Of a DNA stretch of 64,000 nt, positions 1 to 64,000 are shown piece after piece; position 1 is the stretch's first letter, and each line of letters begins with the position of its first letter. Origin of the DNA: Polyangia bacterium. Its GTDB lineage: Bacteria; Myxococcota_A; Polyangia; Polyangiales; JAUICN01. The stretch is from NCBI GenBank assembly GCA_030427835.1, contig JAUICN010000008.1, positions 62,001 to 126,000 of the forward strand, given 5' to 3'. The translations under genes and the position numbers were made by a program. The notes beneath the pieces were generated by a model. The model made no database searches. It had not been told where the DNA came from and saw only the letters and a program-made list of their open reading frames with translations.

Positions 1-1160
<1,160 letters not shown>

Positions 1161-1165
1161 TCGAC

Positions 1166-2545
1166 TCAATAACTTCCGCGGCGTTTTCCGTAACGGGATC
1201 GTGTAACCACACCCGCCCCACGATTCACAAAAGCATCGATCCAGGCCGCCTTGTCACCAGCATTGCGTTCCGCCTGCCACGCGTAGCGAAGTTCCACGTG
1301 TTGCAGGGCGGCACGAACGGCGGCTTTTTCGTTGTTGCCGTAAAAACTTTCCCCATCGGGTTTCAAAAACGCCCTGGCGGCATTGTCGCATGCCACCACA
1401 TCCGCACGCTTGCGCCCCGAGCGATCAGACAGGGTCGTATTCACACATTCGGAAGACAACTGCTGCAACATCTGCTGCTTAGGCCACTCGGGATCCACAT
1501 ATCGGCTTTCTGCGCTGAATGTTGGATCGTCCTCTTCCATGACATCACAGAAGTAGTCCACCAAAAACGGAATACCCCCGCAAAGAGCACTCAGCGCGCC
1601 ACCAGAAAGACCAGCGGTCACGGCCAAACACACAGGGGTGCCAATCCCGGCGGAAAGTGCACAGTTGCGCTGCAGCTTGCGATGGGTATCCGCGTAGTCC
1701 TTCGGGTCCCATCCCTCGGCATCGTTGGCCGCAATGGAAACATCCGGGTCCACCCGAGCGCCGTAGTCATTGGAAAGCAATTCCAAATCCTCCGCACTGT
1801 AGGACACCCGGTCCTCCCGCACGATCACCTTTGCACCTGCGTTCAATCGCTCGGCGTAGGAAGCCATGAAGTCGCTCAACTGCAAGGTGTTCAACACCGT
1901 CGCCACCGAAACCACAATCGCGTCCGTGTCCGCCTCCGAGTCCGGCAAGTTCAACGCGTCTTCAATGGCGTCCACAAGCAGGGTAGCCCCATCCAACTCA
2001 GACCAAGTGACCCCCTCAGGCACGTCATATCCCGAAGCCTTTTCCATGGACTCTACCAGCCATTGCGCCATGGCAGTCGCCGCAGACCGCGCCTCCAGGC
2101 CCCGCGCTTGCTGCAAGAAGTTGTCGTCATCGCAGCGGTCATCCATGCCGACTTCAATGAATTTATCCCAACAGGCGTTGGTGTCGCATTCCATGGCAAA
2201 GGACTTTCCATTCGCCACACCCGTGGCGGCGTAGCCAGGGTTATTCTTCGTGGGGTCAATGTACATGACCGCTTTGTAGTCGGGAGACACCGCATCACCG
2301 TCCCCCTGGATCGTCACATTCACTTCCAGGCTAGGGCCAGAAACACCCCCAAAGCGCGTACACAAATCGTCCTCCCGCTTCGCCGTTACCGTCGTGGTCA
2401 CGCGGGTCAGTACCGTTTTTGCATCGTCCACAGGTGCAGAAGATTTTCGGTGGGGATCTGCCACAGCAGAACATCCTCCCATCCACGTCAGCAACGCCAA
2501 TACCACAAACACGGGACGCTTTCGCGTCGTTTCAAGATAAGTCAT
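1166..2545 (-). CDS. Putative outer-envelope lipoprotein, unknown function
   Basis: 459 residues. The N-terminus is a lipoprotein signal: basic TRKRP, hydrophobic VFVVLALLTWMGG, then Cys25 in an MGGC lipobox-like motif, so lipidation and envelope location are likely. The body is acidic and has several cysteines that could form disulfides; I recognise no catalytic motif. A small-residue-rich stretch (ALSAGIGTPVCLAVTAGLSGGALSALC is its extent, around residues 295-320) could be membrane-associated. The ATG start is supported by AAGGAG about 8 nt upstream (2553-2558 on the minus strand). It sits alone between the convergent proS and a minus-strand chorismatase-like gene 246 bp upstream; that gap shows nothing else. 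Confidence 0.72.
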   Translation of the reverse strand: MTYLETTRKRPVFVVLALLTWMGGCSAVADPHRKSSAPVDDAKTVLTRVTTTVTAKREDDLCTRFGGVSGPSLEVNVTIQGDGDAVSPDYKAVMYIDPTKNNPGYAATGVANGKSFAMECDTNACWDKFIEVGMDDRCDDDNFLQQARGLEARSAATAMAQWLVESMEKASGYDVPEGVTWSELDGATLLVDAIEDALNLPDSEADTDAIVVSVATVLNTLQLSDFMASYAERLNAGAKVIVREDRVSYSAEDLELLSNDYGARVDPDVSIAANDAEGWDPKDYADTHRKLQRNCALSAGIGTPVCLAVTAGLSGGALSALCGGIPFLVDYFCDVMEEDDPTFSAESRYVDPEWPKQQMLQQLSSECVNTTLSDRSGRKRADVVACDNAARAFLKPDGESFYGNNEKAAVRAALQHVELRYAWQAERNAGDKAAWIDAFVNRGAGVVTRSRYGKRRGSY

Positions 2546-2791
2546 CGGGGGTCTCCTTTAGTGAAGCAAGCCATCCGAACCCAAAGGTCCGCCCCCTCCC
2601 TCCGCAATCCATTCATTGCATCAGATGTGCCAACCCAACCTTCTATTCATTTCCCAGCAAAGACGCCCCACGAACCGAAACCCGGACAGGAAAACATGAT
2701 CCCTTGGCCACAACAGGCCCCAGAGTGGCACACACAGACACAACGGCTACGCGGTCAGCGGGGTGGTTCAGCGCGGCTGGAGTGCTGTGCC

Positions 2792-4309
2792 TTACCGAGC
2801 GATACCTTCAATTTCCACCAGAAACCCAGGTCGGCAGATATCATCATGGAGGTAGATCACATCCGCCGTCTTCAAGGTTTGCTCAACCACACCCTTCACC
2901 CTCGCGAAGTCTTCCCTATTTTTGATGTACACACGCACACCCGTAAAGTTCTCCAATTGAAACGATGCCTGAGGGTCAAACAAACGCAACAACGGCTGGG
3001 AGATAAGAGCCTCGATATTACGAAGCGTCTCTCTTGTTTGCTCCTCCACATCACCCTCATGTGCAACCTCTTCCCCAAGCAAACTTGCGGTACCCGCCAC
3101 CCAAATCTCTGGGCCACCCGAATGCAAATGCAGCGTACCCCTGGCCGACACAGGCGGTTTCGGCCCCCACTTGCGCGAGTATTCCTCAAAGGGTTTCTGC
3201 CTGGGGTTCTCAATGGAAACCACATCGTACCGTGAGAAGATAGCCTCGATAATCAGCGGGCCGTCAAACGATCCAATAGCCGTCGCTGCCGGGCGCTTGG
3301 GCATTCCATCCTTACGTTTCGGGCCAAACGCCTCCCACGCCTCCCACCGACCCAAGTTGAACTCCCGGTACCGCTCACGTCCCTCCACCTTCAAGATGTG
3401 GGGAATGTAATTCCACGCCCGCAAAAAGTTCATCCCGGGAGATCGGTCCAAGCGATCAAAAATCTTTTTGTACGCCTCAAAAGCCGCACGCTGCAGGCCA
3501 CCATACTTCGCCTCATCGTGCACCACCCGCACAAAGGAATAGTCCCGCGTGCGAAGCTCATAGACATCCTCCCGTTGCTCTCGCACAACGTCGACGCCCA
3601 GGGGCATCGTGAACACTTCCATATTCGATCCACCAAAAACAGGGATTGCAACAGACTGCCCAGGAACCCGGGTGTCAAACGTCTCCGCAAACCGAGAGAC
3701 GTTGGTAGCAAGGCCCGCGTACTCCGGCGATTCAGCAACCGTCGTCTGCCGAATCAAGCGGTGTTTCGTATTGGCAAGAAGGTGGTTGAGAATCCCCTGT
3801 CGGACAACAGGGTGAACCACCGCCATCGTATCGTTGTGAGTAAACCTCCTGGTGAAGGTCGTCCAAACAATATTCTCAAGGCTGTTTGCAAACCGCTGTA
3901 CGTCCTGCTCGTGAATCGATCCCACCGTTTGATTCACCCCGTCAAACACAGCAGCAGTCGCCGCACCCAAGGACACCGGGTGGCTCGATTTACAACGAAA
4001 CCCCTTCTCAGACTGGGACAGATAGAACGCACCCTGATAGGAGATTACCCTAAACCATTGGGTCGAGTTCTCCCGGTCTCCACGCTTGTACAACAGGACA
4101 GGAACTCCCTGAAACAAAATCCCGGCCGCCCAGTCGTACATGTTCCACATGCTGCGGTCGGAACATTGAGACCTCGAAACATCGCCCTCACCCGGGTCCC
4201 CACCCACTTGCAGCATGACTCCATCACTGCCCTTGAGTTCCCAGGCAAGACCTTCGACGCTTGACCCTCGCAAAATACATACCTCTCGGCTGCCCAATGC
4301 GCTCACCAA
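2792..4309 (-). CDS. Chorismatase-like protein (FkbO/Hyg5/XanB2 family) with a long N-terminal extension
   Basis: 505 residues. The C-terminal half (about 225-505) carries the signature order of FkbO/Hyg5/XanB2 chorismatases: RAWNYIP (297-303), RYREFNLGR (313-321), AATAIG (341-346), ENPRQ (367-371), VAGTAS (404-409) and CRPGFLVEIEG (492-502). That family hydrolyses chorismate to dihydroxybenzoate-type or 3-/4-hydroxybenzoate products feeding polyketide starters or aryl pigments; the exact product cannot be read from sequence. Known members are about 340 residues. Here about 200 extra N-terminal residues show no motif I recognise (a Trp/Tyr-rich patch at 54-92). No biosynthetic neighbours are present, so the pathway is unknown. 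The start is uncertain: no clear Shine-Dalgarno precedes the ATG, and an in-frame internal start is possible. Confidence 0.7.
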   Translation of the reverse strand: MVSALGSREVCILRGSSVEGLAWELKGSDGVMLQVGGDPGEGDVSRSQCSDRSMWNMYDWAAGILFQGVPVLLYKRGDRENSTQWFRVISYQGAFYLSQSEKGFRCKSSHPVSLGAATAAVFDGVNQTVGSIHEQDVQRFANSLENIVWTTFTRRFTHNDTMAVVHPVVRQGILNHLLANTKHRLIRQTTVAESPEYAGLATNVSRFAETFDTRVPGQSVAIPVFGGSNMEVFTMPLGVDVVREQREDVYELRTRDYSFVRVVHDEAKYGGLQRAAFEAYKKIFDRLDRSPGMNFLRAWNYIPHILKVEGRERYREFNLGRWEAWEAFGPKRKDGMPKRPAATAIGSFDGPLIIEAIFSRYDVVSIENPRQKPFEEYSRKWGPKPPVSARGTLHLHSGGPEIWVAGTASLLGEEVAHEGDVEEQTRETLRNIEALISQPLLRLFDPQASFQLENFTGVRVYIKNREDFARVKGVVEQTLKTADVIYLHDDICRPGFLVEIEGIAR

Positions 4310-4343
4310 CCCATGTGATCGTCAGCAACAACGGCTCCCTACA

Positions 4344-4503
4344 GCGCACCTCATTTGAGATGATTGAGAGTTTGACCGCAGTAGATTTGGTTTTGGAGCG
4401 AGGAGGCGCGCGCAGGCGTAGCCAAAGCTACGGCGAGCACGTACGACAAAGCTCCAGGGCCAAAGATCAAGGTCAAAACTCGATCAGATCGAATGAGGTG
4501 CGC
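4344..4503. repeat. Long imperfect inverted-repeat element (MITE/REP-like) with a central hairpin
   Basis: In the non-coding gap between the chorismatase-like gene and slt (4310-4640), arms at 4344-4399 and 4451-4503 are imperfect inverted copies. The outer 11 bp match exactly (GCGCACCTCAT / ATGAGGTGCGC) and both arms contain TTTGG/CCAAA and GGAGC/GCTCC blocks. The centre has its own perfect hairpin, CGTAGC-CAAA-GCTACG (4417-4432). No reading frame of note lies inside. It may be a miniature inverted-repeat transposon, a dispersed repeat, or a structured RNA. Confidence 0.7.
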
Positions 4504-4601
4504 AATAGTGGTCGAATAAAATCCTGCGGCCGCACGTTCCTATGTTGCGGTCCCCCTTTCCCCAGAGGCGGGCACATGGAACGACTTTCTTTTCAGTAAA
4601 C

Positions 4602-4629
4602 TTGCTAAGTTTTCCTTCTTGGCTACAAT
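4602..4629 (+). promoter_or_regulatory. Candidate sigma70-type promoter of slt
   Basis: TTGCTA (4602-4607), a 16-bp spacer, then TACAAT (4624-4629) in a locally AT-rich stretch. The predicted start site, near 4636, is only about 5 nt before the GTG chosen for slt at 4641, so the mRNA would be almost leaderless. An upstream in-frame ATG at 4542 lies before this promoter and would be excluded if the promoter is real. Confidence 0.5.
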
Positions 4630-4640
4630 TTTTAAATAGG

Positions 4641-7169
4641 GTGAGATCTAGCAAACGGCATTTTTGGGTTTTCTTCAGTGTTTTTGGACTTTTAGGTCCG
4701 AAAGCACAGGCCTGGGAGCCGCCGATTTTGGCCCCCACATGGTCGGTAACACACCTACAATGTGTGTCTCCAGAGTACCTAGAACAGGTACCTCCCATGT
4801 GTATGCCCGGCAGCCCCGTCGTGCCCGTCCATGCGGGCACCAGCGCACCCGCAACGAAGCAGGCGCCGACCGAAATACCGGAACACCCGCGGGAACTACC
4901 CTCGGAAACCCCACTGCAACACCTCCGTACCCTCCAGGAGGAACACCCCGAGGTGGCCGACCGGTTTGCCCTCCAGGAGGGGCAATGGCTGCTTGAGAAC
5001 GGCGACCCCAAACAGGCCGCCACCGCGTTTGAACGGGCCCGCGAAAGCGTCGACAGCACCACCCGCACACGCGCGGCCGTGGGCTACCTTGAGGCCCACA
5101 TTGCCGCAGGCCACCCCGATGCCGAGGACAACCTCCACCGTCTGTTGCGCCGCTACCCCCACCTGTCCCAGGTTTCACGCTTGCGCCTCCAGCTCGCGGA
5201 ATCCTGGGAAGAAAAAAGCCCCCGCCGAGCCATCGCCGCCTACCGCAACATTGAACTGTCCGAGGCCGGCAACCCCATCGCCCTAGAAGCACGGCAGCAC
5301 CTGGATAGGTTGGCCACCGCAGGGCACCGGGTGCCCGAGCTCTCCGTGGACGACCGCATCCGCCAGGCCAAACGCTTTGCACTCACCGGCCTACTCACCA
5401 CAGCCACCACCGCGGCCGAAGAGTTGCGCGCCCGTCCCGGCCTCACCCCAGAGCAATCCACCACACTGGAACTCCTGCTCGGTGACATCGCCCGACGGCA
5501 AGCCCGTTGGGAAGACGCCCGAACCCACCGCACCATCGCCCGGGTGCAAGCCGTGACCCACCATCTGGAGGATCACATCAAGGAGGCCGACCACCTTCTC
5601 GGTGCCGCCCAGGCCGCCACCGCACGGCAACGGGAGGGCGCCCTTCAACGGTTGCAATCCATCCGCGGAAACAAACGTTTCAGTCAACTCAAGCCCGTAC
5701 AGTTGATCCGCATCATTCAAATCGCCGCACCCGCCCAACTGTTGGATTGGCTAGAACCTGCGGTCGCCGCATTTCGTACCCAAACCCGCATTCGCGTGGC
5801 CACCCGGTTTGCAACCGCCATGCGCACCGTGGGCACCCTTCCCGATGCCCAACTCATCCCCTGGCTCGAGGAACTTCGGGAAGAACGTCAACTTCACATC
5901 CCCGCCACCTACCACCTCGCCCGCGCCCTGGAGCGCACCGGCGACTACGCCAACGCCCAGGTATTGTACCAGGAGCTCACCCTCACCGGCACCGCCCACG
6001 AGCGCTACTACGCCATCCTCGCCGAGCAACAGTTGCAATCCGTCCACCTTGCCTTGAGTTGCAAGTGTAGCCCAGAAGCATTCAACCACGTGGACGCAAG
6101 CGGGGCCACGCCAAGCGGCGGGCCAGGCCAGGCCACCCGCCCCCTCTACGCATCGCTTGTACTTCCCTTGCCTCCTGAGCAAAGCGCCACAGCCCCTTCC
6201 CACATGGAGGGTTTCTTTGAGCACGACTTCAGGGTGCTGGACCAACTGCACCAACAACTACCCCAGAACGCCCACACCGTGCGCATGTCCACCGCCCGCA
6301 TGCTCGAGGCGCTCAAACCTTTGGCAGAGGTACACGGCGAAGCCTACCCCTGGCTGCCCCGCGCCATCACCCTACTCGAACTGGGTGAAACGCAAGCCGC
6401 TTCCCAGGAAATCGGTGAAGTCTACCTGGCCTGGCGTGCCGCCCGGGGCCATGCACTGCCCGGCTCGGGTTATGAAGCCGTACTTCGCGGCAAGGAACGC
6501 CCCCGCCAACCCCTCTCCTACGCCACCAAGAAACAACGCCTCAAACTCACCTCCCACGACCGCACCGTGCTGGCCCGCGTGGCCTCGTCCCTCCAGCAGG
6601 AGGGCACCGCCGTGGGATTTGCGGGGATCCAACGCCTCAACGACCACCCCCGGGCGTACCAAGGCACAGCCGAGCTCGCCGCACAGCAGTACGGGCTCGA
6701 TCCAAACCTCCTGCACGGCGTCATGCGTGTGGAAAGCGTGTTCCAGCGCAACATCGTCTCCTACGCCGGTGCCGTGGGCCTCATGCAAATCATGCCCCGC
6801 ACCGGCGCCCGCATCGCCCATGCCCTGGGCGATGCGGACTTCACCACCACAGACCTTCTCGACCCCGAGACCAACCTCACCTTCGCCGCCTGGTACCTCG
6901 CGTCGCTCATCCAACGTTTTGAGGGCCACCTGCCGCTCGCCATCGCCTCCTACAACGGCGGCCCCCACAACGTGCGCCAGTGGATCCAGGAACAATCCCC
7001 CACCATGCCGCTCGACGCCTTTTTGGAACTCATCCCCTTCACCCAGACCCACCGCTACGTCCGCCGCGTGCTCACCCACTACGCCGCCTACCGCGCCCAA
7101 ATGAACCTCCCCATGCAGCACATCCACCTCACCCTCCCCCACCTCGGCACCGACCCTGTTGGTTTTTGA
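4641..7169 (+). CDS. slt: Soluble-type lytic murein transglycosylase (Slt family)
   Basis: 842 residues from GTG 4641 (an in-frame ATG at 4542 would give 875). Cleaves the glycan strands of peptidoglycan in the periplasm. The GTG start gives a clean signal peptide: basic RSSKRH, hydrophobic FWVFFSVFGLLG, cleavage after AQA. Next comes a long helical, TPR-like superhelix (about 90-620). The C-terminal transglycosylase SLT domain (about 680-830) has the catalytic Glu in RVESVFQRN (codon 6732-6734), then GAVGLMQIMP and ASYNGGPHNVRQW, as in Slt70/GH23. Possible roles are wall turnover or making room for envelope structures; nothing ties it directly to the flagellar genes 20 kb downstream. Confidence 0.9.
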   Translation: MRSSKRHFWVFFSVFGLLGPKAQAWEPPILAPTWSVTHLQCVSPEYLEQVPPMCMPGSPVVPVHAGTSAPATKQAPTEIPEHPRELPSETPLQHLRTLQEEHPEVADRFALQEGQWLLENGDPKQAATAFERARESVDSTTRTRAAVGYLEAHIAAGHPDAEDNLHRLLRRYPHLSQVSRLRLQLAESWEEKSPRRAIAAYRNIELSEAGNPIALEARQHLDRLATAGHRVPELSVDDRIRQAKRFALTGLLTTATTAAEELRARPGLTPEQSTTLELLLGDIARRQARWEDARTHRTIARVQAVTHHLEDHIKEADHLLGAAQAATARQREGALQRLQSIRGNKRFSQLKPVQLIRIIQIAAPAQLLDWLEPAVAAFRTQTRIRVATRFATAMRTVGTLPDAQLIPWLEELREERQLHIPATYHLARALERTGDYANAQVLYQELTLTGTAHERYYAILAEQQLQSVHLALSCKCSPEAFNHVDASGATPSGGPGQATRPLYASLVLPLPPEQSATAPSHMEGFFEHDFRVLDQLHQQLPQNAHTVRMSTARMLEALKPLAEVHGEAYPWLPRAITLLELGETQAASQEIGEVYLAWRAARGHALPGSGYEAVLRGKERPRQPLSYATKKQRLKLTSHDRTVLARVASSLQQEGTAVGFAGIQRLNDHPRAYQGTAELAAQQYGLDPNLLHGVMRVESVFQRNIVSYAGAVGLMQIMPRTGARIAHALGDADFTTTDLLDPETNLTFAAWYLASLIQRFEGHLPLAIASYNGGPHNVRQWIQEQSPTMPLDAFLELIPFTQTHRYVRRVLTHYAAYRAQMNLPMQHIHLTLPHLGTDPVGF

Positions 7170-7184
7170 CAATCGGCTTCTGAG

Positions 7185-7254
7185 TTTCTGGGAAACCTGG
7201 CGAGGTTTCCCCGTCGCGACGGCACAGCCGTCGACTCCTCACCTTCACCGCACG
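7185..7254. repeat. REP-like double-hairpin element, single copy
   Basis: Just downstream of slt. Hairpin one is GGGAAACCT-GGCG-AGGTTTCCC (7190-7211), hairpin two is CGACGGC-ACA-GCCGTCG (7217-7233), followed by a conserved tail CTCCTCACC. The same layout, in reverse orientation, forms the 89-bp units at 61999-62265, with roughly 80% identity over about 70 bp by eye. No U-run follows on the + strand, so this is not a classical intrinsic terminator. The rest of the 7170-7430 gap shows nothing except the promoter-like bases before the next gene. Confidence 0.72.
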
Positions 7255-7430
7255 GATCCATTCGGATCCGCCGGAATCCATGGTGTGATTCAGTTTCCGC
7301 ACGAGCCGAATAGGGGAAACTGGCGTCTGAAAACACGGCGTCTGACCGCACGAAAACCCTTAAAATCGCAGGGACACACCTTGTCGGTTTCCTAACACAA
7401 GGGTGAGAAACAAGTTACACTCCACCCCCA

Positions 7431-9500
7431 ATGGGACCTGCCCGCGCAATCCTGGCCTGCTGGGTGGCCACCGGCCTACTCGCTCCGTCAGCCGCCCACG
7501 CCCAACGGACACCCCTGTCCCAGTCCAGCCTTGTCCTCCCCATCTCCGATGCCACCATGGCCCAGTCCGCACAGGTGTTTGCAGAAGGCCTCCATGGGGC
7601 ACTCAAAGGCCACGGCTACCCCACGCTCCCCCAGGAAGCCTACGTCAGCGCGTTTCGCCAGCGGCACTCCCGTGAACCGGCCACCCTCACGGAGGAACAC
7701 AAAACCTACCTAAAGCGGTGCAACGCACGCGCCCTGGGCCACGTCGCCTACGGCCGCACGCGCCAGGGCATTCAACTCGCCCAGGCGTGCCTAAGCGAAG
7801 TCGACCACCTCGTTGAAGCCATCAACCAGGACCTCAGTGCCGAGCAAGACCTACTGGACACCTGCATGCACATCGTCCGGGGGCACCGCCAACCAGGTCG
7901 GGTACGGCAAGCCATCGAACAGGCAATCGAGTGCCGAAGATTAGCGCCCCGCGCCCGGCCCAACCCAAAGGTCCACTACCCACCCGCCATGGCCTGCTAC
8001 CGACAGGCGGCCCACCCCGAACAATATGTCAACACGGCAACGCTCACCATCCACGGAGCAAGGAACGACTGCGTCGCATACGTGGACGGCCACCGACAGG
8101 GCAACACCCCCTTTGCCCTGCACAATGCCCCCAGCGGCACCTACCGCGTGCAAGTCCGGTGCGGCTACTTCTTCCCGCCAGGAAGGGTACACAACGTGGT
8201 ACTCGGAGCCCAGGACACCTCGGTGTACATCGATCCCTACTACGATCAAGCAATTCGGACCGACAACGGCCCACTTGCACTTGAAATCGAAGCCACCGAC
8301 TCATCCTACCGATACACCTACGCCTTCTACACCGCCCGCGTGCTCTCCGTCGCACACCTATGGACCGTGTACGTCGATCCCAATGGCAACGTTCAGATCA
8401 ATCTCATCAATATGCAAACAGGCGACGTACAGGCCACCCTCTGGATGAATGCATCCGAACACCGCGGGCGCATCGATCAAGTCATGGATCAGTGGCTCTC
8501 GCGCGACCCACAACCCGACCATGCACCCACCGCCGCACCCACCGCGGGCGTTACCACACCGCCCAACCTGGATTTCCGAGGTATCGCCACCCAAACCAAC
8601 GGCAAACTGGGCCCCGGCATACCCGTCACGCCCTGGCTCTACGACAACCCCACCGACGTGCTCACCTACGCGGTGGCCAAGCACTTCGGCCACGCCCCTG
8701 GGCTCACGCCCCTGGGAGGGGGAGGCCCCATGTTCCTGCTCAATACGCCCTACCAAAAAGAAGCCTTCCGTACTGCTAGAGAAAAGCAGCAACAGGCACG
8801 CGCACGGGCCGGCATCCACACACCCCGCCAGCCACACCCCCGCCAGCCACGCCGTGCCACCCGTGCCGAGCGCAGGCGGCAGCGTGCGGAACAACGGGGC
8901 CCAGGCACCGTCAACCCATGGCCCTCAATACAGCTCTCCACCGGGCTCGCACTCACCGCCGGCGGGTGGTTCCTGTGGGGCTACCGCGCCGCAGAAGCCA
9001 GCCACGAGCGCAGCACCCGCGTGGGCTACCCCGCACTCAATCTCCTGGGCGCCGGCATCTCCAGCTGGGGCATGGCCGGGCTACTCCAACCCAGTGCCCA
9101 ACAATACAGAACCCAGCAATACAAAACCCAGCAAGCCACCACCCCCGGAACCACCGGCCTACGCAAACACGCCCCCCCCGGCGCCTGGATCGCAGGGGCC
9201 CTGGGCGCCACCGGGCTCACCCTGGCCACCATCTACGCCCTCGACGACGGCCGCTGCCTTGAACGCGACACCCCCACCGGAAGCTGTGTCGTTTTCCGGG
9301 ACTACGCAGGCCTCTCCTGGTCCCTCATCGCCTCCTCGGCCCCCTTCATCACCGTACCCCTGGTCTACTGGCTCACCCCCAAAAACCCAGGTGGGAACCC
9401 AACGGCAAACCCAACGGCAAACACAGGGCACACCACCGTTGTCCCCACCGTCACCGCCCAACCCGGGGGCCTCCACATCGGGCTCACAGGACGTTTCTAA
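7431..9500 (+). CDS. PEGA-domain envelope protein, unknown function
   Basis: 689 residues. The signal peptide is ARAILACWVATGLLAPSAAHA, cleaved before QRTP. An N-terminal region of about 180 residues (LVLPISDATM...) resembles the opening of the two following genes. Around residues 205-245 lies a PEGA-like carbohydrate/wall-associated module (YVDGHRQGNTPFALHNAPSGTYRVQV). A low-complexity Arg/Gln-rich segment (about 450-490) precedes three or four predicted membrane helices (about 500-650). Short in-frame DNA repeats occur near 9100-9135 and 9390-9420. The architecture suits an envelope-anchored adaptor, common in Myxococcota-type genomes. TACACT at 7416-7421 is -10-like and would put transcription start within a few nt of the ATG. 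Confidence 0.7.
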   Translation: MGPARAILACWVATGLLAPSAAHAQRTPLSQSSLVLPISDATMAQSAQVFAEGLHGALKGHGYPTLPQEAYVSAFRQRHSREPATLTEEHKTYLKRCNARALGHVAYGRTRQGIQLAQACLSEVDHLVEAINQDLSAEQDLLDTCMHIVRGHRQPGRVRQAIEQAIECRRLAPRARPNPKVHYPPAMACYRQAAHPEQYVNTATLTIHGARNDCVAYVDGHRQGNTPFALHNAPSGTYRVQVRCGYFFPPGRVHNVVLGAQDTSVYIDPYYDQAIRTDNGPLALEIEATDSSYRYTYAFYTARVLSVAHLWTVYVDPNGNVQINLINMQTGDVQATLWMNASEHRGRIDQVMDQWLSRDPQPDHAPTAAPTAGVTTPPNLDFRGIATQTNGKLGPGIPVTPWLYDNPTDVLTYAVAKHFGHAPGLTPLGGGGPMFLLNTPYQKEAFRTAREKQQQARARAGIHTPRQPHPRQPRRATRAERRRQRAEQRGPGTVNPWPSIQLSTGLALTAGGWFLWGYRAAEASHERSTRVGYPALNLLGAGISSWGMAGLLQPSAQQYRTQQYKTQQATTPGTTGLRKHAPPGAWIAGALGATGLTLATIYALDDGRCLERDTPTGSCVVFRDYAGLSWSLIASSAPFITVPLVYWLTPKNPGGNPTANPTANTGHTTVVPTVTAQPGGLHIGLTGRF

Positions 9501-9560
9501 AAAACCCATCCCACCAAAAAACCCATGTTCACCACCACAAAATCCACTAGGCTACTCCCC

Positions 9561-10346
9561 GTGAACGAGTCAGCTGTGCCCACGTCCACCCCCACCGCCC
9601 TGTTCCTCATCGCATTGGGCCTAGGTTTGAGCACTCAATACACAGCCGCCGCCCAACCATCCGCGACCCAGCTCACCCCCACCCAACACCCGAACGACAA
9701 CCCGGGCATCTGGGTCATGCTGGATCGCACAGGAGACGTGGACGTCATCCCCGCCGAGGTAACCCACGCCGTGCAAGCCGCCCTGGAGTCCGCTCTCCAA
9801 GAAGCAGGCCTCGGCGCCACAGCACCCATCACAGCACAGCAGCGTGCAAGGCGCGCCCCCAACTACAACCCCACCTGCACGACCGAACGCTGCATTGCAG
9901 GCCTCATCAGCGCCCTAGGCGCCACGGGCACCCCCATCGCCGGCGCCATCCAAATCGGCCTCTGGAATGCATCCAGCACCGAAGAACCAACACAAACCTA
10001 CACCATGCAACTCACCCTCCACACCCCCGCCGGCACCCCCTTTGAGGCCTCCCTGGAAGACCCTTCCCCAAACCCCCAAACCCACATCCCAACACTGCTC
10101 GCCCAGGCCCACGCCGCCCTCACAAGAGGCCCAGGCCCCTGGCTCGACATCGAAGGCCACCCCAGAAACGCCCAGGTGTACATTGACGACACCCCCATGG
10201 GCACCCTCCCCTTCCACCAAAAACTCAACCCCGGCACCTACCAAGTCCGCATCCAACTCCCCGGCTACGAAACCCTAAACACCACAACCACCCTAGAAAA
10301 CGACCCCGCCCAAACCGAACACCTCCAAGTCTCCCTACCCAACTAG
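9561..10346 (+). CDS. Secreted PEGA-domain protein, unknown function
   Basis: 261 residues from GTG 9561; an in-frame ATG at 9525 adds 12 residues. I prefer the GTG because TAGGCT (9548-9553) looks like a -10 element placing transcription start close to it; this is not certain. Signal peptide: hydrophobic ALFLIALGLGLSTQYTAAA. The middle has two cysteines (CTTERC) also paired in the next gene. The C-terminal 70 residues are a PEGA module (QVYIDDTPMGTLPFHQKLNPGTYQVRI, then PGYE). It lies 60 bp after a PEGA protein and 79 bp before a related lipoprotein, probably one functional group. No enzyme motif is visible. Confidence 0.72.
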   Translation: MNESAVPTSTPTALFLIALGLGLSTQYTAAAQPSATQLTPTQHPNDNPGIWVMLDRTGDVDVIPAEVTHAVQAALESALQEAGLGATAPITAQQRARRAPNYNPTCTTERCIAGLISALGATGTPIAGAIQIGLWNASSTEEPTQTYTMQLTLHTPAGTPFEASLEDPSPNPQTHIPTLLAQAHAALTRGPGPWLDIEGHPRNAQVYIDDTPMGTLPFHQKLNPGTYQVRIQLPGYETLNTTTTLENDPAQTEHLQVSLPN

Positions 10347-10425
10347 CGCCTTTGTAAAAAAAGGCATGTCCCTCCTGTTGAGAACCACTTTTCCACCGCA
10401 ACTTCGTACCACCTGCGATAGATTC

Positions 10426-11376
10426 ATGAATGTGCCCGCCCGACAACCCATTCTGATTACGCTTCTCCTTTTCCCTGTTCTCTGCACGGCCTGCGGTGGA
10501 GCCACACCCAGCACCGCAACACCTCCGAAACAAGGTGCGGCAACCCAGGGCTCAGAGGATCACACCACGATCCCACACGTAGCCCCGCAGGATGAATCCC
10601 AACCGAGAACTCCCCAAAGTGCGCACGGAGGGCAACACGAGGAAGTATCGTCACCCACAGCTCAAAATGAACAGGCAGAAGGTGAGCAGACAGGGATCGC
10701 ACAACCAGAATCCACACCCGTACAACCTGCGCCACCCATCCCACGCACGGGTCCCATCACAGTCGTCATGCTGCCCCGCTACGGCACCCTGGTACATCTC
10801 AGCCGAGAAGTCGTACAGGCCACGGATGCGGCACTCCACGCAAGCCTTCTTGCAGCGGATTTTGAAGTCGTCGATCACGCACAACGCACCATACTTGCCC
10901 CTCAGGTCCCTTTTGGATGCGAAGATACCTGCGCAAGAAAAATTCTCCCCAACGTTCAAGCAGACGCAGCCATCAGACTCATCCTGTGGGATGCGGACTT
11001 GCCCACGGAGGATGATCCATTCGGAAAGGAATCGTTTGAAATAGATCCTGATCCGGAGATGCCGTGTTTCACACCCTCCTTTTCAGAAACATCCTTGTCC
11101 GCAGATGATTCTTCACTATCCATGGACGAACTATCCCTGGCAGCAGAGGTGCCAAGAGATTTCTACACAGAACCTTCATGCCTCTACATGGTGGCTATCG
11201 TTCTCCACGACGCGCACCATAGCTACTCGATCGGAAGCTCCATCATGACAGCGCACCCTGAAAAATATATTCCAAAAATGATTCAAGACCTCGCAGACGC
11301 ATACAGAAGAAACGACATGCCCATATGCGATTCTGGAGAAGATCAAGACACCCCTTGCAAATATGCCGATCCATAG
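10426..11376 (+). CDS. Putative lipoprotein related to the preceding PEGA proteins
   Basis: 316 residues from ATG 10426; an upstream in-frame ATG at 10366 would bury the signal peptide. The signal is PILITLLLFPVLCTAC, with Cys as the likely lipidation site. A Gln/Thr/Pro-rich linker (about 25-100) leads to a domain starting ITVVMLPRYGTL and containing CEDTCARKI and AIRLILWD. These match in order the WVMLDRTGDV, CTTERCIAG and AIQIGLW blocks of the preceding protein, so the two appear paralogous. There is no PEGA module here and function is unknown. The last 14 bp overlap the rhodanese gene, which suggests co-translation. Confidence 0.68.
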   Translation: MNVPARQPILITLLLFPVLCTACGGATPSTATPPKQGAATQGSEDHTTIPHVAPQDESQPRTPQSAHGGQHEEVSSPTAQNEQAEGEQTGIAQPESTPVQPAPPIPRTGPITVVMLPRYGTLVHLSREVVQATDAALHASLLAADFEVVDHAQRTILAPQVPFGCEDTCARKILPNVQADAAIRLILWDADLPTEDDPFGKESFEIDPDPEMPCFTPSFSETSLSADDSSLSMDELSLAAEVPRDFYTEPSCLYMVAIVLHDAHHSYSIGSSIMTAHPEKYIPKMIQDLADAYRRNDMPICDSGEDQDTPCKYADP

Positions 11377-11911
11377 AGAACGCCACCGATTCTACGTACT
11401 TGTCGCGCTGGTCGCCGTTGCACCAATGGGGGCATTGGCCTGGGAGCCATCTCCCCTCTCAGTCAAACCTGCCATCGAGCTGCGCTACCCGGGCGTGCCT
11501 TGGGTCACGGGCCACGAACTTTCAAAAGAACTTCGCAAACCAGAACAGTCGCAACCCATCCTGCTCGACGTGCGCACCGCAGAAGAGTTTGCGGTGAGCC
11601 ATCTCAAATCCGCCAGCCGGGTCTCACCCGGCGCCACAAACATCGCAGCCCTGCAACTTCCCCGAAACAAGCCCATCGTCGTCTATTGCTCCCTCGGCTT
11701 TCGCAGTGCCGCCCTCGCCAAACGCCTGCAAGCCGCTGGCTACACAAACATCCGCAACCTCTCCGGCGGCATCTTCCACTGGGCCCACCAGCACCGCCCC
11801 CTCTACCGAACCACCTCAGAGGACAAACAACGCGCCCAACATGTCCACCCCTACGACAGCACCTGGGGCCGGTTCCTTCAGCCCCAGTACCACCCACCCG
11901 CCAGTTCCTAG
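11363..11911 (+). CDS. Periplasmic single-domain rhodanese (sulfurtransferase)
   Basis: 182 residues. A signal peptide (YVLVALVAVAPMGALA, before WEPS) predicts export. The rhodanese domain spans about 45-145: ILLDVRTAEEFAVSHL, then VVYCSLGFRS with catalytic Cys109 in the active loop, then AGYTNIRNLSGGI. It would carry persulfide sulfur on the cysteine; the acceptor is unknown. It overlaps the preceding lipoprotein gene by 14 bp. The His/Pro-rich tail after residue 150 is unusual. An exported rhodanese may link to the sulfur genes at 13.7-15.5 kb, but that is only proximity. Confidence 0.85.
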   Translation: MPIHRERHRFYVLVALVAVAPMGALAWEPSPLSVKPAIELRYPGVPWVTGHELSKELRKPEQSQPILLDVRTAEEFAVSHLKSASRVSPGATNIAALQLPRNKPIVVYCSLGFRSAALAKRLQAAGYTNIRNLSGGIFHWAHQHRPLYRTTSEDKQRAQHVHPYDSTWGRFLQPQYHPPASS

Positions 11912-11969
11912 GGGCACAAACCATCCTATTCACTGCATTTCCCAGCGAACCAGCTCCAACCAAGCACAA

Positions 11970-12026
11970 ATAACGTCCACTTTACTGGACGGTAAAGTTC
12001 TTTTCGTTCATTATTATGGACGTTAT
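11970..12026 (+). promoter_or_regulatory. Palindromic operator region of the hipBA-like pair
   Basis: Two nested perfect inverted repeats precede and overlap the hipB start: ACTTTAC (11979-11985) / GTAAAGT (11992-11998) with a 6-bp spacer, and ATAACGTCC (11970-11978) / GGACGTTAT (12018-12026), the right arm overlapping the first codons. This is what autorepression by a dimeric HipB-type protein would use. Confidence 0.6.
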
Positions 12027-12354
12027 GAGAGCCCGAGAATCGCATGTGCCTATTCCTGTGGCACGGGCAATGACAAAATTAGGTGAAGACATCCAGGAAG
12101 CACGAAAACGCCGTCGCATTCCCACTGCACTGATGGCCCAACGGGCCTCCATCAGCCGCACCACCCTACACAAAGTGGAACGTGGGGATCCCGGCGTATC
12201 CATGGGTACCTACGCCACCGTATTGTTTGTACTGGGCCTGGAACACGGCTTAGCGGAACTGGCGGACCTCACCCATGACCCGCTCGGCCTACAACTGGAA
12301 GAAGAACAACTCCCCGAACGGATCCGAACCCGAAAGAAGAGATCCCAGGGGTAA
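12016..12354 (+). CDS. hipB: HipB-like XRE-family transcriptional regulator (antitoxin)
   Basis: 112 residues. A helix-turn-helix of the XRE/Cro type spans about 25-80 (LGEDIQEARKRRRIPTALMAQ, then RASISRTTLHKVERGDPGVSMGTYATVLFVLGL). In hipBA systems this protein binds the operator and the HipA kinase. It is followed after 5 bp by a hipA-like gene, the standard order. A second in-frame ATG at 12025 is equally possible, and both lie inside the right arm of the operator palindrome. Confidence 0.85.
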   Translation: MDVMRARESHVPIPVARAMTKLGEDIQEARKRRRIPTALMAQRASISRTTLHKVERGDPGVSMGTYATVLFVLGLEHGLAELADLTHDPLGLQLEEEQLPERIRTRKKRSQG

Positions 12355-12359
12355 CCTCC

Positions 12360-13616
12360 ATGACAGTCAAAAAAATACTTGTCCATATGGACCTCCTAAA
12401 GACCACGATTCGGGTGGGCACACTCTACCCCCACGTCCGCCGTGGACGCGAGAGTGCCACATTCGAATACGACAAAGACTGGCTTCGAAACCCGGTTCGT
12501 TTTCCGTTGGAACCTGCACTCAGTCTGGGCGAGGGGCCCTTTCATACCCCTGCAAACAAGGCGCTGTTCGGTTCCCTAGGGGACTCCTCTCCCGACCGCT
12601 GGGGTCGCGTCCTCATGCGCCGGGCCGAACGACAAAACGCACGGCAGGAAAACCGCACCCCCCGCACCCTCTGGGAATCGGACTACCTCCTATCCGTCAA
12701 CGACATCGCTCGACAGGGGGCACTTCGGTTCTCCACTTCGGACACGGGCCCCTACCTTGCGCCCGACAACCACCCCCCCATTCCACCATGGGTCAAACTG
12801 TCCGCACTGCTGTCCGCCGCCACCCTCATCACCCAAGACACCGCAACCGAAAACGATCTAAGGCTCCTCCTCGCACCAGGGTCCTCCCTCGGAGGGGCCC
12901 GTCCCAAGGCATCCGTGCAAGAAAAAGGGGGCGCTCTCGCGATTGCAAAGTTTCCTCACACAGAGGACGAAGTCGATGTGGTCAGCTGGGAAGCCGTCAC
13001 CTTACAACTGGCAAAACGGGCGGGAATCCCCACACCCACATGGGAAAAGGTCACCGTAAAAAGAAAGCCCGTGCTCATCGTGCGCCGCTTCGATCGAATA
13101 GGCGCAGAACGCATTCCATTTCTCTCGGCCATGAGCATGATCGGCGCCGCCGACAACGAAACCCACAGCTATCTAGAAATCGCAGACGCCCTGCGCCGCC
13201 ACAGCGCATCCCCCAAGCAAGACCTACATCAACTGTGGCGACGCATGGTGTTCAACATTCTCGTATCCAACACCGACGATCATCTACGCAACCATGGCTT
13301 CCTCTACCAGGGCCAGCAGGGCTGGAACCTCTCCCCTGCCTACGACCTCAACCCGGTACCCGTGGATATTCGCCCCCGTATTCTCTCCACCGCCATCGAC
13401 GAACAGGACACCACCGCATCCCTGGAACTCGCATACCATGTCGCCAACTACTTTGAACTGAACCCCCAACAGGCGAGGTCTGTCGCAAAAGAAGTCGCCG
13501 CAGCCACCGCCACTTGGAGAGAGATTGCCACGGCGCACAAACTCAAAAACGCAGAAATCGAACGCATGGAAACCGCCTTCGAGCATAGAGACTCAGAACA
13601 GGCGCTCCGTTCATAG
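12360..13616 (+). CDS. hipA: HipA-like serine/threonine kinase toxin
   Basis: 418 residues, close to E. coli HipA (440). HipA phosphorylates glutamyl-tRNA synthetase and causes growth arrest; the substrate here is unknown. Seen: a HipA N-terminal domain (GSLGDSSPDRWGRVL, 71-85), the phosphate-loop region SSLGGARPKA (175-184), a hinge VLIVRRFDR (238-246), the catalytic loop NTDDHLRNHGF (304-314) and the metal-binding SPAYDLNP (325-332). All key kinase residues appear intact, so it is probably active. It lies 5 bp behind hipB and is likely controlled by the same operator. Confidence 0.87.
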   Translation: MTVKKILVHMDLLKTTIRVGTLYPHVRRGRESATFEYDKDWLRNPVRFPLEPALSLGEGPFHTPANKALFGSLGDSSPDRWGRVLMRRAERQNARQENRTPRTLWESDYLLSVNDIARQGALRFSTSDTGPYLAPDNHPPIPPWVKLSALLSAATLITQDTATENDLRLLLAPGSSLGGARPKASVQEKGGALAIAKFPHTEDEVDVVSWEAVTLQLAKRAGIPTPTWEKVTVKRKPVLIVRRFDRIGAERIPFLSAMSMIGAADNETHSYLEIADALRRHSASPKQDLHQLWRRMVFNILVSNTDDHLRNHGFLYQGQQGWNLSPAYDLNPVPVDIRPRILSTAIDEQDTTASLELAYHVANYFELNPQQARSVAKEVAAATATWREIATAHKLKNAEIERMETAFEHRDSEQALRS

Positions 13617-13704
13617 GGCCAGGACACCTGAACTCGTTTCCAAACAAACCAATACCACCCACCGAGCCGGTAACCCCTGGGAGAGGGTCTGCTAGACCGT
13701 TCCC

Positions 13705-14763
13705 ATGCATCAGGATCCCCTGGGCACGCTTTCGCGGTACCCCACCGTCACCCTTTCCCACAGCCCCACACCACTCGAGGCCCTACCCAACCTGTCGCGC
13801 CATGCGGGCGGGGCAAACATTTGGATCAAGCGTGACGACTGCACAGGCCTTGCATTGGGTGGCAACAAGGTGCGCAAGCTGGAGTATTACGTGGGCGAAG
13901 CCCGCGCCCAGGGCGCCGACACCCTGCTCATTACGGGTGCGGTGCAATCCAACTACATTCGCATGACCGTTGCCGCGGCCCGCCGCTGCGGCATGGATTG
14001 CCATGTGCAGCTGGAGGAACGGGTCGCTAGCCCAGATCCAAACTACCGCAACTCCGGCAACGTACTTCTGGATCGGCTCATGGGCGCCACGATCCACAGC
14101 TACCCCGTGGGCGAAGACGAAGCCGGTGCCGACCGCAATCTACACCGTATTGCCGACTCCCTTCGTGCACAGGGCAAGTCCCCCTATGTCATTGCCCTCG
14201 GACCGGGTGGCAAACAACTGGGTGCCCTGGGTTACGTTCACGCAGCCCGGGAACTCCACAGGCAACTCGCTGGACGAGATCTGACCATGGATGAAATCGT
14301 GGTGGCCACCGGAAGCGGCCAAACCCACGCAGGCCTCCTGTTTGGATTGCGGGCGTTGGGGCATACCCTACGCGTGACCGGCATCTGTGTACGGCGAAAT
14401 GCAAAACTGCAGTACCCACGGGTTCGCGATCTTTTTGGCAAGATTTCCTCCCTCCTAGAAATCGCCTCCCCTGCCACCGAGGCAGACATCCACCTTGACG
14501 ACGACTTCCTGGCACCCGGCTACGGTAAGCTAAACCCCGCCACCCTCAGGGCCATTCAAGCCGCCGCCCAAAGCGAGGGCATTCTTACGGACCCGGTCTA
14601 CAGCGGAAAGTCCATGGCGGGCTTGCTACACCGAGCACAGGCACTAGTTCAGACACCAGGACCCGAGAAAAACGTTCTTTTCATTCACACGGGTGGCGCG
14701 CCCTCCATTTTCGCCTACGAACCGGAGCTTACCGGAGCTCTGGAAGGTTCTTCGGCGGTCTAG
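13705..14763 (+). CDS. dcyD: PLP-dependent D-cysteine desulfhydrase / ACC-deaminase family enzyme
   Basis: 352 residues, family-typical length. Members use pyridoxal phosphate to release sulfide and ammonia from (D-)cysteine, or to open 1-aminocyclopropane-1-carboxylate. Seen: WIKRDDCTGLALGGNKVRKLE with PLP lysine Lys55, GAVQSNYIRMTVAAA, TGSGQTHAGLLFG (phosphate cradle) and TDPVYSGKSMAGL near the C-terminus. The D-cysteine assignment rests on overall resemblance to DcyD; substrate choice within the family is hard to fix from sequence. It is followed after 2 bp by a TSUP exporter. No Shine-Dalgarno precedes the ATG. Confidence 0.8.
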   Translation: MHQDPLGTLSRYPTVTLSHSPTPLEALPNLSRHAGGANIWIKRDDCTGLALGGNKVRKLEYYVGEARAQGADTLLITGAVQSNYIRMTVAAARRCGMDCHVQLEERVASPDPNYRNSGNVLLDRLMGATIHSYPVGEDEAGADRNLHRIADSLRAQGKSPYVIALGPGGKQLGALGYVHAARELHRQLAGRDLTMDEIVVATGSGQTHAGLLFGLRALGHTLRVTGICVRRNAKLQYPRVRDLFGKISSLLEIASPATEADIHLDDDFLAPGYGKLNPATLRAIQAAAQSEGILTDPVYSGKSMAGLLHRAQALVQTPGPEKNVLFIHTGGAPSIFAYEPELTGALEGSSAV

Positions 14764-14765
14764 CC

Positions 14766-15512
14766 ATGCTCATCCTTCTATTTGGATTTATCGCCGGAAG
14801 CCTCATCGGGCTTTTCGGTATCGGCGGCGTCATTCTAGTTCCGCTATTGGTCACCGTAGCCGGCATGGATCTCCACACGGCCATGGCCTCCACAAGCTTT
14901 AGCTTTCTTCTTCCCGGCATCGTTGGAGTCGCGGCCTACCACCGAAAAAAGTTAGTTCCCCTACCCGAACTGGGCTGGTTGTCGGTGGGCCTTGTTCCCG
15001 CCGCATTCTTTGGTGCAAAACTCAACGCAGCCCTTGGCAGCAACATACTCACCATCCTGCTCGGCAGCCTAGTGGGCCTTTCTGGATTGCACGCACTACT
15101 CCACCGATCCGCTCCCAACCAAACGAGTGCAACGCAGACAGACACCCGAAAGCTACCCAGACCACTCTACATCCTGATGGGGCTGGCGGTTGGTGTCGGT
15201 TCCACCCTGACCGGCACCGGTGGCCCCGTCATTCTTGTACCCATACTGCTCGCCCTGGGCGCCGCACCCATCGCAGCGGTCGGCCTAAGCCAGGGGGCAC
15301 AGCTTCCCATCGCGGTGCTCGCCAGCATCGCCTTTTACCTGGAAGGCAACCTGGACCTGGCCCTCGGTCTCAAGCTCGGTATTTCCCAGGCATTCGGTGT
15401 TCTGCTGGGCGCATGGATTGCCCCCAAACTCCCAGCCGCACGCCTCAAGAAACTCATCGCCGTGGCCCTGCTGGGCGTGGGTGCCCTCATCGTCGCCAAG
15501 GTCCTCCGATGA
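14766..15512 (+). CDS. TSUP (TauE/SafE) family sulfur-compound permease
   Basis: 248 residues with about eight hydrophobic helices in two internal repeats. Each half has a Gly-rich motif: GSLIGLFGIGGVILVPLL near the start and GVGSTLTGTGGPVILVPILL in the second half. This is the TSUP family hallmark; members move sulfite, sulfoacetate or similar anions across the inner membrane. It begins 2 bp after the desulfhydrase gene, so the two are co-transcribed, which fits removal of a sulfur product. The substrate is inferred from context. Confidence 0.83.
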   Translation: MLILLFGFIAGSLIGLFGIGGVILVPLLVTVAGMDLHTAMASTSFSFLLPGIVGVAAYHRKKLVPLPELGWLSVGLVPAAFFGAKLNAALGSNILTILLGSLVGLSGLHALLHRSAPNQTSATQTDTRKLPRPLYILMGLAVGVGSTLTGTGGPVILVPILLALGAAPIAAVGLSQGAQLPIAVLASIAFYLEGNLDLALGLKLGISQAFGVLLGAWIAPKLPAARLKKLIAVALLGVGALIVAKVLR

Positions 15513-15525
15513 CAGAGATTCTCCC

Positions 15526-16944
15526 ATGACCACTGAAAGCAAACTCCCACCCAAACTCCAGTTCTACCTGCCAGCGGGTGGCGCACTCCCGCTCATCACC
15601 ATGGTTGCAGGCATCCTGTGGCTCGCCTCCATGGGAATGGCGGCCTCCAAACCCTTCTGGGCCTGTGGGTGGCTGGGCCTTACGGTCGGGCTTCTCTTTT
15701 CAAAAAACAGAACAGATTATTGCAACGCGTTGATGCGTGGCATCGCCGACTACAACGGCATCGTCATCATCGTGGCCTGGATTTTCGCAAGTGTCCTGGG
15801 CAAAGTGATGGTGGCAGCCGGGCTCGTCAATGGTGTGCTGTGGCTTGGCCTTTCCACCGGGGTCACAGGCCCCACGTTCACCGTCGTCACCTTCATCGCG
15901 GCCATGCTCTTTGCGGCCGGCTCAGGCACCTCCAACGGCACAGCCCTCGCCCTATCCCCGGTGCTCTTTCCCGCCGGCGTATTTCTCGGCGCCGACCCCA
16001 CCGCAGTGGCCCTAGCCATCCTCAGTGGCGGCGCCTTTGGCGACAACGTGGCTCCCATTTCTGACACCACCATCGTCAGCGCCTACTCCCAGGGCGCCAC
16101 CATGCGCGACGTGGTCGCCACCCGTTTCCCCCTGGCCATCACCGCCGCCGCCATCGCCGCCATCGCCCTCTTTGCCTTTGGCGGATCGTCCCAGGCTGTG
16201 CAGGATCTTCCCACCCTGTCCTCCCAGGCGGACGCACGAAGTGCGTGGCTCTTTCTGCCCCTGGCGGTTGTACTGGTGAGCGCGCTCAAAAACCGCCACA
16301 TCATCGAATCCCTCAGCTACGGCATCGCCAGCGCCATGATCCTGGGCCTGGCCCTGGGCAACCTGAGTCTCGCCCAAATCTTTCACGTGCCCGACGTCCG
16401 GGGTGAATCCACGGGCATCATTCAAAACGGTGTCGCCGGCGTCACGGGCCCCATCCTCTTTGTGGTGTTTGTCATGGGCGCGGTTCAAATCTTCCGTGAC
16501 AGCGGGCTGCTCCGAAGATTCCTCGACCTCTGCAATCGATCCTTTGTCCACACCATTCGTGGTGCGGAAATCATGATCACCGCCGTGAGCATGGCAGCCT
16601 CCGCCCTAGTCACCACCAACGGTGCCGCCATCCTCCTTGTGGGCCCCACCCTCGTTCGCAACCTGGGCGAGCGCTTTCACCTCAGCCCCGCCCGCCGCGC
16701 CAACCTCATGGACTGCGGCGTGTGCTCCCTGTTCTACATGTTGCCCTGGAGCCTCGGCGTACTCGTCTGGCACAGCTCCATCGAAGACGCGGCCGACGCC
16801 TACCAACTCCAGGCCCCCCCAGTCACCTCTTCCTTCCTCGCCCCCTACCCCGCCGCCCTACTACTCGTACTCATCCTCTCCATTGCCACAGGCTGGCAAC
16901 GCCGCTTCACCCAACGAAACCCCAAGGCCGAACAGAACGTCTAG
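15526..16944 (+). CDS. NhaC-type Na+/H+ antiporter family protein
   Basis: 472 residues from ATG 15526; longer in-frame extensions overlap the previous gene without a signal. About twelve membrane helices. Family features: GTSNGTALALSPVLFPAG, SGGAFGDNVAPISDTTIVSA (the NhaC/DASS-like SDTT motif), and a second-half counterpart around TNGAAILLVGPTLV and GVCSLFYMLPWSLGVLVW. NhaC members exchange Na+ (or an organic anion) for H+. It begins 13 bp after the TSUP gene, so it probably belongs to that operon, and a sulfur-linked organic substrate is possible. Confidence 0.82.
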   Translation: MTTESKLPPKLQFYLPAGGALPLITMVAGILWLASMGMAASKPFWACGWLGLTVGLLFSKNRTDYCNALMRGIADYNGIVIIVAWIFASVLGKVMVAAGLVNGVLWLGLSTGVTGPTFTVVTFIAAMLFAAGSGTSNGTALALSPVLFPAGVFLGADPTAVALAILSGGAFGDNVAPISDTTIVSAYSQGATMRDVVATRFPLAITAAAIAAIALFAFGGSSQAVQDLPTLSSQADARSAWLFLPLAVVLVSALKNRHIIESLSYGIASAMILGLALGNLSLAQIFHVPDVRGESTGIIQNGVAGVTGPILFVVFVMGAVQIFRDSGLLRRFLDLCNRSFVHTIRGAEIMITAVSMAASALVTTNGAAILLVGPTLVRNLGERFHLSPARRANLMDCGVCSLFYMLPWSLGVLVWHSSIEDAADAYQLQAPPVTSSFLAPYPAALLLVLILSIATGWQRRFTQRNPKAEQNV

Positions 16945-17098
16945 CATCACCGACCCATGGGCTGGTTTTCATGTTCGACACCGCCCGCCTGGCCACAGAA
17001 GCAGCCAGTAAGATCGCCCAATGGCTCCGATGCCACAGGCAGAAACACCAAAGTCAGCAACAATCCTATTTGGCGTGGTCTTTGCTGGTTCAGAGACC

Positions 17099-17839
17099 AT
17101 GTCGTACTTCAATCAACTCCTGTGGATCCTCATCACACTCACCGCCAGTGGCTGCACTCTTGCGAACGACACAAATACCAAAACACAGGAAGATTTTGAC
17201 CAGGAAGCCGTTTTCGAAAACCAACACAGTGAAGGCGAAGCTTGTGAGGACACTACCACCCTCCGTTTCGCGGGCGACTGCTACCCAAAGAACACCGAAG
17301 TTGCTTCCATTCACCTCGGTGAAGTTCAGATCCAACGAATCGTGAACGGCGCGCCCATCGAAGTGCACCCCTACTACCAGGGCTACGTGGTCTCCTGGCA
17401 TGTGGGCTTCTCCCCGGAGGTTTCACTGCTAAACACTTCCATCGAACTTGAAATCCAGGATCCAAATATCGACGCTTGGCACACCATCTTGCCAAACCTC
17501 ACCGTATGGGAACGGGATCCAGATGCAGAAAGCAGCCCAGGGCAACATACTCCAGGGCAACACACTCCAGGTCGACTCACCCTAGAGCAACTGCTCAACA
17601 CAGGCGTGCACTACCGAGCAAGAAGCGGAAACGACGTGCGGCGAAGTGGGCCAAGCAACCAGTTCCTGCTCGGATCAGGCCTGTTCGACACACGCGAGCT
17701 CAGCGCAGCACAACCGGACGAACACGCCGACCCTGATGCAGACGGAAACCCAGTCCACTTCATCGCCCAGGACACCAGCGGCGCAGAACAGGGCACCGCC
17801 CATGCCGCTACCCTTCGCATCACGCTGTACGCACCCTGA
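17099..17839 (+). CDS. Putative lipoprotein, unknown function
   Basis: 246 residues from ATG 17099. An in-frame start at 17021 exists but would hide the signal peptide. Signal: YFNQLLWILITLTASGC, a good lipobox (ASGC). The mature protein is acidic and looks beta-rich; a short Pro/Gly/His-rich segment comes from a duplicated 15-bp DNA repeat (17537-17551 and 17552-17566). I see no known domain. It stands alone, facing the large minus-strand lipoprotein gene, with a 47-bp convergent gap. Confidence 0.68.
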   Translation: MSYFNQLLWILITLTASGCTLANDTNTKTQEDFDQEAVFENQHSEGEACEDTTTLRFAGDCYPKNTEVASIHLGEVQIQRIVNGAPIEVHPYYQGYVVSWHVGFSPEVSLLNTSIELEIQDPNIDAWHTILPNLTVWERDPDAESSPGQHTPGQHTPGRLTLEQLLNTGVHYRARSGNDVRRSGPSNQFLLGSGLFDTRELSAAQPDEHADPDADGNPVHFIAQDTSGAEQGTAHAATLRITLYAP

Positions 17840-17886
17840 GACCCAACACAACTCCAAACGGTACAAACCCAGGCGAGCGACCTGAC

Positions 17887-20800
17887 CTATCTCGGAGGCC
17901 GGCGGCGGTCGTGGAACCAGTTTCGGTGTTCTTCTACCCACTTCTGCTGTTCCCGAGGTGCGCGGTGAGTGCACGTCACCATTTCCTCTTCGATGCCCAG
18001 TGCACCCCAGCGCACCTCCGGGCAATCGTTGGGGTTGTAGGCCACCTCAAACGCGCCCCTTCGACGCACGATGTCTTTCAGCGTGAGAGCCTGTTGTTGG
18101 CCATTACTACGTCGGTAAGAGAAAGACCGCGCCTCAAGCTGCCGCTCCAACGCGTGCCCCACATCGGCGACCGCCTTCGACACATCCTCCACAATCCCAA
18201 ACCGGGCCGGTTGCCGTGCTACCTTGCCCGGGAACCCGCGCACCGCGTCCAGGGCGATCAACAACCGCATGTCCCGTGAGGGCGTCGAGTAATCTTCCCA
18301 GGGGCCCGAGGTCTGAAACAAGTGGTCCAAGTCAGGCATTTCCACCACGGCCCAACCGTGGGCCTCCATGTACCGCACGCCATTGTCCACCGAAACCACA
18401 CGCCTGCGCACCGACTCCTCCAGGGCATCCACCAGCGTCGTCATGACCTGCTCTGCATCCCTGGGAAGGGGTTGAATCAATCCCTCCATGGCGTCGTAGA
18501 AGTCGTCCGCGGTTCCTTCGTACTGTTGCTCCGAATAGCCTGGGAACACACCGCTGCGTGTGATGTCCCGGTTGCTCATCCCATGGATCTCCCTGGATTC
18601 CTGATCAAACACCAGCGGTCGCCAGGCCTTGAACCCAGGCCCCATGGAACGTCGCTCCGGTCGAAACAAGAACGTTCCCCGCCAAAAACGCCGCAACCCG
18701 ATGGTGCCATCGGGCTGGGCATCGCTCGCAATCATCATGCCGGGACGGTCGAAGGTTTGCGGCACCCACCGGGTCACCACCAACAAATGCCCATCCGGAT
18801 CCGCGTACACCGTACCCGGTTTCAAATCCGCTCGCGTCAATGCAACAGGGTACAGGTCCGTTGCAGGGTCCTCAGGCCGTGTGCGGGCAGTCGCTGAATG
18901 CACCCCACCCTTCACATCCCGTAAAAACCGACTGAACATCTCCGCCCGACTTGGAAGAGGAATCGCCCCACCCACAGGCTCCACGTCATCAGACACTTGA
19001 AACCAGGGTAAGTTCGGTTCACCACAACTGGGGGGCCGTTCTCCCCGTCCACGGCTGCAACGCCGAAATGCAAACGGCAACCCCACCTTCCAAGCAAAGT
19101 ACGCGCGCAAAAAGTAGGGGAGGTCCGCACAATCTGGTTCCAGCCGAAGCTTGTCGTCCTCGTCCTCCCCCAAATGATTGAACAGAATGTTGCGCTCAGG
19201 ATCGCCGAGCAGCACCTGCAAGTTCGGCCAGGTCGGGGCTTCCCCAAAGGGATAGTCAAAGAGCTTTTGCACAAATAGCGCATAGAGATTCTCGGTGTCC
19301 GCTTCCCATCGCCATTTCGCATCCCACGCCGGCACACGCTTCCTGCCGTCGTCATCCATTACCACAGTTTCCATGGGCACCTGGCGCGCCTCGGGGCGCG
19401 GGCGGCGCGAGCGCACAAAAAACTGTTCGCAGGCGTACGCGTGGTCGCCATCCCGCAGAATCGCCGTCCACCGCCCCAGTTGACGGGGCACCCATTGTGC
19501 TACCCAGCCAAGCGGTTCGCCCTTGGACCACTCCACAGACACGTCGTTCACCCGCTTGCCTTCAGGATCGTACAAATCGAATGCGGCAGGTCCGTCCACG
19601 CCATCCCGATTCGCCACAACCACCACACGTGCCGCTTCTCCTGCCACCAGAACCCTGGGCGAACGGAACAACGCCACCTGCGAACTGTCCTGGCAGGTCC
19701 GCCCCCTTTCGGAGAGTTCCCCCGGAGGGCGCAAAATCGCAACCCCGTCAAGCGCAACCGGAGGCGTGGATCCAAACACCGTCACGGAGTGCACCCGTTC
19801 GAGCAGCGATCCCTTGCTGGATCCCCCGCCCAACTCCAGCCCAGTCACCGCCACCTTGCCCACCACACGATCGATTTCACAGCCCCTCTGGGTCTCCACA
19901 TCCCGGTAAGCCCACAGTGAATGCAACACCCGCGGGCGCTGTTGAGCATCCCGACCCAAATAGACCATGATGTGCCCATCCAGCCCCAGCAACGTCACGC
20001 CACTCTTCAGGGCAAGGTCCATCGTCGCCAGCTTCTGCGCCTCACCCGCTCCACCCACATCCACCGTGTACGTACCGGCGCCGGCCTGGCCCCCGCTGTT
20101 GCGTGGCAACCGCAAACCAAACTCGCCCATCGTATCCATCACAAGTCGAGAACAGTCGATCCCAAGCACCCCATCCCCGTCCAAATCCGCCCCGCCCCAC
20201 CCGTAGGCCTGGCCCACTGTGCGAAACACCGAAGTCAAGAATGCCCGCCGGGTCAGCAACACTGCGGGCATGCGTTCAGGTTCCACTGCCACCCCAGAGT
20301 TCACCACACCTGCCTCGACCCAACCCATCACATAGGGCGTCCGCACAAGGTGCATGTTGGAGGAGGCGGTTCCCCCCCGACCCGCAGAGCCCAGGTCCTC
20401 CAAAACCTCCCCCGTACGGATCGAACTGCACAGGTTCCGATCGAATCGGGGGTCCAACCGCCCTCCCAGGTCAGGTTGCCGAAGCAACGCACCCTCAATG
20501 GGAGCACATCGTAACGACGCGTCTGCAGAAACTCGGACAAATCGCCGCCCGGGCTCAGGCCCCTCGCGCCGTTGCCACAACGCAGCCCCCAAATGGGCCC
20601 CACCCTCCACCCTTTGGCCACGCCGATCCACATAGCGCCCGGACTCAATCGCCTCAGCCATGTACCCCAATCGTTCCTCCAGGGTGCGCTGCAGGGACGC
20701 TTCATCCACGTTGACCTTGGAATCAAAACGCCGCTGGGTTCGGCTTGGCCCTTCCGAATCCGCCGACCCCTCCCGCCGAGATCCATGTTCCCATCCCACA

Positions 20801-21081
20801 TGGTGTCGGCGGATCTGGTCGGGCGTCATCACCGGTGCATCCAATCCAAGCGCGTCCCATTGGCCCAACCAGTAGTCCAACGTCTCCTGCACCGGTGGAA
20901 CCCCAAGCAATGGGTTCGGCGCGACCAACTCGCCCGGGCAGGACGCTCCACTCGCCCCGTTTGCCGGAAAAATACCTACCCCGTCAGGGGAAACTGGCGC
21001 TCCGTCACCGACCACGCCAGGTCCACCGCAGCCACAGCCCGCAAAAACCACCAAAAACAGCGCCAATACCCCAGCTCTCAT
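17887..21081 (-). CDS. Large lipoprotein with an NlpC/P60-type cysteine peptidase domain
   Basis: 1064 residues. Lipobox FAGC (Cys16) after ALFLVVFAG. The N-terminal ~280 residues are unassigned. An NlpC/P60 domain follows at about 285-390: GQAYGWGGADLDGDGVLGIDCSRLV with catalytic Cys310, then GLDGHIMVYLGRD with His370. NlpC/P60 enzymes cut the peptide stems of peptidoglycan. The remaining ~650 residues have no domain I recognise; they contain VRSRRPRPEAR and a segment DLKPGTVYADPDGHLLVVTRW that resembles another wall-enzyme-like fold. It is probably an outer-membrane-anchored wall hydrolase. The gene stands alone on its strand, 58 bp from the divergently read RND pump genes. Confidence 0.75.
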   Translation of the reverse strand: MRAGVLALFLVVFAGCGCGGPGVVGDGAPVSPDGVGIFPANGASGASCPGELVAPNPLLGVPPVQETLDYWLGQWDALGLDAPVMTPDQIRRHHVGWEHGSRREGSADSEGPSRTQRRFDSKVNVDEASLQRTLEERLGYMAEAIESGRYVDRRGQRVEGGAHLGAALWQRREGPEPGRRFVRVSADASLRCAPIEGALLRQPDLGGRLDPRFDRNLCSSIRTGEVLEDLGSAGRGGTASSNMHLVRTPYVMGWVEAGVVNSGVAVEPERMPAVLLTRRAFLTSVFRTVGQAYGWGGADLDGDGVLGIDCSRLVMDTMGEFGLRLPRNSGGQAGAGTYTVDVGGAGEAQKLATMDLALKSGVTLLGLDGHIMVYLGRDAQQRPRVLHSLWAYRDVETQRGCEIDRVVGKVAVTGLELGGGSSKGSLLERVHSVTVFGSTPPVALDGVAILRPPGELSERGRTCQDSSQVALFRSPRVLVAGEAARVVVVANRDGVDGPAAFDLYDPEGKRVNDVSVEWSKGEPLGWVAQWVPRQLGRWTAILRDGDHAYACEQFFVRSRRPRPEARQVPMETVVMDDDGRKRVPAWDAKWRWEADTENLYALFVQKLFDYPFGEAPTWPNLQVLLGDPERNILFNHLGEDEDDKLRLEPDCADLPYFLRAYFAWKVGLPFAFRRCSRGRGERPPSCGEPNLPWFQVSDDVEPVGGAIPLPSRAEMFSRFLRDVKGGVHSATARTRPEDPATDLYPVALTRADLKPGTVYADPDGHLLVVTRWVPQTFDRPGMMIASDAQPDGTIGLRRFWRGTFLFRPERRSMGPGFKAWRPLVFDQESREIHGMSNRDITRSGVFPGYSEQQYEGTADDFYDAMEGLIQPLPRDAEQVMTTLVDALEESVRRRVVSVDNGVRYMEAHGWAVVEMPDLDHLFQTSGPWEDYSTPSRDMRLLIALDAVRGFPGKVARQPARFGIVEDVSKAVADVGHALERQLEARSFSYRRSNGQQQALTLKDIVRRRGAFEVAYNPNDCPEVRWGALGIEEEMVTCTHRAPREQQKWVEEHRNWFHDRRRPPR

Positions 21082-21139
21082 CCCCCACTTCTACCACAAC
21101 CACCCTTGACCCGATTGCGGTTTGCACCATGGTTGGGCC

Positions 21140-22330
21140 GTGAAAAATCTGGACCAATCATTGACTGTGGGCCGCGGGCTCATCTTCCTGGGCGCCATGG
21201 GGCTAGTCGCCTCCGCGGGGCTGATGGCCTGCGCCGGCGGCAAAGCAGAGGTGGACGCGCCGGATACCGCCGCAAGTGCCGCCATGGTCGACCCAAACCC
21301 AACCACGGGCCGCAACGGGAACCCTGCCGCAAACCCCGAAACCCAAGCAATCAACCCCCTGGCACGACGGGTCGAAGTAGCCACCATCAAAACCTCCTCC
21401 GCTTCCCTACAAATCGAGTTACCGGGCGAAATCGAAGGGATCCGCGACGCCGTCCTGGCCTCGGCGCTCGGCGGCTTTGTGGAGAAGGTCCATGTGCAAA
21501 ACGGCCAACGGGTAAGACAAGGCCAGCCCCTTGCCCGCATCGACGCCACCACCCACCTGGCGAGGCTTGCCCAGGCCAAGGTCGAATTGGATTCTGCGGA
21601 GCGGGAATGGAACCGCGCCGAGCAACTGGGGGACACCATTTCCTCCCTGGAAAAAGACACCGCCGAAAGCCGCCTCGCCGGAGCGAAGGCCGCCTTTGCC
21701 ACCGCTAAGATTCAAGTGGACCGGGCCGTGGTCCGCGCACCCTTCCGTGGCGTGATCTCAGGGCTCGATTTGGAGCCCGGAGAAATCGCAGCACCGGGTG
21801 CCCCCATTCTTCGGCTTGTACAAATGAATCGCGTCAAGGTCTCCATCGCCGTGCCCGATCGGGATGTGGTAACGCTTCAAGAAGGCATTCGAGGCAGTGT
21901 CCACACGGATGCACAGGGTACCGCATTCGAAGGAGAGATCACCCACATCGACCCGGCAGCCAACATCAACACCCGGGCCTTCACCGTGGAGCTCACTGTG
22001 GAAAACCAGGAGCGGAAACTACGCCCTGGCATGATTGCCACGGTGCGCATTCAGCAACCCATCGGCGCCGATGAACTATTGATTCCCCAGGACTGGGTCG
22101 TCACGGGAGTGGACGCCCTGGGCGTCTTCCTTGAACAGGAGGGCACCGCCCATTGGAGCCCCATCGAACTGGGCCGGGTGATTCGCAACCAGGTCGTCGT
22201 CCGATCGGGAATCGGCGTAGGTTCCCGAGTCGTCACCAAGGGTCACCGGGAGTTGGTCGATGGCGACCCTATCATGGTCTCCCGCGAGGGGGTGTGCTGC
22301 GAGTCCGGGCGCGCCACCTACACAAAGTAG
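21140..22330 (+). CDS. RND efflux periplasmic adaptor (membrane fusion protein), lipoprotein
   Basis: 396 residues from GTG 21140; a TTG at 21122 is the alternative. The N-terminus has a lipoprotein signal ending GLMACAGG. The adaptor core follows: barrel-sandwich/lipoyl strand (LASALGGFVEKVHVQNGQRVRQGQPLARID), a short alpha-hairpin (about 140-190), the second lipoyl half (VVRAPFRGVISGLDLEPGEI) and beta-barrel segments ending IGVGSRVVTKGHRELVDGD. It links the inner-membrane RND pump encoded 71 bp downstream to an outer-membrane channel. No TolC-type gene is in the window. Confidence 0.9.
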   Translation: MKNLDQSLTVGRGLIFLGAMGLVASAGLMACAGGKAEVDAPDTAASAAMVDPNPTTGRNGNPAANPETQAINPLARRVEVATIKTSSASLQIELPGEIEGIRDAVLASALGGFVEKVHVQNGQRVRQGQPLARIDATTHLARLAQAKVELDSAEREWNRAEQLGDTISSLEKDTAESRLAGAKAAFATAKIQVDRAVVRAPFRGVISGLDLEPGEIAAPGAPILRLVQMNRVKVSIAVPDRDVVTLQEGIRGSVHTDAQGTAFEGEITHIDPAANINTRAFTVELTVENQERKLRPGMIATVRIQQPIGADELLIPQDWVVTGVDALGVFLEQEGTAHWSPIELGRVIRNQVVVRSGIGVGSRVVTKGHRELVDGDPIMVSREGVCCESGRATYTK

Positions 22331-22401
22331 GCTCCACCACAACCATCGCCGCCTAAGTTTGCCCCCTACCACCCTGGATCCCACCACAGAACCTCTTCAT
22401 T

Positions 22402-25400
22402 ATGATCGCTCGCCTCATAAAAAACCGCGCCGCAGTGTACCTGGCCGTCATTTGTATTGTGGGGTTCGGCTCCATGCAGTACGCGTCCCTACCCCGGGAG
22501 TCCTTCCCGGATGTCGACATTCCGGTGGTGCTGGTCACCACTCCCTACATCGGCGTTTCCCCAGAGGATATCGAAGGCCTCATCACAGTCCCCCTTGAAA
22601 ACGAACTCAGCGGGATCAAGGACGTCAAAAAGATGTCCAGCACCTCGGCCGAGGGCGCAAGCATCATCACCCTCGAGTTCGAACCGGAAGTGGTCATCGA
22701 AGACGTCATCCAGCGCGTTCGAGATCGGGTCAACCGAGCCAAACCCGACCTGCCAGAAGATGCCGAGGACACGGACATTCGCGAAGTCTCCTTTGCCGAC
22801 TTCCCCATTCTCATCATCACCATCGCCGGAGACCTGGACGAAGAAGTCCTCAAGAAGCTCGGTGAAGACCTGGAAGAGGACCTCGGTCGCATTGATGGTG
22901 TACTGGAAGCAAAACTCGCCGGCGGCCGCACACGGCAAATCCGGGTACAGATCAATCCAAACCGGCTGGCCCACTACGGCCTTTCTCTCAATCAGGTAGT
23001 GGAAGCCGTACAACAGGAAAACGTCAACATCCCCGGCGGGGACGTGAGCGCAGGGGCAGCCAACTTCCTTGTGCGCATTCCCGGGGAATTCTCCACGCCC
23101 CAGGAGATTGAAAGCGTCGCCATCAAACGTATCGGCGATAGCCCCGTATTTATTCGCGACGTGGCCACCGTCCTGGATGACTTTGCCGACCGGGACAGTT
23201 ACGCGCGCGTGAACGGAGAACGTGCCGTCACCGTATCGGTCACCAAGCGTTCCGGTGCCAACGTGTTGGATCTGGCAGACAAGGCAAAGGAAGTGGCATC
23301 ACGACACGCCGAGGGCTGGCCAGAGGCCGTCACATGGCGCGTCGTGGGCGACCAGTCCCGCGACATCGCGGACATGGTCAACGAACTGGAGAACAACGTG
23401 ATCACGGCGCTCATCCTGGTGGTGGGTGTCATCCTGTTTTTCATGGGCGCACGGAACTCCCTTTTTGTGGCCATGGCCATTCCCCTCTCCATGCTCATCG
23501 CGATCATTGTCATCGCGGCCTTCTGCATGACCCTCAACATGATGGTGCTCTTCTCACTGATCCTCGGGCTCGGCATGTTGGTCGACAACGGAATCGTATT
23601 GGTGGAGAACATTTACCGTCACGTGGAAGAGGGAGAAAACCTCTTTGACGCATCCGTCAACGGCACCCGGGAAGTGGGCTGGGCCGTCGCCGCGTCCACC
23701 GCCACCACCGTCGCCGCGTTTGCTCCGCTCATTTTCTGGAAGGGCATCATGGGCCAGTTCATGGGCTACCTTCCCAAAACCGTGGTGGCGGTACTACTGG
23801 CCTCGTTGGTCGTGGCGATTGTTGTGCTTCCGGTGCTCACAGGCCGGTTCATGAAACGTTCCAGGAAAGCCCAAAAAGCCCTGGATGCGCAAACATCAAA
23901 AGCCGCAGCTTCCTCCGAAAACTCCCCTCCCCAAAGTCGAATCATGGCGGGCTACCAGCGCGTTCTCGAAATGGCCATCGACCGTCGGTACATCGTGGCC
24001 TTTATGGGGCTGCTCCTGCTCGTGGGAACGTTCATGGCCTACGGCGCCCTCAACCACGGCACCGAGTTCTTTCCCGACGTAGAGCCCGACCGTGGCACCG
24101 TCAGCGTTCGCGCGCCGGACGGCACCGACGTGGAAGAAACGGACCGCATCATGCGGCAAGTCGAGCGTATTCTCGCCCGTTACGAAAACGTCGACTTCTA
24201 CGTTGCGGAAACAGGGGTGTCCGGTGGCGGAGCCCCCATGGAAGGCGCCCAGTCGGCCAGCAACCAGGGCCGGATCACGGTGGACTTTCTCCCCCACCAT
24301 ACCAAAGCCAAGGAGGGGCAGACACCCCGCGTGGAGGACCCGAGAGAAACCATTCAGGCCATTCGCCAGGAACTCGCCCTGATTCCCGGGGCAGAACTGG
24401 AGATTGAAAAACAGAGGGAAGGCCCACCCGTGGGCGCTCCCATTGCGGTGGAAATCTCGGGTAATGACTTCCACGTGGTAGGGCAACTCGCCGCACAGGT
24501 GCGCAGAGAACTCGCCAAGGTTCCTGGCACCACCGACCTCTCCGACGACTACCGGGTGGGTCGCCCCGAAATGCGGCTCCGTATTGACCGGGGGGCCGCC
24601 AAGCGCATTGGCGCCAGCACCCAGGAGATTGCCGGCACCATTCGAACCGCGGTTGCTGGAAACGAAACCAGCACCCTTCGCGATGGCAAGGACGAATACG
24701 ACATCATCGTCGAACTGGCTCCCGCCTACCGAAACAACCTTCAGGCCATCACCGCACTGCGGGTTCCGGGAAGGCAAGATCGAAGTCCAGACACCTACTC
24801 GGTGCCCCTGTCCAGCGTAGCATCCTACCGCCTCGCCGGTGGTAGCGGTTCCATCCGGCACATTGACCAGGACCTGGTTGTCACCATCTCAGGGGACGTC
24901 AAAGAGGGCTTCAATGAAAACGCGGTCCGCCAGGGCGTGGAAGCAAAACTTGCCGAAATCCCAGCAACCCCTGGAACGTTTATGCGCCTCGGTGGCGCCC
25001 AGGACGAACAACAGGAATCCCAGGAGTTCCTTGGCCAGGCGTTCCTCATCGCCGTGTTTCTCATCGCCATCATTCTCGTGGCCCAGTTCAACCGGTTTGA
25101 TTTGCCCCTCATCATTCTCGCTTCCGTTGTGCTTTCTCTCATCGGGGTTCTCTGGGGCCTGATCATCACAGGCACCCCCTTTGGCATCATCATGACGGGC
25201 ATTGGTGTCATCTCTCTCGCAGGGGTGGTCGTAAACAACGCCATTGTGCTGCTCGACTACGTGCAACAACTTCGTGACCAGGGCATGGATGTACGCACAG
25301 CACTTCTTCGCGCAGGCACCGTACGGTTTCGCCCAGTCATGCTCACCGCCACCACCACCATCCTGGGGCTGGTACCCATGGCCATCGGCCTTGCCATCGA

Positions 25401-25611
25401 TTTCGCGAACTTCGAGTTCATCACCGGGAGCCAAAGCGCCCAGTGGTGGGGCCCCATGGCGGTGGCCATCATCTTCGGCCTCGCCTTTGCAACCCTGCTC
25501 ACCCTCTTCATGGTCCCCACCATGTACAGCATCCTGGAAGACCTACGCGCCATCCCCGCAAAGATTTTTCCAGGAACCAGAAAAGCCAAAACGTCCGACA
25601 AGACACCCTAG
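22402..25611 (+). CDS. RND-family inner-membrane efflux transporter (AcrB-like)
   Basis: 1069 residues, the usual RND length, with two repeats of six helices each plus two large periplasmic loops. Start MIARLIKNRAAVYLAV; porter motifs include LPRESFPDVDIPVVLV and GRTRQIRVQINPNRLAHYGLS. Helix 4 reads GLGMLVDNGIVLVENI: the first proton-relay Asp is kept and the second (Asp408 in E. coli AcrB) is Asn, as in many non-enterobacterial RND subfamilies. It pairs with the adaptor gene upstream for proton-driven export; the substrate is unknown. About 360 bp of non-coding DNA follow before the flagellar regulator. Confidence 0.92.
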   Translation: MIARLIKNRAAVYLAVICIVGFGSMQYASLPRESFPDVDIPVVLVTTPYIGVSPEDIEGLITVPLENELSGIKDVKKMSSTSAEGASIITLEFEPEVVIEDVIQRVRDRVNRAKPDLPEDAEDTDIREVSFADFPILIITIAGDLDEEVLKKLGEDLEEDLGRIDGVLEAKLAGGRTRQIRVQINPNRLAHYGLSLNQVVEAVQQENVNIPGGDVSAGAANFLVRIPGEFSTPQEIESVAIKRIGDSPVFIRDVATVLDDFADRDSYARVNGERAVTVSVTKRSGANVLDLADKAKEVASRHAEGWPEAVTWRVVGDQSRDIADMVNELENNVITALILVVGVILFFMGARNSLFVAMAIPLSMLIAIIVIAAFCMTLNMMVLFSLILGLGMLVDNGIVLVENIYRHVEEGENLFDASVNGTREVGWAVAASTATTVAAFAPLIFWKGIMGQFMGYLPKTVVAVLLASLVVAIVVLPVLTGRFMKRSRKAQKALDAQTSKAAASSENSPPQSRIMAGYQRVLEMAIDRRYIVAFMGLLLLVGTFMAYGALNHGTEFFPDVEPDRGTVSVRAPDGTDVEETDRIMRQVERILARYENVDFYVAETGVSGGGAPMEGAQSASNQGRITVDFLPHHTKAKEGQTPRVEDPRETIQAIRQELALIPGAELEIEKQREGPPVGAPIAVEISGNDFHVVGQLAAQVRRELAKVPGTTDLSDDYRVGRPEMRLRIDRGAAKRIGASTQEIAGTIRTAVAGNETSTLRDGKDEYDIIVELAPAYRNNLQAITALRVPGRQDRSPDTYSVPLSSVASYRLAGGSGSIRHIDQDLVVTISGDVKEGFNENAVRQGVEAKLAEIPATPGTFMRLGGAQDEQQESQEFLGQAFLIAVFLIAIILVAQFNRFDLPLIILASVVLSLIGVLWGLIITGTPFGIIMTGIGVISLAGVVVNNAIVLLDYVQQLRDQGMDVRTALLRAGTVRFRPVMLTATTTILGLVPMAIGLAIDFANFEFITGSQSAQWWGPMAVAIIFGLAFATLLTLFMVPTMYSILEDLRAIPAKIFPGTRKAKTSDKTP

Positions 25612-25971
25612 AACGGCCATACCAAGCGTGTACACACGCCCTTCGTGGGCCCAACTACGTCAAGATGGAATGGCGAAGCGTCATTTTTTTTTGGATTTGT
25701 TCAAAAAAGCAACGCAGCAAGGGCCCCCATTTAGGGGACTGCCGCAAAGCCTAAGGAAACTAGGTTGAAGCAGCTCAAGTGAACCTAAAATGGGGTCACC
25801 ATCTTGGATCGATCAGATCTCCAAACGGGGACGAATCACGTGAGGAACCATTGACGTTATCGGTCGAACGGGGGTTTTCTTAAGTTCAATTTTATGATTA
25901 TTTTACATGCACACCACAACTGCGGTTCGAGCTAAACCACCGCGTTGTGATTGTTCAAAAAGGGGGAACAC
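25612..25971. other. Non-coding gap before the flagellar EBP gene
   Basis: No gene seen. A short GCCC-TTCGT-GGGC hairpin (25638-25650) lies just after the RND stop, and a run of nine T at 25684-25692; they are too far apart to call a classical terminator. The stretch 25867-25910 is unusually AT-rich for this genome and probably contains the EBP promoter, but I cannot fix its -35/-10. Confidence 0.4.
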
Positions 25972-27048
25972 ATGCTCAACCAACACACCGATTCCGTTCA
26001 GGCACTTCACATCACCCCGCCGGCCAACCGCACGGAAAGCCACCTCGACCTGGACGAGTGGCGCCGTCAACACACGCCCAACATCCTCGGCAACGATCCA
26101 AAACTCATGGACGTCTTTCGAATGATCGAACGCGTGGCAGACACCGACTGCTCGATTCTCGTCAGTGGGGAAAGCGGCACGGGCAAGGAGCTCATCGCCC
26201 GGGCAGTCCATGACGCCAGCAACCGTACCGAAGGCCCATTCATCGCAGTCAATTGCGCCGCAATCCCAGACAACCTGCTGGAGAGCGAACTATTTGGCCA
26301 CGCACGGGGCGCGTTTACCGGTGCCACAGGCGCACGGGTCGGCCAGTTTACCGCCGCCCACGGTGGAACCCTGTTTCTGGACGAAATCGGCGAACTGCCC
26401 CTGGCCCTCCAGGCAAAACTGTTGAGGGTATTGCAAGAAAAGCATGTGCAACCCGTGGGAGAATCCAAGGGGCACGACGTGGACATCCGGGTGATCACCG
26501 CCACCAACCGGGACCTGGAATCCATGGTCCAGGAAGGCACCTTCCGGGAAGATCTCCTCTACCGCCTCAATGTCATTCCCATCGAACTCCCGGCACTTCG
26601 TGAGCGTCGCAACGACATTCCTGAACTGGTGGGTCATTTCGTCATGCGCACCAACGAGAAACGCAACCGCGCAATCACGGGCGTCACCGCCGCCGCCATG
26701 GCCCAACTATGCAACCACGCCTGGCCTGGTAACATTCGCCAACTTGAAAACGTCATCGAGCGAATGGTGATTCTTCGTACCCAGGGACACCTCGATGTCT
26801 GTGACCTTCCCGCTCGATTGCAGGAAAACGGTGTGCCACGCACGGAACAGGCCACCACACTGCCGAACAACGGCATCGATCTAAAAGACGCCGTGGAGCA
26901 GTTCGAGAACAACTTGATTCTACAGGCCCTGGAGCGCACCGGGTGGAACAAGAATCAGGCAGCAAACATTCTCCACATGAACCGAACCACCCTCGTGGAG
27001 AAGCTCAAGAAGAAGAACCTGGCCATGCCGCTTGCTACCGCCTGTTAA
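25972..27048 (+). CDS. Sigma54-dependent transcriptional activator (FleQ/FlrA-like, no N-terminal sensor domain)
   Basis: 358 residues from ATG 25972, preceded by an AGGGGG ribosome site; a TTG at 25951 is less likely. An AAA+ enhancer-binding protein that opens sigma54-RNA polymerase promoters. Seen: Walker A GESGTGKE (66-73), the sigma54-contact loop GAFTGA (113-118), Walker B GGTLFLDEIGE (131-141), RLNVIPIELPALRERRNDI and a C-terminal Fis-type helix-turn-helix (about 325-352, NKNQAANILHMNRTTLVEKL). Only about 37 residues precede the ATPase, so there is no receiver, GAF or FleQ-type N-domain. It stands directly before flgB and its sigma54 promoter, so it is very probably the flagellar master activator. 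Partner proteins such as FlhG (FleN), also encoded here, could control it. Confidence 0.88.
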   Translation: MLNQHTDSVQALHITPPANRTESHLDLDEWRRQHTPNILGNDPKLMDVFRMIERVADTDCSILVSGESGTGKELIARAVHDASNRTEGPFIAVNCAAIPDNLLESELFGHARGAFTGATGARVGQFTAAHGGTLFLDEIGELPLALQAKLLRVLQEKHVQPVGESKGHDVDIRVITATNRDLESMVQEGTFREDLLYRLNVIPIELPALRERRNDIPELVGHFVMRTNEKRNRAITGVTAAAMAQLCNHAWPGNIRQLENVIERMVILRTQGHLDVCDLPARLQENGVPRTEQATTLPNNGIDLKDAVEQFENNLILQALERTGWNKNQAANILHMNRTTLVEKLKKKNLAMPLATAC

Positions 27049-27196
27049 TCCGGACCCGCGTCGCTTCGCGAAAGGGCATCGATCACACTCGCTTTTGGCA
27101 CTCGCAATGCCTGTGATTGGCCAGCACCCGGCGAACGGCATCCCGCGAACAGCACCCGCCAACAGGACGTCCAGGACCAAGAGATTTCTCGCTAGC

Positions 27197-27210
27197 GTCA
27201 GACACTTGTC
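27197..27210 (+). promoter_or_regulatory. Candidate upstream activator site of the flgB promoter
   Basis: GTCA-GACACT-TGTC: one mismatch from GTCA-N6-TGAC. Its centre is about 97 bp before the predicted flgB start site. The dyad resembles the Pseudomonas FleQ box (recalled consensus gTCaNtaAAtTGAC). A direct repeat, TAGCGTCA at 27193-27200 and 27233-27240, overlaps it. Confidence 0.45.
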
Positions 27211-27273
27211 GGCGCCGTCAACAGCCCACCGATAGCGTCACCGGCGACACTCCGATCTCCGCACAAAACCAGA

Positions 27274-27288
27274 TGGCACACCGCTTGC
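27274..27288 (+). promoter_or_regulatory. Sigma54 promoter of the flgB operon
   Basis: TGGCAC-ACCGC-TTGC followed by T: a full match to the -24/-12 consensus TGGCAC-N5-TTGCW. The C of the -12 GC is at 27288, predicting transcription start at about 27300, and the flgB ATG begins at 27302. The mRNA would have essentially no 5' leader, and no Shine-Dalgarno is seen before this ATG. Confidence 0.85.
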
Positions 27289-27301
27289 TCATCCTCAGAT
27301 C

Positions 27302-27700
27302 ATGTCGGGAATCTTTGCAGGCATCCAACCCCTCACACGGGCCCTAGACTATCACTCCGAACGGCACAACGTGCTGGCCTCCAACGTGGCCAACGTGGAT
27401 ACACCCGGGTTTCGGCCAGCCGAGTTGCTCAGAGAGCTCAAGGAGGCGACCCCCAACCACATGTCGCTTGCCGCAACCAAGAGCGGGCACATTCAAGCGA
27501 ACGGTACCCATTCCGCAGACCACAAGTTCGTAAGAGAAGAAAGGGTCACTGGCGGCGGCCTGGACGGCAACTCCGTGAGCCTGGAACGGGAAATGGCAAA
27601 GCTCGCCACAAACGACATTCGGTTCGATACGGCCGCACGCATCGTGGCCCGGAAAATCGGCATGCTTCGCTACGCCGCCAGCGACGCCACCCAAGGATAG
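27302..27700 (+). CDS. flgB: Flagellar proximal rod protein FlgB
   Basis: 132 residues, family-typical. Forms part of the proximal rod crossing the periplasm, exported by the flagellar type III system. N-terminal rod signature HNVLASNVANVDTPGFRPAEL (21 residues spanning about 22-42) and a C-terminal helix SLEREMAKLATNDIRF typical of axial proteins. First gene of the operon flgB-flgC-fliE-fliF-fliG-fliH-fliI-fliJ-fliK-flgD-flgE, read from the sigma54 promoter directly before it. Confidence 0.95.
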   Translation: MSGIFAGIQPLTRALDYHSERHNVLASNVANVDTPGFRPAELLRELKEATPNHMSLAATKSGHIQANGTHSADHKFVREERVTGGGLDGNSVSLEREMAKLATNDIRFDTAARIVARKIGMLRYAASDATQG

Positions 27701-27743
27701 CTCCCATGAAACCCACTCAGACACCACCCCGTAGGAACCACCC

Positions 27744-28181
27744 ATGAATCTATTCACCGCCATGGAAATCGCTTCTTCGGGGCTTTCCGCACAGCGCACC
27801 CGAATGAACGCATTGGCCTCCAACCTCGCCAACGCACGCACCACCCGCACCGAAGAGGGCGGGCCCTACCGCCGCAAGGACCCCGTATTCAAGGCGGTGG
27901 CCATGGCGGATCAAACTCGAGGCAACGCACGCACGGCTGCGGGCGAAGCCTCCTATTTGGTGAAGGTCGACAAAATCCAAGAAGACCAGAGCCCGCCTCA
28001 ACTTGTGTACGACCCGGCACACCCCGATGCCGACGAACAGGGCTACGTCGCCCTCCCAAATATCAATGTGGTGGAAGAAATGGTGAACCTCATCACAGCG
28101 TCCCGTGCCTATGAATCTGGAGTCACCGCACTGCAAAGCATCAAGGGCATGGCCAGAGCCGCCCTCAACATTGGCGCCTAG
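27744..28181 (+). CDS. flgC: Flagellar proximal rod protein FlgC
   Basis: 145 residues. Rod component next to FlgB. The N-terminal flagellar-basal-body helix reads AMEIASSGLSAQRTRMNALASNLANA; the C-terminus has LPNINVVEEMVNLITASRAYESGVTAL, the conserved axial-family ending. It lies 43 bp after flgB and 51 bp before fliE. Confidence 0.95.
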   Translation: MNLFTAMEIASSGLSAQRTRMNALASNLANARTTRTEEGGPYRRKDPVFKAVAMADQTRGNARTAAGEASYLVKVDKIQEDQSPPQLVYDPAHPDADEQGYVALPNINVVEEMVNLITASRAYESGVTALQSIKGMARAALNIGA

Positions 28182-28232
28182 CCCACCCCACGACACGACG
28201 GCCCAACCCACAACAACACAACGAAAACCACC

Positions 28233-28595
28233 ATGCCCGCACCCATTCACTCACTCCCCGTCCCCCAGAGCACCCAACTCCAGTCACGGGCAACGCCACT
28301 GCACAACACGTCATCGATCCGTTCAACGGGGCACGTACAGGACACCAAGGCACCCCAAAACAATCCGATAGATGGCACAAGCTTCAGCGAACGCCTGAGC
28401 GAGTTTGTACAGGGAGTGGACGAACAGCTTCGAACCACAGAACAGATGACCAACGACTTCGCGGACGGCAAGCAAAACAACATTCACGGAACAATGCTCT
28501 CCATCCAAAAGGCGGACGTCTCCCTACGACTCCTGGCAAACGTGCGGAACAAGGTGATCGAGGCCTACCGTGAAGTCATGCGCATGGGTGCCTAG
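28233..28595 (+). CDS. fliE: Flagellar hook-basal body protein FliE
   Basis: 120 residues. FliE links the MS ring to the rod and is the first axial export substrate. The recognisable C-terminal part (from about 45) is FSERLSEFVQGVDEQLRTTEQMTNDFADGK, then HGTMLSIQKADVSLRLLANVRNKVIEAYREVMRM, matching the family's closing helices. The N-terminal ~40 residues are Pro/Thr-rich and unconserved. It lies between flgC and fliF, the usual order. Confidence 0.94.
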   Translation: MPAPIHSLPVPQSTQLQSRATPLHNTSSIRSTGHVQDTKAPQNNPIDGTSFSERLSEFVQGVDEQLRTTEQMTNDFADGKQNNIHGTMLSIQKADVSLRLLANVRNKVIEAYREVMRMGA

Positions 28596-28664
28596 TCACA
28601 GAACGCACCCGACATATCAGACCCGCAACAATCCCAGTGAGAACACACCCAAGAACACCCACAC

Positions 28665-30317
28665 ATGGCTGACACCGACACCAACACCACTTCCCGTTCC
28701 CTCCTCGAACAGGCCAAAAGCGTCTGGAACTCCATCCCAGGCTCCTTGCGCCTGGTCGGATTGACTGGAGTGTTTGTGGCCATTGCCGCCTCCGCCTTCT
28801 TCGGTGTGACCGAAGTGCAGGACACGCCCACCGCCGTACTCTTTGCCAATCTCAGCAACGAAGACGCCGCCATGATCGCCCGTCGACTCCGTACCGAGGG
28901 GGTTCGCTACGACATGGATGAAACAGGAACCACAGTGTTGGTTGCCAAGAAAAAGCTACACGACACCCGCCTCATGTTAGCAAACGAAGGTCTCCCCCAG
29001 AGTGGGCGCGTGGGGTTTGAGATCTTCGATGAGCAACGCTTTGGTGAAAGCGAGTTCTCAGAAAAAGTAAAGTACCACCGGGCCCTCGAGGGCGAACTCT
29101 CGCGAACCATCACCCACCTCAATGGAGTGGAGGGTGCCCGAGTGCACCTGGTGCTGCCTTCCCGGTCCCTCTTTGCTTCCAAAAACGATGGAGCGAGTGC
29201 ATCCATCGCGCTCAAGCTTCACCCGGGAACCGTACTCAACGACTCCCAAACCCGAGGAATCATCCATCTCGTAGCAAGCAGTGTGCGCAATCTCGTTCCG
29301 GAAAACGTCACCCTTGTGGACGGTAAAGGCCGACGCATTGCCGGAGGCACAAGCGACCCTGCAAGCAAAGCCGCAAGTGACGCCCTCTCCTACCGCGGCA
29401 TGGTGGAATCCGCTAAACAGCAATCCGCCCAGGAACTGCTGGACTCCACTCTCGGGCCAGGGAAAGCGGTCGTGAGAATCGCCGCAGACGTGGATTTTTC
29501 CCAGGAAGAGCGCACGGAAGAAACCTTCGATCCCGAACAGGTTGCTGCACGGAGTTTTCAGGTTTCCGAGGAACGGGACACGGGAGACGCGCAAGCCACA
29601 GCAGGGATCCCAGGTGCCGCATCCAATCTTCCGGGGGGCGAGCCTGCAACATCCACCGCAACGGAAGAGCAAGGAACCTCGAAACGCACGGAAACCCGAA
29701 ACTTTGAGGTAAGCAAGGTGGTGCGTCGATCCGTGGCCCCGGTGGGACGCATCGACCGACTCCATGTGGCGGTCCTGGTCGACGGAACCTGGGAGGGGGA
29801 AGGCGAAGCCGCCACGTTTACAGCGCGCACCGATGAGGAGTTGGAGCAGATTCGGTCCGTGGTCATGCGGGCGGTGGGTGCAGACCTCGAGCGGGGAGAT
29901 CAGGTCACCGTTGAATGTGTCCCCTTCGCCACGATAGACACCGAAGTACAACAAGCGCCTCCAAGCGCTCTGGATACCCTCGATCCGTACATCCCCTATG
30001 TCTCCGCGATTCTGGTAGCAATATTGGGGTTGGTCTCCGCCTTCATGATTCGCGGAAGCGCAAAAAAGCAAGAGGCAGCGAAAAAGGCCGCCGCACTGGC
30101 GGCGAAAAAGGCCGCCACATCCATCGAGGTGGAACAGGTCGCAGGTCGCCCAGGACTACCAGGTGCCCAGCAGCCAAACGTATTGGGAGGAGGTTCCACG
30201 GAAAGCGACCTCAGCAACATTCGCCTATTGTCCGCCGAGCTTGCGGAACGGGATCCCGCCGCAGCCGCTCGGGTAGTCCACGGCTGGCTCAACAACTCCA
30301 GTACAGGAGGCGCCTAG
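28665..30317 (+). CDS. fliF: Flagellar MS-ring protein FliF
   Basis: 550 residues, typical. Builds the MS ring in the inner membrane, the base for export apparatus and rotor. Two membrane helices: residues about 25-45 (SLRLVGLTGVFVAIAASAFFG) and about 440-460 (IPYVSAILVAILGLVSAFMI). Between them are ring-building motifs: LFANLSNEDAAMIARRL, GLPQSGRVGFEIFDE and the EGELSRTI...VEGARVHLVLP segment. The cytoplasmic tail after 465 is Ala/Lys-rich and ends with the FliG-binding helix (AELAERDPAAAARVVHGWL). The stop abuts the fliG start with no gap. Confidence 0.96.
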   Translation: MADTDTNTTSRSLLEQAKSVWNSIPGSLRLVGLTGVFVAIAASAFFGVTEVQDTPTAVLFANLSNEDAAMIARRLRTEGVRYDMDETGTTVLVAKKKLHDTRLMLANEGLPQSGRVGFEIFDEQRFGESEFSEKVKYHRALEGELSRTITHLNGVEGARVHLVLPSRSLFASKNDGASASIALKLHPGTVLNDSQTRGIIHLVASSVRNLVPENVTLVDGKGRRIAGGTSDPASKAASDALSYRGMVESAKQQSAQELLDSTLGPGKAVVRIAADVDFSQEERTEETFDPEQVAARSFQVSEERDTGDAQATAGIPGAASNLPGGEPATSTATEEQGTSKRTETRNFEVSKVVRRSVAPVGRIDRLHVAVLVDGTWEGEGEAATFTARTDEELEQIRSVVMRAVGADLERGDQVTVECVPFATIDTEVQQAPPSALDTLDPYIPYVSAILVAILGLVSAFMIRGSAKKQEAAKKAAALAAKKAATSIEVEQVAGRPGLPGAQQPNVLGGGSTESDLSNIRLLSAELAERDPAAAARVVHGWLNNSSTGGA

Positions 30318-31331
30318 GTGGCAAACGCAATGGCAAACGCATCCGACGTCGACGGCGCACGAAAGGCACTTCTCCTCCTGGTAAGTCTTGATGAAAGCAT
30401 TGCAACACGGGTGCTTTCCCATCTAGAGGGCGAGGACGTCAGGGCGCTGCGTGATGCGGCCACGGGTCTCAAGGAAGTGGAACCAGATGTGGTCGTATCG
30501 ATCCACCAGGAGTTCGCTAGCACCCTCAACCAGGGCGTTCCGGCAAGCCTTGCGGGAAGCGGCGCTTACCTAAGACGCATCGCCGGCAAGGCCCTCGGAG
30601 AAGGAAAGACGGCCGAGCTCTGGGAAGAACCCAGGGAACCTTCTCCGCTCAACAAACTACCCGCCAAAACCATGCTCACCATGCTCGAAAACGAGCAACC
30701 ACAAACCATCGCGGTGGTGCTGTCTCAGCTCGAACCGGCACAGGCAAGCGACATCATTTCCTCCATGCCGTCGGAACAACAAACAGAGGTTCTTCTTCGA
30801 CTTTCAAAACTACAAAGCGTACCCTCGGAAGTCATCATTGAGATTCAGGACCTCTTTGAACGTCAAGTCGAAGATCTGGCCGATGATATCCAAGTCACCG
30901 AAATCAACGGCATTGATGCGGCAGCAGGGGTTCTCAAACGATTGGGCGACGAGGTCAGCTCCGGCCTTATCGAAACAGTAACCGAAAAGGATGGGGAGCT
31001 CGGTGCCTTGCTTGCCAAGGCCATGTTCCGCTTCGAGGACCTCCTACGAATCGAAGGTCGTGGAATTCAGGCATTGCTCAAGGAAGTTTCCACGGACCAA
31101 CTCACCGTCGCCCTAAAAACAGCCAGCGACGAGCTCAAAGAAAAAGTCTTTGCGAACCTTTCCTCCCGAGCGGCCACCATGCTCCAGGACGAGCTGGAGA
31201 TGATGGGCCCCGTCCGGCTCGCTGACGTCGAGGAGGCACAACAAGCCATCATCCAAGTGGCTGTTCAACTAGAGAAGGACGAAAAGATTACCATCGCCCG
31301 GGAAGGTGGAGGAGGAGGTGACTTTGTCTAA
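30318..31331 (+). CDS. fliG: Flagellar motor switch protein FliG
   Basis: 337 residues. Rotor protein that binds FliF and transmits stator force. The GTG start directly follows the fliF stop, with AGGAGG at 30306-30311 upstream. N-domain: ARKALLLLVSLDESIATRVLSHL; middle: ENEQPQTIAVVLSQLEPAQASDIISSMP; C-domain: MFRFEDLLRIEGRGIQALLKEV, then LSSRAATMLQDELEMMGPVRLADVEEAQQAII, carrying the charged torque helix. It ends in a Gly-run (GGGGGDFV) whose codons double as the ribosome site of fliH. Confidence 0.96.
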   Translation: MANAMANASDVDGARKALLLLVSLDESIATRVLSHLEGEDVRALRDAATGLKEVEPDVVVSIHQEFASTLNQGVPASLAGSGAYLRRIAGKALGEGKTAELWEEPREPSPLNKLPAKTMLTMLENEQPQTIAVVLSQLEPAQASDIISSMPSEQQTEVLLRLSKLQSVPSEVIIEIQDLFERQVEDLADDIQVTEINGIDAAAGVLKRLGDEVSSGLIETVTEKDGELGALLAKAMFRFEDLLRIEGRGIQALLKEVSTDQLTVALKTASDELKEKVFANLSSRAATMLQDELEMMGPVRLADVEEAQQAIIQVAVQLEKDEKITIAREGGGGGDFV

Positions 31332-32202
31332 GGGCAGCATTTTTCCCCAGGAGCAAGCCACCACAGAGCTCCAAAACCCCGGAGATCTCATTCGCGGAAT
31401 GTCAAAAAGCATTCCTCCTGTGGCCCACCCATCCGTAGTGGCCACACAGCCGCTCGACGACGACCAAGCCACCGCCCCCAACTGGCTAAGGAACCCCGTA
31501 CCCACATCCTTCGCACATGCATCGCCCAAACAGCAGGAGCCCGTGTGGGAGTCCATGGGCCACGACGGTACTGAACCCGCTCCGTTTACCCTGGGAGGAA
31601 ACCCTGAAAAGAAGGCCATGGAACTTCGGGAGCAAAAAATCGCCCTCCTGCAACAGAAGCTGGATCAGCAGGCCGCCACCCTCTCCCAACAACAACAGCA
31701 ACTGGAGGTCGATCGAGGCACCGTGCGACAGGCCATGGAAGAAACCGCTTCCCTGCGGGGGCAGGTCCTCATCCACGCCGAACAGGAGTTGCTAAGGCTT
31801 GTCACCCGTGTCGCAAACACCGTAGTCCATGGCGAGCTGGCCGTTCAACCAGAGCTACACCGGGAACTCGTACAGCAAGCCCTGGACGCGGCTGCCAATC
31901 CGGAGCAGGTCCGTGTACGAATCACACCCAAGACCCAGCAAGCCCTGGGATCCAAGCAAGCGACTCCATGGGTGGTTGGAAACACGAAGATAGCGGTACA
32001 GGTCGATCCAGCCCTTGAGGGGGTGGGCTGCATTGTGGAGGAGGGGGGATCCCGCATCGACGGCACCGTCGCCGGACGCCTTCTCCAGGCCCAGCGTCAG
32101 TTTGAACAGGCATTGCAAGATCGGGTGTCCTCGTCTCAACCAGGGGGCAGTCCGCGGCAGGCCGGGGCAATGGAAAGCTCCCCAAGCGAGGAAGAGTCAT
32201 GA
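31318..32202 (+). CDS. fliH: Flagellar export regulator FliH
   Basis: 294 residues from GTG 31318; GTG 31306 and TTG 31324 are other in-frame starts, all inside the fliG end. FliH is the peripheral stalk of the export ATPase and inhibits FliI until docking. Residues about 105-160 are a Gln/Glu-rich coiled coil (LREQKIALLQQKLDQQAAT...). The C-terminal domain (about 160-280) has the FliH/VATPase-E-like pattern ELLRLVTRVANTVVHGEL and VGNTKIAVQVDPALEGVGCIVE. The N-terminal ~80 residues are unconserved. The stop overlaps fliI by ATGA. Confidence 0.9.
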   Translation: MTLSKGSIFPQEQATTELQNPGDLIRGMSKSIPPVAHPSVVATQPLDDDQATAPNWLRNPVPTSFAHASPKQQEPVWESMGHDGTEPAPFTLGGNPEKKAMELREQKIALLQQKLDQQAATLSQQQQQLEVDRGTVRQAMEETASLRGQVLIHAEQELLRLVTRVANTVVHGELAVQPELHRELVQQALDAAANPEQVRVRITPKTQQALGSKQATPWVVGNTKIAVQVDPALEGVGCIVEEGGSRIDGTVAGRLLQAQRQFEQALQDRVSSSQPGGSPRQAGAMESSPSEEES

Positions 32203-33551
32203 CCCCAGATCCGAACCAAAGCGGACTGCCAAGTATCCTGCTCGACCACTACGCGCATCTGGCGGAGAACGCACTTACGCCCAAACGGGAGGGCGTGCTC
32301 ACAAAAGCCATTGGCCTCGTCCTGGAAGCCCGGGGCTGCGAGGCGTCCATCGGCGATCTCTACGGCCTCCGCAATCGGATGACCCAATCCGAAATCCCTG
32401 CGGAAGCCGTGGGCCTGCGAGATGACGCCACCCTACTAATGCCCCTTGGTGAAACCCATGGGCTCGAAATCGGCGCTTCGGTCCGCCGTCTCGGCCGCGC
32501 CGCACAGGTGCCCGTGAGCGACCAACTTCTTGGCCGGGTTCTCAACGGGTTGGGACAACCCATCGACGGACGGCCCGCACCTGCTGCCGCCCAGGAATAC
32601 CCACTCCATGGAACACCCCGCAACCCCCTGGACAGGAAGCCCGTCGACAAACCTTTCTGGGTAGGCGTGCGCGCCATCGACGGCGTTCTCACTATGGGTC
32701 GTGGCCAGAGAATGGGAATATTCTCCGGTGGAGGCGTCGGAAAAAGCTCCTTGCTCGCCATGATGGTGAAACAGGCGGAAGCGGACGTGTGCGTGATCGG
32801 GCTTGTGGGCGAACGGGGCAGGGAGGTGGAGGAGTTCGTTCACCATACCCTGGGAACCGATGGTCTCGCCCGGTCCGTGGTCGTGGCGGCCACCAGTTCC
32901 GATCCTCCCTTGGTACGGGCCCGGGGCGCGCTACATGCCACGGCAATCGCCGAATATTTCCGCGACCAGGGAAAACACGTGTTACTGCTCATGGACAGTG
33001 TGACCCGCTACGCCATGGCCCTACGGGAGGTGGGGCTAGCCACAGGCGAACCGCCCACCACCCGAGGCTACACCCCCTCCGTGTTTGCCGCCCTCCCCCA
33101 GCTCCTCGAACGGGCAGGCACCTGCGCGGGCGAGGGATCCATCACCGCGGTGTACACGGTCCTCGTGGAGGGGGACGACATGTCCGATCCTATTTCAGAC
33201 GCACTACGCGCGATTCTAGACGGGCACATTGTGCTCTCCAGGAACCTGGCGGAGCGGGGTCACTTTCCTGCAATCGACGTTCCCCAAAGTGTGTCCCGTG
33301 TCATGCCCCGCATCGCCACAGGAGAGCACATGCAAGCCGCCCAGAACGCAAGGCGATTGCTTGCCACCTACCGGGAGGTGGAAGACCTCATCGCAATCGG
33401 CGCCTACAGCCAAGGCACCTCACCACATCTCGATGAGGCGGTGAACGCGTTCCCTCAACTGGAAAGCTTCATGCAGCAATCCACCGAGGATAACGTCGAT
33501 CCTGAAAACACCCTGCAGGCGCTCATCACCTTAGGAGCTCCCACGCCATGA
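32199..33551 (+). CDS. fliI: Flagellum-specific ATPase FliI
   Basis: 450 residues. The hexameric F1-beta-like ATPase of the flagellar type III export system. Walker A SGGGVGKSS (176-184), the catalytic segment VGERGREVEEFV, Walker B VLLLMDSVTRYAMALREV, and ATSSDPPLVRARGA. The C-terminal domain ends with PHLDEAVNAFPQLESFMQQ. ATGA overlaps with fliH upstream and fliJ downstream indicate coupled translation of the ATPase complex. Confidence 0.96.
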   Translation: MTPDPNQSGLPSILLDHYAHLAENALTPKREGVLTKAIGLVLEARGCEASIGDLYGLRNRMTQSEIPAEAVGLRDDATLLMPLGETHGLEIGASVRRLGRAAQVPVSDQLLGRVLNGLGQPIDGRPAPAAAQEYPLHGTPRNPLDRKPVDKPFWVGVRAIDGVLTMGRGQRMGIFSGGGVGKSSLLAMMVKQAEADVCVIGLVGERGREVEEFVHHTLGTDGLARSVVVAATSSDPPLVRARGALHATAIAEYFRDQGKHVLLLMDSVTRYAMALREVGLATGEPPTTRGYTPSVFAALPQLLERAGTCAGEGSITAVYTVLVEGDDMSDPISDALRAILDGHIVLSRNLAERGHFPAIDVPQSVSRVMPRIATGEHMQAAQNARRLLATYREVEDLIAIGAYSQGTSPHLDEAVNAFPQLESFMQQSTEDNVDPENTLQALITLGAPTP

Positions 33552-33976
33552 TGGACCGAAAACGTTTGCAAAGGCTTCTGGATCTCAAGGAGCGCAAAAA
33601 GAAAGTCGCCCAGGCGCACGCCGCCCGGGCAAAGCAGGCCACCGACCAGGAACGAAAACAGATCGCGCGTTCAATGGCGTTGATGGAAGGCACCCAATCT
33701 ACCCTGACCCAAAGCACTCGGATAGACGCAAACGACGCCCAGTTCATGTGGGAACAAGTGGATAGGGAAAAAGAAATCCAGCGACACCATGGGCAACAGG
33801 TCCGCACCCTGCTTGAGCACGAGGAAAATGCTCGCAAGGCACTCCAAAAAAGCCACATCGAAGTGAAGATCGTGGAAACCGCAAAACGCAAGGCAACCAT
33901 GGCGAAACGGCTCGATTTACAACGGAGCGAGCAGCGGCAAATGGACGACCGATCTCACAGAAAGGACCTTCCATGA
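33548..33976 (+). CDS. fliJ: Flagellar export stalk protein FliJ
   Basis: 142 residues, almost wholly charged alpha-helix: RLQRLLDLKERKKKVAQAHAARAKQATDQERK at the start and a long Glu/Gln/Lys-rich coiled coil to the end, as expected for the gamma-like FliJ that inserts into the FliI ring and contacts FlhA. Sequence conservation in the family is low; length, coiled coil and position between fliI and fliK, with ATGA overlaps on both sides, make the call. Confidence 0.85.
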   Translation: MMDRKRLQRLLDLKERKKKVAQAHAARAKQATDQERKQIARSMALMEGTQSTLTQSTRIDANDAQFMWEQVDREKEIQRHHGQQVRTLLEHEENARKALQKSHIEVKIVETAKRKATMAKRLDLQRSEQRQMDDRSHRKDLP

Positions 33977-35439
33977 GTACCGCCACCGTTGTGCCAACTC
34001 AAACGCCCACAAAATCCACGGCCAGGACCTCTTCCTGTCACGGGGTGCAACCGGACGGTCATGTGGGCGACAGTCACGTGGGCGACACTCCCGAAGGCTC
34101 GACCCCATCTGAATCTGGGTGGATCCACGAGTTTGCCCGTCATCTTCACAGGCCCCCCAACGATCAAGAATCAACCGGCCAAGAGGTCAGCACCCAAGAA
34201 CAGGAACCTGAGGAGACTCCCAACGGAAAGCCCATGGTCTCCAACAGGGCAACGGTCCGCGATCTCCAAGAACCATCCCCGCCCCACCCCCTTACGACAG
34301 CCCAAGATCATTCGGCCCCCCATCCAACGGAATGGATCGATCTCGACGTGCTCCACGACTCGAGCCCCCCCGCGGTGATCTCAGAAGGTGAGGTCATAGG
34401 ATTCTTGTCGATGGAGTCCAACGATCCCGTTGCGAACCCACCTGTCCTGGGAGAGTTCCCCCTAGTCGACCACAGCGAATTCCCTTCCGAAACCTTCCCC
34501 GACGACGCCCTACTCCAAACTGCAACCAAAGAACTCATTGAAACCCTGGAGCAAGCAACCCATCCACCAGAAACGGCTCGCTCAATTACAGGATCCCCCA
34601 GGGGGTCATCCATCGTCGAAACGTGGTCCACAACGCCAGGACCAACCCCAGGACCAACCCCAGGACCAACTCCCGTTCAACCGCGTCTCACTGAAACGCA
34701 ACCCACCCTATCGACCACCCTGCAGACCCCTGGCGTTCCAACAGAACAGGGTCAAGAACGCCTTCCACCCATAACCGCCGTATCCTCCAACGGACTCCAA
34801 ACCAACTTCCAGACGGACGCAACCCTCCCAACATCTTCCGGGCAAGTTCCCACCGCAACGTCTCAGCATTCGCTACCCCAGGAGTTTTCGCAGGATTCAC
34901 CACAGGAAAACTTTCAACAACAGGCCCAACACAACCCCAGTCCACAGGGTTCAACCTCGACCCCCATCACCCAGGAGCCGGCGCACGCCAGTGCCCACAC
35001 AGCGACTCCAACCTCCCAGCAAATGTGGGGGCCCAAAGGGGCTGAGGCTGCACAATGGTACGCGGAGCGGGCCGATCTACGGTGGGTACACCGGGCTGCT
35101 GGGAGCGCGGAAGCAACGCTCCGCCTGCAACATCCTCAGCTCGGCACATATACGTTAACCATGCACGTCGATCGGGACGAAGTGGAACTTTACGTCCGCG
35201 CCCAAAGAAGAAAGGCCGTGCTGTCCATGAGGTCCACAGAAAACACGCTTCGCGCGAGTCTTTCCAAACTTGGCTACCGAAAGACACGGATACACTTTCT
35301 CCCAGAGGGGGGCACCCCGCCAACAAACCCCATAGGCAGGAGCCCACGATCCCGCCTTCCTTCACCACCGCAGACGCCCACGTCACGCGATCCCAAGCAC
35401 ACCCACACCCAACACGCGACGATCTCGACCCAAGCATAA
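33973..35439 (+). CDS. fliK: Flagellar hook-length control protein FliK
   Basis: 488 residues. Molecular ruler that stops hook growth and switches export specificity through FlhB. The first ~350 residues are low-complexity, rich in Pro, Thr, Ser and Gln, as in FliK rulers; they include three copies of a 12-bp DNA repeat (34636-34671) encoding PGPT units. The conserved C-terminal FliK domain is about 370-450: AERADLRWVHRAAGSAEATLRLQHPQLGTYTL is its extent, followed by HVDRDEVELYVRAQ and LRASLSKLGY. It lies between fliJ (ATGA overlap) and flgD. Confidence 0.88.
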   Translation: MSTATVVPTQTPTKSTARTSSCHGVQPDGHVGDSHVGDTPEGSTPSESGWIHEFARHLHRPPNDQESTGQEVSTQEQEPEETPNGKPMVSNRATVRDLQEPSPPHPLTTAQDHSAPHPTEWIDLDVLHDSSPPAVISEGEVIGFLSMESNDPVANPPVLGEFPLVDHSEFPSETFPDDALLQTATKELIETLEQATHPPETARSITGSPRGSSIVETWSTTPGPTPGPTPGPTPVQPRLTETQPTLSTTLQTPGVPTEQGQERLPPITAVSSNGLQTNFQTDATLPTSSGQVPTATSQHSLPQEFSQDSPQENFQQQAQHNPSPQGSTSTPITQEPAHASAHTATPTSQQMWGPKGAEAAQWYAERADLRWVHRAAGSAEATLRLQHPQLGTYTLTMHVDRDEVELYVRAQRRKAVLSMRSTENTLRASLSKLGYRKTRIHFLPEGGTPPTNPIGRSPRSRLPSPPQTPTSRDPKHTHTQHATISTQA

Positions 35440-35449
35440 AGGACACCCC

Positions 35450-36115
35450 ATGGATATTGACCCAACACACATGCTCGCACGCCCCACGGCAAGCCCATCC
35501 TCAAGCACCGAGGTCAACGATGACCTTGGCAAGGACGCGTTCATGGAACTTCTCGTCGCGCAACTGCGTAACCAGGATCCCCTTGAACCCATGGATGGCC
35601 AGCAAATGATTGCTCAACTCTCGGAGCTCACCGGTGTGGAAAAGCTCGTCGCGATTGAGGATCGACTCGGCACGCTGGAATCCATCGCAACAGGCGGCGC
35701 AAATGCCCAAACCCCAAACCTCATCGGAAAGTCGCTCACCGCGGACACAAGTGGCGTCACACTGGGTGACTTCGGCGGTGCCGACGTGGCATTTAGCGCG
35801 CCCAGCGCGGCAACCCAGATCACCGCCACGGTGCGAAACGCACAGGGGTTTGCAGTTCGGACCATACAACTTGGCCATACCGCGCCCGGTGCACATCAGT
35901 TGACGTGGGATGGCTACGCAGACGACGGCGCCCGCGCACCCCGCGGCGAGTATCGCTTCGAACTCCATGGCACAAGCGAATCAGGGGATCCGGTAGCCAT
36001 CGAAACTCGCGTCACCGGCGTCGTACAACAGGTCTCCTACAGCAAGGGATACCCGGAGCTTTCAGTCAACGGAAGCACCGTCGTCCTTGGGGACGTGATC
36101 TCGATTCACCAATAG
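35450..36115 (+). CDS. flgD: Flagellar hook capping protein FlgD
   Basis: 221 residues. Scaffold that caps the growing hook. N-terminal signature DAFMELLVAQLRNQDPLEPMDGQQMIAQLSEL lies at about 27-60, followed by VEKLVAIEDRL; then an Ig/Fn-like core (VTLGDFGGADVAFSAP, WDGYADDGARAPRGEYRFEL). It starts 10 bp after fliK and precedes flgE by 91 bp. The FlgD C-terminal GLY/TYR-rich strand is present, so it looks complete. Confidence 0.94.
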   Translation: MDIDPTHMLARPTASPSSSTEVNDDLGKDAFMELLVAQLRNQDPLEPMDGQQMIAQLSELTGVEKLVAIEDRLGTLESIATGGANAQTPNLIGKSLTADTSGVTLGDFGGADVAFSAPSAATQITATVRNAQGFAVRTIQLGHTAPGAHQLTWDGYADDGARAPRGEYRFELHGTSESGDPVAIETRVTGVVQQVSYSKGYPELSVNGSTVVLGDVISIHQ

Positions 36116-36206
36116 AAATCCTGACGTCATTCACTGAAGATCTCAGGCAAAAAAATCCACAAACAAGTCAGCCGCAACAACCAAGCAACGTACCTAGGAG
36201 AACCAT

Positions 36207-37493
36207 ATGAGCATTCTACGATCCCTCAACACCGGAGCCGCTGGGCTTCGCGCCCATTCCAACGCACTCGGCGTCGCAAGCGACAACATCGCCAACGTCA
36301 ACACAGTGGGGTTCAAGAAATCCCGAGCGAATTTCCAGGACGTACTCGGTCGCCCGGCAAGCGCCCCCACCCCAACCCCAGGTGCGGGTTCCACGGTGGG
36401 GTCCATACAGCAACTGTGGTCCCAGGGGTCGCTGCTGACCACAGACTCCCCCACAGACCTCGCCCTGTCTGGCGAGGGCTTCTTCCTCGTATCTGGAACG
36501 GTGAGCGGCACTTCCGGTCAGTTTTACACCCGGGCAGGCCAGTTCAACCTCGATGAGACAGGCACATTGGTAAACGCGGACAACATGCGTCTGCAGGGCT
36601 ACCTCTCACAAAACGGGGTTCTTGGGTCCACCGTGCAAGACCTTACTATCTCAGGAAACACCCTACCCGCCATCCAAACCACGACCGTGGACATGGCGGC
36701 GAACCTGGATTCAAACTCCGTCACTCCGGCCGCGTTTGATCCCCTGAACGCATCCACCACGAGCAACTTTTCGACGACGGTAAACGTGTACGATTCCCTC
36801 GGAAATAGCCACGAAACCACCGTATTCTTCCGCAACACGGGCGCCAATGCCTGGGACTGGCACGCCCTGGTAGACGGCGGCGAAATCGCCGGTGGCACCG
36901 CGGGAACACCGACGCAAATTGAAAACGGTTCGCTCACTTTCACCACCGCCGGTGCATTGGACACGGAAACCTCTGCAGGAAACACCGTGGATTTTGTGGG
37001 AGCCACCGCCGGTCAGGCCATTGCCTTCGACTTTGGCAGCAGCATTACCACAGACGGCGGCACAGGCCTGGACGGAAGCACGCAGTTTGCCGCAGCATCC
37101 ACCACCAACGGGCTCTCCCAGGACGGCAATGCCGCCGGCAGTGTGGCGGGGATTACGGTGGATTCTGACGGAACCATCAACGGTGTGTTCACCAACGGAA
37201 ATATGCAGGTGCTTGGTCAACTGGCCATCGCATCATTCCCGAGCAACGACGGGCTCGAGCGAGCAGGCTCCGGGCTTTGGATCGAAACCTCAGAATCCGG
37301 CCCACCACTCGTGGGCACCGCAGAGTCTGGAGGAAGAGGATCGGTGATGGCCGGCACTCTCGAACAATCCAACGTGGACCTTGGAAAGGAGTTCGTAAAC
37401 CTCATCGCATACCAAAGGGGGTTTCAGGCAAACTCACGCATCATCACCACCTCGGACGAAATGTACAGTGAGCTGGTGAACCTCAAGCGTTAG
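36207..37493 (+). CDS. flgE: Flagellar hook protein FlgE
   Basis: 428 residues, typical. Forms the universal joint outside the cell. N-terminus SILRSLNTGAAGLRAHSNALGVASDNIANVNTVGFKKSRANFQDVL and C-terminus GKEFVNLIAYQRGFQANSRIITTSDEMYSELVNLKR are the conserved axial ends. The middle is a Ser/Thr/Ala-rich exposed domain (VYDSLGNSHETTVFF marks the FlgE D2 region). An AGGAGA ribosome site lies 8 nt before the ATG. Last gene of the flgB operon; followed by 320 bp of structured non-coding DNA. Confidence 0.95.
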   Translation: MSILRSLNTGAAGLRAHSNALGVASDNIANVNTVGFKKSRANFQDVLGRPASAPTPTPGAGSTVGSIQQLWSQGSLLTTDSPTDLALSGEGFFLVSGTVSGTSGQFYTRAGQFNLDETGTLVNADNMRLQGYLSQNGVLGSTVQDLTISGNTLPAIQTTTVDMAANLDSNSVTPAAFDPLNASTTSNFSTTVNVYDSLGNSHETTVFFRNTGANAWDWHALVDGGEIAGGTAGTPTQIENGSLTFTTAGALDTETSAGNTVDFVGATAGQAIAFDFGSSITTDGGTGLDGSTQFAAASTTNGLSQDGNAAGSVAGITVDSDGTINGVFTNGNMQVLGQLAIASFPSNDGLERAGSGLWIETSESGPPLVGTAESGGRGSVMAGTLEQSNVDLGKEFVNLIAYQRGFQANSRIITTSDEMYSELVNLKR

Positions 37494-37556
37494 TCCCCGA
37501 CCCCATAGACTTCGCGCGGCCGCGCAAAGAAACGTGACTTAACTTAAGTGAGAATA

Positions 37557-37580
37557 CCGGGTGGTTCTCCCACCACCCGG
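37557..37580 (+). terminator. Hairpin after flgE (possible terminator)
   Basis: CCGGGTGGT-TCTCCC-ACCACCCGG, a perfect 9-bp stem with a 6-nt loop, 63 bp after the flgE stop. No U-run follows, so an intrinsic terminator of the classical type is not shown. Confidence 0.4.
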
Positions 37581-37613
37581 CAAGAGCAAATCGTAAGTAA
37601 ATATCCTACCTCA

Positions 37614-37645
37614 TCCTCCACGTCAGGTTTACCTGGCGTGGAGGA
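37614..37645 (+). terminator. Long hairpin after flgE (possible terminator or RNA element)
   Basis: 14-bp stem (37614-37627 with 37632-37645, one G-T wobble) closed by the loop TTTA. Very stable by inspection; followed by ACTAATTTGGGG rather than a pure U-run. It may block read-through from flgE or stabilise the 3' end of that mRNA. Confidence 0.45.
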
Positions 37646-37688
37646 ACTAATTTGGGGACTCAACAATGCAAGCCATATCGCCCCACCC

Positions 37689-37702
37689 GTCATCCACCTG
37701 AC
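37689..37702 (+). promoter_or_regulatory. Candidate upstream activator site of the fliL promoter
   Basis: GTCATCCACCTGAC: a perfect GTCA-N6-TGAC dyad centred about 116 bp before the predicted fliL transcription start. The same dyad lies at a nearly identical distance before flgA. It resembles the FleQ box. Confidence 0.55.
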
Positions 37703-37785
37703 AACTGTCGGTTCCCCAACGTCAGGTCCCCAACGGCCCCCACGCTCTTCGGGGTGAGGAGGGCGTTTTCCCCTCAATTCGGTGT

Positions 37786-37800
37786 TGGCACGTCTCCTGC
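37786..37800 (+). promoter_or_regulatory. Sigma54 promoter of the fliL operon
   Basis: TGGCAC-GTCTC-CTGC followed by T: matches TGGCAC-N5-TTGCW except one base of the -12 box. The C of the -12 GC is at 37800; the fliL ATG starts at 37814, 14 nt later, so the predicted mRNA leader is about 2 nt. There is no Shine-Dalgarno. Confidence 0.8.
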
Positions 37801-37813
37801 TTTCTAGAAATCC

Positions 37814-38314
37814 ATGGCAGACGAAGATACGGATACCGAAGAAATTGAAGAGATCAAAAAAGGTCCGAGCAAAGTACTGCTCATCGTAATCGGCGCCAAT
37901 CTTGTGGTCGTTTTGGGAGTCGTTGCGTTCTTCCTTTTTGGAAGCGGCGACGAAGAAGAAACCGGAGACGAAATTGTGCCCGCGGAAGAGCTCATGGCCT
38001 CCCACGAAACGATGGGTCCAATATTTGAACTTGGCCCCATCATCGTGAACCTGAGCGACAAGGGTGGCGGCAGGTACCTTAAAGTATACCTAAAACTCGA
38101 GTGCATGAATGAGAAGTCCGCTCCGATCGTGGAAGGAAAACTTATTCCCCTAAGGGATTTGGTTCTAGTCCATTTTACCGGGGTAACCGCATCCGAACTG
38201 CTTGGATCTGACGTGAAATCCCAGATCCGCAAGGACCTCATCAACATGTCCAACAAGGAATTGGGCGGCACCCATATCCAGAACATCTATTTCTCAGAGT
38301 TCGTGATCCAGTGA
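37814..38314 (+). CDS. fliL: Flagellar basal-body protein FliL
   Basis: 166 residues. Single-pass inner-membrane protein that surrounds stators and supports torque. Acidic cytoplasmic start (ADEDTDTEEIEEIKKG), one helix (VLLIVIGANLVVVLGVVAFFLFG, about 20-42), then a periplasmic stomatin-like domain: FELGPIIVNLSDKGGGRYLKVYLKLE and LINMSNKELGGTHIQNIYFSEFVIQ. First gene of the second operon, with a sigma54 promoter right before it. The last 4 bp overlap fliM (GTGA). Confidence 0.93.
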   Translation: MADEDTDTEEIEEIKKGPSKVLLIVIGANLVVVLGVVAFFLFGSGDEEETGDEIVPAEELMASHETMGPIFELGPIIVNLSDKGGGRYLKVYLKLECMNEKSAPIVEGKLIPLRDLVLVHFTGVTASELLGSDVKSQIRKDLINMSNKELGGTHIQNIYFSEFVIQ

Positions 38315-39378
38315 GCGAGCAATCACAGGATGGTGAGTCGCAAGCCGGCGAGTCCCAGGACATGCAACCCAAGGGGCAGGAACAGCCCCTACTCTCCGGG
38401 GAAGAAACCGATGCCCTGCTCGGAGCCATGCGGGAGGGCGAAAAAGACATTCCCGCCGACGACATAGATCTCACCTCTCCGGACCGCCCCATACAGTCAG
38501 CGCTTCCCTGGGCAGACACGAAAACCGGGGCCCTCTGTGTGGGCTTTCGAAAACTCCTCTACAAACAGCTGAACGTCAACTTCACCGTAAACAGCATCCA
38601 GCCCGAGGCCACCCCCTGGGGCCAAGTACGAGAGGATCTCGCGCCCAACAGTGCCCTGGGTTGTACCGAAACCGAAGACGGTGGACGCCTATGGGTCATC
38701 CTTGATCCAACAACCACACGAGGAATTCTCAATCGACGCTTGGGCCTCAACACCTCAGAAACACCAGCAAACGAAGGGGAAGGCGACCCGGAGGCGGAGA
38801 CAGACGGCAACAGTGAAAGCGAAGCCCTTGAAACTCGCCCCCTGAGTCAGGTGGATCGCGGCATCCTTCGATCCGCTTTTGATCACTGGGCGGAATCCGC
38901 AGGCATCGCCTGGTGCGATCGACAGGGGGCCTTCCGTGCGAAACGGGTGTTCACCTCACCAGATGCCCTCCCCGAAATCGACAACACAAAACCGTTCCTA
39001 TCCATCGCGTTCGACATTCTGATCGGCGAACAACGGAAGGGACGAGTACTGCTCATTTTTGACGCCGAAGCCGTCGTATCCACGGTACCCAAGGAAACCA
39101 AGGAAGAGACACCGAGCAACGAGAGCGAAACAGAAAAGTTGGTGCATCGCATCATGAATGCAGAGGTGGAAATCTCGGCAACCCTAGGTCAATCCGATAC
39201 ATCCATCCGGGAGATCCTCGCCCTAAAGCTTGGCGACGTGGTGCGACTCGACTCCGTACCCGGAACCCCCATCGACACCTTCGTTGACGATGCTCCCGTA
39301 TTTCGGGGGCTCCCCACGGTACACCACGGAAACTTAGCCATCGAGTGCGTTGCGCTCATTGAAAGGAACCCAAGCTGA
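38311..39378 (+). CDS. fliM: Flagellar motor switch protein FliM
   Basis: 355 residues. C-ring protein that binds phospho-CheY and FliG and sets rotation direction. The N-terminal LLSGEETDALLGAM (about 27-40) corresponds to the CheY-binding LSxxEIDALL motif. The middle CheC-like domain is divergent and contains an acidic insert (about 150-175). The C-terminal SpoA/FliN-like domain reads AEVEISATLGQSDTSIREILALKLGDVVRLDS. It begins with GTG overlapping the fliL stop and ends overlapping the fliN start (TGATG), so the switch genes are coupled. Confidence 0.9.
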   Translation: MSEQSQDGESQAGESQDMQPKGQEQPLLSGEETDALLGAMREGEKDIPADDIDLTSPDRPIQSALPWADTKTGALCVGFRKLLYKQLNVNFTVNSIQPEATPWGQVREDLAPNSALGCTETEDGGRLWVILDPTTTRGILNRRLGLNTSETPANEGEGDPEAETDGNSESEALETRPLSQVDRGILRSAFDHWAESAGIAWCDRQGAFRAKRVFTSPDALPEIDNTKPFLSIAFDILIGEQRKGRVLLIFDAEAVVSTVPKETKEETPSNESETEKLVHRIMNAEVEISATLGQSDTSIREILALKLGDVVRLDSVPGTPIDTFVDDAPVFRGLPTVHHGNLAIECVALIERNPS

Positions 39379-39701
39379 TGGAAAACGAACAACTGGACGC
39401 CCAACAGAATGCACCGGAGACAGGAAGCGACCGGGAGATCAACCGGCTACTCGACGTTCCACTCACGGTCCACGTGGAACTTGGGCGTAGAAAAATCAAA
39501 ATTTCTGACCTATTGGAAGTCAATACGGGAAGTGTCGTGGAGCTCGATACTCCCGCAGGCGCTTCCCTGGCCATCTATGCGAACCGAACACTGATCGCCC
39601 AGGGGGAAGCGGTGGTCGTGGGAGAGCGATACGGCATCCGTGTGACGGAAATCGTATCCCCAGAAGAGCGGGTGCAACAACTCGGCGGGCGGGGGGACTA
39701 G
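39378..39701 (+). CDS. fliN: Flagellar motor switch protein FliN
   Basis: 107 residues. Forms the lower C-ring with FliM and docks FliH. Core SpoA domain: LLDVPLTVHVELGRRKIKISDLLEVNTGSVVELDTPAGASLAIYANRTLIAQGEAVVVGERYGIRVTEIV, spanning about 24-95 and matching the family in order. Its start overlaps the fliM stop by one base; fliO follows after 2 bp. Confidence 0.95.
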   Translation: MENEQLDAQQNAPETGSDREINRLLDVPLTVHVELGRRKIKISDLLEVNTGSVVELDTPAGASLAIYANRTLIAQGEAVVVGERYGIRVTEIVSPEERVQQLGGRGD

Positions 39702-39703
39702 AC

Positions 39704-40972
39704 GTGGGGGCAAACTCCACAATGAAGGTCTCCCTGCGAATTGCCACGGCGTGCGTCGCAATTCTCTTCGCACCCGCCAACGCGATGGCCGAAAACCTCT
39801 TCACGTCCCTCAACGTTCGACCCACCCGAACGAACCTGGGCATTGAGCTGCAATCCCTGGCCCCCCTCGGCACTCCCCGCATACGTTCGGAAGCGGGAGT
39901 CGTGCGAGTGTGGTTCCCCAACATGGGCGACTATCGACTGGATGGCACGATCGACGATGCACCCGTACAGGCCATTTCTCTTCGCCCAGGAGCGAAGGGC
40001 ACAAACGTTCTAAAAATCACGCTGAAGGACACCACTCTCCTGGTGCCCCCAGCTCAAGTGACTGTACTTACTCAACGCCATTCCGCGACCGTGACCCTTC
40101 CCCTGGGTACCGCCGCGGGGCACACCGACGAACCATCACAAATCACTCCCCTAGAAACCACCAGCTCAAGTCCGTCCCAACGACCTCTGACCCCTGACCA
40201 AGCACAGGATACGGAATCAGGTGTAGAAAAGACTACCAGGGCAGGAAGCGCTCTTCCTTCCCTCAAACCAAGCCAAGCCCCAATGGCACCCCTGGGCCGG
40301 GCCCCAAGCCAGGAAAGTCTAGGGTGGCTTGCTGGGATCTGCGTCGGCTTGTTGGTGCTGCTCGTCGTAGCGAAACGTATTGGACGCAACAGAAGCCACG
40401 ATCGCCCATCACCCATTGAGATCGTTGCCGCAAAGAGAATGGGGCAAAAGCATCAGCTCCTTGTGGTGAGGGCCCTGGGCGAGGACGTTCTGCTCAGCGT
40501 CCAGGGAGACCGCACACACCGCATATCGGCCACTCCAACAGCGATTTCGGCAACCGTGCCAGGAGGGGAAAGCGTTGAAGCGCACCCGACAACCCACGGT
40601 CAGTCCGACGAACCTGAGCCCCGTGGGCGGAAGTCACGCCTTGGAAACGCCGTGCAATCCCTCCAAAACCTCAGGACACCCTGGCGCAGCGCGGATTCAG
40701 ACCCAGAGGGCGTTCCCACGGGCGACTTCGGCACCCAGGGCAATTCTTTGGAGTCGGGAAACATACACACGTTTTCCGAAGAGCTTCAACGGGTGGTTCC
40801 CGACGAATCCGAGGCACAGGTCGCCCAACTGTTTGCCTTTCCCCCAAGAAAACGAGGCAACCAAGACCCTCCGGCCCACAACTTGGTTTCTGAGGAAAAC
40901 CCTCCAGAAACCGTCCGTGGCTTGATACGACTTCGAAAACAGGCCGGCCAGCGCGTGGGAACACACCAGTGA
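39704..40972 (+). CDS. fliO: Flagellar export protein FliO with a large periplasmic N-terminal domain
   Basis: 422 residues from GTG 39704; ATG 39722 is equally possible. FliO assists assembly of the FliP ring. Signal peptide (LRIATACVAILFAPANAMA), then a beta-rich domain (about 30-135: LNVRPTRTNLGIELQSLA...) that looks AMIN-like, a Pro/Thr-rich linker, one helix (LGWLAGICVGLLVLLVVAKRI, about 205-225) and the conserved cytoplasmic FliO segment IEIVAAKRMGQKHQLLVVRALGEDVLLSV. The tail of about 130 residues is unconserved. Most FliO proteins are 100-200 residues, so the periplasmic domain and long tail are additions. Confidence 0.82.
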   Translation: MGANSTMKVSLRIATACVAILFAPANAMAENLFTSLNVRPTRTNLGIELQSLAPLGTPRIRSEAGVVRVWFPNMGDYRLDGTIDDAPVQAISLRPGAKGTNVLKITLKDTTLLVPPAQVTVLTQRHSATVTLPLGTAAGHTDEPSQITPLETTSSSPSQRPLTPDQAQDTESGVEKTTRAGSALPSLKPSQAPMAPLGRAPSQESLGWLAGICVGLLVLLVVAKRIGRNRSHDRPSPIEIVAAKRMGQKHQLLVVRALGEDVLLSVQGDRTHRISATPTAISATVPGGESVEAHPTTHGQSDEPEPRGRKSRLGNAVQSLQNLRTPWRSADSDPEGVPTGDFGTQGNSLESGNIHTFSEELQRVVPDESEAQVAQLFAFPPRKRGNQDPPAHNLVSEENPPETVRGLIRLRKQAGQRVGTHQ

Positions 40973-41775
40973 CCCTTCCCACCAAAACCATCGGGTGGCT
41001 CTCCGCTATGCAAACATGGGCCACGGGTCGCCCATGGAAATGGCTCGGCGCGGCAATGACCCTCCTTGCGGTCGCTGCGCCCACCCAGGCCTGGGCACAA
41101 ATGCTGCCCGACGTGAACATCAGCTGGAACGAACAGACGGAACCCACCCAACTTGCGCCTACCCTAAAAATACTTCTACTGCTGACCGTTCTCAGCATCG
41201 CCCCCGCGATCCTCATCACGGCCACGTCTTTTACACGCATCGTCGTCGTGCTCTCGTTTGTGAAACAGGCCCTTGGGACCGCAAACGTGCCACCCACCCA
41301 AGTCATTCTCGCCCTGTCCCTATTGCTGACGGGGGTTGCCATGGCGCCCACCGCAGTACGTCTCAACGAACTGGCCATTGAGCCCTACATGGCGGAAAGC
41401 ATCACCGAAGAAGTCGCCTTCACCCAGGGCGCAAACGTAATTCGTGGTTTTCTCCTTCCCCAAACACGGGAGCAGGATCTCACCCTTTTTTACGAGCTCA
41501 GCAACTCTCCCCTCCCCAATGCCGAAGAGGATGTCGCCCTCCATCTTCTGGTCCCCGCCTTCATGATATCGGAGCTCCGTACAGGCTTTGAAATGGGCTT
41601 CCTGCTCTTTCTTCCCTTCGTGCTTATCGATCTGGTGGTGGCTTCCATTCTGACCTCCATGGGCATGGTGATGCTGCCTCCCACCATGATGTCCACCCCG
41701 CTTAAAATACTACTCTTCGTGATTGTGGATGGGTGGGCACTGCTCACACGCTCCATCGTGGGCGGATACGTATGA
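40969..41775 (+). CDS. fliP: Flagellar type III export gate protein FliP
   Basis: 268 residues. Five FliP subunits form the core of the export gate. GTG start overlapping the fliO stop. Signal peptide (WLGAAMTLLAVAAPTQAWA), then LKILLLLTVLSIAPAILITATSFTRIVVVLSFVKQALGT, PPTQVILALSLLLTGVAM, LVPAFMISELRTGFEMGFLLFLPFVLIDLVVASILTSMGMVMLPP and the LLFVIVDGW ending, all family landmarks. Its stop overlaps the fliQ ATG. Confidence 0.97.
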   Translation: MTLPTKTIGWLSAMQTWATGRPWKWLGAAMTLLAVAAPTQAWAQMLPDVNISWNEQTEPTQLAPTLKILLLLTVLSIAPAILITATSFTRIVVVLSFVKQALGTANVPPTQVILALSLLLTGVAMAPTAVRLNELAIEPYMAESITEEVAFTQGANVIRGFLLPQTREQDLTLFYELSNSPLPNAEEDVALHLLVPAFMISELRTGFEMGFLLFLPFVLIDLVVASILTSMGMVMLPPTMMSTPLKILLFVIVDGWALLTRSIVGGYV

Positions 41776-42041
41776 CCCGCAGTTACGCCATCGACTGGTT
41801 TCGGGAAATGCTGTGGACTGCGGTTCTAGCGGTAGGGCCCGCCATTCTCGCTGTGGTGATTGTGGGACTCATCATGGCCATTCTACAGGCCGCCACCCAG
41901 GTCAACGATCAAGCCGTCGCGTTTGGCCCCAAAGCCGTGGCTGCTGTCACGGCACTTGTGGTCTCGGGCCCATGGATCCTCACCCAGCTTTCGGAGTTCA
42001 TGATCGGCATTTTTGGCGCCGTGGAACGCGTCGCGCCGTAA
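41772..42041 (+). CDS. fliQ: Flagellar export gate protein FliQ
   Basis: 89 residues from ATG 41772 (ATGA overlap with fliP). Two membrane helices: FREMLWTAVLAVGPAILAVVIVGLIMAILQAATQ and AVAAVTALVVSGPWILTQLSEFM, with the connecting VNDQAVAFGPK loop. This is the standard FliQ layout; four copies pack against FliP in the gate. fliR follows after 31 bp. Confidence 0.95.
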   Translation: MTRSYAIDWFREMLWTAVLAVGPAILAVVIVGLIMAILQAATQVNDQAVAFGPKAVAAVTALVVSGPWILTQLSEFMIGIFGAVERVAP

Positions 42042-42072
42042 CCAAGAAATTTTCCACACCCCACGTCAGATC

Positions 42073-42864
42073 ATGGAAACGTCGATTCAGCCCCTCTTCG
42101 AAACACTGGCGACGCACCAGCTTCCTTGGATCATGATGTTGTCCACACGCATTGGCACTGCATTGATCCTACTTCCCCCGCCCTTTGGCGCCGTGGCACC
42201 CATGCGCACGCGGGTTGCGCTTAGCCTACTCTTGGCATTCGCCATTGGAGTTCCCAACGTGGGTGGCTTTGAACCCCTGGACCTGTCGCCCCTGGGCGTG
42301 TTTCGGGCAGGGGTCGGCGAAGCGCTGCTCGGTTCCGTCATGGGCCTGACGGTTCGGCTCACCATGGCCGCCGCAGATGTGGCGGGAACATTCACCGGAT
42401 TCACCATGGGCCTGGGCTTCGCCACCAGCATCGATCCCAACCTTGGCGAGCAGGTTCTCCCCACCACACGACTCCTTTCCCAGTTTGCGACCCTTATCTT
42501 CCTAATAATTGGGGGGCATCACATGGTCCTCCACGCACTTGCCCACAGTGCAACCCTATTCCCACCCGGCCAGGCCATTGAGATTATGAAGAACAGTAGA
42601 CTCCTCAACCTTGGCGGAGATCTGTTGGCACAGGGTTTGCGAATATCTTCTCCTGTAGTGGCCACCATGTTCATCGTACAAGTAGGAACTGCCCTAATTT
42701 CAAGGGCTGCACCACGCGTGCACATTTTCGCGCTGTCATTCGCGGTGGTATCTGCCACCGGGATTTTGACGCTTTTGGTGTCGGCACCCAGCTTGGCCAC
42801 TTCCATCTCTGTTCACCTGCGCAATCTGCCCGAGGCACTTGCCAGTTCCCTAGGGGGATGGTGA
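42073..42864 (+). CDS. fliR: Flagellar export gate protein FliR
   Basis: 263 residues from ATG 42073; the frame is open further upstream to 42013 but overlaps fliQ. The single FliR closes the FliP5-FliQ4-FliR1 gate. Several helices with family landmarks: MMLSTRIGTALILLPPPFGAVAPMRTRVALSLLLAFAIG, GEALLGSVMGLTVRLTMAAADVAGTFTGFTMGLGFATSIDP and SPVVATMFIVQVGTALISRAAPRVHIFALSF. The 3' end overlaps flhB. Confidence 0.95.
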   Translation: METSIQPLFETLATHQLPWIMMLSTRIGTALILLPPPFGAVAPMRTRVALSLLLAFAIGVPNVGGFEPLDLSPLGVFRAGVGEALLGSVMGLTVRLTMAAADVAGTFTGFTMGLGFATSIDPNLGEQVLPTTRLLSQFATLIFLIIGGHHMVLHALAHSATLFPPGQAIEIMKNSRLLNLGGDLLAQGLRISSPVVATMFIVQVGTALISRAAPRVHIFALSFAVVSATGILTLLVSAPSLATSISVHLRNLPEALASSLGGW

Positions 42865-43928
42865 TGGCGGATAAGGAACAACAGACAGAGCAGGCGACTC
42901 CCAAGAAAACGGAGAAGCTTCGCAAGGACGGCAAGGTCCCCAAGAGCGCCGACGTGACTGCGGTGGTATCCATGGCCGTTGCAGGCTCCTGCATCATGGC
43001 CCTCGGTGGACATCTTACGGCGCCTGTTTCGGAGTTCAGCCAAAGGGCATTTCGTCTCCAGTACACCGGCGACCCCCTTACCGCGGTCGGCGATATGATG
43101 TCCGTGGTGGTTCGAGTCTGCGGGCCCATCGTGGCAGCCACCTTTCTGGGCGCCGTACTGATGGGCATTGTACAAACCCGGGGACTATTTTCCCTCTCCC
43201 TGATTCAACTGAAGCTCGACCGACTGAACCCCATCCCCCAACTGCCTCGGATTTTCCCCACGCCCAAGAGCCTGGCCGAGGTCGGCAAGCAACTATTGAA
43301 ACTGTCGGTCCTTGGCGTGATCGTTTTCAACATCGTATCCAAGGCCTTTCCCGGGTTTGCACTTCTCGCCGCCAATGAGCCCATCACTGCCGCGGCGGCC
43401 GTTGGAGAATCGGTCACGGATGTCTTCGTGTACGGCACCATGGCATTCACCGTGGTGGCTGGGATCGATTTCCTGCACGCGCTCCGTACCCACAACGAGG
43501 AGTCCAAGATGTCCAAACAGGATGTTAAGGACGAACACAAGCAAGAACAGGCGAGCCCCCACCTCAAACAAAAGGCGCGACAAAAAGCCCGGGAATACGC
43601 CGAAGCCCGTTCCACCCAAGGGGTGAAGGAAGCCACCGTGCTCATCACCAATCCCACACACATCTCCGTGGCACTCCGGTACAAACCCGAGCAGGACGCC
43701 ACTCCCATCGTGCTTGCAAAGGGCACCGACCACCTTGCCCTGACCCTGAGAATCGAAGCACGATCCCATGGCATACCCATTGTCGAGAACCGCCCCCTAG
43801 CCCGCTCCCTCCACAAGGATGTGAAGGTCGGACAGCCCATCGAGGCGCAACATTACAAGGCTGCGGCACAGGTAATTGCCCACGTCATGGGCCTGCACAC
43901 CACTCGCACACCTAGGGAAATGGCATGA
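42864..43928 (+). CDS. flhB: Flagellar export switch protein FlhB
   Basis: 354 residues from ATG 42864; ATG 42858 would add two residues. Controls the export switch from hook to filament subunits. Family start (DKEQQTEQATPKKTEKLRKDGKVPKS), four helices, then the cytoplasmic domain with the autocleavage motif NPTH (263-266) in VLITNPTHISVALRY and VENRPLARSLHKD near the end. Asn and Pro of NPTH are intact, so self-cleavage is expected. It overlaps fliR upstream and flhA downstream by 4 bp. Confidence 0.96.
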   Translation: MADKEQQTEQATPKKTEKLRKDGKVPKSADVTAVVSMAVAGSCIMALGGHLTAPVSEFSQRAFRLQYTGDPLTAVGDMMSVVVRVCGPIVAATFLGAVLMGIVQTRGLFSLSLIQLKLDRLNPIPQLPRIFPTPKSLAEVGKQLLKLSVLGVIVFNIVSKAFPGFALLAANEPITAAAAVGESVTDVFVYGTMAFTVVAGIDFLHALRTHNEESKMSKQDVKDEHKQEQASPHLKQKARQKAREYAEARSTQGVKEATVLITNPTHISVALRYKPEQDATPIVLAKGTDHLALTLRIEARSHGIPIVENRPLARSLHKDVKVGQPIEAQHYKAAAQVIAHVMGLHTTRTPREMA

Positions 43929-45976
43929 GTTCACCTACCTCCACGACCCGTGCCGATCTGCTTTCAGGCGTATTCCGAAGCTCCGCGGGGCTGGTGCCAC
44001 TTCTCCTCGTTGGCATCGTGTTGATGATGATCGTGCCACTACCCGCCATTCTTTTGGACGTATTCATCGCCACCTCAGTCGCCCTATCCATCACCCTTCT
44101 TCTCATTTCCATCTACTTGCAACGGCCCCTGGACCTCTCGGCCTTCCCGACCATTCTCCTATTCACCACGTTGCTTCGACTGTCTCTCAATGTGGCCTCC
44201 ACCCGCCTAATTCTGATGCACGGAGACCAGGGAACCAGTGCCGCGGGCCAGGTGGTACGGGCCTTCGGTGAGTTCATTGTGGGAGGCAACTACCTTGTGG
44301 GCGCCACGGTGTTCATTCTTCTGGCCATCATCAACTTTGTGGTGATTACCAAGGGTGCAGGCCGAGTCGCGGAGGTTTCCGCGCGCTTCACCCTGGACGG
44401 TCTGCCTGGAAAGCAGATGAGCATCGACGCCGACCTTGCCTCAGGCTCGGTAACCCAAGAAGAGGCCAAGGCACGGCGCGCCAACGTAGAGCAGGAGGCC
44501 GACTTCTTCGGGGCCATGGACGGTGCGTCCAAGTTCGTACGTGGGGACGCCATCGCCGGGCTACTCATCACAGGAATCAACATCGTGATGGGATTTGTGG
44601 TGGGGGTCGCCCAGCAGGGAATGAGCGCTGCGGAAGCGGCATCTACCTACACCATCCTTACCGTGGGAGACGGCCTTGCTTCCCAACTTCCCGCCCTACT
44701 CGTCTCAACCGCGTCGGGTGTGGTGGTGACCCGCGCTGCATCAGGGCAAGCTCTTGGAAGCGCATTGATGCAACAGATCGGCACCCACAGCCGGGCCCTC
44801 ACCACCGCCGCCGTCGTGTTGGTAGTGATGGGAATACTGCCCGGCATGCCGCTCGTGCCCTTTGCCGCCATGGGTGGTCTCGTGTTTCTGGCAGCCCGCT
44901 CCGCACAACGAAAAGCAGCCATGCCGAGCGGCGCCGATGAAAGCAAAACCCAACAGGAACCCACCGAGCGGGAACAGCTAGAAAACCTACTCCCAGTGGA
45001 TCTATTGGAGCTGGAAGTGGGTTTTGATCTGGTGGCACTGGTGGATGCCTCAAAGGGCGGCGAGCTCGTGGATCGAATCGCAGCGCTGAGGCGAAACCTC
45101 GCCACGGAACTTGGCATCATCATCCCCTCCATCCATATCAGGGACAACCTTCGCTTGAAATCCAACGCGTACAGGCTCCTGCTTTCTGGAAACGAAATCG
45201 GCGGCGGCGAACTGCGAATCAATCGTTTTCTCGCCATGGACCCCACCGGCACTCTCCAAGAAATCAAGGGAGAAGAAGTGAAGGAACCCGCCTTTGGTCT
45301 ACCCGCACGATGGATCACCAGTTCCGATCGGGAGAAGGCCGAAGGTCTCGGGTACACCGTAGTCGATCCAGGCACAGTAACGGCGACCCATCTCACCGAG
45401 CTTCTGCGTTCCAACGCCCACGATCTCATCGGTCGTACGGAGGTGCAGGAGCTCGTGGACATTCTCGCAACCCGAGAGCCGAAGCTCGTGGACGAGCTAA
45501 TCCCCAATCTCTTGCCCCTGGGCGAGGCCATCAAGGTGCTCCGAAACCTACTCAAGGAAGGCATATCGATCCGCGACTTGCGAACCATCTTTGAGGCGTT
45601 GGCAGACAATGCGGGAGAAACGAAGGACTCTGTTGAACTGACCGAACGGGTACGGCAACGACTCGCGCGAACGTTGTCCTCTCGGTTCAACCACGAAGGC
45701 GAAGTCGCAGCGTTGCTTCTGGATCCAAACGTCGAGGAGAGCTTTCGCACCCATGGGCCCGACGCCGAAACCGCAAAAAACATACTGGGCTCCCTGGATA
45801 CCACTGCCCGAGAATACTCGGGTGTAGCCACGCCACCTCTCCTCATGTGTGCACCGGACGTTCGGCGAAAGGTGTCCGACTTTCTCTCCACACGGGTCCC
45901 GGGGCTAAGTGTCCTTTCCTACAGGGAAGTGGATCCAAAACTTACCATTCGAAACCTAGGAGTGGTGAACGGTTAG
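43925..45976 (+). CDS. flhA: Flagellar export apparatus protein FlhA
   Basis: 683 residues. Forms the nonameric export channel and proton-using gate; its cytoplasmic ring binds chaperone-substrate complexes. Eight N-terminal helices with AFPTILLFTTLLRLSLNVASTRLIL, GVFILLAIINFVVITKGAGRVAEVSARFTLDGLPGKQMSIDADLASG and EEAKARRANVEQEADFFGAMDGASKFVRGDAIAG (the FHIPEP region); the soluble part starts near 330. It ends VLSYREVDPKLTIRNLGVVNG. Separated from flhF by 45 bp. Confidence 0.97.
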   Translation: MSSPTSTTRADLLSGVFRSSAGLVPLLLVGIVLMMIVPLPAILLDVFIATSVALSITLLLISIYLQRPLDLSAFPTILLFTTLLRLSLNVASTRLILMHGDQGTSAAGQVVRAFGEFIVGGNYLVGATVFILLAIINFVVITKGAGRVAEVSARFTLDGLPGKQMSIDADLASGSVTQEEAKARRANVEQEADFFGAMDGASKFVRGDAIAGLLITGINIVMGFVVGVAQQGMSAAEAASTYTILTVGDGLASQLPALLVSTASGVVVTRAASGQALGSALMQQIGTHSRALTTAAVVLVVMGILPGMPLVPFAAMGGLVFLAARSAQRKAAMPSGADESKTQQEPTEREQLENLLPVDLLELEVGFDLVALVDASKGGELVDRIAALRRNLATELGIIIPSIHIRDNLRLKSNAYRLLLSGNEIGGGELRINRFLAMDPTGTLQEIKGEEVKEPAFGLPARWITSSDREKAEGLGYTVVDPGTVTATHLTELLRSNAHDLIGRTEVQELVDILATREPKLVDELIPNLLPLGEAIKVLRNLLKEGISIRDLRTIFEALADNAGETKDSVELTERVRQRLARTLSSRFNHEGEVAALLLDPNVEESFRTHGPDAETAKNILGSLDTTAREYSGVATPPLLMCAPDVRRKVSDFLSTRVPGLSVLSYREVDPKLTIRNLGVVNG

Positions 45977-46021
45977 CCGCCCACCCACCATCACCCCACC
46001 CCCACGACGCAAGGAGGACCC

Positions 46022-46999
46022 ATGCTGGAACAGACATTTAGAGCACGCGACTACGACGAAGCACTACGAAAAGTAAAGAGAGTACTGGGGTCTGACGCCC
46101 TTATTCTTTCCACAAAACACCTAGGCATGGGGCACGGGAACCCGGAGGAATCCGTAGAACTAACGGTTGTCGCAGGGGTCGATGCGCTGGAACTGAAACG
46201 AAACCAACCCATCGCAACAAACCACAAAAAGTCCCAACCCCTATTGGCCCGAATGGTGGATCAGGGGGTCATGGAGAGTCTGGCCAAGCGAATATCCCGA
46301 AACACCCAGCACTACAAGGACACACGCAACAGTTGGTCCACTCGAGAAGCTCTGGAACAAACCCTCAATGCCGATCTGCAGTTCAGTGGGCCCGCGGGAG
46401 CCGAACGTAGGGTGATTGCCATGGTGGGTCCCACAGGCGTAGGAAAAACCACGACCATCGCAAAGCTTGCCTCCCACGCCTCCCTTCAACAACACCGAAA
46501 GGTAGCCCTTGTCTCTATCGACAACGTACGACTGGGTGCAACTGAACAGCTTGAACGGTACGCACAGCTCATTGGCGTTCCCATGGAACGGGCCCACAAC
46601 AGCGAATCCCTGGGCCTGGCACTATCCAAGTTCCACGAGGAAGACCTTGTGTTGGTGGATACCGCCGGCAGGTCTCCCAGGGACAAACGGGCCATGGCGG
46701 ACACGGCCACGTGCCTTCATCGGGCCGGAGAATCCATGGATGTCCACCTATGTCTTCCAGCGTCCGCGTCACGAAGAGAACTGCAGGCCACCATCGACCA
46801 TCACGCTCCGCTGCATCCCAATCAAATTACCGTCACCAAGCTGGATGAGGCCATCCAATATGGAGGACTCCTCAACAGCCCAACGCTCTCCGATCTCCCC
46901 TTGGCATTTTTCACCACAGGGCAACGAGTGCCAGAAGACATCGAGCTAGCCACGGCAGCGCGCATCGCATCGCTGCTCACTGGAGAGGAACTGCACTGA
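46022..46999 (+). CDS. flhF: Flagellar SRP-type GTPase FlhF
   Basis: 325 residues. Recruits early basal-body parts to the pole and sets flagellar site. N-terminal MLEQTFRARDYDEALRKVKRVLGSDALILSTK, NG domain with the P-loop GPTGVGKTTT (136-145), VALVSIDNVRLGATEQL, VDTAGRSPRDKRA and TKLDEAIQYGGLLN. A strong AAGGAGG ribosome site precedes it. The B domain is short compared with the roughly 500-residue Vibrio protein. The stop overlaps flhG by one base, so the polar placement pair is translated together. Confidence 0.94.
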   Translation: MLEQTFRARDYDEALRKVKRVLGSDALILSTKHLGMGHGNPEESVELTVVAGVDALELKRNQPIATNHKKSQPLLARMVDQGVMESLAKRISRNTQHYKDTRNSWSTREALEQTLNADLQFSGPAGAERRVIAMVGPTGVGKTTTIAKLASHASLQQHRKVALVSIDNVRLGATEQLERYAQLIGVPMERAHNSESLGLALSKFHEEDLVLVDTAGRSPRDKRAMADTATCLHRAGESMDVHLCLPASASRRELQATIDHHAPLHPNQITVTKLDEAIQYGGLLNSPTLSDLPLAFFTTGQRVPEDIELATAARIASLLTGEELH

Positions 47000-47817
47000 T
47001 GGATCTTCTTGGATTCGACCCCAACGAAACCCGGACGCGGCCCGACAAGCCCAGAATTCTAGGTGTAACCAGCGGGAAAGGCGGCGTTGGAAAAACCCAG
47101 GTTTCCGCGAACCTTGGTGTTGCCCTTGCCGCGATGGGCGCAAAGGTGCTCATGCTGGACGCCGATCTGGGCCTGGCAAGTCTCGATATTGCCCTCGGAC
47201 TAAAGCCCCAACACGACCTCACTTCGGTGGTTGCAGGCCAGTGCACCATGGAGGAGATCGCCATTTCTGGCCCGAAAGGCGTCACGCTCATTCCGGCGTG
47301 CCCTGGCCGTTACGACATGGCCAACCTCTCCAACGAGGAACGCTCCAAACTCATTGACGACCTACTCGACATGGCGGCATCCTACGACATTTTGATCATC
47401 GACACCGGAGCCGGAATCGGTTCCAACGCCGTGTCTTTTGCCTCACTCGCCCACGACATTCTGTTGGTCACCACACCCGACCCCACGTCCATTCGCGATG
47501 CCTACGCCATGGCCAAGACCCTTCACCGCCGCGCGGGCACCCAGCAAATACGGTTTGTGGCCAACCAGGTGAATGGAGAAGAGCATGGCGCTCAAATTCA
47601 CGAAACCGTCGATCAAATCGTCAAACAGTTTCTTGAACTCGACCTGTCGTACCTGGGCTGCATTCCAAAGGATCGGGAGGTACAACGGGCGGTATCCCAA
47701 GGCGTACCTTTTGTTCTCCTTGAACCCACCAGCCGCGCAGCCCGTGCCGCCCAGGCCATCGCCCGTCGTTTGTACTCACCTTCTCACCCCCAAGAAGGAC
47801 CAGGAAGGAGCAACTAA
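46999..47817 (+). CDS. flhG: Flagellar number regulator FlhG (FleN/YlxH), MinD-like ATPase
   Basis: 272 residues. ParA/MinD-type ATPase that limits flagellar number; in Pseudomonas FleN also binds and restrains FleQ. Deviant Walker A GKGGVGKT (26-33), LMLDADLGLASLDIALGL, IIDTGAGIGSNAVSF and TTPDPTSIRDAYAMAKTL. Only 17 residues precede the ATPase core and I do not see the DQAxxLR activation motif described for some FlhG proteins. It overlaps flhF and fliA by one base each. A link to the EBP at 25972 is plausible but not shown. Confidence 0.93.
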   Translation: MDLLGFDPNETRTRPDKPRILGVTSGKGGVGKTQVSANLGVALAAMGAKVLMLDADLGLASLDIALGLKPQHDLTSVVAGQCTMEEIAISGPKGVTLIPACPGRYDMANLSNEERSKLIDDLLDMAASYDILIIDTGAGIGSNAVSFASLAHDILLVTTPDPTSIRDAYAMAKTLHRRAGTQQIRFVANQVNGEEHGAQIHETVDQIVKQFLELDLSYLGCIPKDREVQRAVSQGVPFVLLEPTSRAARAAQAIARRLYSPSHPQEGPGRSN

Positions 47818-48566
47818 TGCAGGAATCCGCTCGCACGATGGCCACCACCGGCGGTTACCCGGCGCCCTCCAGGGACTCCCTCATCACCAAGGGCCTCCCT
47901 CTCGTCCGGCGCATGGCCTTTCGAATGGCGCGCAGGCTCCCCCCCAACATTGATGTGGGAGACCTTATCGGCGCGGGTTCTGAGGGGTTGATCAAGGCCG
48001 CAGAGTCCTTCGATCCAGGGCGTCACACCCGATTTGAGCCCTACGCTGAGATGCGCATTCGGGGTGCGATTCTCGATCAATTGCGCAGCTACGACAGCAT
48101 GACACGGCACGGCAGAAGAAAGCTGGGTCAGGTATCCAAGGTCATTCGCAACCTCCAGGCCGAACTGGGGCGGCAACCCGCCGAAGAAGAAATCGCAAAA
48201 GCTCTCGAGATCACCCTGGAAGAATATCAAACGATGGCCGCAGGTCTCGCGCGCGGCCCGGCGCTGGCACAATTGAGTGAAGTGGAGCCAAGCGACGTGG
48301 CTTCAGACGAAATCGAGCCCGAACGGGCCGTGGAAATGCTGGAACTCAAACGGCAACTGGTGAACGCCATCGAACAGCTCCCCGAACGCACCCAGACGGT
48401 ACTGGCCCTCTACTACCAGGAATCCCGCACCCAATCCGAAATCGCCGAAATCCTAGGCGTTACGGAAAGCCGCGTATGCCAAATTCTTGGGGATTCGGTA
48501 GTCCGTCTGCGCGCCTACCTGGGCCACGAAGAACGCACCAAAAAACGTAGAAAAAGGAAGCCCTAG
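47817..48566 (+). CDS. fliA: Flagellar sigma factor FliA (sigma28)
   Basis: 249 residues. Directs RNA polymerase to late flagellar genes. Region 2: NIDVGDLIGAGSEGLIKAAESFDPGRHTRFEPYAEMRIRGAILDQLRS; region 3: GRRKLGQVSKVIRNLQAELGRQPAEEEIA; region 4: RTQTVLALYYQESRTQSEIAEILGVTESRVCQI. The anti-sigma gene flgM is at 58357. One-base overlap with flhG. Confidence 0.95.
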   Translation: MQESARTMATTGGYPAPSRDSLITKGLPLVRRMAFRMARRLPPNIDVGDLIGAGSEGLIKAAESFDPGRHTRFEPYAEMRIRGAILDQLRSYDSMTRHGRRKLGQVSKVIRNLQAELGRQPAEEEIAKALEITLEEYQTMAAGLARGPALAQLSEVEPSDVASDEIEPERAVEMLELKRQLVNAIEQLPERTQTVLALYYQESRTQSEIAEILGVTESRVCQILGDSVVRLRAYLGHEERTKKRRKRKP

Positions 48567-48602
48567 ATCAAACGAGATCCCACCCAAAAGGAAACCAAGA
48601 CC

Positions 48603-49340
48603 ATGTCCGACGGAATCTACAGCGCGCTCTCCGGAGCCATCGCACAACAGCGCAACCTCGACGTTGTGGCCAACAACGTGGCCAACGCCAACACCACAGG
48701 GTTCAAGGCGGACCGCATTCGATTTGAACAGGTACTGGCAGAAGAAACCCAACCCAGGGACGGCCTTGCATACACCCTCGTGGGTGACGTCACCGTGGAC
48801 CATTCCCAGGGGTCCTTTCGACAAACCGGGAACCCACTGGATGTTGCCCTGGAGGGCCCGGGATTTCTCACGGTGGAAACCCCCCAGGGCCCACGCTACA
48901 CACGAAACGGCTCTCTTGTGTTGGGCGCCTCTGGCGTACTTCAAACCCAAGGGGGGCACCCCGTACTCAGCAACGGCGCAAAAATCAGCATACCGCCGGA
49001 CGCGGGCGAAATACGTATCGCCCACGACGGTACCATCTCGTCAGGGCCCGCTGGCGCCTCTGGAGAGCAAATCCTGGGGCAGCTCACCACAGTGGAGTTT
49101 GGGGACAGCACCACACTCAAGAAAGAAGGAAGTCTGCTCTTCCAAACCGATGCCACTCCAGGCACCTCCATCAACACACGGGTGGTCCAGGGACATATTG
49201 AGACCTCCAATATCAACGCCGTCGCAGGGGTCCAGGAGCTGATCACCATCGGACGCTCCTTCGACGTTCTGCAGCGGGTGATCCGATCCTTCCAGGAAAT
49301 CGACCAACGTACGGCCCGAGACGTGGGCGGACGAGGCTAG
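48603..49340 (+). CDS. flgF: Flagellar proximal rod protein FlgF
   Basis: 245 residues. Rod component between FlgC and FlgG. N-terminus SDGIYSALSGAIAQQRNLDVVANNVANANTTGFKADRIRFEQVL; middle GSFRQTGNPLDVALEGPGFLTVETPQGPRYTRNGSLVLGASGVL; C-terminus VVQGHIETSNINAVAGVQELITIGRSFDVLQRVI. A ribosome site AAAAGGAAA lies 8-16 nt upstream. Followed by flgG after 85 bp. Confidence 0.94.
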   Translation: MSDGIYSALSGAIAQQRNLDVVANNVANANTTGFKADRIRFEQVLAEETQPRDGLAYTLVGDVTVDHSQGSFRQTGNPLDVALEGPGFLTVETPQGPRYTRNGSLVLGASGVLQTQGGHPVLSNGAKISIPPDAGEIRIAHDGTISSGPAGASGEQILGQLTTVEFGDSTTLKKEGSLLFQTDATPGTSINTRVVQGHIETSNINAVAGVQELITIGRSFDVLQRVIRSFQEIDQRTARDVGGRG

Positions 49341-49425
49341 CGCCCCATACCACCTGCCAGCTCCCCATACCAACACACGAGACCCACACCCACCCCACCA
49401 CAGGCCCCAAATAAAAGGAAAACCC

Positions 49426-50208
49426 ATGATCAAAGCCCTCAACACCGCCGCCACAGGAATGGTGGCCCAACAAACCAACATTGACGTCATCGCCAACAAC
49501 ATGGCCAACGTAAACACCACCGGATTCAAGAAGAGTCGAGCTGAGTTCCAGGATCTCATCTATCAAACCATTCGCAGCCCCGGTGCAACACTCAACGACG
49601 GCTCCCAGCTGCCAACGGGCATTCAAATCGGGCAGGGAACGCGCACAGTATCCACGGAGTTCATCCACACCCAGGGAAGCTTTGAACAAACAGGGAACCA
49701 GTTGGACATGGCCATCGAAGGCAACGGGTTCTTTCAGGTTGTACGGCCGAGCGGGCAAATCAACTACACCCGAGCGGGCAACTTCAAGGTGGACGCCAAC
49801 GGTCGGCTCACCAGTGTGGACGGGTTTGGGATCGAGCCTGCGATCAACATTCCACCGGACGCAGCCAGCATTTCCATTGCCAGCGACGGTACCATAAGCG
49901 TCACCCAGGCCGGTCAAACCACGTCCCAGCAGGTAGGCCAGGTACAAATCGCGACCTTTCCGAATACAGCGGGCCTGCGTGCCATGGGTCGGGGCCTCTT
50001 CATTCCCAGCGACGCCAGCGGCACCGCCCTGGTCACCACCCCGGGCCAGGACGGAGCAGGAACTCTCGCACAGGGGTTCCTGGAGGGATCCAACGTACAG
50101 GTCGTCAACGAAATGATTGACCTCATCTCGAGTCAACGTGCCTACGAGGTCAACCAACGGGTGGTTCAGGCCGCCGACGACATGCTGAGAAAGACCGCCG
50201 AACGCTAG
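49426..50208 (+). CDS. flgG: Flagellar distal rod protein FlgG
   Basis: 260 residues, exactly the enterobacterial size. N-terminus IKALNTAATGMVAQQTNIDVIANNMANVNTTGFKKSRAEFQDLIYQTIRSPG, including the FlgG-specific stretch after FKK; C-terminus LEGSNVQVVNEMIDLISSQRAYEVNQRVVQAADDMLRKT. An AAAAGGAAAA ribosome site precedes it. Last gene of the fliL operon as far as the order shows. Confidence 0.96.
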   Translation: MIKALNTAATGMVAQQTNIDVIANNMANVNTTGFKKSRAEFQDLIYQTIRSPGATLNDGSQLPTGIQIGQGTRTVSTEFIHTQGSFEQTGNQLDMAIEGNGFFQVVRPSGQINYTRAGNFKVDANGRLTSVDGFGIEPAINIPPDAASISIASDGTISVTQAGQTTSQQVGQVQIATFPNTAGLRAMGRGLFIPSDASGTALVTTPGQDGAGTLAQGFLEGSNVQVVNEMIDLISSQRAYEVNQRVVQAADDMLRKTAER

Positions 50209-50282
50209 GTGAACCAACGCCAAATCGCACAACGGCTCTCCTGAGAACGACCCACCAGAAACGTCCACCAGAAACACACACC

Positions 50283-51302
50283 ATGACATCTTCCATCACC
50301 GCGCCAGGCGCCGACAGGGGCGCCGTCACCGATCCCGAACAGGGTTCCAAGCCCCCTCCCGAGCTCCTAACACTCACCCCAAAATGCCGGGCAATCGGCA
50401 AAGATCTGCGCCAACAGGAACTTCTGGGTGCCAACCTGGAGGGCGCCGATCTTTCCCAGTCGGACCTGTCCGAGGTCGATCTTAGAAAAGCCAACCTCAG
50501 AAACGCGATTCTGTACCAAACCAAACTACAAGGGGCCGACTTCACCGGCGCAGATCTCACGGGCGCCCAGTTCCGGGAATGCAAAGCCAACCAAGCCTGT
50601 TTCGCCTACGCCAACCTGAACGATACCGAGTTCTTCGGTGCCGACCTGCAAAGCGCCACGTTCACCCAAGCGAAGGCGCAAAACGCAGACTTCCGCCGCG
50701 CAAAACTCACCGGTGCACGGGCCAGGGAAGGAAAATTCGACGGCACCAACTTCAACCGAGCTGACCTCACGGGCGCAGACATGGAAGGCATCTCCACCGA
50801 ACGAGCCATCTTTGACGAGGCCGTCCTTTCGGGATCACGCCTTGTGGGTGCCACGGGCTATCTGAAGGCCTCCTGGATACGAAGCGACATCCGCGACGTG
50901 GACTTCGGCGGGGCGTACCTCCTTCGGCGTTTCATCATCGATCAAAACTACCTTCACGAGTTCCGCAACCAGAGCCGCCTACATGAATGGCTGTACAGGG
51001 CGTGGTGGATCACATCCGACTGCGGAAGGAGTTTTCTCAGGTGGTCGGTGCTCATCATCGCCATGATTTTGGGGTTCGGCGCGGCGTATCAGGTGGTCGA
51101 TCTGGATCTGGGAAGCCACCCCACCCCCCTTTCGCCCCTGTATTTCAGCGTTGTCACACTCACCACGTTGGGCTTCGGTGACGTACAACCCGCGTCCACA
51201 TCGGCGCAAATACTTGTCATGTTGGAGGTCACCTTCGGATATCTTCTCCTAGGGGGACTTCTCAGTATCTTCTCTAACAAAATGGGCAGACGGGGCGATT
51301 AG
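50283..51302 (+). CDS. Pentapeptide-repeat protein fused to a K+-channel pore
   Basis: 339 residues. Residues about 45-190 are pentapeptide repeats (LEGADLSQSDLSEVDLRKANL and on), predicted to form a right-handed beta-helix. Two membrane helices follow (about 252-272 and 308-332), with the pore loop TLTTLGFGD (292-300) between them, the selectivity filter of K+ channels (ion_trans_2 type). The predicted product is a cytoplasmic beta-helix gating a tetrameric K+ pore; ion and trigger are inferred. It sits 74 bp after flgG, inside the flagellar cluster, and may influence motility through membrane potential or simply be inserted here. Confidence 0.85.
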   Translation: MTSSITAPGADRGAVTDPEQGSKPPPELLTLTPKCRAIGKDLRQQELLGANLEGADLSQSDLSEVDLRKANLRNAILYQTKLQGADFTGADLTGAQFRECKANQACFAYANLNDTEFFGADLQSATFTQAKAQNADFRRAKLTGARAREGKFDGTNFNRADLTGADMEGISTERAIFDEAVLSGSRLVGATGYLKASWIRSDIRDVDFGGAYLLRRFIIDQNYLHEFRNQSRLHEWLYRAWWITSDCGRSFLRWSVLIIAMILGFGAAYQVVDLDLGSHPTPLSPLYFSVVTLTTLGFGDVQPASTSAQILVMLEVTFGYLLLGGLLSIFSNKMGRRGD

Positions 51303-51344
51303 GCCCCCGAACTATTTTTCAGGTACCATGGGGCGCACATCACA

Positions 51345-52304
51345 ATGTTGAAATGGATTAAGAAGCTTACGTCGGACCCAAAAAAGGAACTCCAGGAAAT
51401 CCTAGGAGAGTACGAACCTCCCACATTTTCTGCGGTCGCCACCGAGACCCTACGAAAACTGCGGGATCCGGACGCCCATCTGAGCGAAGCGTCGGATCGC
51501 ATCGTGGAAGACCCAGGGCTTTCCGTAAAACTGTTACGAATCGCCAACTCGGCAGCCTACGCGTTAAGACACCCCGTGCGGGATGTGCCCCATGCGGTTT
51601 CCCTACTTGGGCGCAGTGAAGTTGAAGCCCTGCTACTCGCCGCCGCGGTGCGCGATAGCCTACCCAGCACACCCGTAGACGGATTTGATCCCAAGCGGTT
51701 CTGGCAAACTTCCGCACGCAGGGCAGCCACGGCCCGGGCCCTGGCGCAGAACATCCAGCCCTCCATGCAATCGGAAAGTTTCACCGCCGCGCTACTTCAA
51801 GACATGGCACTTCCCATTTTAGCTCAACAAAAACCAAAGGAATACGGTCCGTTGCTACAACATGCCCACGAAACTGGTGACGACATCGCCACATTGGAGG
51901 AATCCGAGTTTGGTTGGTCCCACGGTTTTGTAGCTGGATTGCTCTGCTCAACGTGGGACTTCCCCGATACCCTGACAGAAGCCATCACGGACCATCACAG
52001 TCCCATCGTGGGCCCAAACGGGCAGACAATGCCCTCCGCCACCGCTCCAGGTGCGTCCGCAAACGCCCCCGACGCCCCACCCAAGGGCCCTGCCCCAGAA
52101 GCTGTGGAATCCGCAGCAGCAGACGTTGCTGACACTCCTTTCGCCGTGCGCCTGGTGTCGCACCTGAAGGAATTGGACGAACACAACGGGGTAGACGAAC
52201 TCATTGAAACCGTAAACACCACCTACGGCGTACCCAAGGACGACATCCAGGAGCTAGTGGACCAATCCTTCGCAGAAGCGGACCGCTTCGCATCCTCGTT
52301 TTAG
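51345..52304 (+). CDS. HDOD-domain signalling protein
   Basis: 319 residues. The HDOD domain (a catalytically dead HD relative) spans about 20-220: PPTFSAVATETLRKLRDPDAHLSEASDRIVEDPGLSVKLLRIANSAAYALRHPVRDVPHAVSLLGRSEVEALLLAAAVR is its first half. Then come an Ala/Pro-rich linker and an acidic helix end. HDOD proteins act in bacterial signalling, often with two-component or chemotaxis systems; none has a shown enzymatic activity of its own. It lies 42 bp after the channel gene and 27 bp before a histidine kinase, so the three are likely one transcription unit. Confidence 0.85.
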   Translation: MLKWIKKLTSDPKKELQEILGEYEPPTFSAVATETLRKLRDPDAHLSEASDRIVEDPGLSVKLLRIANSAAYALRHPVRDVPHAVSLLGRSEVEALLLAAAVRDSLPSTPVDGFDPKRFWQTSARRAATARALAQNIQPSMQSESFTAALLQDMALPILAQQKPKEYGPLLQHAHETGDDIATLEESEFGWSHGFVAGLLCSTWDFPDTLTEAITDHHSPIVGPNGQTMPSATAPGASANAPDAPPKGPAPEAVESAAADVADTPFAVRLVSHLKELDEHNGVDELIETVNTTYGVPKDDIQELVDQSFAEADRFASSF

Positions 52305-52331
52305 GACAAACAGCAAAACACGGATCCATAC

Positions 52332-53609
52332 ATGTCCAATAGCCCATCCGAAAACGCACCTCCCAATGGAGCCCAACCCGCGCCCGTTCCCCCGAACGAA
52401 CAGGCGCGCATGGGAGCCTTGGAGGACTACCGTATCCTGGATACCCTGGAGGAACAGGCGTTTGACGATCTCACAAAAATTGCCTCCCACATCTGCGACA
52501 CCCCCATCGCATTGGTATCTCTCGTGGATAGGAACCGCCAGTGGTTCAAATCTCGGGTTGGACTAGACGCCACCGAAACCTCCCGTGACGTGGCATTCTG
52601 CAGCCACGCGATTCTCGGGGACGACGTGTTCTCCGTACCGGATGCACTTCAGGACCATCGTTTCCAAAACAACCCTCTGGTGCAAGGGGATCCCAACATC
52701 CGTTTCTACGCGGGGGCGCCTCTGCAAACCCCAGGGGGATTTCGAGTGGGAACACTCTGTGTGATCGACCGAAAAGCCCGAGATCTTTCCAACGATCAAC
52801 GGGAGGCCCTACGAGCCCTGTCACGGCAGGCCATCGCGCTCATGGAACTTCGAAAATCAGCGCGCGTCGCCCTTGAACAGAAACACGCACTCGAAGCCCA
52901 GTCCATGGAGCTTCAACGCTCCAATGCAGACCTGGAACAGTTCGCCTACGTGGCCTCCCATGATTTACAGGAACCCATTCGAATGATGGGGGCCTACGCG
53001 GAACTGCTCCAAAAAGAGTACGGCGCCACATTCCAGGAAAGTGGGCGCGGGTCTACCTACGTTAAATACGTCATGGAAGGAGCTAACCGCATGCACGGGC
53101 TGGTGGAATCCTTGTTGCGTTTTGCCCAAATTGACAACAAAGAAAATGCCATTGCAAACGTAGAGGCAAGCCAATCGTTGCAAGGCGCCCTGGACAATCT
53201 TTCCGTCTATATTTCAAAGAATCACGCAGACATTCAACATGATGTGCTCCCTCGGGTAAGCGCGAACCCCACATACTTGACTCAAATTTTCCAAAACCTG
53301 ATCAACAATGGAATCAAGTTCTGCAAAGAGGCAACACCACGTATCCGAGTGACCGCAACCGAAGAGAACAGCACCCACTGGCGCCTATCCGTGCATGACA
53401 ACGGGATCGGGATTCAACAGGAGTACCAGGACCAAATCTTTGGGGTCTTTAAGCGCCTCAACCCCCGCACCGAGTTTACCGGTTCAGGGATTGGCCTGGC
53501 CACCGTCGAAAAAATGGTGCGGCACAACCGCGGGAAGATTTGGGTAGAATCCACACCCGGAGTGGGCACCACATTTCATTTCACGGTGCCCAGGGCTACC
53601 GTTTCCTAA
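52332..53609 (+). CDS. GAF-domain sensor histidine kinase (cytoplasmic)
   Basis: 425 residues without membrane helices. N-terminal GAF domain (about 30-175): YRILDTLEEQAFDDLTKIASHICDTPIALVSLVDRNRQWFKSR, then FYAGAPLQTPGGFRVGTLCVID. A coiled stretch leads to HisKA with the phospho-His in YVASHDLQEPIRMM (about 212-225), and an HATPase_c domain with NLINNGIKF, DNGIGI and GSGIGLA. The family resembles phytochrome-like light/redox kinases, but I see no chromophore cysteine context. No response regulator is adjacent. The last 14 bp overlap, tail to tail, with the methyltransferase gene. Confidence 0.9.
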   Translation: MSNSPSENAPPNGAQPAPVPPNEQARMGALEDYRILDTLEEQAFDDLTKIASHICDTPIALVSLVDRNRQWFKSRVGLDATETSRDVAFCSHAILGDDVFSVPDALQDHRFQNNPLVQGDPNIRFYAGAPLQTPGGFRVGTLCVIDRKARDLSNDQREALRALSRQAIALMELRKSARVALEQKHALEAQSMELQRSNADLEQFAYVASHDLQEPIRMMGAYAELLQKEYGATFQESGRGSTYVKYVMEGANRMHGLVESLLRFAQIDNKENAIANVEASQSLQGALDNLSVYISKNHADIQHDVLPRVSANPTYLTQIFQNLINNGIKFCKEATPRIRVTATEENSTHWRLSVHDNGIGIQQEYQDQIFGVFKRLNPRTEFTGSGIGLATVEKMVRHNRGKIWVESTPGVGTTFHFTVPRATVS

Positions 53610-54399
53610 CAAAGGCAGAGGGCGTTCGCATCCACGGCATGGTTTCGAGAACCAGCCCATGGCGGTCGAGCCAAGCATCCACCCCGTGGCTCTCCGTCCA
53701 CTTCGGCACGGCATATTCATCAAACACCACGACACCCCCGGAAACCACACGGGGCCAAAACGCGTCAAGCACCGCAGAGGTGGGTTCCGCCAAATCCAAA
53801 TCCAAATGAAGTATGGAAATCCGAAAGCCCGGATTCCCTTCGGCATAGGCCAGGGCAGTCTCACGCACATCACCCGCCACAAGCTCGCATCGGTCCTGCC
53901 CGAACCCGGCGCGCTGTGCCATGGCGTACACGTGGGAGGGTGTATTCCCCGTGAACTGGGTCTCCTCCTGGAGCGCCCGAACCGTGGCTTGCTCGTGGAC
54001 CGCCGCACTTTCCGCGAATCCCTCAAAAAGATCAAACCCCACCACTCGCTTGAGCGAGCCAGGGGAAAAAATTTGCAGCAACTTCAACCAGTAGACAAAG
54101 CCCGTACCCTTGAACACACCGGCTTCCACCACGTCTCCGGGTACCCGTTCTGTCATGCGTACAAACTCCAAACGGGCCACCATCTTTCGTATGCGTTCCG
54201 TATCAGGACCGCCAAGCAACCAGTTGTAAGCGTCCCAGGTTTGGGCATCCTCCGCCGCAGCGACCTCGTCAGACACATCAGCAGAACCTGCACCCGTCAA
54301 ATCGGAACGTGGCACAAGGGCGAGCTTGCCTTCTTTTTCCATGTCGGAAACAAAAGCAAAGTCTGTTCCAGGCAAGAACGTCGCGTGGCACCGGTCCAC
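53596..54399 (-). CDS. TylF/macrocin-O-methyltransferase family SAM-dependent methyltransferase
   Basis: 267 residues from GTG 54399; ATG 54342 is the shorter option. TylF-type enzymes O-methylate sugars. Seen: DTERIRKMVARLEFV, GDVVEAGVFKGTGFVYWLKLL, VVGFDLFEGF (SAM-binding acidic strand), then FRISILHLDLDLAEPTSAVLDAFWPRVVSGGVVVFDEYAVPKW with the metal-binding DLDL pair. It is the only minus-strand gene inside the flagellar cluster, divergent from flgA (151 bp between starts). Methylation of flagellin glycans is a possible role, an inference from position only. Confidence 0.83.
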   Translation of the reverse strand: MDRCHATFLPGTDFAFVSDMEKEGKLALVPRSDLTGAGSADVSDEVAAAEDAQTWDAYNWLLGGPDTERIRKMVARLEFVRMTERVPGDVVEAGVFKGTGFVYWLKLLQIFSPGSLKRVVGFDLFEGFAESAAVHEQATVRALQEETQFTGNTPSHVYAMAQRAGFGQDRCELVAGDVRETALAYAEGNPGFRISILHLDLDLAEPTSAVLDAFWPRVVSGGVVVFDEYAVPKWTESHGVDAWLDRHGLVLETMPWMRTPSAFVRKR

Positions 54400-54422
54400 A
54401 CACCCCCGAATCCCAGGATTCC

Positions 54423-54436
54423 GTCACGGATTTGAC
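54423..54436 (+). promoter_or_regulatory. Candidate upstream activator site of the flgA promoter
   Basis: GTCACGGATTTGAC: a perfect GTCA-N6-TGAC dyad centred about 118 bp before the predicted flgA start site, almost the same distance as at fliL (116). It agrees with the recalled FleQ consensus at both half-sites. It lies just upstream of the divergent methyltransferase start and might affect that gene too. Confidence 0.6.
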
Positions 54437-54521
54437 ATCCCTGGCCACGATTCGGCATTCCCTTGACCCATCGCGCACCCTCATCGGTCAAGATCGTTCG
54501 CTTTTTCGGTTCATCGCCCGC

Positions 54522-54536
54522 TGGCACAAACAGTGC
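54522..54536 (+). promoter_or_regulatory. Sigma54 promoter of the flgA operon
   Basis: TGGCAC-AAACA-GTGC: matches the -24/-12 consensus except one base of the -12 box. The C of the -12 GC is at 54536; the GTG of flgA starts at 54550, 14 nt on, the same spacing as at flgB and fliL. This promoter argues against the upstream in-frame ATG at 54463. Confidence 0.75.
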
Positions 54537-54549
54537 ATCACCAGAACAC

Positions 54550-55359
54550 GTGTCCCACGCACACCAACATACCGCCTGCCGCATCATCCTAGCTCTGACG
54601 CCGATCGTCGCTGTTGGATCCATCACCCCCGGGTTCACCGGCACGGCACGGGCAGACGACCCTGCAAATGGGATCGCAACGACCCACACGGGCCCCCAGG
54701 GGCCCGACGCAAATCCACGCACCCTCGAACGGTCCCAACATGTTCTCCTGGAGGAAGTCGTGCAGCACTACGCCGGAACTGAGCAGGGTCGAATCCACAT
54801 TGCCCGCGCTCCCGCCCCCGGACAAAGCACCCTGGTACGTCGTGCGGATGTGCTCCGCACCCTGAGGGACAACGGGCTCCGGGCACCCAGCCAGGAAATC
54901 CCTCCCCAAACCCGTATCGAGCGGGGGGTTGAAGTACTGCGGGGATCCAAACTCAAAACCCACCTCCGAGCCCAACTGGACCCACATCTTACACCCTGCT
55001 CGGTGGACACCCTGCAGACTCCACCGGAGGCTCGTATCCCGGAAAACCTCACCCACACCCGTGTGGAAGGCTACGTTCCTCCCCAATCCGGGCGCATCTC
55101 GGTATCCATCGTGCACCACTCGGGAAATCACATGCTGCGCATACCCGTACGGGCTTCCATCCTCTGCCCACCCCCCGCGGTGTCTCCCGGAACACGTGTG
55201 CGTGTACTTGCTGTCTTTGGTAACGTGCGGGCCTCCACCCCTGGGGAAGTCAAACAACCCGGGCGTATCGGTGATGTGGTCCGCGTAACCAATCTCCACA
55301 GCGGCCGCACCATTCAGGCAAGGGTCAAGGATAGTCAGCACGTGGAGGTCATCCAATGA
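54550..55359 (+). CDS. flgA: Flagellar P-ring assembly chaperone FlgA
   Basis: 269 residues from GTG 54550; the frame is open to 54463, but the GTG gives a proper signal peptide (ACRIILALTPIVAVGSITPGFTGTARA) and fits the sigma54 promoter. FlgA works in the periplasm, helping FlgI form the P ring. The C-terminal SAF/FlgA domain shows VRVLAVFGNVRASTPGEVKQPGRIGDVVRVTNLHSGRTIQARV, the typical ending (NxxSGRxIxARV). The N-terminal part is divergent. First gene of flgA-flgH-flgI-flgJ; it overlaps flgH by 4 bp. Confidence 0.88.
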   Translation: MSHAHQHTACRIILALTPIVAVGSITPGFTGTARADDPANGIATTHTGPQGPDANPRTLERSQHVLLEEVVQHYAGTEQGRIHIARAPAPGQSTLVRRADVLRTLRDNGLRAPSQEIPPQTRIERGVEVLRGSKLKTHLRAQLDPHLTPCSVDTLQTPPEARIPENLTHTRVEGYVPPQSGRISVSIVHHSGNHMLRIPVRASILCPPPAVSPGTRVRVLAVFGNVRASTPGEVKQPGRIGDVVRVTNLHSGRTIQARVKDSQHVEVIQ

Positions 55360-56048
55360 TCAAAACACGGCTAGGGATTCTCCTGTCCATGCTCGCAACG
55401 AGCTCATGCATGACTCGCCACGTGCAACCCCACACCCCCCGGGAGCGGCACTACGATCCCAACGACTATGGAAACAAGTCCCAACCCGTGAGCGAAGGCT
55501 CCCTATGGACCGAGGGCAGCCGAAGCCTCTTTGGCGACTTCAGGGCAAGCCAGGTGGGTGACGTGGTCACCGTGCGGGTCGACGAAAACCCCCAGGCCAA
55601 CGGCGACGCCTCCACCGATGTCTCCCGTGCAAGCGAACACTCCCTCGGTGCTCCCAACATGTTGGGTTTCATGGCCGCCCTCAGCCGTGCCCACCCCGAC
55701 ATCAGCCCCTCCACACTGATTTCCATCATGGGTGAATCTTCCTTCTCCGGCAGTGGGCAAACCACACGGGCAAGTCGGGTCCGGGCAAATATCACGGTAC
55801 AGGTTCGCCAGGTCATGCCCAACGATGATCTCTTTGTGGAGGGGCAAAAAATCATGATGGTCAACGATGAGGAACTTCACATCTACGTGTCTGGCGTCAT
55901 TCGTCCCCAGGACATCGAACAGGACAACTCCGTGGGATCCTCCAAAATCGCAGACGCTCAAATCGAGTTCACCGGGCGCGGCGTGCTGACCGAAGGGCAA
56001 CGGCAGGGTTGGCTTTCACGGCTTCTCAACAAGGCTTCACCCATATGA
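55356..56048 (+). CDS. flgH: Flagellar L-ring lipoprotein FlgH
   Basis: 230 residues. Forms the L ring in the outer membrane. Lipobox TSSC (Cys18) after LGILLSMLA. Conserved core: LWTEGSRSLFGDFRASQVGDVVTVRVDENPQANGDASTDVSR, TIQ-type barrel strand (RVRANITVQVRQVMPNDDLFVEGQKIMMVNDEELHIYVSGVIRPQDI) and the closing NSVGSSKIADAQIEFTGRGVLTEGQRQGWLSRLL. Proves a Gram-negative envelope with an outer membrane. Overlaps flgI. Confidence 0.95.
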   Translation: MIKTRLGILLSMLATSSCMTRHVQPHTPRERHYDPNDYGNKSQPVSEGSLWTEGSRSLFGDFRASQVGDVVTVRVDENPQANGDASTDVSRASEHSLGAPNMLGFMAALSRAHPDISPSTLISIMGESSFSGSGQTTRASRVRANITVQVRQVMPNDDLFVEGQKIMMVNDEELHIYVSGVIRPQDIEQDNSVGSSKIADAQIEFTGRGVLTEGQRQGWLSRLLNKASPI

Positions 56049-57175
56049 TGCATTCAACACCAAGGAAAACCACAAAAGGTCCACGCATGATCGTGGTCAT
56101 GGTTGCGCTTGCATGCATCCTTCCCTCAAGCGCCCATGCCGCTCGGATCAAGGATCTCTGCAACGTTCGCGGCGTGCGATCCAACCAACTCATCGGATAC
56201 GGCCTGGTGGTAGGGTTGAACGGCACCGGCGATCGCGGCCAGGCAAGGTTTACCGTGCAAAGCACCGCGGCCATGTTGAGAAGGCTAGGTGCCACCATCG
56301 ACCCCAATCTCATCCAAACCAAAAACGCAGCCGCAGTAATGGTGACGGCCACCCTTCCACCGTTCGCAAGCCCAGGAACCCGAATCGACGTGGTGGTATC
56401 TTCCATGGGCAACGCCAGTAGCCTCGTGGGCGGCACCCTGCTGCAGACCCCCCTTCTCGGCGCCGATCGAAACGTCTATGCCGTGGGCCAGGGCCCCGTA
56501 CTCATCGGAGGATTCTCCTTCTCAGGAAGCTCGGGTTCGAGCAGCGGCCAAAACCACACCACCACGGGAAGGGTTCCGGAGGGCGCCATCGTAGAACGAT
56601 CGGTGCCATCCCAAACACTCGATCAGGAAACCCTAGTCCTGGCGTTGAGGTCCCCATCATTCATCACCGCCCAACGTATGGCGGACGCCATTCAGCAAGC
56701 CCTCGGAGAAGGCACCGCCCGGGCCCTGGACGGTGCCACCGTACAAATCGACACACCAGAGTCCTACCAGGGCAATCCGGTCAAGCTATTGGCCACCATT
56801 CAAGCCATCGATGTGGAACCCGACGCACCCGCACGCATCGTCATCGACGAACGCACCGGAACCGTTGTGCTCGGCGCGGGAGTGCGCATCCAGGAAGTGG
56901 CCATTGCCCAGGGCGGACTCACCGTGGAGATCAAAGAAAGCTTCGCGGTTTCCCAACCAGAGGCTCTCGCAGACGGCGACACCACCGTCGTTCCTGAAAC
57001 GGAAATCGCGGCCCAAACGGCGACCGGAGCCCTTCATCATATGCCCACCACCGCCACCCTGGAAGACGTGGTCAGCGCTCTCAACGCCCTGGGTGCCAAG
57101 CCACGGGACCTCATTGCCATCTTCCAGGCCCTGCGAACCGCAGGCGCCCTACAGGCAGAACTGGAAGTGCAGTAG
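56045..57175 (+). CDS. flgI: Flagellar P-ring protein FlgI
   Basis: 376 residues from ATG 56045 (ATG 56048 and 56087 also possible; the frame extends to 56009). Forms the peptidoglycan-level P ring after export. Signal peptide IVVMVALACILPSSAHA, then ARIKDLCNVRGVRSNQLIGYGLVVGLNGTGDRGQARFTVQSTAAMLRRLG, TATLPPFASPGTRIDVVVSSMGNASSLVGGTLLQTPL and IVIDERTGTVVLGAGVRI, all FlgI landmarks. Its stop overlaps the flgJ GTG by one base. Confidence 0.95.
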   Translation: MMHSTPRKTTKGPRMIVVMVALACILPSSAHAARIKDLCNVRGVRSNQLIGYGLVVGLNGTGDRGQARFTVQSTAAMLRRLGATIDPNLIQTKNAAAVMVTATLPPFASPGTRIDVVVSSMGNASSLVGGTLLQTPLLGADRNVYAVGQGPVLIGGFSFSGSSGSSSGQNHTTTGRVPEGAIVERSVPSQTLDQETLVLALRSPSFITAQRMADAIQQALGEGTARALDGATVQIDTPESYQGNPVKLLATIQAIDVEPDAPARIVIDERTGTVVLGAGVRIQEVAIAQGGLTVEIKESFAVSQPEALADGDTTVVPETEIAAQTATGALHHMPTTATLEDVVSALNALGAKPRDLIAIFQALRTAGALQAELEVQ

Positions 57176-58317
57176 TGTCTGTGCTCCATGCCAACATCGA
57201 CCCCCAAGTCGTCTCCCAGCATGTGGATTCCACGCTCAAGGCGCTCAAGGCTCAACAACAGCCCAGTGGAAGTCAGGGAACCGGACAAAACCAGGGAGCG
57301 GGGCAAACCCACGACGAAACGAAACTACGGCAAGCGGCCCAGAAGTTTGAAGCCATGATGCTCCGGGAGTTACTGAAGTCCATGCGACAAACGGCACCCA
57401 AGGGCGGCCTGCTGGGGGATGCCTCTTCGGGCTCCCCCTCCTCCATGGTTCTACAGATGTTTGACGACTCCCTTGCCGATCAGCTCGCCCGTTCTGGGGA
57501 CGCGGGGATGGCCGATCTGATCATGAAGTCCCTGGGTGCAAGCGATGGATTCCCAGCAACCATGGGCCACAAACAACCCAACCCCGTTCGAAGCGCCAGC
57601 GAGCAATCCACCAGCGGGCAATCCACCCACATCGACTCCCTGGGCTCCGCCAAAGCGGACACCAACATTCAGCGGGCCATTGAATCCATGCACGTGGGCG
57701 ACGGCCGTTGGGGCAAACAGGGGCAGCTTACCAGGGAAGATCTTGCCAGTTCCTTCCAGGAGTCCCATCCCAGCAAAACAAACCACTTCAATGTGGACGA
57801 GGCCTCAGGGTACGAGGGCCACTACAAGTGCAACCTCTTTGCCCTGGAGGCTGCACGACGGTCGGGCTACCAGGTCCCGCTCGTTCAAAGGGCACGGGGC
57901 TGGGGCTTCCCCAGTGCCAACCGCGTGACCCAGGACGCCTCAGACGGAACCCTGGACCGCAACTGGGGCCGTGTGGTCACCGGTGCTTCCCCCGCCGCGG
58001 TCAACGACCTCGCCCAAAGCCAGCGCTCGGGCATCCTGCTGACCGGATCGGCCGAGCAAAGCGGCCGGGCAGGCCACATGGCCATCATCGAAAAGATCCA
58101 TCGCATCGACTACGAAAACGGTGCCGTCAAACGCGTGGTATTCGACGGATGGGAAGCCCGCACCCAGGGTGCCCAACACCTGACCCAACGCACCTGGAAT
58201 CTTGACGGGAACCCGGGCGGTCACATGGCACGAGGAAACTTCAAGGACATCCAACTTATTGAACTTACAACAAGAAATAGCCAGCAGTCAGAAATCCCAC
58301 TTTCCAAACTTAAGTAA
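57175..58317 (+). CDS. flgJ: FlgJ-like rod-binding protein fused to a putative cysteine-hydrolase domain
   Basis: 380 residues. The N-terminal rod-binding domain (about 48-122) is FlgJ_N: QAAQKFEAMMLRELLKSMRQTAP, then LGDASSGSPSSMVLQMFDDSLADQLARSGDAGMADLIMKSL. In enterobacterial FlgJ the second domain is a GH73 glucosaminidase. Here residues about 165-370 lack that fold and instead show YKCNLFALEAARRSGY (Cys219) and AGHMAIIEKI (His301), the Cys...His order of CHAP/NlpC-P60 papain-like wall amidases/endopeptidases. So the rod probably passes the wall with a peptide-cutting enzyme. The activity is inferred. One-base overlap with flgI; flgM follows after 39 bp. Confidence 0.8.
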   Translation: MSVLHANIDPQVVSQHVDSTLKALKAQQQPSGSQGTGQNQGAGQTHDETKLRQAAQKFEAMMLRELLKSMRQTAPKGGLLGDASSGSPSSMVLQMFDDSLADQLARSGDAGMADLIMKSLGASDGFPATMGHKQPNPVRSASEQSTSGQSTHIDSLGSAKADTNIQRAIESMHVGDGRWGKQGQLTREDLASSFQESHPSKTNHFNVDEASGYEGHYKCNLFALEAARRSGYQVPLVQRARGWGFPSANRVTQDASDGTLDRNWGRVVTGASPAAVNDLAQSQRSGILLTGSAEQSGRAGHMAIIEKIHRIDYENGAVKRVVFDGWEARTQGAQHLTQRTWNLDGNPGGHMARGNFKDIQLIELTTRNSQQSEIPLSKLK

Positions 58318-58337
58318 AACCCACATCCAACCGATAC
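58311..58337 (+). promoter_or_regulatory. Candidate sigma28 promoter before flgM
   Basis: TAAG (58311-58314), 15 bp, then ACCGATAC (58330-58337), compared with the sigma28 consensus TAAA-N15-GCCGATAA. Spacing is exact and nine of twelve bases agree. It overlaps the end of flgJ. A sigma28 promoter for the anti-sigma gene would match the enterobacterial logic. Confidence 0.4.
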
Positions 58338-58356
58338 CCCCTATGGAGGCCCACAG

Positions 58357-58620
58357 ATGAAAATCAACGGTCCCAATCGACCAAACCAGATCAAACCACT
58401 ACAGACTCGGAATCACGCACCCACACAGGGTACATCAAAGCCAAATGCAGGCGGCGAGCGTGTCGAAGTATCGACCGAGGCGAAAGTTCTGCTGGAAGCC
58501 CGCGCACCTGAGGTGCCGGACAGCGCCACGATTGCACGCATCAAGGATGCCATCGTGACCGGAAGCTTCCAAATCCACGCAGATCGAATCGCCGACGCCA
58601 TGCTTCGCGAGGAACTGTAG
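58357..58620 (+). CDS. flgM: Anti-sigma28 factor FlgM
   Basis: 87 residues. Binds FliA until exported through the finished hook. N-terminus MKINGPNRPNQIKPLQ, then VEVSTEAKVLLEARAPEVPDSATIARIKDAIVTGSFQIHADRIADAMLREEL; the closing RIKxAIxxGxYxxxxxxIAxxM pattern is the FlgM signature. An ATGGAGG ribosome site lies 9 nt before. Followed by flgN after 5 bp. Confidence 0.92.
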   Translation: MKINGPNRPNQIKPLQTRNHAPTQGTSKPNAGGERVEVSTEAKVLLEARAPEVPDSATIARIKDAIVTGSFQIHADRIADAMLREEL

Positions 58621-58625
58621 ATTCC

Positions 58626-59054
58626 ATGAACCATAGCGAGCACCGGGAGTGTCCCACCGGGGACACTCAAACCGCCACCCATGCGCTTTCCCTGGAGGCG
58701 TACACTGACTTGTTGCGCCAGGAACGCCAGGCCGCGCTGGGCGCCGACGTGGGCGCGCTCGTGGCTATTCAGGACGCCAAGCGTACGATCATGGATCAGA
58801 TCCTGGCGTCGAACGCACCGGCCATGGACAACGCTCAACTGGAGCAATGGGCACGGCTTTCCCAAAGCAACATCGCCCTCATCCGTCACCTTTCCCAATG
58901 CCTCCACTCCATGGCAGAAGGAACCGTGTCGGCAGCCACCGGCCACCCCCAGCCCTACCAAGCCCAGGGGTACACACGGCAGGGAGTGCAGCCACAATCC
59001 ACCGCAGAAGGCCAGCGGTACAGGGGTGCCCTACGAAACCGGGGTACACTGTGA
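58626..59054 (+). CDS. flgN: Flagellar chaperone FlgN (for FlgK/FlgL)
   Basis: 142 residues, mainly helical: LSLEAYTDLLRQERQAALGADVGALVAIQDAKRTIMDQIL is the FlgN-like opening, then a helix with ARLSQSNIALIRHLSQCLHSM, a pattern common to FlgN (Q/N-rich helix 3). The last ~40 residues are Gln/Gly-rich and unconserved. Low family conservation, but position between flgM and flgK is diagnostic. The stop overlaps the flgK GTG. Confidence 0.85.
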   Translation: MNHSEHRECPTGDTQTATHALSLEAYTDLLRQERQAALGADVGALVAIQDAKRTIMDQILASNAPAMDNAQLEQWARLSQSNIALIRHLSQCLHSMAEGTVSAATGHPQPYQAQGYTRQGVQPQSTAEGQRYRGALRNRGTL

Positions 59055-60442
59055 GCTCCGTCTTTGGCATATTGAATACTGGGTCCACGGGCCTGACCGC
59101 CAACGGGTTTGGCACGTCGGTCGCTTCCCAAAATCTATCCAATGTGGCCACACCAGGGTACACGCGGCGCATCGCCACACTGGAACCCCTCGGTCCCCGG
59201 CCCCTATCCGGAGTTCGCGCCCAGGGATCCAGCCGGGTGATCGACCCTTTCCTAGAACGGCGAGTACTTGGCAATACCTCCTACCAGGGGGAGTCGGTAG
59301 CCACCGTAGGAACCCTAAATATTCTGGACGTCGCCTTCCAGGACGGTCCCGGTACCGTGGGTACAAGCTTGGACGAGTTCCATGCAGCCCTTGCCGACCT
59401 AAGCACCCACCCCTCCGATCTCGGGGTACGGCAAACCGTGCTGCAACGGGCGCAACAGCTTGCCACGGCGTTCAACCAAACCGCACAGCAGCTTGCCCAG
59501 GCCCGTACGGATACCAACGGCCGTATTTCCCTGGAGGTGCAAGACATCAATCTCAAACTTTCCAACATTGCAGAGCTCGGAACCTCCATCGCCAAATCTG
59601 AGGCGGCGAGCGGACAGGAAGCCAGCGACCTGCGCGACAGGCGAGATCAACTCGTCCGGGAAGTGGCCAAAACCGTACCGGTCACAGCCATCGAGCAATC
59701 CGACGGACAAATCAACCTGCTCCTCAACGGCTCCCTATCGCTGGTTCGACCCGATGGGACCTTTGAGCCCTTGCAGGCCACCGAAGATCTCACCAGTGGA
59801 GATATTCGCATCTACCGCACCACCGCCGGTGCCACCGAGGATGTCACAAACCTCATCGATTCGGGAACGTTGGGAGGCTACTTCCAGGCGCGGGACGGTG
59901 CCCTGCGCACCGCCCAAAACAATCTAGACCAACTCGCGTCCGATTTCGCGACAGCCTACAACGGCGTACACACCGCAGGATTTGGATTGGATGGCGCAAG
60001 TGGGAGAAACCTGTTCGAACCACCTGCCGCAGTTTCCGGCGCTGCACTCAATCTCGCTGTTTCCACAAACGTTTCTGGACAGCCCGACCGGCTCGGCGCC
60101 GCCACCGCGGCCGCTTCCACCCCCGGCGACAACCGCAACGCCCTCGCACTCATGGACCTCCGGGACACCACCTATGCCACCGCCGGAACCCTGACGGGCC
60201 ACGATGCATTTGCATCCATGGTATCCGCTGCGGGCGCATCCCTACAAAGCGCACGGAGCACCGAAACCCACGCCACCGACACCCTCACCCAGGTGAACGC
60301 TCTTCGTGAGGCCACAAGCGGTGTGTCCACAGATGAAGAAATGGTCAGCCTCATGCAGTTTCAACGGGCCTACCAATCCTCCCTGCGTGTCGTGGAAACC
60401 GCAGACCAAATGCTTGCTGAGCTCGTCAACCTCAAACGCTAA
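59051..60442 (+). CDS. flgK: Hook-filament junction protein FlgK (HAP1)
   Basis: 463 residues from GTG 59051; the frame is open upstream to 58847 but that part is flgN in another frame. N-terminus SSVFGILNTGSTGLTANGFGTSVASQNLSNVATPGYTRRIATL; middle FQDGPGTVGTSLDEFHAALADLSTHPSDLGVRQTVLQRAQQLATAFNQ and DLRDRRDQLVREVAKTVPV; C-terminus GVSTDEEMVSLMQFQRAYQSSLRVVETADQMLAELVNLKR. Complete. GTGA overlap with flgN, 48 bp to flgL. Confidence 0.95.
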   Translation: MSSVFGILNTGSTGLTANGFGTSVASQNLSNVATPGYTRRIATLEPLGPRPLSGVRAQGSSRVIDPFLERRVLGNTSYQGESVATVGTLNILDVAFQDGPGTVGTSLDEFHAALADLSTHPSDLGVRQTVLQRAQQLATAFNQTAQQLAQARTDTNGRISLEVQDINLKLSNIAELGTSIAKSEAASGQEASDLRDRRDQLVREVAKTVPVTAIEQSDGQINLLLNGSLSLVRPDGTFEPLQATEDLTSGDIRIYRTTAGATEDVTNLIDSGTLGGYFQARDGALRTAQNNLDQLASDFATAYNGVHTAGFGLDGASGRNLFEPPAAVSGAALNLAVSTNVSGQPDRLGAATAAASTPGDNRNALALMDLRDTTYATAGTLTGHDAFASMVSAAGASLQSARSTETHATDTLTQVNALREATSGVSTDEEMVSLMQFQRAYQSSLRVVETADQMLAELVNLKR

Positions 60443-60490
60443 CCCATCCCACCAAACACAGGCCCCACCCCTGAGGAACGGAATCCTCCC

Positions 60491-61372
60491 ATGCGCGTAT
60501 CCGACACCCAACTGTACCTTGTTCAACAACACAACCTCCTTGGGGCACGGGCCCGGGTCAACGAGGCACAACGCCAGGCCATCAGCGGAAAACGGGTCGA
60601 AAAACCGTCGGACGACCCCGCAGCATTCGGCATGGCCCGGGGGCTAAACGCCTCCATCGCTCGCTCCGAGGAAAACCTCCGGTCCGTAAGCATGGGGCTC
60701 GCCACACTGCAGGCGGCCGACGCTGCACTGTCGGACGCTGGCAACATTCTCAACCGGGTGCGGGAACTTGCGGTGGGCCAAGCCAACGGAAACCTGGGAG
60801 CCGATGAACGGGCCATCGCTGCCACCGAGGTCACCGAACTACGCAATCAAATGCTCCAGCTAGCCAACGCCACATTCAACGGAAACCACATATTCGCGGG
60901 TTACCAAGACAACGCGCCCGCCTTCGACGCAGCCGGAATCTACCAAGGGGACACGGGAGTCCGATCCCTGGAAGTCGCCCCATCCGTACGAGTAGATAGC
61001 GGGATCACAGGGGATTCTGTCTTTGCCCCCGGCACCGGAGTCAATATTTTCCAGGTCATCGACAACCTCACGGCCGCACTGCAGGCCAACGACCAAACGG
61101 CCACACAAGCCACCCTGGGGGACATCGAAACGGCCACCACACAGATGGCCACCGGACGAGGAAACCTCGGTGGTTTGATGGAATCCATGGAAATTGCGCG
61201 CAGTACTGCAGAAAGAGTTCAGGAAGGGGACCAAATCGCCCGAAGTGATCTGGTAGACGTGGACATTGCGTCCGCATTCTCAGAACTCAACCAGGCCAAC
61301 TACGCTCTGCAAAGCGCAGTGGAAATCGCTTCTCAACTCCCCCTTCCTGGGCTCGTAACACGGGGGCGTTAA
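60491..61372 (+). CDS. flgL: Hook-filament junction protein FlgL (HAP3)
   Basis: 293 residues. Flagellin-like ends: RVSDTQLYLVQQHNLLGARARVNEAQRQAISGKRVEKPSDDPAAFGMARGLNASIARSEENLRSVSMGLATLQAADAALSDAGNILNRVRELAVGQANG is its N-terminal helical region, and DVDIASAFSELNQANYALQSAVEIASQL the C-terminal helix. FNGNHIFAGYQDNAPAFD marks FlgL rather than flagellin. The csrA-fliW fusion starts 12 bp on, so it is translated from the same message. Confidence 0.94.
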   Translation: MRVSDTQLYLVQQHNLLGARARVNEAQRQAISGKRVEKPSDDPAAFGMARGLNASIARSEENLRSVSMGLATLQAADAALSDAGNILNRVRELAVGQANGNLGADERAIAATEVTELRNQMLQLANATFNGNHIFAGYQDNAPAFDAAGIYQGDTGVRSLEVAPSVRVDSGITGDSVFAPGTGVNIFQVIDNLTAALQANDQTATQATLGDIETATTQMATGRGNLGGLMESMEIARSTAERVQEGDQIARSDLVDVDIASAFSELNQANYALQSAVEIASQLPLPGLVTRGR

Positions 61373-61384
61373 TGACCCATCACC

Positions 61385-61984
61385 ATGCTCACCCTAACTC
61401 GACGCCCCGGTGAACGAATCATCATCGGAAACAACATTGAAGTGGTCGTGCTGGAAACGGCTCGAGGAAGAGTTCAGCTTGGGATTGAAGCCCCGAGGGA
61501 ACTGACCATTCACCGGGGGGAGCTCGTGGATCGCATCGGAAAAGAAAACCTCCAGGCCACCCAGGCCCAACAGGATACCGAGGCTGCGGATGAAAACGCC
61601 ATCCACTTCCCCGAGGGAATTTTTGGAATGCCAAGCCACGATCGGTTTCTAGTGTGTGATGTGGCAGAAAGCAGCAACTTCCGGGCACTGGTGTCCTGTG
61701 TCGATCCAAACGTGCAGTTCCTGGTCATCGAGGCCGCCGCAGTATGGCCCGGCTACCCCATACAGGACGCCCAACGGGTAGCCCAGATGGAAGACCAGGA
61801 AGTCGCTGTGGTGGTTATTGCGCGCATCCCAACCGACGAATCCCCCGCCACGGTCAACCTACTCGCCCCAGTCGTCATCAGCCTGTCAGACCGAACCGGA
61901 AAACAGATCATCCTGGACAAGCACGACTTCGGAGTCTGCCACCCCCTGGGCCCCGCCGCAGAAGCTCGACCCGAAGCACAGTAA
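61385..61984 (+). CDS. csrA-fliW: CsrA-FliW fusion: translational regulator joined to its flagellar antagonist
   Basis: 199 residues in one uninterrupted frame. Residues 1-51 are a full CsrA: LTRRPGERIIIG near the start, then VQLGIEAPRELTIHRGELVDRI. The RNA-contacting Leu4 and Arg44 are kept, and Asn55, the position recalled as needed for FliW control of Bacillus CsrA, is Asn. A linker of about 20 residues (Gln/Glu/Ala-rich) joins residues about 72-199, a FliW: IHFPEGIFGM, FRALVSCVDPNVQFLVIEA, VNLLAPVVISLSDRTGKQIIL and HPL. FliW's usual first strand appears lost. In Bacillus the separate proteins form the Hag-FliW-CsrA partner switch that tunes flagellin translation. Placement after flgM-flgN-flgK-flgL matches the Bacillus operon. 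No Shine-Dalgarno is seen, so translation is probably coupled to flgL. Confidence 0.93.
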   Translation: MLTLTRRPGERIIIGNNIEVVVLETARGRVQLGIEAPRELTIHRGELVDRIGKENLQATQAQQDTEAADENAIHFPEGIFGMPSHDRFLVCDVAESSNFRALVSCVDPNVQFLVIEAAAVWPGYPIQDAQRVAQMEDQEVAVVVIARIPTDESPATVNLLAPVVISLSDRTGKQIILDKHDFGVCHPLGPAAEARPEAQ

Positions 61985-61990
61985 CCACCT
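61918..61990 (+). repeat. 73-bp direct repeat, copy 1 (3' end of csrA-fliW)
   Basis: Encodes the last 21 residues of the fusion plus stop and 6 bp. It recurs at 62269-62341 with a single T-to-C difference, offset by 351 bp, so the tail of the gene has been copied across the repeat array. Confidence 0.92.
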
Positions 61991-61998
61991 TCCTACAC

Positions 61999-62265
61999 CG
62001 CGAGCACAGACCAGCGCACGGTGATGGGGAGGAGTCGGTGGCTCTGCCGCCGCGACGGGGAAACCTCGGAAGGTTTCCCAAAAACAACGCGAGCGCAGAC
62101 GAGCGCACGGTGATGGGGAGGAGTCGGTGGCTCTGCCGCCGCGTCGGGGAAACCTCGGAAGGTTTCCCAAAAACAACGCGAGCGCAGACGAGCGCACGGT
62201 GATGGGGAGGAGTCGGCGGCTCTGCCGCCGCGACGGGGAAACCTCGGAAGGTTTCCCAAAAACGC
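61999..62265 (+). repeat. Three tandem 89-bp repeats with two hairpins each
   Basis: Units begin at 61999, 62088 and 62177, an exact 89-bp period, nearly identical. On the + strand each folds into CGG(T/C)GGC-TCT-GCCGCCG and then GGGAAACCT-CGGA-AGGTTTCCC (first unit 62058-62079), with an unpaired GGGGAGGAG before them. The second hairpin exposes GGA in its loop. A run of A follows, not T, so they are not terminators for either neighbour. A diverged single copy in reverse orientation lies at 7185-7254. No spacers, so not CRISPR. Confidence 0.93.
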
Positions 62266-62268
62266 AGC

Positions 62269-62341
62269 CAAGCACGACTTCGGAGTCTGCCACCCCCTGG
62301 GCCCCGCCGCAGAAGCCCGACCCGAAGCACAGTAACCACCT
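62269..62341 (+). repeat. 73-bp direct repeat, copy 2 (duplicated csrA-fliW tail)
   Basis: Second copy of 61918-61990, after the tandem array. It retains the in-frame KHDFGVCHPLGPAAEARPEAQ-stop coding sense but has no start, so it is a gene fragment. It marks a duplication or insertion event and ends 10 bp from the methyltransferase stop. Confidence 0.92.
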
Positions 62342-62350
62342 GCAATTCGT

Positions 62351-63373
62351 CTATTCCACCTGGACCAGAAAAAGGTGCTCCTTGTTGGTCAGATGACCCA
62401 CTCGCCCCACCCTGTTTCCATCTGGATTGTAAATGCCGATTTGTGCACCCACGTACCGGGGGTAATCCACGGAGTCCGTACGCACAGACCCCACCCCTGA
62501 CAACAGCTCCACCAGCTGCTCCTCGGTCAGATGTCCCTCCGAACTGAACGAAACGAGCAAGTACCGGGCACGTTTCGAAAGGGCCTGTACCACATCCGAC
62601 AGGGCCTGATGGATTCTGGGCTTTGAGTTGAACGCACTCCTGTAGTCCTTGCAATCCACGCGCTTGCAGGCCGTACCGTACACCTCAGGCTTGTCCCAAC
62701 GAATCAAGGATTCCCACACATGATAATTGTTCATGTACTTGTGTTGGTTGTAGGGAGGATCCAGGTACACCAAATCCCACAACTTCCCTTCCGAAGGCGT
62801 TCCTTGAGCGGCCTCCAACGCATCCAGGTTCCATGCTCTACCCGTTCCCGGCAACACATCTGGCATCCTCAGTTGCAAATCGTTGTTCGCCCGGGCCGCC
62901 CACTGTTTCAAATAGGCCATCTGCAGCCCACAGGTCGAATCCACACGATCGGTGGCTTCCATGAGCGACACCAGCACCACAGCGCGCACATCCGATCTCA
63001 AATCCAACCGATCGATCTCAGTACGCATGGCATCCACCCGGGCACCATTTTTGGGATGCACGTACCGTGACTGCCTACAAAAAGTCTCGGTAAAATATCC
63101 CTCCTCCGGAACCACCCCGTTAAGGTGCTCCAACACCCGTCGCACTTCTTCCGCCACCGCATCCCGATCGGCGGCCACGTAGCACTGGGCCAACACATGG
63201 GCATAGGCGGTGTGGTCGTTTGCCGTTACTTGGTACCCCTGGCTCTTCAACCCATGACCCACACGGGAGGTGCCGCTGAAGAGATCCAACACATGCCGAA
63301 CATCCGGCAACGACTTCACCGTTTCCAGAATCGCACCCATCAATTTGCGTTTCGAACCCAGGTACTTGATCAC
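62351..63373 (-). CDS. D12-class DNA adenine N6-methyltransferase, orphan
   Basis: 340 residues. Transfers methyl from SAM to adenine in DNA. Start MIKYLGSKRKLMGAIL is the D12-class (Dam-like) opening; SAM motif VLDLFSGTSRVGHGLKSQGY (39-58); catalytic motif DPPYNQHKYMNNYHVWE. No restriction endonuclease gene is next to it, so it may be solitary or belong to a system beyond the window. It reads toward the repeat array. Target sequence cannot be inferred. Confidence 0.88.
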   Translation of the reverse strand: MIKYLGSKRKLMGAILETVKSLPDVRHVLDLFSGTSRVGHGLKSQGYQVTANDHTAYAHVLAQCYVAADRDAVAEEVRRVLEHLNGVVPEEGYFTETFCRQSRYVHPKNGARVDAMRTEIDRLDLRSDVRAVVLVSLMEATDRVDSTCGLQMAYLKQWAARANNDLQLRMPDVLPGTGRAWNLDALEAAQGTPSEGKLWDLVYLDPPYNQHKYMNNYHVWESLIRWDKPEVYGTACKRVDCKDYRSAFNSKPRIHQALSDVVQALSKRARYLLVSFSSEGHLTEEQLVELLSGVGSVRTDSVDYPRYVGAQIGIYNPDGNRVGRVGHLTNKEHLFLVQVE

Positions 63374-63444
63374 GCGCCGACACTACCCTTCAGCCACAAC
63401 CAGGCTACGGTAGCGTCCTCACCCAAGCCTGTCGATCGCTCGCC

Positions 63445-64000
63445 ATGAACCTTTCCCTACCGTTGCACCCCGCAAACACGCCCCTAGACGCCCCAAACCA
63501 ACAATGGGGTGACTGGAAGTGGCAGGCCCGTCACGCCCTCACCACACTGAAGCAACTTCAGGAAAGGTTTCAGCTCACTCCTGAGGAGGTGCGTGGAACC
63601 GCACGTGCCCTCGTGCAGGGCCTGCCCCTATCGGTGACCCCGTACTACGCATCCCTTGGTGACCCCGTGGACCCCCATTGCCCGATTCGGCAACAGTGCA
63701 TTCCGAACATCTTGGAGGACACAGAGATCCCCGGGGATCTACAGGACCCACTCGGAGAAGAAAAACATGAGGTCGCCCCCCATCTGGTGCAACGCTACCC
63801 GGACCGGGCACTGTTGCTCGTGACCGATCGGTGCGGAGTCTATTGCCGTTTCTGCACGCGTTCGCGGATGGTGGGTCAAGGCACACCCGAACAGGGCCCC
63901 GGCGCCCGCAATCTAAAAAGCCTAGAGCCCGCGTTTCAATACCTCCGAAACCACCCCGAAGTTCAGGACGTCATCGTTTCCGGCGGAGACCCGGGGCTGC
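63445..64000 (+). CDS. kamA: Lysine 2,3-aminomutase family radical SAM enzyme, 3'-truncated by the window edge
   Basis: 185 residues seen, no stop before the edge. KamA moves the lysine amino group from C2 to C3 using SAM, PLP and a 4Fe-4S cluster. Seen: PLSVTPYYASLGDPVDPHCPIRQQCIP (family opening), DPLGEEKHEVAPHLVQRYPDRALLLVTDRC, the cluster motif CxxxCxxC (Cys130, 134, 137) in CGVYCRFCTRSRMVG, and VIVSGGDPG at the edge. Wording of these motifs is closer to KamA than to EpmB. PLP and lysine-binding parts lie outside. Divergent from the DNA methyltransferase, 71 bp apart. Confidence 0.9.
   Translation, partial: MNLSLPLHPANTPLDAPNQQWGDWKWQARHALTTLKQLQERFQLTPEEVRGTARALVQGLPLSVTPYYASLGDPVDPHCPIRQQCIPNILEDTEIPGDLQDPLGEEKHEVAPHLVQRYPDRALLLVTDRCGVYCRFCTRSRMVGQGTPEQGPGARNLKSLEPAFQYLRNHPEVQDVIVSGGDPGL

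Follow-up and report, generated by a model that had tools for sequence, protein, structure and literature searches.

CsrA is an RNA-binding repressor of flagellin synthesis and FliW is its protein antagonist, and the two are normally made as separate proteins. The locus described here raises the question of whether both can be encoded by one gene and, if so, what becomes of the regulation when repressor and antagonist share a chain. The gene lies in the window, that is, the whole 64,000-nucleotide stretch of Polyangia bacterium contig JAUICN010000008.1 that was analysed (Table 1). With such a protein the textbook three-partner switch (flagellin-FliW-CsrA) becomes dissectable in one purified protein, and the fusion is a natural test both of the role of the FliW first strand and of whether antagonist and target must come apart.

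Table 1. Features at the fusion locus, in window coordinates
Feature	Coordinates	Strand	Basis
flgK ORF	58847..60442	+	TIGR02492 from residue 75
flgL, directly upstream, with 12 nt between its TAA and the fusion start	60491..61372	+	TIGR02550, 191.7 bits
csrA-fliW fusion gene	61385..61984	+	199 aa plus stop, open from ATG to TAA
CsrA domain, residues 1-51, L4 and R44 kept	61385..61537	+	PF02599, 73.2 bits (cut-off 27; profile positions 1-51 of 53); AlphaFold2 strands 11-35
CsrA helix with FliW-contact residues I51 and N55	61517..61555	+	AlphaFold2 helix 45-70; C. jejuni V51/N55 data (PMC7829508)
Joint, 16 residues (59-74), replaces FliW first strand	61559..61606	+	Helical to residue 70 (AlphaFold2)
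FliW domain without N-terminal strand	61601..61948	+	PF02623, 81.5 bits (cut-off 25; residues 73-188, profile positions 1-122 of 122); fold match 5dmb/5dmd/2aj7, Z ~16

One covalent CsrA-FliW chain is encoded at this locus. The preliminary description, made from the sequence alone, had read it as a complete CsrA, with Leu4, Arg44 and Asn55 kept, joined in one protein to an FliW without its first strand, and this reading is borne out: a single frame of 199 codons passes the Pfam cut-offs of both families, the three CsrA residues are all found in the window protein, whose PF02599 match covers residues 1-51, and the strand is likewise missing from every fusion found. A frameshift or stop hidden between the two halves, the weakness that the preliminary description had raised, is contradicted by 12 other genomes that carry the same full-length single open frame, so that the fusion is neither a chance event nor a sequencing frameshift; with 13 genomes in hand, a sequencing or assembly artefact is ruled out as its source. 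No in-frame internal start is common to the 13 fusions. The NCBIfam equivalog models score below their cut-offs on the fusion (84 bits against 165 for the best FliW model and 65.3 against 73 for the best CsrA model), and one half may therefore be overlooked by annotation pipelines. A search of the whole genome (98.3% complete) for each family found the fusion to be both its sole CsrA and its sole FliW, and the same genome encodes four flagellins and FliS.

When fusions were sought in other genomes and placed on a phylogeny, as had been suggested at the outset, full-length fusions without internal stops were found in 13 of the 184 genomes searched within the order, distributed over five families (f1, f3, f5, f63 and f64). 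In a tree built on the combined core sequences of CsrA and FliW, all 13 fall into a single clade (support 99/98) whose closest neighbours are separate csrA/fliW pairs of the same order, a topology that fits a single fusion event. Two further candidates whose matches span most of the query (L002 and L004) each proved to be two adjacent genes. In other lineages of the class csrA and fliW are separate and adjacent, and across the rest of the phylum fliW mostly comes shortly after csrA, in many cases through a GTGA stop/start overlap. Because the two genes mostly lie so close together, the fusion could stem from joined neighbours, and adjacent csrA-fliW pairs are its probable source. Among the matches listed for 398 genomes of the phylum of Syntrophomonas (Bacillota), for 396 genomes from the phylum to which an Acidobacteriota genome belongs and for a plasmid collection, no full-length fusion was present, only separate genes. 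Within the fusion order, flagellin is absent from 12 genomes that gave no CsrA or FliW match, in line with a flagellar role. One genome without such a match (G062) has two flagellins (L138 and L147), and their leaders are without the GGA hairpin described below.

A different arrangement is encountered in family f13, which belongs to the same class: there fliW lies in the -1 frame relative to csrA and the two genes overlap (L070-L074, L076, L080 and L085). Since the two genes are in different frames, an in-frame fusion is ruled out there. The f13 fliW keeps strand 1, yet no ATG, GTG or TTG start occurs within 40 codons. In four species of one genus of this family the variable sites follow a rhythm of 3, 3 and 27 over codon positions 1-3 of csrA, which gives way to a rhythm of 3, 3 and 9 in fliW, and the switch precedes the csrA stop. 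No classical slippery heptamer was seen. It is possible that a CsrA::FliW protein is made here by a -1 frameshift, or that fliW starts at an unusual codon; the former, if true, would amount to a second way of linking CsrA to FliW.

The fusion gene comes after flgK and flgL, and those fusions inspected adjoin flgL on its downstream side. The true start of the flgK gene of the window is probably some 70 codons inside its ORF. Directly behind the fusion gene, three tandem 89-nt units, each with the inverted repeat GGGAAACCTCGGAAGGTTTCCC, occupy positions 61995-62263. A final stretch of 73 nt around the 3′ end of the fusion gene (61918-61990) is duplicated at 62269-62341 with 99% identity, beyond these units, and the 89-nt repeats thus have a copy of the gene end on either side. 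Further on are a D12-class adenine DNA methyltransferase (62351-63373, minus strand) and a KamA/lysine 2,3-aminomutase-like radical SAM protein (63445-63999, plus strand). Behind the fusion in two other genomes, a putative PilT-type ATPase was recognised by eye (L009:350-1813 and L011:338-1450, minus strand).

The CsrA half retains the residues expected of an RNA-binding protein that is contacted by FliW. Residues T5, R6, G9, G15, R44 and E46 are invariant in the alignment of the 13 fusions, L4 and N55 are each kept in 12, and position 51 is isoleucine or valine in 12 (alanine in L049); the exception at position 55 is an isoleucine in L011. In an alanine scan of Campylobacter jejuni CsrA, V51 and N55 were the only two residues needed for FliW binding (PMC7829508). 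The features of an FliW-regulated CsrA are found together in the window protein: a hydrophobic residue at 51, N55, and a helix past strand 5, predicted from residue 45. Modelled with AlphaFold2 (mean pLDDT 89.5, pTM 0.68; a monomer, with no bearing on FliW docking), the window protein consists of the CsrA strands, a helix that spans residues 45-70 and an FliW fold. The first part of the model matches solved CsrA structures with Z up to 5.7, and the FliW part matches solved FliW structures (Table 1). Between A58 and F75 the 13 fusions have a joint of 16 to 23 residues, which holds prolines in several of them. In a second model, of the relative L012, the helix extends only to residue 57 and is followed by a less ordered, non-helical joint that contains prolines, so that a continuous or rigid helical joint is ruled out as a general trait.

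Unfused FliW proteins of the phylum start some 18-20 residues ahead of an FPxGxxG core, and their first strand has the form M-x-I-x-T-x-RFG-x-IEV. This strand is present in nearly all unfused relatives and gone in 13/13 fusions, where only the 16-23 residues of the joint separate CsrA residue 58 from the core. In Bacillus subtilis, hydrogen-deuterium exchange showed that flagellin protects FliW residues 3-11, 22-28 and 95-115 (PMC6070490). By sequence position, residues 3-11 correspond to the strand that is missing from the fusions, and the two other protected segments, as placed by eye, would fall at or close to FPxGxxG and the strand that precedes a second conserved motif, NLxAP. Fused and unfused FliW alike retain the two motifs (F75, G78, G81, N158, L159, A161, P162, G172 and Q174 in window protein numbering). 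In the same numbering, W101, Q103, F112 and P117 of unfused FliW are replaced in the fusions, mostly by A or V, V, L and A, respectively. Judged from these alignments, part of the flagellin surface of the fused FliW is lost and part is under selection. In two members of genus g311 of family f13 (L093 and L095), an unfused fliW has a GTG start, within a GTGA overlap, only five codons before the core, and this FliW is therefore also without the first strand.

A candidate RNA target was sought in the flagellin genes of genomes that carry the fusion; the leaders were defined under two start-calling schemes. Under the first scheme, 26/26 leaders have a GGA in the region 27-50 nt ahead of the start codon, and in 21 of them this GGA sits in a hairpin loop at a distance of 33-48 nt. 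Typical hairpins are CCGAGUC-GGGAU-GACUCGG and GGGUC-GGGAU-GACCC. Most often 20-26 nt further on, a second GGA is found in the Shine-Dalgarno sequence. The stems covary: 118 of 156 cells of the symmetric stem are paired, as against 89 +/- 4 when the 3′ arms are dealt out among the sequences, and none of 5000 such permutations reached as high a value. Up to six pair types occur at a stem position, and pairing is clearly lower when the arms are slid. Under the second scheme, the hairpin is present in 14/23 fusion leaders, several of which have a mis-set start, and in 1/29 leaders from 11 non-fusion relatives (ten with separate genes and one without CsrA or FliW). Counted by genome, the hairpin occurs in 11/13 fusion genomes and 1/11 non-fusion relatives; the leader sequences are related, and Fisher values therefore overstate their independence, but the hairpin nevertheless covaries. 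Flagellin leaders with double CsrA sites thus go together with the fusion in this lineage. The pattern, two CsrA-type GGA sites with one at the Shine-Dalgarno sequence, is that of the leader in the Hag-FliW-CsrA module, and flagellin mRNA, with these sites conserved, is the likely target of the CsrA half.

We infer that the protein is a one-chain regulator of flagellin homeostasis, in which tethered FliW would restrain CsrA and flagellin would lift the restraint, and assign this reading a probability of about 0.5. Here, the CsrA half would dimerise and bridge the two GGA sites, one in the loop and one in the Shine-Dalgarno sequence, so that ribosome binding to flagellin mRNA would be blocked. 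Tethered FliW would dock on the helix that bears residues 51 and 55 and lower RNA binding; the preliminary description had taken this docking to be intramolecular, but the helix could be that of the same chain or that of the other protomer. Flagellin accumulating in the cytoplasm would bind the FliW domain and undock it, whereupon CsrA would repress; each dimer would read flagellin directly and a diffusing antagonist would be dispensed with. In favour of this reading are the single frame, its sole-copy status, the clade of 13 genomes, a hydrophobic residue 51, R44 in 13/13 and N55 in 12/13 fusions, the retained FPxGxxG and NLxAP motifs, the covarying leader hairpins with their near absence from non-fusion relatives, and the presence of FliS and four flagellins. 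Against it stand the loss of strand 1 in 13/13, the replacement of residues 101, 103, 112 and 117 and the isoleucine at position 55 of L011. The flagellin step is its least secure part because the missing first strand, which the preliminary description had mentioned as a detail, is one that flagellin protects in B. subtilis FliW.

That same loss is the starting point of the main rival, in which the FliW half would have lost flagellin binding and become a fixed structural or tuning arm, leaving CsrA to repress flagellin translation without sensing. The arm might confer stability, weaken RNA affinity or respond to another ligand, and the replaced positions of the unfused WLQS, F and P motifs would be explained along with the strand. 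A mere arm would have no need of FPxGxxG, NLxAP, G172 and Q174, however, and fusion has not lessened the conservation of these relative to unfused FliW; nor would it account for N55, which is dispensable for RNA binding in C. jejuni yet kept in 12/13 fusions. An arm blind to flagellin is on balance unlikely, although it deserves more weight than any other competitor of the one-chain regulator.

The double CsrA sites conserved at the flagellin start can also be accommodated by an mRNA-local chaperone, whereby CsrA would anchor FliW on flagellin mRNA and FliW would catch the N terminus of nascent flagellin, giving feedback on each transcript. B. subtilis FliW does bind the first 60-72 residues of flagellin (PMC6070490), but CsrA bound at a Shine-Dalgarno sequence should block translation rather than accompany it, and such a chaperone seems quite improbable. 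Slightly more remote is a cis-acting sensor in which CsrA at the two GGA sites would hold FliW beside the ribosome, where FliW would read the emerging flagellin N terminus; if true, translation of the same mRNA would be adjusted and the feedback would be independent of the free flagellin pool. Equally improbable is a split in the cell, through proteolysis in the joint or internal initiation, into halves that act as ordinary CsrA plus FliW. A GTG at codon 48 of the window gene, after a purine-rich stretch, an ATG at codon 82 and the variable joint length could be taken in its favour; yet codon 48 is GTC, GTA, ATC, CTC or TTG elsewhere among the 13 fusions, which leaves internal starts unconserved, a start at codon 82 would remove the conserved FPxGxxG, and a cleaved FliW would still be without strand 1.

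The one-chain regulator is best compared with the Hag-FliW-CsrA module of B. subtilis, with which it shares (PMC6529632 and PMC7652899) both protein families, two CsrA sites in the leader (as in the hag 5′ UTR; PMC6070490), N55 and FliS. It differs in having one chain instead of two, an FliW without strand 1 and no diffusing antagonist. The preliminary description had held that a covalent link changes the logic by fixing antagonist and target at 1:1; the fixed ratio stands, given a covalent protein that is the sole copy, but the change is smaller than supposed, as Hag, FliW and the CsrA dimer are already near 1:1:1 in B. subtilis (PMC6529632). What the fusion does give, and enforce, is two FliW units per CsrA dimer, in which it departs from the B. 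subtilis module. The C. jejuni CsrA-FliW pair is similar in the use of CsrA residues 51 and 55 and in a leader with two GGA sites (PMC4894983 and PMC7829508), and PMC4894983 places these in two hexaloops at 21-nt spacing in the flagellin leader; there, in contrast, csrA and fliW are separate and non-adjacent. The adjacent csrA-fliW pairs of the phylum (for example L082 and L083, with stop/start overlap) have the same gene order, csrA then fliW, and differ in that fliW has its own start codon and a full strand 1, and in that the leaders of unfused relatives rarely carry the GGA hairpin. In the passages found in open-access papers on CsrA-FliW and on CsrA distribution, CsrA and FliW are presented as distinct proteins and no fused CsrA-FliW is mentioned; a prior mention is possible. 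The fusion is a variation on the known flagellin-FliW-CsrA module and not a new kind of system, one in which a known protein-partner switch has probably been turned into a switch inside one molecule.
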